A stretch of 16,355 bases of DNA from Verrucomicrobia bacterium GWC2_42_7 (GTDB taxonomy: Bacteria > Verrucomicrobiota > Verrucomicrobiia > Opitutales > GWC2-42-7-A), in the NCBI GenBank assembly GCA_001831055.1, contig MIDO01000001.1:1-16355 (forward strand), written 5' to 3'. Both the position numbers and the translations under genes were made by a program. Shown one piece after another: positions 1 to 16,355 of this stretch (position 1 is its first letter; each line of letters opens with the position of its first letter). The notes below the pieces were generated by a model. The model made no database searches and was not told where the DNA came from. It saw only the letters and a list, made by a program, of their open reading frames with translations.

Positions 1-92
1 GTATTTAATTTTGTAAAATTAGTTACGCGCGTTATCTCGTTTTCGGAAGGGGTTTGGGGAAACGCGTTTAGGCGACTAAAAGCCGTTTCTCC
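1..92 (-). repeat. Three-hairpin repeat, GC-rich subfamily (copy A3), cut by the window start
   Basis: Read on the minus strand the order is P2, P3, P4. P2 is 56-71 paired with 76-92 around loop GCGA, with one G-T pair and a bulge. P3 is about 34-54, with core TTTTCGG as in copy A2. P4 has its apex at 6-20 (TAATTTT, GT, AAAATTA) and pairing continues outward to bases 1-3 with 23-25; the rest of its 5' arm lies outside the window. The P3-P2 junction is nearly the same as at 3046-3075, which identifies it as a family member. Confidence 0.6.
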
Positions 93-114
93 GAAGTTTT
101 GGAGATTCCCACTC

Positions 115-130
115 TCTTTTCCGGAAAAGA
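115..130. repeat. Short palindrome upstream of the TPR gene
   Basis: TCTTTTCC followed by GGAAAAGA is a perfect 16-nt palindrome. It has the same pyrimidine-arm/purine-arm composition as the P2 hairpin of the AT-rich repeat subfamily. It lies between repeat A3 and the ATG at 165. It would be translated if the upstream TTG at 99 were the start, which argues against that start. Confidence 0.35.
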
Positions 131-164
131 AAGTTTTCCCGGACATTACCATCTCAACAGACAT

Positions 165-2738
165 ATGAAGAATTTGGATATAATATTTTCGCGACTAGCT
201 GCTATATTTTTTACTATATTGATGTGCGGTGAGCTTATTGGGCAAGAAAGGGTGGAGGCTCCGCTGCCTTATTCTTCCGTAAAAATTTTTACCCTTTCGC
301 AAATCGAATCGGAGGTACTTGAAGCGGACACCGCACTGAAATGTGGGCTTTCATCCATTGCCTCTCTTTATTACAGGGATTTATTAAAAATAGAGTTACC
401 TGCTGACGTCAGGAATGGGGTTTTGGTCAACCTTGCAACAGCTCTCATTAATCAGCAAGCATTTGACGAAGCAGACGCACTGATAAATCCTCTTCTCAAA
501 AAAAGTCCTTCGGCCGCATTGCAGTTACGGGCAGCCATGGTTTCTTTCTATCGAGGAAATAGAATACGTACCGCCTCCATTTTGAACACTTTGGATAAAA
601 ACCTTCTTTCAAAAAATGACTTACCGTGGTTTTTCCTGATGTCAGGACTCATTTCGGGGTCAAAAGAAAAAGCTAACTCGTTTTTCGAAAAGGCAAAGGC
701 TTTGTCTGTGGACGAGGAACAACGCACTCGTTTTGCATCAGTTATTGCGATAGAGGGCCTTTTCCTCGACAACCCAGATCCCACACTCATTGCTTCGTTA
801 AAGGAACAAGTCAAACGCTATAAGGGGCTGGACTCTGGTTTTCAATTTTCGAAGCAATATGCTATTGCCCTAGACAAAGTAGGACGGAAGGATGAGGCGA
901 TTAAAGTAATTGATGAACAAGCCGCTTTACCCAGCAATAAGGAAAGTCTTGATCAACTCCTTTTCTTGAAAGGATACTTGCTTGGGGCAAAATCTGCTCA
1001 GGCACAAGTAGCTTTTAAGGAAGTTATTATGCATAAAAAGTATCAAAATTTAATGGAGTTGTCACTTGCTCAACTTCTAAACGCCCCCTTTGATCAAGCA
1101 ACCGAACTCCTAGATTTCTTCGATTCTTTGATCAAGCAACCCTCACCCCATCCGTTACTCCCAGAAATTCTGCTTGCGAGTGCCCAATTGCTGACATTAA
1201 AAAAGCAATTTGAATTGGCAGAAAAAGACCTACAACGACTGACCCAGGATTATCCTAATTTTAGTCAAAAGAACACAGCCTATCGGCTTCTTGCCTTTAT
1301 TTTATCGCACAAAGCTCCTCCAGAATACCGAACTGCAGCAGAATATATCAGTCGCATCCTAGAAGACAAATCGATCCCCCCCGAAGAAAAAAGGCAACTT
1401 TCTTTATTGATGGCCAATTGCTATTTCCTAAATGAAGACTTTAAAACAGCAGAAACACTCTATCAATCGACTTTGTCGAAAACAAAGTCTGCCGAAGAAA
1501 AAACAGCCATTTCTTACCAATTGATCCTGTGTAAAGTGCGTCTGAATGATATCGGAAGAGCGGCCCAGTTACTGGACGAAATGTGGAAAAAGAACCCTAT
1601 TTGTGAAGAATACGGTTGGCAGGCAGAATGGGAAATTTCCTTGAAATTGAGGATGCAAAATCAATTCGAGAAGGCCCTAGAACGCCTAAATTCCCTTCCC
1701 GAGGCGCACATGCCCCTCTCATTAAAAGTGAGATTCCTTTGGTTAAAAGCCCGGTTAAATTTCGATGATACTAAATATGAAGAAGCCCTTTCCTCTGCAG
1801 AAACCGGTCTTTCCCTTTGTAATAAGCAAGACATTCATCCAGAAGCCCAATACGAGCAAATTGCATCCCACCTGCTTCTCATTAAGGCACAAGCTTTACT
1901 AAGCCTTAAAAAAATTGAACAAGGAACCTCTGTTTTTCACGAATTAAGGGAAAATTTTAAAAATTCACCCGCAGCTATTCTTTCTTACATCGATGAGGCC
2001 CGCCATCTATCCCAACAAAATCGCAGGGTAGAGGCACAACAAATGCTTGTCTCCCTCGCAGATAATTATCCCAAAAGCGAACAAGCACCCATTGCACTCT
2101 ATGAAGCGGCTATCAATGCAGAAATGCGCGGACCCGATAATGCAAACAACGCGATCTCTCTCCTTGAGCGTCTCATCAAAAATTACCCAGAGTCGCCGCT
2201 TGTTTATTTTTCAAAGATGAAACAAGCAGAGATTTTAAAAAATGCGAACGATCCCGTTCCTGCACAACAGATTTATGAAAACCTACTAAATAACCTCTGC
2301 CTCACCCCCGAAAATCGCGCCTTCATCGAGCTCTCTAATGCAAGATGCATCCTTGCCCAAACACAGATTGATTCCTTAAAACAAGAAAAGGCCTATGTCG
2401 TCTTGGAAAAAGTATTCGAAGCAGGTTCACTAGATCCAGCACTAAGAATAGAAGCAGGATTCCTCTGGGCATACAACCTCTCCCTAAACAAACAGACTAC
2501 CCAATCCACCAAAATCTATTGGCAAATCATCTCTAGATTCCTCATCACAAGCCAAGAGAAAATTACCGACGGAAATACCCTATTTTGGATATCAAAAACG
2601 ATCTTTGAACTCGGGTCCCTCCTCGAAAAAAGCAACCAAAATAAAAACGCACAAGAAGCCTACTCCCTCATCCTCAGATACAACCTCCCGGGCAAAGAAC
2701 TCGCCCAATCAAAAATAAAAGCACAAATTAGTTTTTAG
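165..2738 (+). CDS. Exported tetratricopeptide-repeat protein
   Basis: A protein of 857 residues. From the ATG at 165 the N-terminus is MKNLDII followed by a hydrophobic stretch (about residues 9-23), a plausible Sec signal peptide. There is no proper lipobox: the cysteine near residue 21 is preceded by LM. The rest is almost wholly alpha-helical, with many degenerate TPR-like helix pairs, for example the segments beginning FDEADALINPLLKKSP, FELAEKDLQRLTQDYP and YEEALSSAETGLSL, extending to the C-terminus. Such proteins act as periplasmic scaffolds; no enzymatic motif is seen. The open frame extends upstream to a TTG at 99, but that part covers a repeat hairpin and lacks a signal sequence, so I chose 165. 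No Shine-Dalgarno precedes either start. The specific role is unknown. Confidence 0.85.
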   Translation: MKNLDIIFSRLAAIFFTILMCGELIGQERVEAPLPYSSVKIFTLSQIESEVLEADTALKCGLSSIASLYYRDLLKIELPADVRNGVLVNLATALINQQAFDEADALINPLLKKSPSAALQLRAAMVSFYRGNRIRTASILNTLDKNLLSKNDLPWFFLMSGLISGSKEKANSFFEKAKALSVDEEQRTRFASVIAIEGLFLDNPDPTLIASLKEQVKRYKGLDSGFQFSKQYAIALDKVGRKDEAIKVIDEQAALPSNKESLDQLLFLKGYLLGAKSAQAQVAFKEVIMHKKYQNLMELSLAQLLNAPFDQATELLDFFDSLIKQPSPHPLLPEILLASAQLLTLKKQFELAEKDLQRLTQDYPNFSQKNTAYRLLAFILSHKAPPEYRTAAEYISRILEDKSIPPEEKRQLSLLMANCYFLNEDFKTAETLYQSTLSKTKSAEEKTAISYQLILCKVRLNDIGRAAQLLDEMWKKNPICEEYGWQAEWEISLKLRMQNQFEKALERLNSLPEAHMPLSLKVRFLWLKARLNFDDTKYEEALSSAETGLSLCNKQDIHPEAQYEQIASHLLLIKAQALLSLKKIEQGTSVFHELRENFKNSPAAILSYIDEARHLSQQNRRVEAQQMLVSLADNYPKSEQAPIALYEAAINAEMRGPDNANNAISLLERLIKNYPESPLVYFSKMKQAEILKNANDPVPAQQIYENLLNNLCLTPENRAFIELSNARCILAQTQIDSLKQEKAYVVLEKVFEAGSLDPALRIEAGFLWAYNLSLNKQTTQSTKIYWQIISRFLITSQEKITDGNTLFWISKTIFELGSLLEKSNQNKNAQEAYSLILRYNLPGKELAQSKIKAQISF

Positions 2739-2762
2739 AAGGTGGAGACCTCTAAAAACTGC

Positions 2763-2865
2763 GGGGAAACTGCTTTTGGTCCCCCAAAAGCGTTTCCCCT
2801 CACCCCTTCCGAAAAGGAGATCGTTGCGCGGCCATAAATTCCTTACGGAATTTGTGTCCGCGCAA
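2763..2865 (+). repeat. Three-hairpin repeat, GC-rich subfamily (copy A1)
   Basis: P2: 2763-2779 pairs with 2784-2799 (GGGGAAAC..GCTTTTGG with CCAAAAGC..TTTCCCC). P3: about 2801-2821, with a CCGAAAAGGAG core. P4: 2824-2865, outer stem TTGCGCGG with CCGCGCAA and inner AAATTCC with GGAATTT around TTAC. It begins about 25 bp after the TPR stop codon and lies between two convergent genes, so it may also serve as a terminator. The 392-bp gap 2739-3130 holds this copy, the small element at 2911-2993 and copy A2. Confidence 0.75.
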
Positions 2866-2910
2866 GGTTTTCTCTTCCGTAATGGGTTTGAGCAAGCCGT
2901 TGTATGTAGA

Positions 2911-2993
2911 TATAGCATAGGCAAGTTAAGAATAGACAAGGCTTTCGCGCAAAGGGGTTGATTTTTGCAACTACTTTTATTGCCCATACTATA
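2911..2993 (+). repeat. Miniature element with terminal inverted repeats (83 bp)
   Basis: The left end TATAGCATAGGCAAGTTAAG and right end CTTTTATTGCCCATACTATA are inverted repeats matching at 15 of 20 positions. The left end followed by AATAGACAAG resembles the left end of the 179-bp elements (TATAGCATAAGACATTAAAG then AAGAGACAAG). The interior is only about 40 bp and lacks the full P2-P3-P4 set, so this looks like an internally deleted derivative. Confidence 0.6.
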
Positions 2994-3001
2994 CCATCTC
3001 C

Positions 3002-3109
3002 TTGCGCTGGAATAAATTCCTCCTGGAATTTATTCCAGCGCAATTATCTCCTTTTCGGAAAGGGGATTGGGGAAAACGCTTTTAAGCGATTAAAAGCCGT
3101 TTTCCCCAA
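3002..3109 (-). repeat. Three-hairpin repeat, GC-rich subfamily (copy A2)
   Basis: On the minus strand the order is P2-P3-P4. P4: perfect 19-bp arms 3002-3020 and 3025-3043 around loop TCCT. P3: 3046-3067, ATCTCCTTT, TCGG, AAAGGGGAT, a 9-bp stem with one G-T pair. P2: 3067-3085 with 3090-3109 around loop GCGA and one bulged C. It is inverted relative to copy A1, placed 21 bp beyond the stop of the DUF2608 gene, and would be in its 3' untranslated region. Confidence 0.8.
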
Positions 3110-3130
3110 CCATTCTTATCCAGCGTGTAT

Positions 3131-4270
3131 TTATTCGGTCTCTGATGCTGAGGGTCTTGAGATGAGGGGGACGCTTTCGGGGGAGTTTTTTGAAATGTCC
3201 AAAGGCGAGATGATGTCATCGTCGTCATCGAACACGGGGAACTGCGGGGAAAAGGGGGGACTGGCCTTTAATTCTTCCTTCATTTTTATTACTGCCAGTG
3301 CTTCTTCGTCAGACATCCAATACTCTTCGTCAAAGAGGGTTTTGAATTGGAGGTTGAAAACTTTTTCATAAAGATTAATGGTTTCCTCTGAAAGTTTTGG
3401 GGCACCTTGATTGTGCCCGTTGTAATACATTCTCAAGTCTTGATGTTTAAAATGAATTAAAGTAACACTCACATTATCGCTCCAAAGATGTTCATCTAGA
3501 AGGAATTGTCCCATCACAGACTTTAAATTACCCTTCCTGTCGTCGATAAAAAATATCTTTTTGTAAGTATTTTCTTTCTTTAATATTCTGAGTGTTTCGC
3601 TTAAACAAGGACCTTTCCCCCAAGCAAGAGAGAAAATCATACCTTTGGTGAAAAATGGGTTCTCATTTGCATCTTCTGCTTCATTTTTATCTAAGAAAAA
3701 AAGAGGATAATCAAAAAGAGAACTAGCTATTCCAAGATCTGCTAAAAGAGATTCATCAGAAAGAGAAAAAGTTATCCCAAGTCTTGCCAATTCTCTAACA
3801 CGGAAATCAAAGCCCGAAGTTCCTAATATCTCACAATAGGACCCTCCCGATGCAGTAAGGGCAATCACATCGGCATCTTTTTTAAAGCCGTCAATTATTT
3901 GCGGGATTTCTGGTTCTACGAGAACTTTCTTTTGGTCTCTTCGTACGATCAGGCTCCAAGTTGCAGAAGAATTAGGAATGAAATCATTACCGCATTCGCG
4001 AAACAAATTCCTCCCACGAGAAGGGATACACTGACTTGTAGGGGAAAAAGCAAAAGAAGGATCTTTTATCAATACTTCGTCGACATCAGTAACAAACAAT
4101 ACCCTTTCTTTAGATAACTGTTCTTTCGTACCAAACTTGATTTCTTTTTTGAATAAAGCTTCCACTTCCGACCAATGTTCGCAACAACACTCTTGTATAT
4201 CAACAGAGAAGCCACTGTTCGTTAGAAAGAAAAATAAAGACAACGAGGGGAGAAAACGAGATCCAAACAT
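3131..4270 (-). CDS. Exported DUF2608 family HAD-like protein
   Basis: A protein of 379 residues with a signal peptide (hydrophobic residues about 6-22, probable cleavage near FS|VD). HAD-fold motifs are visible: motif I TDVDEV with Asp62 and Asp64; motif II ALTAS with Thr139; the lysine of WGKGP at 219; and motif IV FFIDDRKGN with Asp243-Asp244. This pattern and the layout match DUF2608, a family of predicted exported phosphatase-like proteins known mainly from Legionella and Chlamydiae. The C-terminus has an acidic run (five Asp) and a Ser/Pro-rich tail. Its ATG lies 5 bp after the stop of the upstream HAD gene, so the two are probably cotranscribed. No Shine-Dalgarno is seen. The substrate is unknown; a periplasmic or secreted location follows from the signal peptide. 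Confidence 0.8.
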   Translation of the reverse strand: MFGSRFLPSLSLFFFLTNSGFSVDIQECCCEHWSEVEALFKKEIKFGTKEQLSKERVLFVTDVDEVLIKDPSFAFSPTSQCIPSRGRNLFRECGNDFIPNSSATWSLIVRRDQKKVLVEPEIPQIIDGFKKDADVIALTASGGSYCEILGTSGFDFRVRELARLGITFSLSDESLLADLGIASSLFDYPLFFLDKNEAEDANENPFFTKGMIFSLAWGKGPCLSETLRILKKENTYKKIFFIDDRKGNLKSVMGQFLLDEHLWSDNVSVTLIHFKHQDLRMYYNGHNQGAPKLSEETINLYEKVFNLQFKTLFDEEYWMSDEEALAVIKMKEELKASPPFSPQFPVFDDDDDIISPLDISKNSPESVPLISRPSASETE

Positions 4271-4275
4271 AGGAG

Positions 4276-5295
4276 TTATTCAAAGAATAGGGGTTGACTG
4301 GATGGAGGGGGGGCAAGCACGGGGTCCGCCTTATGCAAGTGGACAGGGGGCTTGGCTACGCGATCAGATAAGGCCTGTTCGCGTTCTTCGACAATATGAT
4401 CGAAAATTTTGAGAAGCGTCATACGCATCCAGCGTGAGGTAATGCTGTTTGTTCGATAATCTGCTGGACCATATTGATGGATTCGCCCCGATTGAAGGAG
4501 CGCGTCGTTTTGAGCAAATTCTTTGTCTTCGTCCGGGTGATAGACCGCATAGGCTTTTCCTCCTTCGTGTCTCATTACTGCGAAGGCTGGAATATCACTG
4601 GGACCGTCTGCTGTATAAATCATGTTTTTGATGGGGATTCTGCGGTCTTCCTCCTTCATGGATGCATTGACATCGATCCCAGCATTTTTATTTACTCCCT
4701 TATTAATTTCGTAAATGAAACGCGTTTTTATTGTATTATCGACAACGGCCCCAATTTGTGAAATTTCATTGTCGAAATTTTCAAAAAATTCTTTTTGAGC
4801 CAAGAAAGAGGGAGGAAGGGGATCCTCTATAAATTCGCAACCGTAAATGCCATCAACAAATGGAGCTACCTTACTCCCACGGATCATCTCTGCCAACCCG
4901 GTGCTTATAATATAGTGTTCGAGGGTGATCCCGTGAGTGATGTATCGTTGGTTGCTTTTGGTCAAAAGCTTCAATTCATCGAAAAATTCGGGTAGGCCCG
5001 GATAAAAACAAATATCCTGACCGAGCTCCCGTAGTTTTTTATTAGACAACCCCTTTAATCGCCCATGCCTCACATAACTTAATATATGATTGAGATAAAC
5101 GGTTTCTTTGGAGACATGAATACCTTGCTTAGCATAACGATTCGGCAATTCATTGACTTCTTTCCAAAAAACATCGGGATCAATTCCGTACTCTTTGAAC
5201 AACGGTTCTTGCATGTATCCAGGGATAAGAGTCTTATCGAAGTCCCAAAGACATGCCACTACAGCGGGCGTATACAAGGTATTTGATGATTGCAT
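4276..5295 (-). CDS. HAD-superfamily hydrolase (predicted phosphatase)
   Basis: A protein of 339 residues without a signal peptide, so probably cytoplasmic. HAD motif I is WDFDKTLIPG (nucleophile Asp18, acid/base Asp20), motif II is the Thr120 region (YITHG), a motif III lysine is likely Lys190 or Lys199, and motif IV is YTADGPSDIPAF with Asp230 and Asp234. A helical cap domain fits residues 25-100. The C-terminal 45 residues are proline- and basic-rich and probably disordered. It is the first gene of a leftward pair with the DUF2608 gene and is divergent from prfA across 59 bp. A phosphoserine-phosphatase-like fold is likely; the substrate cannot be read from the sequence. Confidence 0.8.
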   Translation of the reverse strand: MQSSNTLYTPAVVACLWDFDKTLIPGYMQEPLFKEYGIDPDVFWKEVNELPNRYAKQGIHVSKETVYLNHILSYVRHGRLKGLSNKKLRELGQDICFYPGLPEFFDELKLLTKSNQRYITHGITLEHYIISTGLAEMIRGSKVAPFVDGIYGCEFIEDPLPPSFLAQKEFFENFDNEISQIGAVVDNTIKTRFIYEINKGVNKNAGIDVNASMKEEDRRIPIKNMIYTADGPSDIPAFAVMRHEGGKAYAVYHPDEDKEFAQNDALLQSGRIHQYGPADYRTNSITSRWMRMTLLKIFDHIVEEREQALSDRVAKPPVHLHKADPVLAPPPSSQPLFFE

Positions 5296-5354
5296 TGATA
5301 ATATGCTTGATAAAAAGGACTAATAATAGTGAATTTAAATAAAAAAACAAATTT
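5296..5354. promoter_or_regulatory. Divergent promoter region between the HAD gene and prfA
   Basis: This 59-bp, very AT-rich gap separates two divergent start codons and must hold or overlap promoters for one or both genes. TTGATA at 5307-5312 could be a -35 box for prfA, but no well-spaced -10 box is clear. The A-rich stretch just before the prfA ATG contains no Shine-Dalgarno. It is the only gap between separately transcribed genes without a structured repeat. Confidence 0.35.
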
Positions 5355-6440
5355 ATGCAAGGAATTCCTGAGATAGGCCCCTTTAAGAAACGTGCACAAG
5401 AGATAGATGCGGCTATGGCTTTACCTGATTTTTTCAGCGATCAGAGAAAAGCAGCAAGACTCTCTCGGGAACACCAAAAACTCACTCTGCTCATAGAAAC
5501 CTATGAACATTTAAAAAAGATTTCCCAAAACATAGAAGAAAATGAGGAAATGGCAAGCGATACCTCTCTAGATGAGGAATTACGGACCTTAGCTCGCAGC
5601 GAAATAGAGGATCTAAAGAAACAAAGAGAAGACCTTGAGCAGCGCGTATTGCAATCCATGATCCCGCCAGAAGAAAGCGACGGCAGAAACATTGTTTTGG
5701 AAATCCGTGCAGGAACAGGAGGAGATGAAGCTTCTCTCTTCGCTGCCGAGCTCTACAGACTCTATTGCCGATACGCAGAAAGACAATCTTGGAAAGCAGA
5801 AACGCTGAGTTCCAGTCCTTCCGAATGCGGCGGATTTAAAGAAGTCAGCATGCTGATTTCAGGAGAGGAAGTCTATAAACGAATGAAATACGAAAGCGGA
5901 GTCCATCGCGTCCAACGTGTACCCGCAACAGAAGCCAATGGACGTATCCATACGTCTACAGCAACTGTCGCTGTCCTACCCGAAGCGGAAGAAGTCGACA
6001 TCGCAATCAAACCCGACGAATTAGAAATAACCGTATGCCGAGCAAGTGGCCCTGGAGGTCAAGGAGTCAATACCACCGACTCCGCTGTCCAAATCGTCCA
6101 CAAACCGACAGGCACCATCGTAACATGCGCGGATGAACGTTCCCAGCAAAAAAACCGCGTTAAGGCCATGACCATCCTTCGCTCTCGACTCTTAAAAGCG
6201 AGAGAGGAAGAAGAACGCGCAAAGTACGCCGCAGCACGTAAAAGTCAAATAGGAACCGGGGATCGCTCAGAACGCATTCGAACCTACAATTTCCCCCAAA
6301 ATCGCCTCACCGATCACCGCGTTGGCATCACCCTTTACAACCTGCCAGATGTCATGGAAGGCCATATCGACGAAATCCTCGATGGCCTCCAAAAAATAGA
6401 TATGCAGGAAAAAATACAAGCCCTCCTCGAACAAAAGTAA
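5355..6440 (+). CDS. prfA: Peptide chain release factor 1
   Basis: A protein of 361 residues, the usual RF1 length. The catalytic GGQ motif is at residues 234-236 in [16 protein letters not shown], and the stop-codon-reading tripeptide PAT is at 190-192 in [18 protein letters not shown], which identifies RF1 (UAA and UAG) rather than RF2 (SPF). The N-terminal coiled-coil domain (1-100) and the C-terminal RLTDHRVG segment are intact. It hydrolyses peptidyl-tRNA on terminating ribosomes in the cytoplasm. The PrmC methylase that modifies the GGQ glutamine, often encoded next to prfA, is not beside it here. The gene stands alone and ends in front of two structured repeats. Confidence 0.98.
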
Positions 6441-6459
6441 CCGAGAGAGAATAAAAAGT

Positions 6460-6561
6460 TTGGGGGAACTGCTTTTGGTCCCCCAAAAGCAGTTCCCCCA
6501 ATCCCCCTCCGAAAAGGAGCTAATCGCGAGAGTAAAAATCTATCGATTTTCACTCTCGCGA
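6460..6561 (+). repeat. Three-hairpin repeat, GC-rich subfamily (copy A4)
   Basis: P2: 6460-6478 with 6483-6501, a perfect 19-bp stem around TCCC. P3: CTCC 6507-6510 with GGAG 6516-6519. P4: 6524-6540 with 6545-6561 around TATC, 17 pairs with one A-C mismatch. P2 lies 19 bp after the prfA stop and, with a downstream T-rich run (6571-6580), could terminate transcription. The 366-bp gap 6441-6806 holds this copy and the inverted element at 6641-6804. Confidence 0.8.
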
Positions 6562-6640
6562 AAGGGAGCTTTTTTCTTTTTCAAGGGAAAACTTTCACAC
6601 ATACATCTCTCATAAGGTTCTATCACAGAATATATTATAA

Positions 6641-6804
6641 TATAAAAAAGATCATTTCATTAAGAGTGTAATAGCCTATTCCTTTCGCCAAAGAAGAATC
6701 ACTAGATTTTACTTTGGCGATCATCACTTTTCTTTGGAAAGCGCGAAAACCTTTCTTTTCCCGGGAAAAGAAAGGTTTTCGTATCTGTCGCTTTATGCTA
6801 TATA
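6641..6804 (-). repeat. Cloverleaf repeat, AT-rich subfamily (copy M3)
   Basis: Read on the minus strand: end TATATAGCATAAAGC, then P2 as a perfect 38-nt palindrome (6744-6781, 19-bp arms meeting at CCC|GGG), P3 at about 6722-6743 (CGCTTTCCAAAGAAAAG, nearly as at 9121), and P4 at 6685-6720 (TCGCCAAAG with CTTTGGCGA). The far end is diverged and placed approximately. The right end stops 2 bp short of the stop codon of the gene at 6807. Confidence 0.7.
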
Positions 6805-6806
6805 TT

Positions 6807-7931
6807 TCACTGCAATTGAAGAACAGTCCTTTCCATGAACCAAAAAATCGCATCCATTTTTTCTTCCAATAAGTGTTTATCGGTAAACATATGCATCGAA
6901 CGCACTTCATCTAAATCATATCCATAATTCTTCACTAGCTTATATCCCAACTGCTTTTGTAATATACTAGAGACATTGGTAGTGTGAGCGTATCCTGAAA
7001 CACGAGGAGCGCTCGTTTTCGCGAGGTGTAAAACGGCTATCTGGTCAAGGAGGTTTGCAAAAAGGCAATACCCATTGGGCAATTGATCCTTAAAACATAA
7101 AATATCGGTGATGCTAGAAAATTTTTGAATAGCTTCTTGAATTATAGGCTGTTGCAATACCCTTATATTTTCAATTCTCATATCTGACAGCGCTTCCTTG
7201 AGTTCAGGACTAACTTCATTCCGTTTTGATAGAATTTGTTCTTCTATCACGGGAAGGTCTTGCATCCCTAGGAATAATTTCCATGCATCCTTTATTTGTA
7301 GGTCAGTCATAACCTTTTGAATGAAAGTGATAGCTTTTCCTTCTCTTTGGGAGAGAGTAAGGAGGAATCTAGGATCTGCGCTTTTGAGCAGAATTTTCTC
7401 TTTTATGGATTGAGGGAAATTATTATAAGCCTCAACCAAATCGAAAAATATCCATGTACTTGGTTTCGTTGAATCGGTCTTTGTAGATATCTCTATTTCT
7501 GTCATCCACTCTCTATGAAGTGCAATTACGATATGCCCTTTTAAAATATCAATACTATCTGAAGGCACCCGTTCAATTAGCTTCCTTCTTGCTTCAGGCA
7601 CATGCCCGCTCAATGAATAAAACATAGAGCCTTCAAATAAAAGGCTAATCTGACTTGGAGTATTTCTTGCAATCTCTTCAAGTGCTTTTATAAAAAAGTC
7701 TCTTTGTGCTAGATTAAACTTTATGTCATGCAGACGCTGTTCCTTAGTTGCGTAATCATTACCTTCTCCATGGCAATCCCCTAGCAGGCAAACAACTTTT
7801 CCTGAATTTTCATGCCTCAGAATTTGTATATTTATGATGTAGGCATTGATTTTGCTAACTAAGCACAGGCTTGCCAATAAAGACAATAGGATGCGCTTTA
7901 TATTTATTGGTATGCTAGGAATGCTTTTCAT
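6807..7931 (-). CDS. Exported protein, possible TraB/ChaN-like metal-dependent hydrolase
   Basis: A protein of 374 residues from the ATG at 7931. An upstream in-frame TTG at 7976 is less likely because the signal peptide (basic IKR, then hydrophobic residues 14-26, likely cleavage after INA at 30) directly follows the ATG. The mature part contains VCLLGDCHGEGNDY (His54), LLFEG (Glu100) and near the C-terminus SGYAHTTNVSSILQKQLGY (His316). The pattern hhGxxH, hhxE, GxxH followed by an amphipathic helix resembles TraB/PrgY, ChaN and erythromycin-esterase-like folds. This assignment is inference from pattern only; overall similarity is not evident and it may be a lineage-specific hypothetical protein. 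It is monocistronic, convergent with prfA, and has no Shine-Dalgarno. Confidence 0.7.
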   Translation of the reverse strand: MKSIPSIPINIKRILLSLLASLCLVSKINAYIINIQILRHENSGKVVCLLGDCHGEGNDYATKEQRLHDIKFNLAQRDFFIKALEEIARNTPSQISLLFEGSMFYSLSGHVPEARRKLIERVPSDSIDILKGHIVIALHREWMTEIEISTKTDSTKPSTWIFFDLVEAYNNFPQSIKEKILLKSADPRFLLTLSQREGKAITFIQKVMTDLQIKDAWKLFLGMQDLPVIEEQILSKRNEVSPELKEALSDMRIENIRVLQQPIIQEAIQKFSSITDILCFKDQLPNGYCLFANLLDQIAVLHLAKTSAPRVSGYAHTTNVSSILQKQLGYKLVKNYGYDLDEVRSMHMFTDKHLLEEKMDAIFWFMERTVLQLQ

Positions 7932-7992
7932 AATATTTTTTAGAACTTGCACAATACCTCTTTGAATGTCAACCAATTAATAGCCTGACTAT

Positions 7993-8156
7993 TATAGCAA
8001 AACAGATTGGAATGGAGGCGCGAAACCCCTTCTTTTTTAGGTAAAAAAGAAGGGGTTTCGCCTTCCCAAGAAAAAACAAATGATTTGGCACTTAACGTCT
8101 TACAGGCTTTAAGCGCCAAATGGGAGATACGCATCCTTCATTCAAAATCAGCATAA
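7993..8156 (+). repeat. Cloverleaf repeat, AT-rich subfamily (copy M4)
   Basis: P2: 20-bp perfect arms 8020-8039 and 8042-8061 (CGAAACCCCTTC with GAAGGGGTTTCG). A P3-like segment, CTTCCCAAGAAAAAAC, is at about 8062-8077. P4: 8084-8119, TTGGC.CTTAA with TTAAG.GCCAA. The left end TTATAGCAAAACAG resembles TATAGCATAAGAC; the right end near CAGCATAA (8149-8156) is tentative. It lies between divergent genes, upstream of both. Confidence 0.6.
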
Positions 8157-8168
8157 AAACTGACTTCA

Positions 8169-8196
8169 TTGTCAACAGGTTCTATTGTTATACTAT
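8169..8196 (+). promoter_or_regulatory. Possible promoter upstream of frr
   Basis: TTGTCA (8169-8174), a 16-bp spacer and TACTAT (8191-8196) fit a sigma70-type promoter. It lies about 180 bp before the frr start, which would give a long leader. No closer convincing promoter is seen. The 445-bp gap 7932-8376 holds repeat M4, this site and an uncharacterised stretch. Confidence 0.25.
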
Positions 8197-8376
8197 TAGA
8201 TCCTTGGCAGCCTTTCAATTTTAAGCATTAGACCATGATGGCGGCCATCTTCCTTTATAGAAGGAATAGAAAAACGGCCAAAATGGTTTTCTCTAATAAA
8301 TAGGGAGCTCTCCTCTATTTCTTCTTGCCTTATGGGCAAATTCAGTGGAAGAATATAAGCAACGTTTAATGATTTT
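8196..8376 (-). other. Open intergenic frame, possible gene remnant
   Basis: The minus strand is open over the gap before frr and into frr, encoding a segment such as ILPLNLPIRQEEIEESSL. Its composition resembles real protein (charged, few rare residues), but the only start in reach is a GTG inside frr at 8438. It could be the remnant of a lost gene, the complement of the frr leader, or chance. No homology is recognised. Confidence 0.2.
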
Positions 8377-8937
8377 ATGGACTCAAAGACATTTATGAAA
8401 GAACTACAGCTTAAAATGGAAAAAGCTGTAGAGCACACATCTCATTCCCTTGGAACCATACACACAGGCAAAGCATCACCAAGCATGGTTGAAAACATAA
8501 CCGTTGAAGTGTATGGAGCTAATATGCGTATTCGCGAAGTTGCAGCGATAACAACGCCTGATCCTCGCATGATAGTGGTTCAACCTTGGGACAAAAGTGC
8601 ACTTAAATCCATCGAAAAAGCAATCCAAGCAGCCAATATTGGATTAAATCCAGTCGTTGATGGTGCCATTGTGCGTTGCCCAATCCCAGAACTTAGCCGC
8701 GAAAGACGTCAAGACCTCGTAAAGGTTTCCCATCATATGGCTGAAGAAGGAAGGGTTAGCATACGAACAATCCGTCGCGACGCCATCGACCTTCTGAAAA
8801 AAACTGAAAAAGCTGGAACTATCTCCGAAGACGACCTCGCGCGTTTGGAAAAAGAAGTTCAGCACCTGACCGACAAGTCTAATAACGATATTGCTCATCT
8901 CGTCGAAAAGAAAGAAAAAGAATTAACAGCCGTTTAA
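8377..8937 (+). CDS. frr: Ribosome recycling factor
   Basis: A protein of 186 residues, the usual RRF length. Family signatures are present: HTGKASPSMVENI near residues 29-41, AIQAANIGLNP, PIPELSRERRQDLVK, and VSIRTIRRDAIDLLKK, with the long three-helix bundle at both ends and the hinge domain between. With EF-G it splits post-termination ribosomes in the cytoplasm. The position usually occupied by Arg in RTGRASP is His here. The start at 8377 gives a typical N-terminus; the ATG at 8395 (residue 7) is an alternative. The usual upstream partners tsf and pyrH are absent, so frr is alone. There is no Shine-Dalgarno. Confidence 0.96.
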   Translation: MDSKTFMKELQLKMEKAVEHTSHSLGTIHTGKASPSMVENITVEVYGANMRIREVAAITTPDPRMIVVQPWDKSALKSIEKAIQAANIGLNPVVDGAIVRCPIPELSRERRQDLVKVSHHMAEEGRVSIRTIRRDAIDLLKKTEKAGTISEDDLARLEKEVQHLTDKSNNDIAHLVEKKEKELTAV

Positions 8938-8965
8938 GGCTAATTTCGATAGTGGACGTTCCCAC

Positions 8966-8998
8966 ACCCCTTTCTTTTTGAAAGAAAAAGAAAGGGGT
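8966..8998 (+). terminator. Hairpin after frr, P2-type
   Basis: Perfect 14-bp arms ACCCCTTTCTTTTT (8966-8979) and AAAAAGAAAGGGGT (8985-8998) around GAAAG, 28 bp after the frr stop. It probably ends frr transcription. Composition and sequence match the P2 hairpins of the repeat family, so it may be a repeat remnant. No T-run follows, so intrinsic termination would be imperfect. Confidence 0.5.
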
Positions 8999-9040
8999 CC
9001 CGAAACAAAATACTGTATTCATTTTCAATACGTTTTACTA

Positions 9041-9219
9041 TATAGCATAAGACATTAAAGAAGAGACAAGAAGCGAAAACCTTTCTTTTCTCAAGAAAAG
9101 AAAAAACGTATAAAAATTCGCGCTTTCCAAAGAAAAGCGATTATCGCCCAAGAAAAATCTAGCGATTTTTCTTGGGCGAGGGAATTTGTTTTGTAAGAAC
9201 TTTAATGTCTTACGCTATA
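9041..9219 (+). repeat. 179-bp cloverleaf/MITE-like element (copy M1)
   Basis: Ends are inverted repeats: left TATAGCATAAGACATTAAAG (9041-9060), right CTTTAATGTCTTACGCTATA (9200-9219), 19 of 20 complementary. Inside: P2 at 9074-9108 (CTTTCTTTTC, TCAA, GAAAAGAAAA), P3 at 9121-9139 (CGCTTT with AAAGCG), and P4 with perfect 16-bp arms 9144-9159 and 9164-9179 around TAGC. It matches 15231-15409 at about 167 of 179 bases without gaps. The right end lies 1 bp from the GNAT stop codon. No coding capacity. Confidence 0.85.
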
Positions 9220-9220
9220 T

Positions 9221-9778
9221 TTATAAAACGACAGGGCTTTTGAAATCCTCCCTATTTATTTCGTATAAAACATGCTTCGAAAGAGGATGATCCGGCGAGA
9301 GCTTCGGATGGGCAAAATCTCCATCCTTGACTCTATGCATCCCGATTTTTTCCATTACACGAATCGAACGTATATTTTTGGGGACGGTAAACGATACGAT
9401 TTTATTAAGGTTATATTTATTGAAGCCAATAGCTAAGGAAGCTTTTGCTCCTTCAGTGGCATAACCTTTTCCCCAATGTTGAGAGCCCAATCTCCATGCA
9501 ATTTCAACCGCAGGAGTGAAATGCGCTTCCCAACTCACAGATCTCAGTCCGATAAAACCAATCAATTCAGCTGTTTCTTTAAGACAAGTGGCCCAAATCG
9601 TGTATCCCAATTTATCGCTATGATCATTACATGAAACGATAAATTTTTTTGTTTGTTCCATGCTGAGCGGTGGAACAAATTCAATTACTTTAGGGTCTTG
9701 GTTAATCTGATACAAAGTGCCATCATCTCCTTGTTCCCAAGTCCTTAATAGAAGTCTCTTTGTTTCGATGCATTTCAT
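9221..9778 (-). CDS. GNAT-family N-acetyltransferase (RimJ/RimL-like)
   Basis: A protein of 185 residues. The start ETKRLLLRTWEQGD is typical of the Acetyltransf_3 group. The acetyl-CoA-binding motif A is at about 98-112 (LGSQHWGKGYATEGAKA), preceded by VEIAWRL (strand beta4). Motif B follows as VPKNIRSIRVMEKIGM (Asn135, Ser138). It transfers acetyl from acetyl-CoA to an amine, either a protein N-terminus or a small molecule; the substrate cannot be told. It is cytoplasmic and monocistronic. Its stop codon directly adjoins the terminal repeat of element M1, so the exact C-terminus might have been changed by insertion. There is no Shine-Dalgarno. Confidence 0.88.
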   Translation of the reverse strand: MKCIETKRLLLRTWEQGDDGTLYQINQDPKVIEFVPPLSMEQTKKFIVSCNDHSDKLGYTIWATCLKETAELIGFIGLRSVSWEAHFTPAVEIAWRLGSQHWGKGYATEGAKASLAIGFNKYNLNKIVSFTVPKNIRSIRVMEKIGMHRVKDGDFAHPKLSPDHPLSKHVLYEINREDFKSPVVL

Positions 9779-9911
9779 GTTTCTTATTTAAACCAATCAC
9801 GACTCCCATCTTATTTACAACCAACAAATTATTTAAAAAAATCAAAATCTGCCCCGTATTGTAATTAGAATGGCTATTCCAAAACAAGATGACACAGTTT
9901 AAGCACGTTTT

Positions 9912-10075
9912 AAAAGATATTATTAACAAGAAAAGAGATTCCTTTCATGGCCTAATAAAAATCTGTAAGATTTTGATTAGGCCATCGTTAGTTTTTCTTT
10001 AGAAGGCTCCGGAAACATTTCTTTTTCCTTAAAAAGAAAGGTTTCCGTAACTTGTTTACTCTTATCTTATATATA
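9912..10075 (-). repeat. Cloverleaf repeat, AT-rich subfamily (copy M5)
   Basis: Minus-strand order: P2 at 10011-10046 (GGAAAC..TTTCTTTTT with its complement, one mismatch), a P3-like CCTTCTAAAGAAAAAC at about 9990-10007, and P4 at 9947-9985 (ATGGCCTAAT with ATTAGGCCAT, inner AAAATC with GATTTT). The ends, AAAAGATATTATTAACAAG (9912-9930) and CTTGTTTACTCTTATCTTA (10051-10069), pair imperfectly. It ends within 5 bp of the DUF4340 stop codon. The rest of the 301-bp gap 9779-10079 is AT-rich with nothing recognisable. Confidence 0.65.
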
Positions 10076-10079
10076 CACC

Positions 10080-11888
10080 TTACTTCATAAAGGGAGCGAG
10101 GGCGTCGATCAGGTTTTGTTTAAGCGAAAAGATTACGTTTTGCGAGGGGAGTCCTGCGAATTGAGTGGATCCACCGAGGCGCTTTGTAAGCATAATGACG
10201 ATGGGCGTGGGTTTTGCGTCAAGAGGGGAATTTGTGACAGAAAAACTTAATTTATAGTCCCATTTGACAGCGGTAGTTCTATCAAGAGAGAAGGCATCTG
10301 AGTAGTCCGTTCGAATGTAATCCTTGGCTTCGACTTTAAGCAATGCGCTCATTAATGAACACAACCCGTTATTTTGTTCTTCTGGCATGGATGATAAAAT
10401 GTCATCCCAACCTTCCTTGGAGTTGGCAATGGATTTTTCAAAGATTGTTTTTCCAGAAAATATCTCTGTCAGACAAACCGATTCTATTTTGGCATTATCG
10501 GGTTGCTGAAGCACAATGCGGTTCCGATAATATAAGGCATTTAGCTTGAACGCGGCCAGTACTTGGGTATCTACAGCAAAGACAAATGGACAACTCTTGA
10601 GTTTTACGTAAAGTTCCTGTTGTGGGCTATTGTCTATTCCTGTGATGTCGAAAATAATCTCTTTATCCGCTTGGATCCGAATCGTTCTTCGAGGGTCGTT
10701 GAATCCGAATTTCGCAAGGTCTTCGATCGAGGGCGCATCATTAGGAAAAGATACCGCTCTTATCGCATTGAGTTCTGAAATCAACTCGCTCACTATATTT
10801 GTGTCAGCTACATATGAAGAAACCTCATTTTTCTTATTCTTCCCTATAACTTGCCAGGTGCCTTTTTCAGATTTTTGAAGAATAACGGATTCATTATGGT
10901 AGGCAATTTCAATGGAAGTTAAAGCTTCCGCATTAAACCCCAAAAAGCGTTTATCACGAAGGTCTTGCAGTGATTTGAGCTTGTCAACCATTTCCGCAGG
11001 AATGGTGAATACGGATGGATTAGCCTCTAATTGCGCAAACACTAGCCTTTCTTTGGATTCTTGGACATTACTCCCTACAAGAAGAGTTTGCTTGCGGTTA
11101 TTTCCCTGAACAGTAATACGCATTGCCGGGGAAGCAAGTCCGTACTGAGAAAGATCTACCGGCTTTTCAATGAATTTAGAAACCTGTATTTTTGAAAATT
11201 CAGAAAGCAGGAAGGCTACCCTATCTCCATCCGCATCTGCTTGGATGGGAGCTGTGAATTTCCATAAATCGCCTTGCTTTTCCAATAAGGTGGTTTGATT
11301 ATCTTGGTCGATACGAACGGTCACACTGCGGGCCTCAAATGGGGGAATGATGAAAACCGCTTCATTTCGCAAATTCTCTATGTCTGCTAGCAATGTTTCC
11401 CTTAATTCCTTGTTGGCAACCAAGATGTTGTTCGAATGTGGGTCTAGTAAATAAACGCGGTTCCCTATCTTTGTAGGATTGCCAAGTAATAGCGTGTTCT
11501 GCCTGAATTTGTTGCCATAAGTGAATTTTAATGACTGTTGATTAAACCCATAATCTTCTAAGGATTGCCCAGATTTTTGAATGCTTTCGACAGAAAAATA
11601 GACCTCTTTGGGGAGAAATTGTATCTGGCCGATAATCCGTTGCATTGCAAAATCATTTGCAGGCCAGCTAACGGGGGATACAATCTCCCAATGATCACGC
11701 CTCTTTTCAAAAATCCGTTTTTGAGAAGTAAACTCGCTACTGATCTCCATATAGTTGAGATCTTGTATTTCCGGAAGGAAAAAAGCACCCGTCTCTTCAT
11801 TTGTCCTTAAGTTATTGTTTTTCTGATAAATAAAACAAAAAATTACCAGATTAAGCAAAAATAAAATAATCGTGAATTTCGTTCGCAT
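10080..11888 (-). CDS. DUF4340 domain protein, last gene of the Gld-type ABC operon
   Basis: A protein of 602 residues. One N-terminal membrane anchor (residues 5-21, TIILFLLNLVIFCFIYQ) is followed by a large periplasmic part with repeated beta-rich units, each with a pattern like YGF/YGL..P...I....N..QTLLVG and SVFTIPAEMVDKLKSLQDLRDKRFL. This is the layout of DUF4340 proteins, which habitually follow gldG-type genes. It starts 4 bp after the gldG-like stop, so it is translationally linked. It is presumably an envelope partner of the transporter; its biochemical role is unknown in the family. The sequence is full length with no frameshift. Transcription ends in repeat M5. Confidence 0.85.
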   Translation of the reverse strand: MRTKFTIILFLLNLVIFCFIYQKNNNLRTNEETGAFFLPEIQDLNYMEISSEFTSQKRIFEKRRDHWEIVSPVSWPANDFAMQRIIGQIQFLPKEVYFSVESIQKSGQSLEDYGFNQQSLKFTYGNKFRQNTLLLGNPTKIGNRVYLLDPHSNNILVANKELRETLLADIENLRNEAVFIIPPFEARSVTVRIDQDNQTTLLEKQGDLWKFTAPIQADADGDRVAFLLSEFSKIQVSKFIEKPVDLSQYGLASPAMRITVQGNNRKQTLLVGSNVQESKERLVFAQLEANPSVFTIPAEMVDKLKSLQDLRDKRFLGFNAEALTSIEIAYHNESVILQKSEKGTWQVIGKNKKNEVSSYVADTNIVSELISELNAIRAVSFPNDAPSIEDLAKFGFNDPRRTIRIQADKEIIFDITGIDNSPQQELYVKLKSCPFVFAVDTQVLAAFKLNALYYRNRIVLQQPDNAKIESVCLTEIFSGKTIFEKSIANSKEGWDDILSSMPEEQNNGLCSLMSALLKVEAKDYIRTDYSDAFSLDRTTAVKWDYKLSFSVTNSPLDAKPTPIVIMLTKRLGGSTQFAGLPSQNVIFSLKQNLIDALAPFMK

Positions 11889-11892
11889 ATAA

Positions 11893-13350
11893 TTAATTAG
11901 ATTTTCTCAAAATCATAATCAAAAGACCCACCATCGCAACTGCGCATGGAACAATTAAGATATTAATAGATAGCCACATAAAATCCTTACGAGTGAGACT
12001 AAGTTGGTAGTTGTGGGTGGGCCTAGGTGGAATATTAAGAAGATTATCACAGTCTAAACACCAATTAACAGCATTTTGAAAAAGAAAAGAATTTCCCAAC
12101 ACCCCTAAGCGGCTATTCGTCACAAAATCAGCATTCCCAAAAACAATGAGCCGCCCTCCGGCAATTTTAATACCCAATTGTGAAACCGCATTTCGCTCTG
12201 CACAAACTGCAATACTTTGCCCCCCCCTCACAATTTTTTCCTTATTCCCTTTAGCCTTCGTCATTTTTTGACTCCAACTTGACTCAGAGGTATATAGGAG
12301 AGGAACGACTTTACGTTGTTCATCAAATCCTGCTCCCCTATCCACTTTCACTGGCCTTGAAAACCCCATCAATAACTGGATTTGTAAGTCAATCAATGAC
12401 TGGGTTATGGGATGTTTCTCACATCGCTTGATAATAAAATCTCCACTCGAAGAGATGTAGTCAGAGCTATCATCAAAAATGGTAACATTATCCGCCCGAA
12501 TCGCCCAGTCATAAAAAAGGTCGTCTAATCCATGCTCTTTTTCAACTGCCAGGAAGACTAATAAACGCCCATTTCTTTCGGAAAGATAACGACGCAGCTT
12601 CTCTTCTTCCTGTTTTAGGAAAGGAACTTGCGGCGATGCAACAATAAGCAAATTGGCATCATCCGGGACATTAACACTCTTCGCCAGATCTAACCCCTCA
12701 ACAGCTATGTTCTTATGTTGCAATATCATCATTGCCGCTGAAAATCCCTGTATCGGATCACTGCTGTCTGGGTTTAGTTCACCGTGTCCTTGTATACAAT
12801 AGATTTTTTTCTTCTCATTTGCTGTTACATCAAGAATCGCTGAAGTAAAAGCTTGTTCGCCTTTAAAATGGGATGTCTTTGCATCATAAAGATCGACCCC
12901 CAAGATTTCGCGGTATTTTTCCCCGCAAATAACTAGTATCGCTGTGTCGCCTCTGACATTGTATAATTTTGCAAGCTCTTCCGCTCTATTATGTTGCTGA
13001 AAAACATTGACGTATTCAATTGTAAATTGATTCTCCCCATTCTTGTGAGTTGCATATTGATATTCCCGAAGAATAGCCCCTATATCATTGTAATACTTTT
13101 TTGCTACATCCGAATTCGCATTTTTTTGCAGGGTAATGATAATATGCACTGGCTTTTGAATTTGTCGCAAATAAGCCAAAGTTTCAGGATTCAAAGAAAA
13201 GTTGTGGGTTTGAGTTAGGTCTTTTCTGTAATACTCTTTAAAGCCCAAATAGTTAAGACCTATCACCAGTGTGAACGAAAGCAAAATCTGCAGGCAAAGA
13301 TTGAGATTTCTTATCCACCGAGTATAGCGAAAATCATCCAAAGTATGCAT
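11893..13350 (-). CDS. GldG-like ABC-transporter auxiliary protein
   Basis: A protein of 485 residues from the ATG at 13350 (MHTLDDFRYTRWIRN). An open frame runs 14 codons further upstream but into the permease gene; the ATG leaves a 4-bp gap, matching the next junction. A membrane segment at 17-36, a periplasmic domain (YRKDLTQTHNFSLNPETLAYLRQIQKPVHIIITL, then a GATase/DUF-like region with VYCIQGHGELN-type and LLIVASPQVPFLKQEEEKLRRYL segments), and a C-terminal membrane helix at about 457-480 match the ABC_transp_aux/GldG family. In Bacteroidota, GldG works with GldF and GldA in gliding; elsewhere in PVC bacteria the same set occurs without gliding, so the name is a family label only. Confidence 0.87.
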   Translation of the reverse strand: MHTLDDFRYTRWIRNLNLCLQILLSFTLVIGLNYLGFKEYYRKDLTQTHNFSLNPETLAYLRQIQKPVHIIITLQKNANSDVAKKYYNDIGAILREYQYATHKNGENQFTIEYVNVFQQHNRAEELAKLYNVRGDTAILVICGEKYREILGVDLYDAKTSHFKGEQAFTSAILDVTANEKKKIYCIQGHGELNPDSSDPIQGFSAAMMILQHKNIAVEGLDLAKSVNVPDDANLLIVASPQVPFLKQEEEKLRRYLSERNGRLLVFLAVEKEHGLDDLFYDWAIRADNVTIFDDSSDYISSSGDFIIKRCEKHPITQSLIDLQIQLLMGFSRPVKVDRGAGFDEQRKVVPLLYTSESSWSQKMTKAKGNKEKIVRGGQSIAVCAERNAVSQLGIKIAGGRLIVFGNADFVTNSRLGVLGNSFLFQNAVNWCLDCDNLLNIPPRPTHNYQLSLTRKDFMWLSINILIVPCAVAMVGLLIMILRKSN

Positions 13351-13354
13351 ACAA

Positions 13355-14107
13355 TTAAATTCTAGAATCAACGATAGACGCAGTAATTCCAAGCGTGAAT
13401 AATGCCGATGTAGCGTAAAGTACTAAAGGGCGAGAATCGACGATCCCATGACAGAAATCTTCAAGTTGGTCAAAAGCTTGTAGCTTCTCTAGTGTGCTTG
13501 TGATAATACCATCCCCCCAAGGAATCTCCATAATAATTCGCTCTCCTATAATCAATGTAAATAGTAAACAAAAGCACAACATCCCTGAAATCAGCTGGCT
13601 TTTACTTAAGCTACTAGTAAGAATCCCAATGGCAATATATAATAATCCACTCAATGCAACAAAAGAATACCCCCCTATCCATGACGCAAAATCCAATAGT
13701 TTGGCATTAACAGAGTTAGAGGGTAAGGTAATGTAAGCGGCAACTGCCAATAAGAAGCAAGAAAGCCATATAACCATATAAAAAACATAAGAGGCAAAAA
13801 ACTTTGCAAAGGTTAACTCTAATGCATTGATTGGCGTTGTCATTAAAGATTCTAATGTGCCTACTCGTTTTTCTTCAGCAAAGCTCTTCATCGTCAACAA
13901 GGGCACCATAAAAAGGACAGGCAACCAAAAAACCCTCATAAAATCGATCGACGGCAAGCTTTCTCGAGGCTCTAATGCAAATTGCTGCAATATGAACAAA
14001 TATAAAAAACCCATAAACCCCAGAAAAAGCACAGCCGCAATATAGGTTGATGGACTAAAAACCAATAGGCGCAATTCGTTTCTTAACAGTGGAAAAAAAT
14101 GTTTCAT
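13355..14107 (-). CDS. GldF-like ABC-2 type permease
   Basis: A protein of 250 residues with six predicted membrane helices at about 19-41, 57-74, 104-127, 143-166, 171-191 and 226-246. The cytoplasmic coupling segment EEKRVGTLESLMTTPI (78-93) is the hallmark of ABC-2 permeases of the GldF/NosY type. It forms the membrane channel for the ATPase encoded just upstream: its ATG overlaps that gene's TGA by 4 bp (ATGA), indicating translational coupling. The transported substrate is unknown. No Shine-Dalgarno is seen, in line with coupled translation. Confidence 0.9.
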   Translation of the reverse strand: MKHFFPLLRNELRLLVFSPSTYIAAVLFLGFMGFLYLFILQQFALEPRESLPSIDFMRVFWLPVLFMVPLLTMKSFAEEKRVGTLESLMTTPINALELTFAKFFASYVFYMVIWLSCFLLAVAAYITLPSNSVNAKLLDFASWIGGYSFVALSGLLYIAIGILTSSLSKSQLISGMLCFCLLFTLIIGERIIMEIPWGDGIITSTLEKLQAFDQLEDFCHGIVDSRPLVLYATSALFTLGITASIVDSRI

Positions 14108-15132
14108 GTACTTTTTTTGGTATTACGTTGTAAATTAAGCGTGTTTGCTCGAATAAAGAGATCTGTTTTTTCCTTCCAACTCTTCTTTGTCGCCGATAAG
14201 AAAACATTTTCCAGTGTCGGTATGTGTTTTGAAATCTCCAAAACTTTGATCGACTCATCTACCCGCAAAACTTCGAAAATTCGCTCGGCCGGAAATTGTT
14301 TATCTTCGGTTTCGAGGATAACCTCCCCCCATGCTTCTCCTTGGGGATTTAAACACAACTGAATCTCCGGTATGTTCTTAGATAAAAGATCCTTCACCTT
14401 TTCCATATCTTGGAGGTGCGTTACTACTCTAAATCGGGTAAACGGCAAGAACTTCTCCTGCAATACCTGTGGGCTGCCTTGTGCCACAATCCTCCCTTGG
14501 TTAATGATAATGACTTGGCTGCACGACGCCTCTACTTCCGGTAAAATATGGCTAGAAAAAATGATAGTTGTACGTCCTTTTAAGTTATTGATTAATCGTC
14601 TGATAGCAATCACTTGGTGCGGATCTAAACCAATTGTTGGCTCATCCATAATGACGACCTTGGGATCATTCAACAAGGTATCTGCAATGCCTACTCGTTG
14701 CCGATAACCCTTCGAAAGAGTCCCGATAATCCTTTTCTGCGTTCGATGGTGTAGGTCGCACAATTCCATAACCTCCTGAACCTTCGTCTTAATATATTTG
14801 GAGGGGACTTCCTTTATTTTCGCCCTAAAATGCAAATACTCACAGATCCTCATGTCATCAGGCAATGGATTGTTCTCGGGCATATATCCGATATAGCGTT
14901 TTGTCACATCGGGGGAACGTGCAACAGATGTCCCACACACAAATGCTCGGCCCGATGTCGCTGGCATAATTCCAGCCAATATTCGCATCGTAGTACTTTT
15001 CCCTGCACCATTTGGCCCTAAAAAACCAACCACTTCCCCTGCCTGTATCGTGAAAGAAACACCGTCTATCGCCGCAACAGCACCGTAGTGCTTTGTCAAA
15101 TGATCTACTTTGACTGCTGGTACACTGTTCAT
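14104..15132 (-). CDS. GldA-like ABC transporter ATP-binding protein
   Basis: A protein of 342 residues. Walker A GPNGAGKST at 39-47, the Q-loop position occupied by YMPENNPL (84-90, Glu in place of the usual Gln, common in this subfamily), signature LSKGYRQR at 139-146, Walker B VVIMDEP at 159-165 with catalytic Glu164, D-loop GLD and H-loop His195. The C-terminal 110 residues form a DUF4162-type domain with ISKHIPTLENVFLSAT. First gene of the leftward operon gldA-gldF-gldG-DUF4340. It is the only gene in the window with a purine-rich stretch (AGAAGGGA) directly before its ATG. It supplies ATP hydrolysis for the GldF-type permease. Confidence 0.93.
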   Translation of the reverse strand: MNSVPAVKVDHLTKHYGAVAAIDGVSFTIQAGEVVGFLGPNGAGKSTTMRILAGIMPATSGRAFVCGTSVARSPDVTKRYIGYMPENNPLPDDMRICEYLHFRAKIKEVPSKYIKTKVQEVMELCDLHHRTQKRIIGTLSKGYRQRVGIADTLLNDPKVVIMDEPTIGLDPHQVIAIRRLINNLKGRTTIIFSSHILPEVEASCSQVIIINQGRIVAQGSPQVLQEKFLPFTRFRVVTHLQDMEKVKDLLSKNIPEIQLCLNPQGEAWGEVILETEDKQFPAERIFEVLRVDESIKVLEISKHIPTLENVFLSATKKSWKEKTDLFIRANTLNLQRNTKKST

Positions 15133-15177
15133 TCCCTTCTTTTCTAATTAATTCTCCAACACTATCAAACAAATTAT

Positions 15178-15212
15178 TGGGGAACTGCTTTTGGCCCACC
15201 AAAAAGGAGTTT
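15178..15212 (+). repeat. Remnant of the GC-rich three-hairpin repeat (copy A5)
   Basis: GGGGAACTGCTTTTGG matches the P2 left arm of copy A4, but the right arm is damaged (CCAAAAAGGAG then a T-run). The sequence appears to jump from P2 to the P3 core AAAAGGAG, and P4 is missing. It lies 46 bp upstream of gldA and 19 bp before element M2. The 409-bp gap 15133-15541 contains A5, M2 and M6 side by side; promoters for gldA must lie in or between them. Confidence 0.55.
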
Positions 15213-15230
15213 TTTGCCGAGATTTTATAG

Positions 15231-15409
15231 TATAGCATAAGACATTAAAGAAGAGACAAGTTGCGAAAACCTTTCTTTTCGCAGGAAAAGAAAAAACGCA
15301 TAAAGATTCGCGATTTCCAAAGAAAAGCGATTATCGCCCAAAAAAAATCTAGCGATTTTCCCTGGGCGAGGGAATTTGTTTTGTAATAACTTTAATGTCT
15401 TATGCTATA
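15231..15409 (+). repeat. 179-bp cloverleaf/MITE-like element (copy M2)
   Basis: The terminal inverted repeats TATAGCATAAGACATTAAAG (15231-15250) and its exact complement (15390-15409) pair at 20 of 20. P2 is at about 15264-15298, P3 at about 15309-15329, and P4 at 15334-15369 with three mismatches. It is the same length as copy M1 with about 12 substitutions and no gaps. TAG occurs directly outside both ends and could be a target duplication, but the TA-rich ends make the boundary uncertain. Confidence 0.85.
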
Positions 15410-15507
15410 TAGTTAATAGCATTGAGAATAGATACGCAGAAACCCTTCCTCTTGAGGGAAGAAAGAAGGGTCTCCGGCGTCATCAATAAATCTTTATTCA
15501 GTATATA
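15407..15507 (+). repeat. Short P2-only derivative of the repeat (copy M6)
   Basis: The left part AATAGCATTGAGAATAGATACGC resembles the left end of M1 and M2. A hairpin follows at 15439-15474: GAAACCCTTC with GAAGGGTCTC, one mismatch, inner TCTT with AAGA. The right end CTTTATTCAGTATATA (15492-15507) recalls the family right end. P3 and P4 are absent. It directly adjoins M2 and lies after the atpC stop, where it may act as the terminator of the ATP synthase operon. Confidence 0.5.
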
Positions 15508-15541
15508 AGCAATATCTGCTTTTCTCGCCTTTAAAAAACAC

Positions 15542-15955
15542 CTACCTATGTTTATTTTTAGACATTTGTTGGGCGAGGCTGAAGCGAATGATGGCTTCTA
15601 GTCGTTCGATTTCTGTTGCATCGACTTCTTTATCTTTAAAGCCTTTGAGGGCATTTTCTGCCTTTGCCATTGCTTCTGCCGCCTTTGAAGGATCAATTTT
15701 TGAAACTTCGATAGCAGCCTCCGTTAGAATCGAGATTTTATCGGAGAGAATTTGCGCAAAACCCTGGTCAATAGTGATACTATTATGCTGGCCGTTTTGA
15801 GAAAAGGTAATCTCTCCGGGTTCCAGCATCGTGAGCAGAGGAAGGTGCCCTGGAAGAATTCCAATTTCACCCTCAACGGTGGGGAGGACAGCCGTGTCAA
15901 CGCCGTCTTTGAACGCGACTCCCTCCGGAGTAATGACTTCTAGCATCAATTTCAT
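15542..15955 (-). CDS. atpC: ATP synthase F1 epsilon subunit
   Basis: A protein of 137 residues. The N-terminal beta-sandwich (1-85) shows MLEVITPEGVAFKDGVDTAVLPTVEGEIGILPGHLPLLTML, the classic epsilon pattern, with EPGEITF and TIDQGFAQILSDKISILTEAA following. The C-terminal two-helix region (about 88-137) is present, with EAMAKAENALKGFKDKEVDATEIERLEAIIRFSLAQ. It links the F1 rotor to the c-ring and can inhibit ATP hydrolysis. It starts 2 bp after the atpD stop and is the last gene of the operon. No Shine-Dalgarno precedes it, so translation is probably coupled. Confidence 0.95.
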   Translation of the reverse strand: MKLMLEVITPEGVAFKDGVDTAVLPTVEGEIGILPGHLPLLTMLEPGEITFSQNGQHNSITIDQGFAQILSDKISILTEAAIEVSKIDPSKAAEAMAKAENALKGFKDKEVDATEIERLEAIIRFSLAQQMSKNKHR

Positions 15956-15957
15956 GG

Positions 15958-16355
<398 letters not shown>

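Follow-up and report, generated by a model that had tools for sequence, protein, structure and literature searches.

Dispersed two-hairpin units with drifting, paired stems and a near-fixed linker in a genome of Verrucomicrobiota

Results

Hairpin units at the locus

The window analysed here, a stretch of 16,355 nucleotides, is contig C1 of the metagenome-assembled genome of Verrucomicrobia bacterium GWC2_42_7 (G000; 1.30 Mb in 133 contigs, 64% complete), in which ORFs were called mechanically. A GldG-like protein of the window is 46% identical to its best other match; the named matches belong to Verrucomicrobiota, e.g. Ruficoccus and Coraliomargaritaceae, which would place the genome near Opitutales or Puniceicoccales. 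Positions 2763-3109 form a single mirrored element, P2-P3-P4 ... P4-P3-P2, where P2 and P4 are hairpins and P3 denotes the linker between them. The left unit (2760-2865, + strand) comprises P2 (about 2763-2799), the linker (2802-2819) and P4 (2824-2865; 19 bp, one of them mismatched and one a wobble pair). The right unit (3002-3109, - strand) is inverted, with P4 at 3002-3043 (19/19 bp), the linker at 3048-3065 and P2 at about 3067-3109. The two scored 101.5 and 111.9 bits, respectively, with R1, a covariance model built on 31 units, none of them from the window. The linker reads CCCCTTTCCGAAAAGGAG here and about CCCCTTTTCCAAAAACTTTT elsewhere.

Between the two units, positions 2866-2897 (+ strand) carry a decayed reverse copy of the linker, perhaps also with the start of a P2', that matches the reverse complement of the linker at 12 of 18 positions; 11 or more matches were reached by 23 of 114 units and by 2 after shuffling. 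It is followed by a small inner segment of family D5 (2911-2993, no strand assigned) with the inverted ends TATAGCATAGGCAA / TTGCCCATACTATA, the left part of which resembles the ends of two elements at about 9040-9220 and 15230-15410.

A further full unit (6459-6563, + strand; 99.2 bits) lies 19 nt past the stop codon of prfA, with P2 at 6460-6501 (19/19 bp), the linker at 6502-6519 and P4 at 6524-6561 (17 bp, one mismatch). DNA folds of the three full units gave z scores of -8.9 to -13.6. The unit at 1-95 (- strand) is cut by the contig start, so that P2 (about 55-92) and the linker (36-53) are present and P4 is truncated; it scored 46.4 bits over 23-95. A remnant of P2 occupies 15175-15204 (+ strand; 10.1 bits, E 0.41 for the match 15175-15249). 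The earlier note had named copies at 1-92, 2763-2865, 3002-3109 and 6460-6561 and a remnant at 15178, all with the same hairpin order and with P4 paired over 15-19 bp. Three of the four are strong R1 matches, the fourth being the clipped one, and 15178 falls in the weak remnant. The unit plan is kept, but copies 1-92 and 3002-3109 are inverted. P4 pairs over 17-19 bp in the three full units; copy 1-92 shows a short stem only, in which 15-19 bp cannot be checked because its P4 is cut by the contig start.

R1 also matched an F1-subfamily unit at 6683-6784 (- strand; 42.9 bits), which is the mirrored partner of 6459-6563, an additional unit of the wider family at 9946-10050 (- strand; 41.2 bits) and an F1 unit at 9071-9181 (+ strand; 33.7 bits) within an inverted-end element at 9041-9220. 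This element and one at 15231-15410 are 92% identical over 188 nt, have the ends TATAGCATAAGACATTAAAG / CTTTAATGTCTTACGCTATA and carry an F1 unit.

Copy number and arrangement in the genome

Linkers were collected with at most 2 or at most 3 mismatches, the DNA around the best matches being taken first. In the whole genome, the 18-base linker has 235 copies at up to 2 mismatches, 70 of them exact, compared with 1 for a reversed-pattern control, and R1 found at least 150 units, 150 being as many candidates as are scored. Within 288 kb around copies, at up to 3 mismatches, there were 183 F2 linkers (1 when shuffled) and 42 F1 linkers (0 when shuffled).

Adjacent F1/F2 units within 600 bp of each other were head-outward in 59 of 74 cases, in one or the other same-direction arrangement in 9 and 2, and head-inward in 4; 26 of the 59 head-outward pairs combined F1 with F2. 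Mirrored pairing is thus the rule, and the ends are interchangeable modules. Most right halves of the mirrored pairs have decayed. No consistent direct repeat was found at the outer ends of P2 in 14 F2/F2 pairs, two of which had 6-nt AT-rich repeats; the true ends may lie elsewhere.

The same linker is also found joined to two other repeat modules: F3 (about CCAGAAAAACGTCAGTTCAATTTTTCGAG) with 53 matches and X (about GTACGTATGTACGCTC) with 40 matches in the 288 kb, both with 0 when shuffled. Examples are found at C66:5813-5940 and C128:7874-8000 of this genome, and an X-like sequence is also present in a second genome, G012 (L135, about 878-900).

Covariation of the stems and conservation of the linker

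The outer part of P4 fits one of three clamps (TTGCGC, TTTCGC or ATCGCC) in 94 of 143 copies; the inner part is AT-rich and the middle variable. Copies were selected by these clamps alone, with the interior unseen, and 92 of the 94 fell in classes of two or more; the other 49 of the 143 lie outside the clamp-based statistics. Interior pairs were Watson-Crick in 1006 of 1135 cases (88.6%), compared with 66.3% when arms were swapped among copies sharing class and length (sd 0.014; highest value in 2000 swaps 0.714). Among 41 copies with a fully paired 6-bp middle, 33 different middles occurred. In a set of 23 P4s of equal length, two-sided changes were found at 12 of 19 pairs, with 58 such cells compared with 16.8 after shuffling; four of five covariation measures exceeded all 500 shuffles, and the fifth (pair types) was equalled by 45 of the 500.

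P2 behaves similarly. Its outer arms were exact complements in 65 of the 104 copies that the parser could fit (of 179, the other 75 being left out), whereas shuffling gave 23 on average. A one-base bulge is present in about half of those parsed: the bulged forms include CTGC/GCG (34 of 104) and CGGC/GCG (17), and the perfect forms CTGC/GCAG (3), CCGC/GCGG (6) and CCCA/TGGG (12). Clearly, the arms of the hairpins covary. The proposal that structure is kept while stem sequence drifts is therefore borne out by P4 and P2, with covariation above shuffled and slid controls. To call the P4 stems unrelated was too strong, in view of the shared clamps and AT-rich inner part; the middle does vary. Copies that lack P4 pairing, named in the same note as evidence against a kept fold, exist as a minority: 29 of 180 linker matches had no P4 hairpin, and these rows were dropped.

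The linker behaves differently from the stems. Of its 18 positions, 16 have the same base in at least 92% of 134 copies; because copies were chosen via the linker, this conservation is partly built in. Counted by number of mismatches from 0 to 3, there were 69, 34, 41 and 39 places in the 288 kb around copies, the exact class being the commonest, and 0 after shuffling. No two-sided change occurred in the predicted 4-bp stem of the linker (0 of 4 pairs covary in 31 sequences), and invariant pairs neither support nor exclude pairing. The linker hairpin that the note had counted among the kept structures is a conserved sequence and no covarying structure. The 31 units of set A2 were what remained of 40 drawn randomly from 97 units after 9 had been removed by hand as odd.

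Relatives in other genomes

Relatives were found only by structure-aware models: blastn against 51 other genomes of the order gave no match. R1, run on 132 genomes including its own, matched G012 at 19 places and G022 at 3; on 384 genomes of the class with stricter filters it matched its own genome only, G012 and G022 being perhaps absent from that sample. A second model, R2, was seeded with 12 G012 units. Among 372 genomes of the order it matched five: G000, G012 and G022, plus G005 (weakly) and G019 (one copy). With 150 candidates scored per genome, G012 had 75 matches and G022 had 69; the 75 count both strands of palindromic elements, so the elements are fewer. When R2 was run on 387 genomes sampled from the phylum, 11 matched: G000, G019 and nine that belong to families f95 and f100. 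G005 was discounted as a carrier: it had 6 weak matches, and the one sequence inspected (L148) was without the linker.

The relatives have a common plan: P2, in which G-runs, A-runs, CC and T-runs are mirrored in the other arm, a linker CCCC(n)TTTTCCAAAAACTTT, and a variable P4. We infer a common ancestry of all of them. The distribution of the unit over the phylum is patchy.

Twenty distinct units were examined in four genomes of f95 and one of f100. Of these, 16 had an ORF stop (open frame of at least 60 codons) at most 60 nt upstream, and 19 were followed by a T-rich tail, counted as 5 or more T among 8 bases no further than 3 nt from P4 (5/5 in f100, 14/15 in f95). The f100 tails are runs of 6-7 T, all five units being from one genome; those of f95 are AT-rich and not pure T. 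T tails were scarce in G012 (4/12) and G022 (1/8). The P2 side faced the 3' end of a gene in 11 of 14 usable units of G012 (of 19) and in 3 of 3 of G022 (of 7). Full five-part palindromes, P2-linker-P4-linker'-P2', were seen in G012.

Two larger repeats were noted on the side. G012 has an element of roughly 260-300 nt (L126-L132, L134, L166, L174, L178), several copies of which begin at or just past a stop codon; its terminal inverted repeats (about AAGACCTATGCAAAATG) covary within copies, the own arm being the best in 6 of 13. The f95 units (L191-L198, L203-L205) sit in a larger repeat with ends of about GTTGCAAA / TTTGCAAC, several near contig ends; these ends may resemble those of IS elements. 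A pattern scan found no match in viral contigs. In a wider contig collection, from which records of this genome or near genomes may be left out, it gave one match (L115), which lies in a coding frame of a Bacteroidales MAG and scored weakly with the model (16.7 bits); we took it as chance.

Position relative to genes and T tails

In this genome, linkers facing the 3' and 5' ends of genes numbered 53 and 56 (of 144 linkers, 27 inside called ORFs), an equality that mirrored pairing alone would yield. A role in 3'-UTRs in sense orientation, an impression gained from the window copies, was dropped on this count. An ORF stop was found at most 90 nt upstream of 54 of 110 units (median 13.5 nt), compared with 13% of random positions; 21 of the 54 also had an opposite-strand ORF start. 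Such a start alone was found for 40 of the 110 (limit 150 nt, the count of starts being made without a control), and neither for 16.

A T-rich tail followed P4 on the top strand in 60 of 130 units, compared with 16% of background windows. On the bottom strand the count was 94 of 130, frequent because the linker itself is T-rich on that strand. Tails were found in 18 of 31 stop-only units and 16 of 37 start-only units scored (p 0.33). Read on the bottom strand, P2 has a T-rich tract behind it in 35 of 109 copies (background 16%), as at 6501-6460 and 2785-2764 of the window; this is a terminator-like sign directed outward.

Wobble pairs and the course of arm change

Were a fold of the sense RNA under selection, one would expect more G-U pairs than A-C mismatches on the sense strand. 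In units between co-directional genes, G-T and A-C types numbered 68:68 when stems were aligned allowing bulges and terminal extensions, a setting that adds noise; interior mismatches alone gave 28:33. G-U is thus not preferred on the strand that is transcribed, and simple selection on sense RNA finds no support. These and the following wobble counts were made without a known RNA as positive control.

In the frame of the unit, G-T:A-C was 36:61 for ungapped P4 (p 0.014), and 43:60 for P2 and 70:90 for P4; the last two together give p 0.026, without significance when taken per copy. For interior mismatches flanked on either side by two paired neighbours the ratio was 46:78 (p 0.005), the one significant setting of three; one paired neighbour gave 78:97 (p 0.17) and three gave 32:49 (p 0.07). 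P2 of G012 had 0:13 (12 distinct but related stems), P4 of G012 had 6:22, with much shared ancestry, and P2 of G022 had 3:6. A-C thus exceeded G-T on the top strand of the unit in three genomes (G000, G012 and G022), which could reflect bottom-strand folding or mutation bias. The excess, equivalent to G-T on the bottom strand, hints at folding of that strand.

Among the most similar pairs of P4, one-sided changes led two-sided ones by 5:2 at one differing pair and 20:8 at two. The share of two-sided changes rose until nine pairs differed (377 to 160) and was lower again at 11-12, where pairs are few; all copy pairs are counted, so the pairs are non-independent. Arm change appears stepwise, and copying of an arm in a single event is not favoured as the only route.

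Discussion

The observation from which we started, copies with a kept hairpin plan and drifting stems, mostly holds. For its explanation we give about even credence to a phylum-wide, REP/REPIN-like dispersed 3'-end element that was probably a compound terminator at its origin and was amplified and mirrored in this genome; its mechanism is moderately uncertain. The building unit would be hairpin P2, the conserved linker and hairpin P4. Stop-codon position and T-rich tail in f95 and f100 argue for a compound terminator there, so in these families the unit may have arisen, or may serve, as a compound structure for 3' ends or termination. Its multiplication in REPIN fashion in the present genome would have produced head-outward inverted pairs edging intergenic regions. 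The stems would drift because only their pairing matters, while the linker would stay fixed because a putative factor recognises its sequence. Against this reading, a plain terminator requires neither a conserved linker nor P2. More than half of the units of this genome have no T tail, units after stops have one no more often than start-only units, and 40 of 110 units have an opposite-strand ORF start alone; tails are scarce in G012 and G022 and AT-rich in f95. The sense strand shows no wobble preference, and neither a consistent target-site duplication (14 pairs) nor a Y1 transposase was found.

The other readings give different parts to RNA and DNA. A purely mobile single-stranded DNA repeat of the REPIN kind, with hairpins and linker as sites for a putative transposase acting on the bottom strand and with gene-adjoining positions as those where insertions survive, seems to us unlikely. 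High copy number, mirrored doublets and a conserved end sequence with covarying hairpins agree with it, as described for REPINs in the available part of PMC3116915, and so does the top-strand A-C lean that equals bottom-strand G-T (46:78, 36:61, 0:13 in P2 of G012); that lean, however, weakens at one or three paired neighbours and per copy, target duplication was not consistent in 14 pairs, and PF01797 was not found in G000, G012 or G022, in a search confined to the Y1 family. We likewise doubt that template switching between the arms during replication is the main reason why they stay complementary, with function not needed. Such switching, which the earlier note had offered, is possible: it is proposed in the available part of PMC8794818 as a mechanism that creates and maintains RNA hairpins, and it would accord with wobble not being preferred in the sense frame and with the occurrence of P2 in both bulged and perfect forms. 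Yet one-sided changes lead among the most similar P4s, about half of the parsed copies have kept the P2 bulge, and the terminal arms of G012, about 200 nt apart and far for a simple hairpin switch, covary too (6/13).

A structured RNA made from the element in sense or antisense, with its fold selected, e.g. a regulatory RNA, is improbable. The strong covariation, the conserved linker between hairpins and the sense position past stop codons in several genomes would suit it, whereas the missing sense wobble preference, the use of both gene orientations here and the absence of Rfam matches (in the window, and beyond tRNA at seven related loci) speak against it. Selection on folded RNA, as the note had suggested it, is thus not upheld in its simple sense-strand form, but RNA returns in another form, the terminator, with the stop-codon position and T-rich tails in f95 and f100.

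Extending the dispersed 3'-end reading, we tentatively consider a Verrucomicrobiota-wide module of two hairpins and a near-fixed linker of about 20 nt, read by a putative factor, which may act as a compound 3'-end signal behind genes and may in some lineages have been freed as a self-spreading mirrored repeat along intergenic regions, its stems continually rewritten at the DNA level; we think this rather doubtful. If right, it would join terminator-like 3'-end structures with REPIN-like spreading repeats, which are usually kept apart. The conserved linker would point to a putative binding factor. More than 100 natural copies of a long hairpin in one genome, with arms covarying without wobble preference, also offer a test bed for selection versus arm-to-arm copying.

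Comparison with known systems

Searches of the literature turned up no description that we recognised as this element. Rfam, with which a comparison had been proposed, has no family that matches the window, and at seven related loci of three genomes tRNA alone reached its gathering score. The integron integrase TIGR02249, taken as the criterion for attC sites, was below cut-off in 3/3 carrier genomes, as in all 14 controls.

The closest likeness is to REPINs and BIMEs, in high copy number, extragenic position, inverted doublets (59/74 head-outward here), decayed singlets and a conserved short sequence beside a covarying hairpin. REPINs are described in the available part of PMC3116915 as inverted doublets with a highly conserved short sequence beside a hairpin region with compensatory changes. 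The element differs in unit size (about 105 nt), in having two long hairpins, mostly of 15-20 bp, with the conserved part between them, and in that mixed-subfamily pairs are common (26/59). The REP tag, GTAG or CGTC ending a palindrome of 20-40 bp (PMC3733652, available part), is absent next to the stems in the linker profile of 134 copies, and the RAYT / Y1 transposase domain PF01797 matched in 0/3 carrier genomes (G000, G012 and G022; 64%, 91% and 97% complete) compared with 5/14 control genomes. Because both tests failed, we do not class the element as a REPIN despite its doublets and conserved sequence. The same part of PMC3733652 reports Opitutus terrae as highly enriched in GTAG REPs, and describes REP families with alternative complementary stem residues; G-T pairs are stated to occur often in them. 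Stem covariation in itself is therefore not new; the absence of a wobble preference in the present element contrasts with the frequent G-T pairs of REPs.

Intrinsic (Rho-independent) terminators share a drifting but paired stem, a place just past stop codons and, in f95 and f100, the T-rich tail. Unlike them, the element has a second hairpin, a conserved linker and hundreds of related copies, and over half of the copies in this genome, like most of those seen in G012 and G022, lack the tail. MITEs are also short, non-coding and dispersed, and the G012 copies lie within a larger element whose terminal inverted repeats covary; in contrast to MITEs, F2 pairs have no consistent target-site duplication (14 pairs) and the Y1 search identified no transposase. 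The mitochondrial double hairpin elements of sponges and Allomyces resemble the units as tandem intergenic hairpins; for those of Allomyces, flanking duplications are not reported in the available part of PMC2800124. According to the same part of that source, the stems of the sponge elements are conserved and their loops vary, whereas here the linker is conserved and the stems vary.
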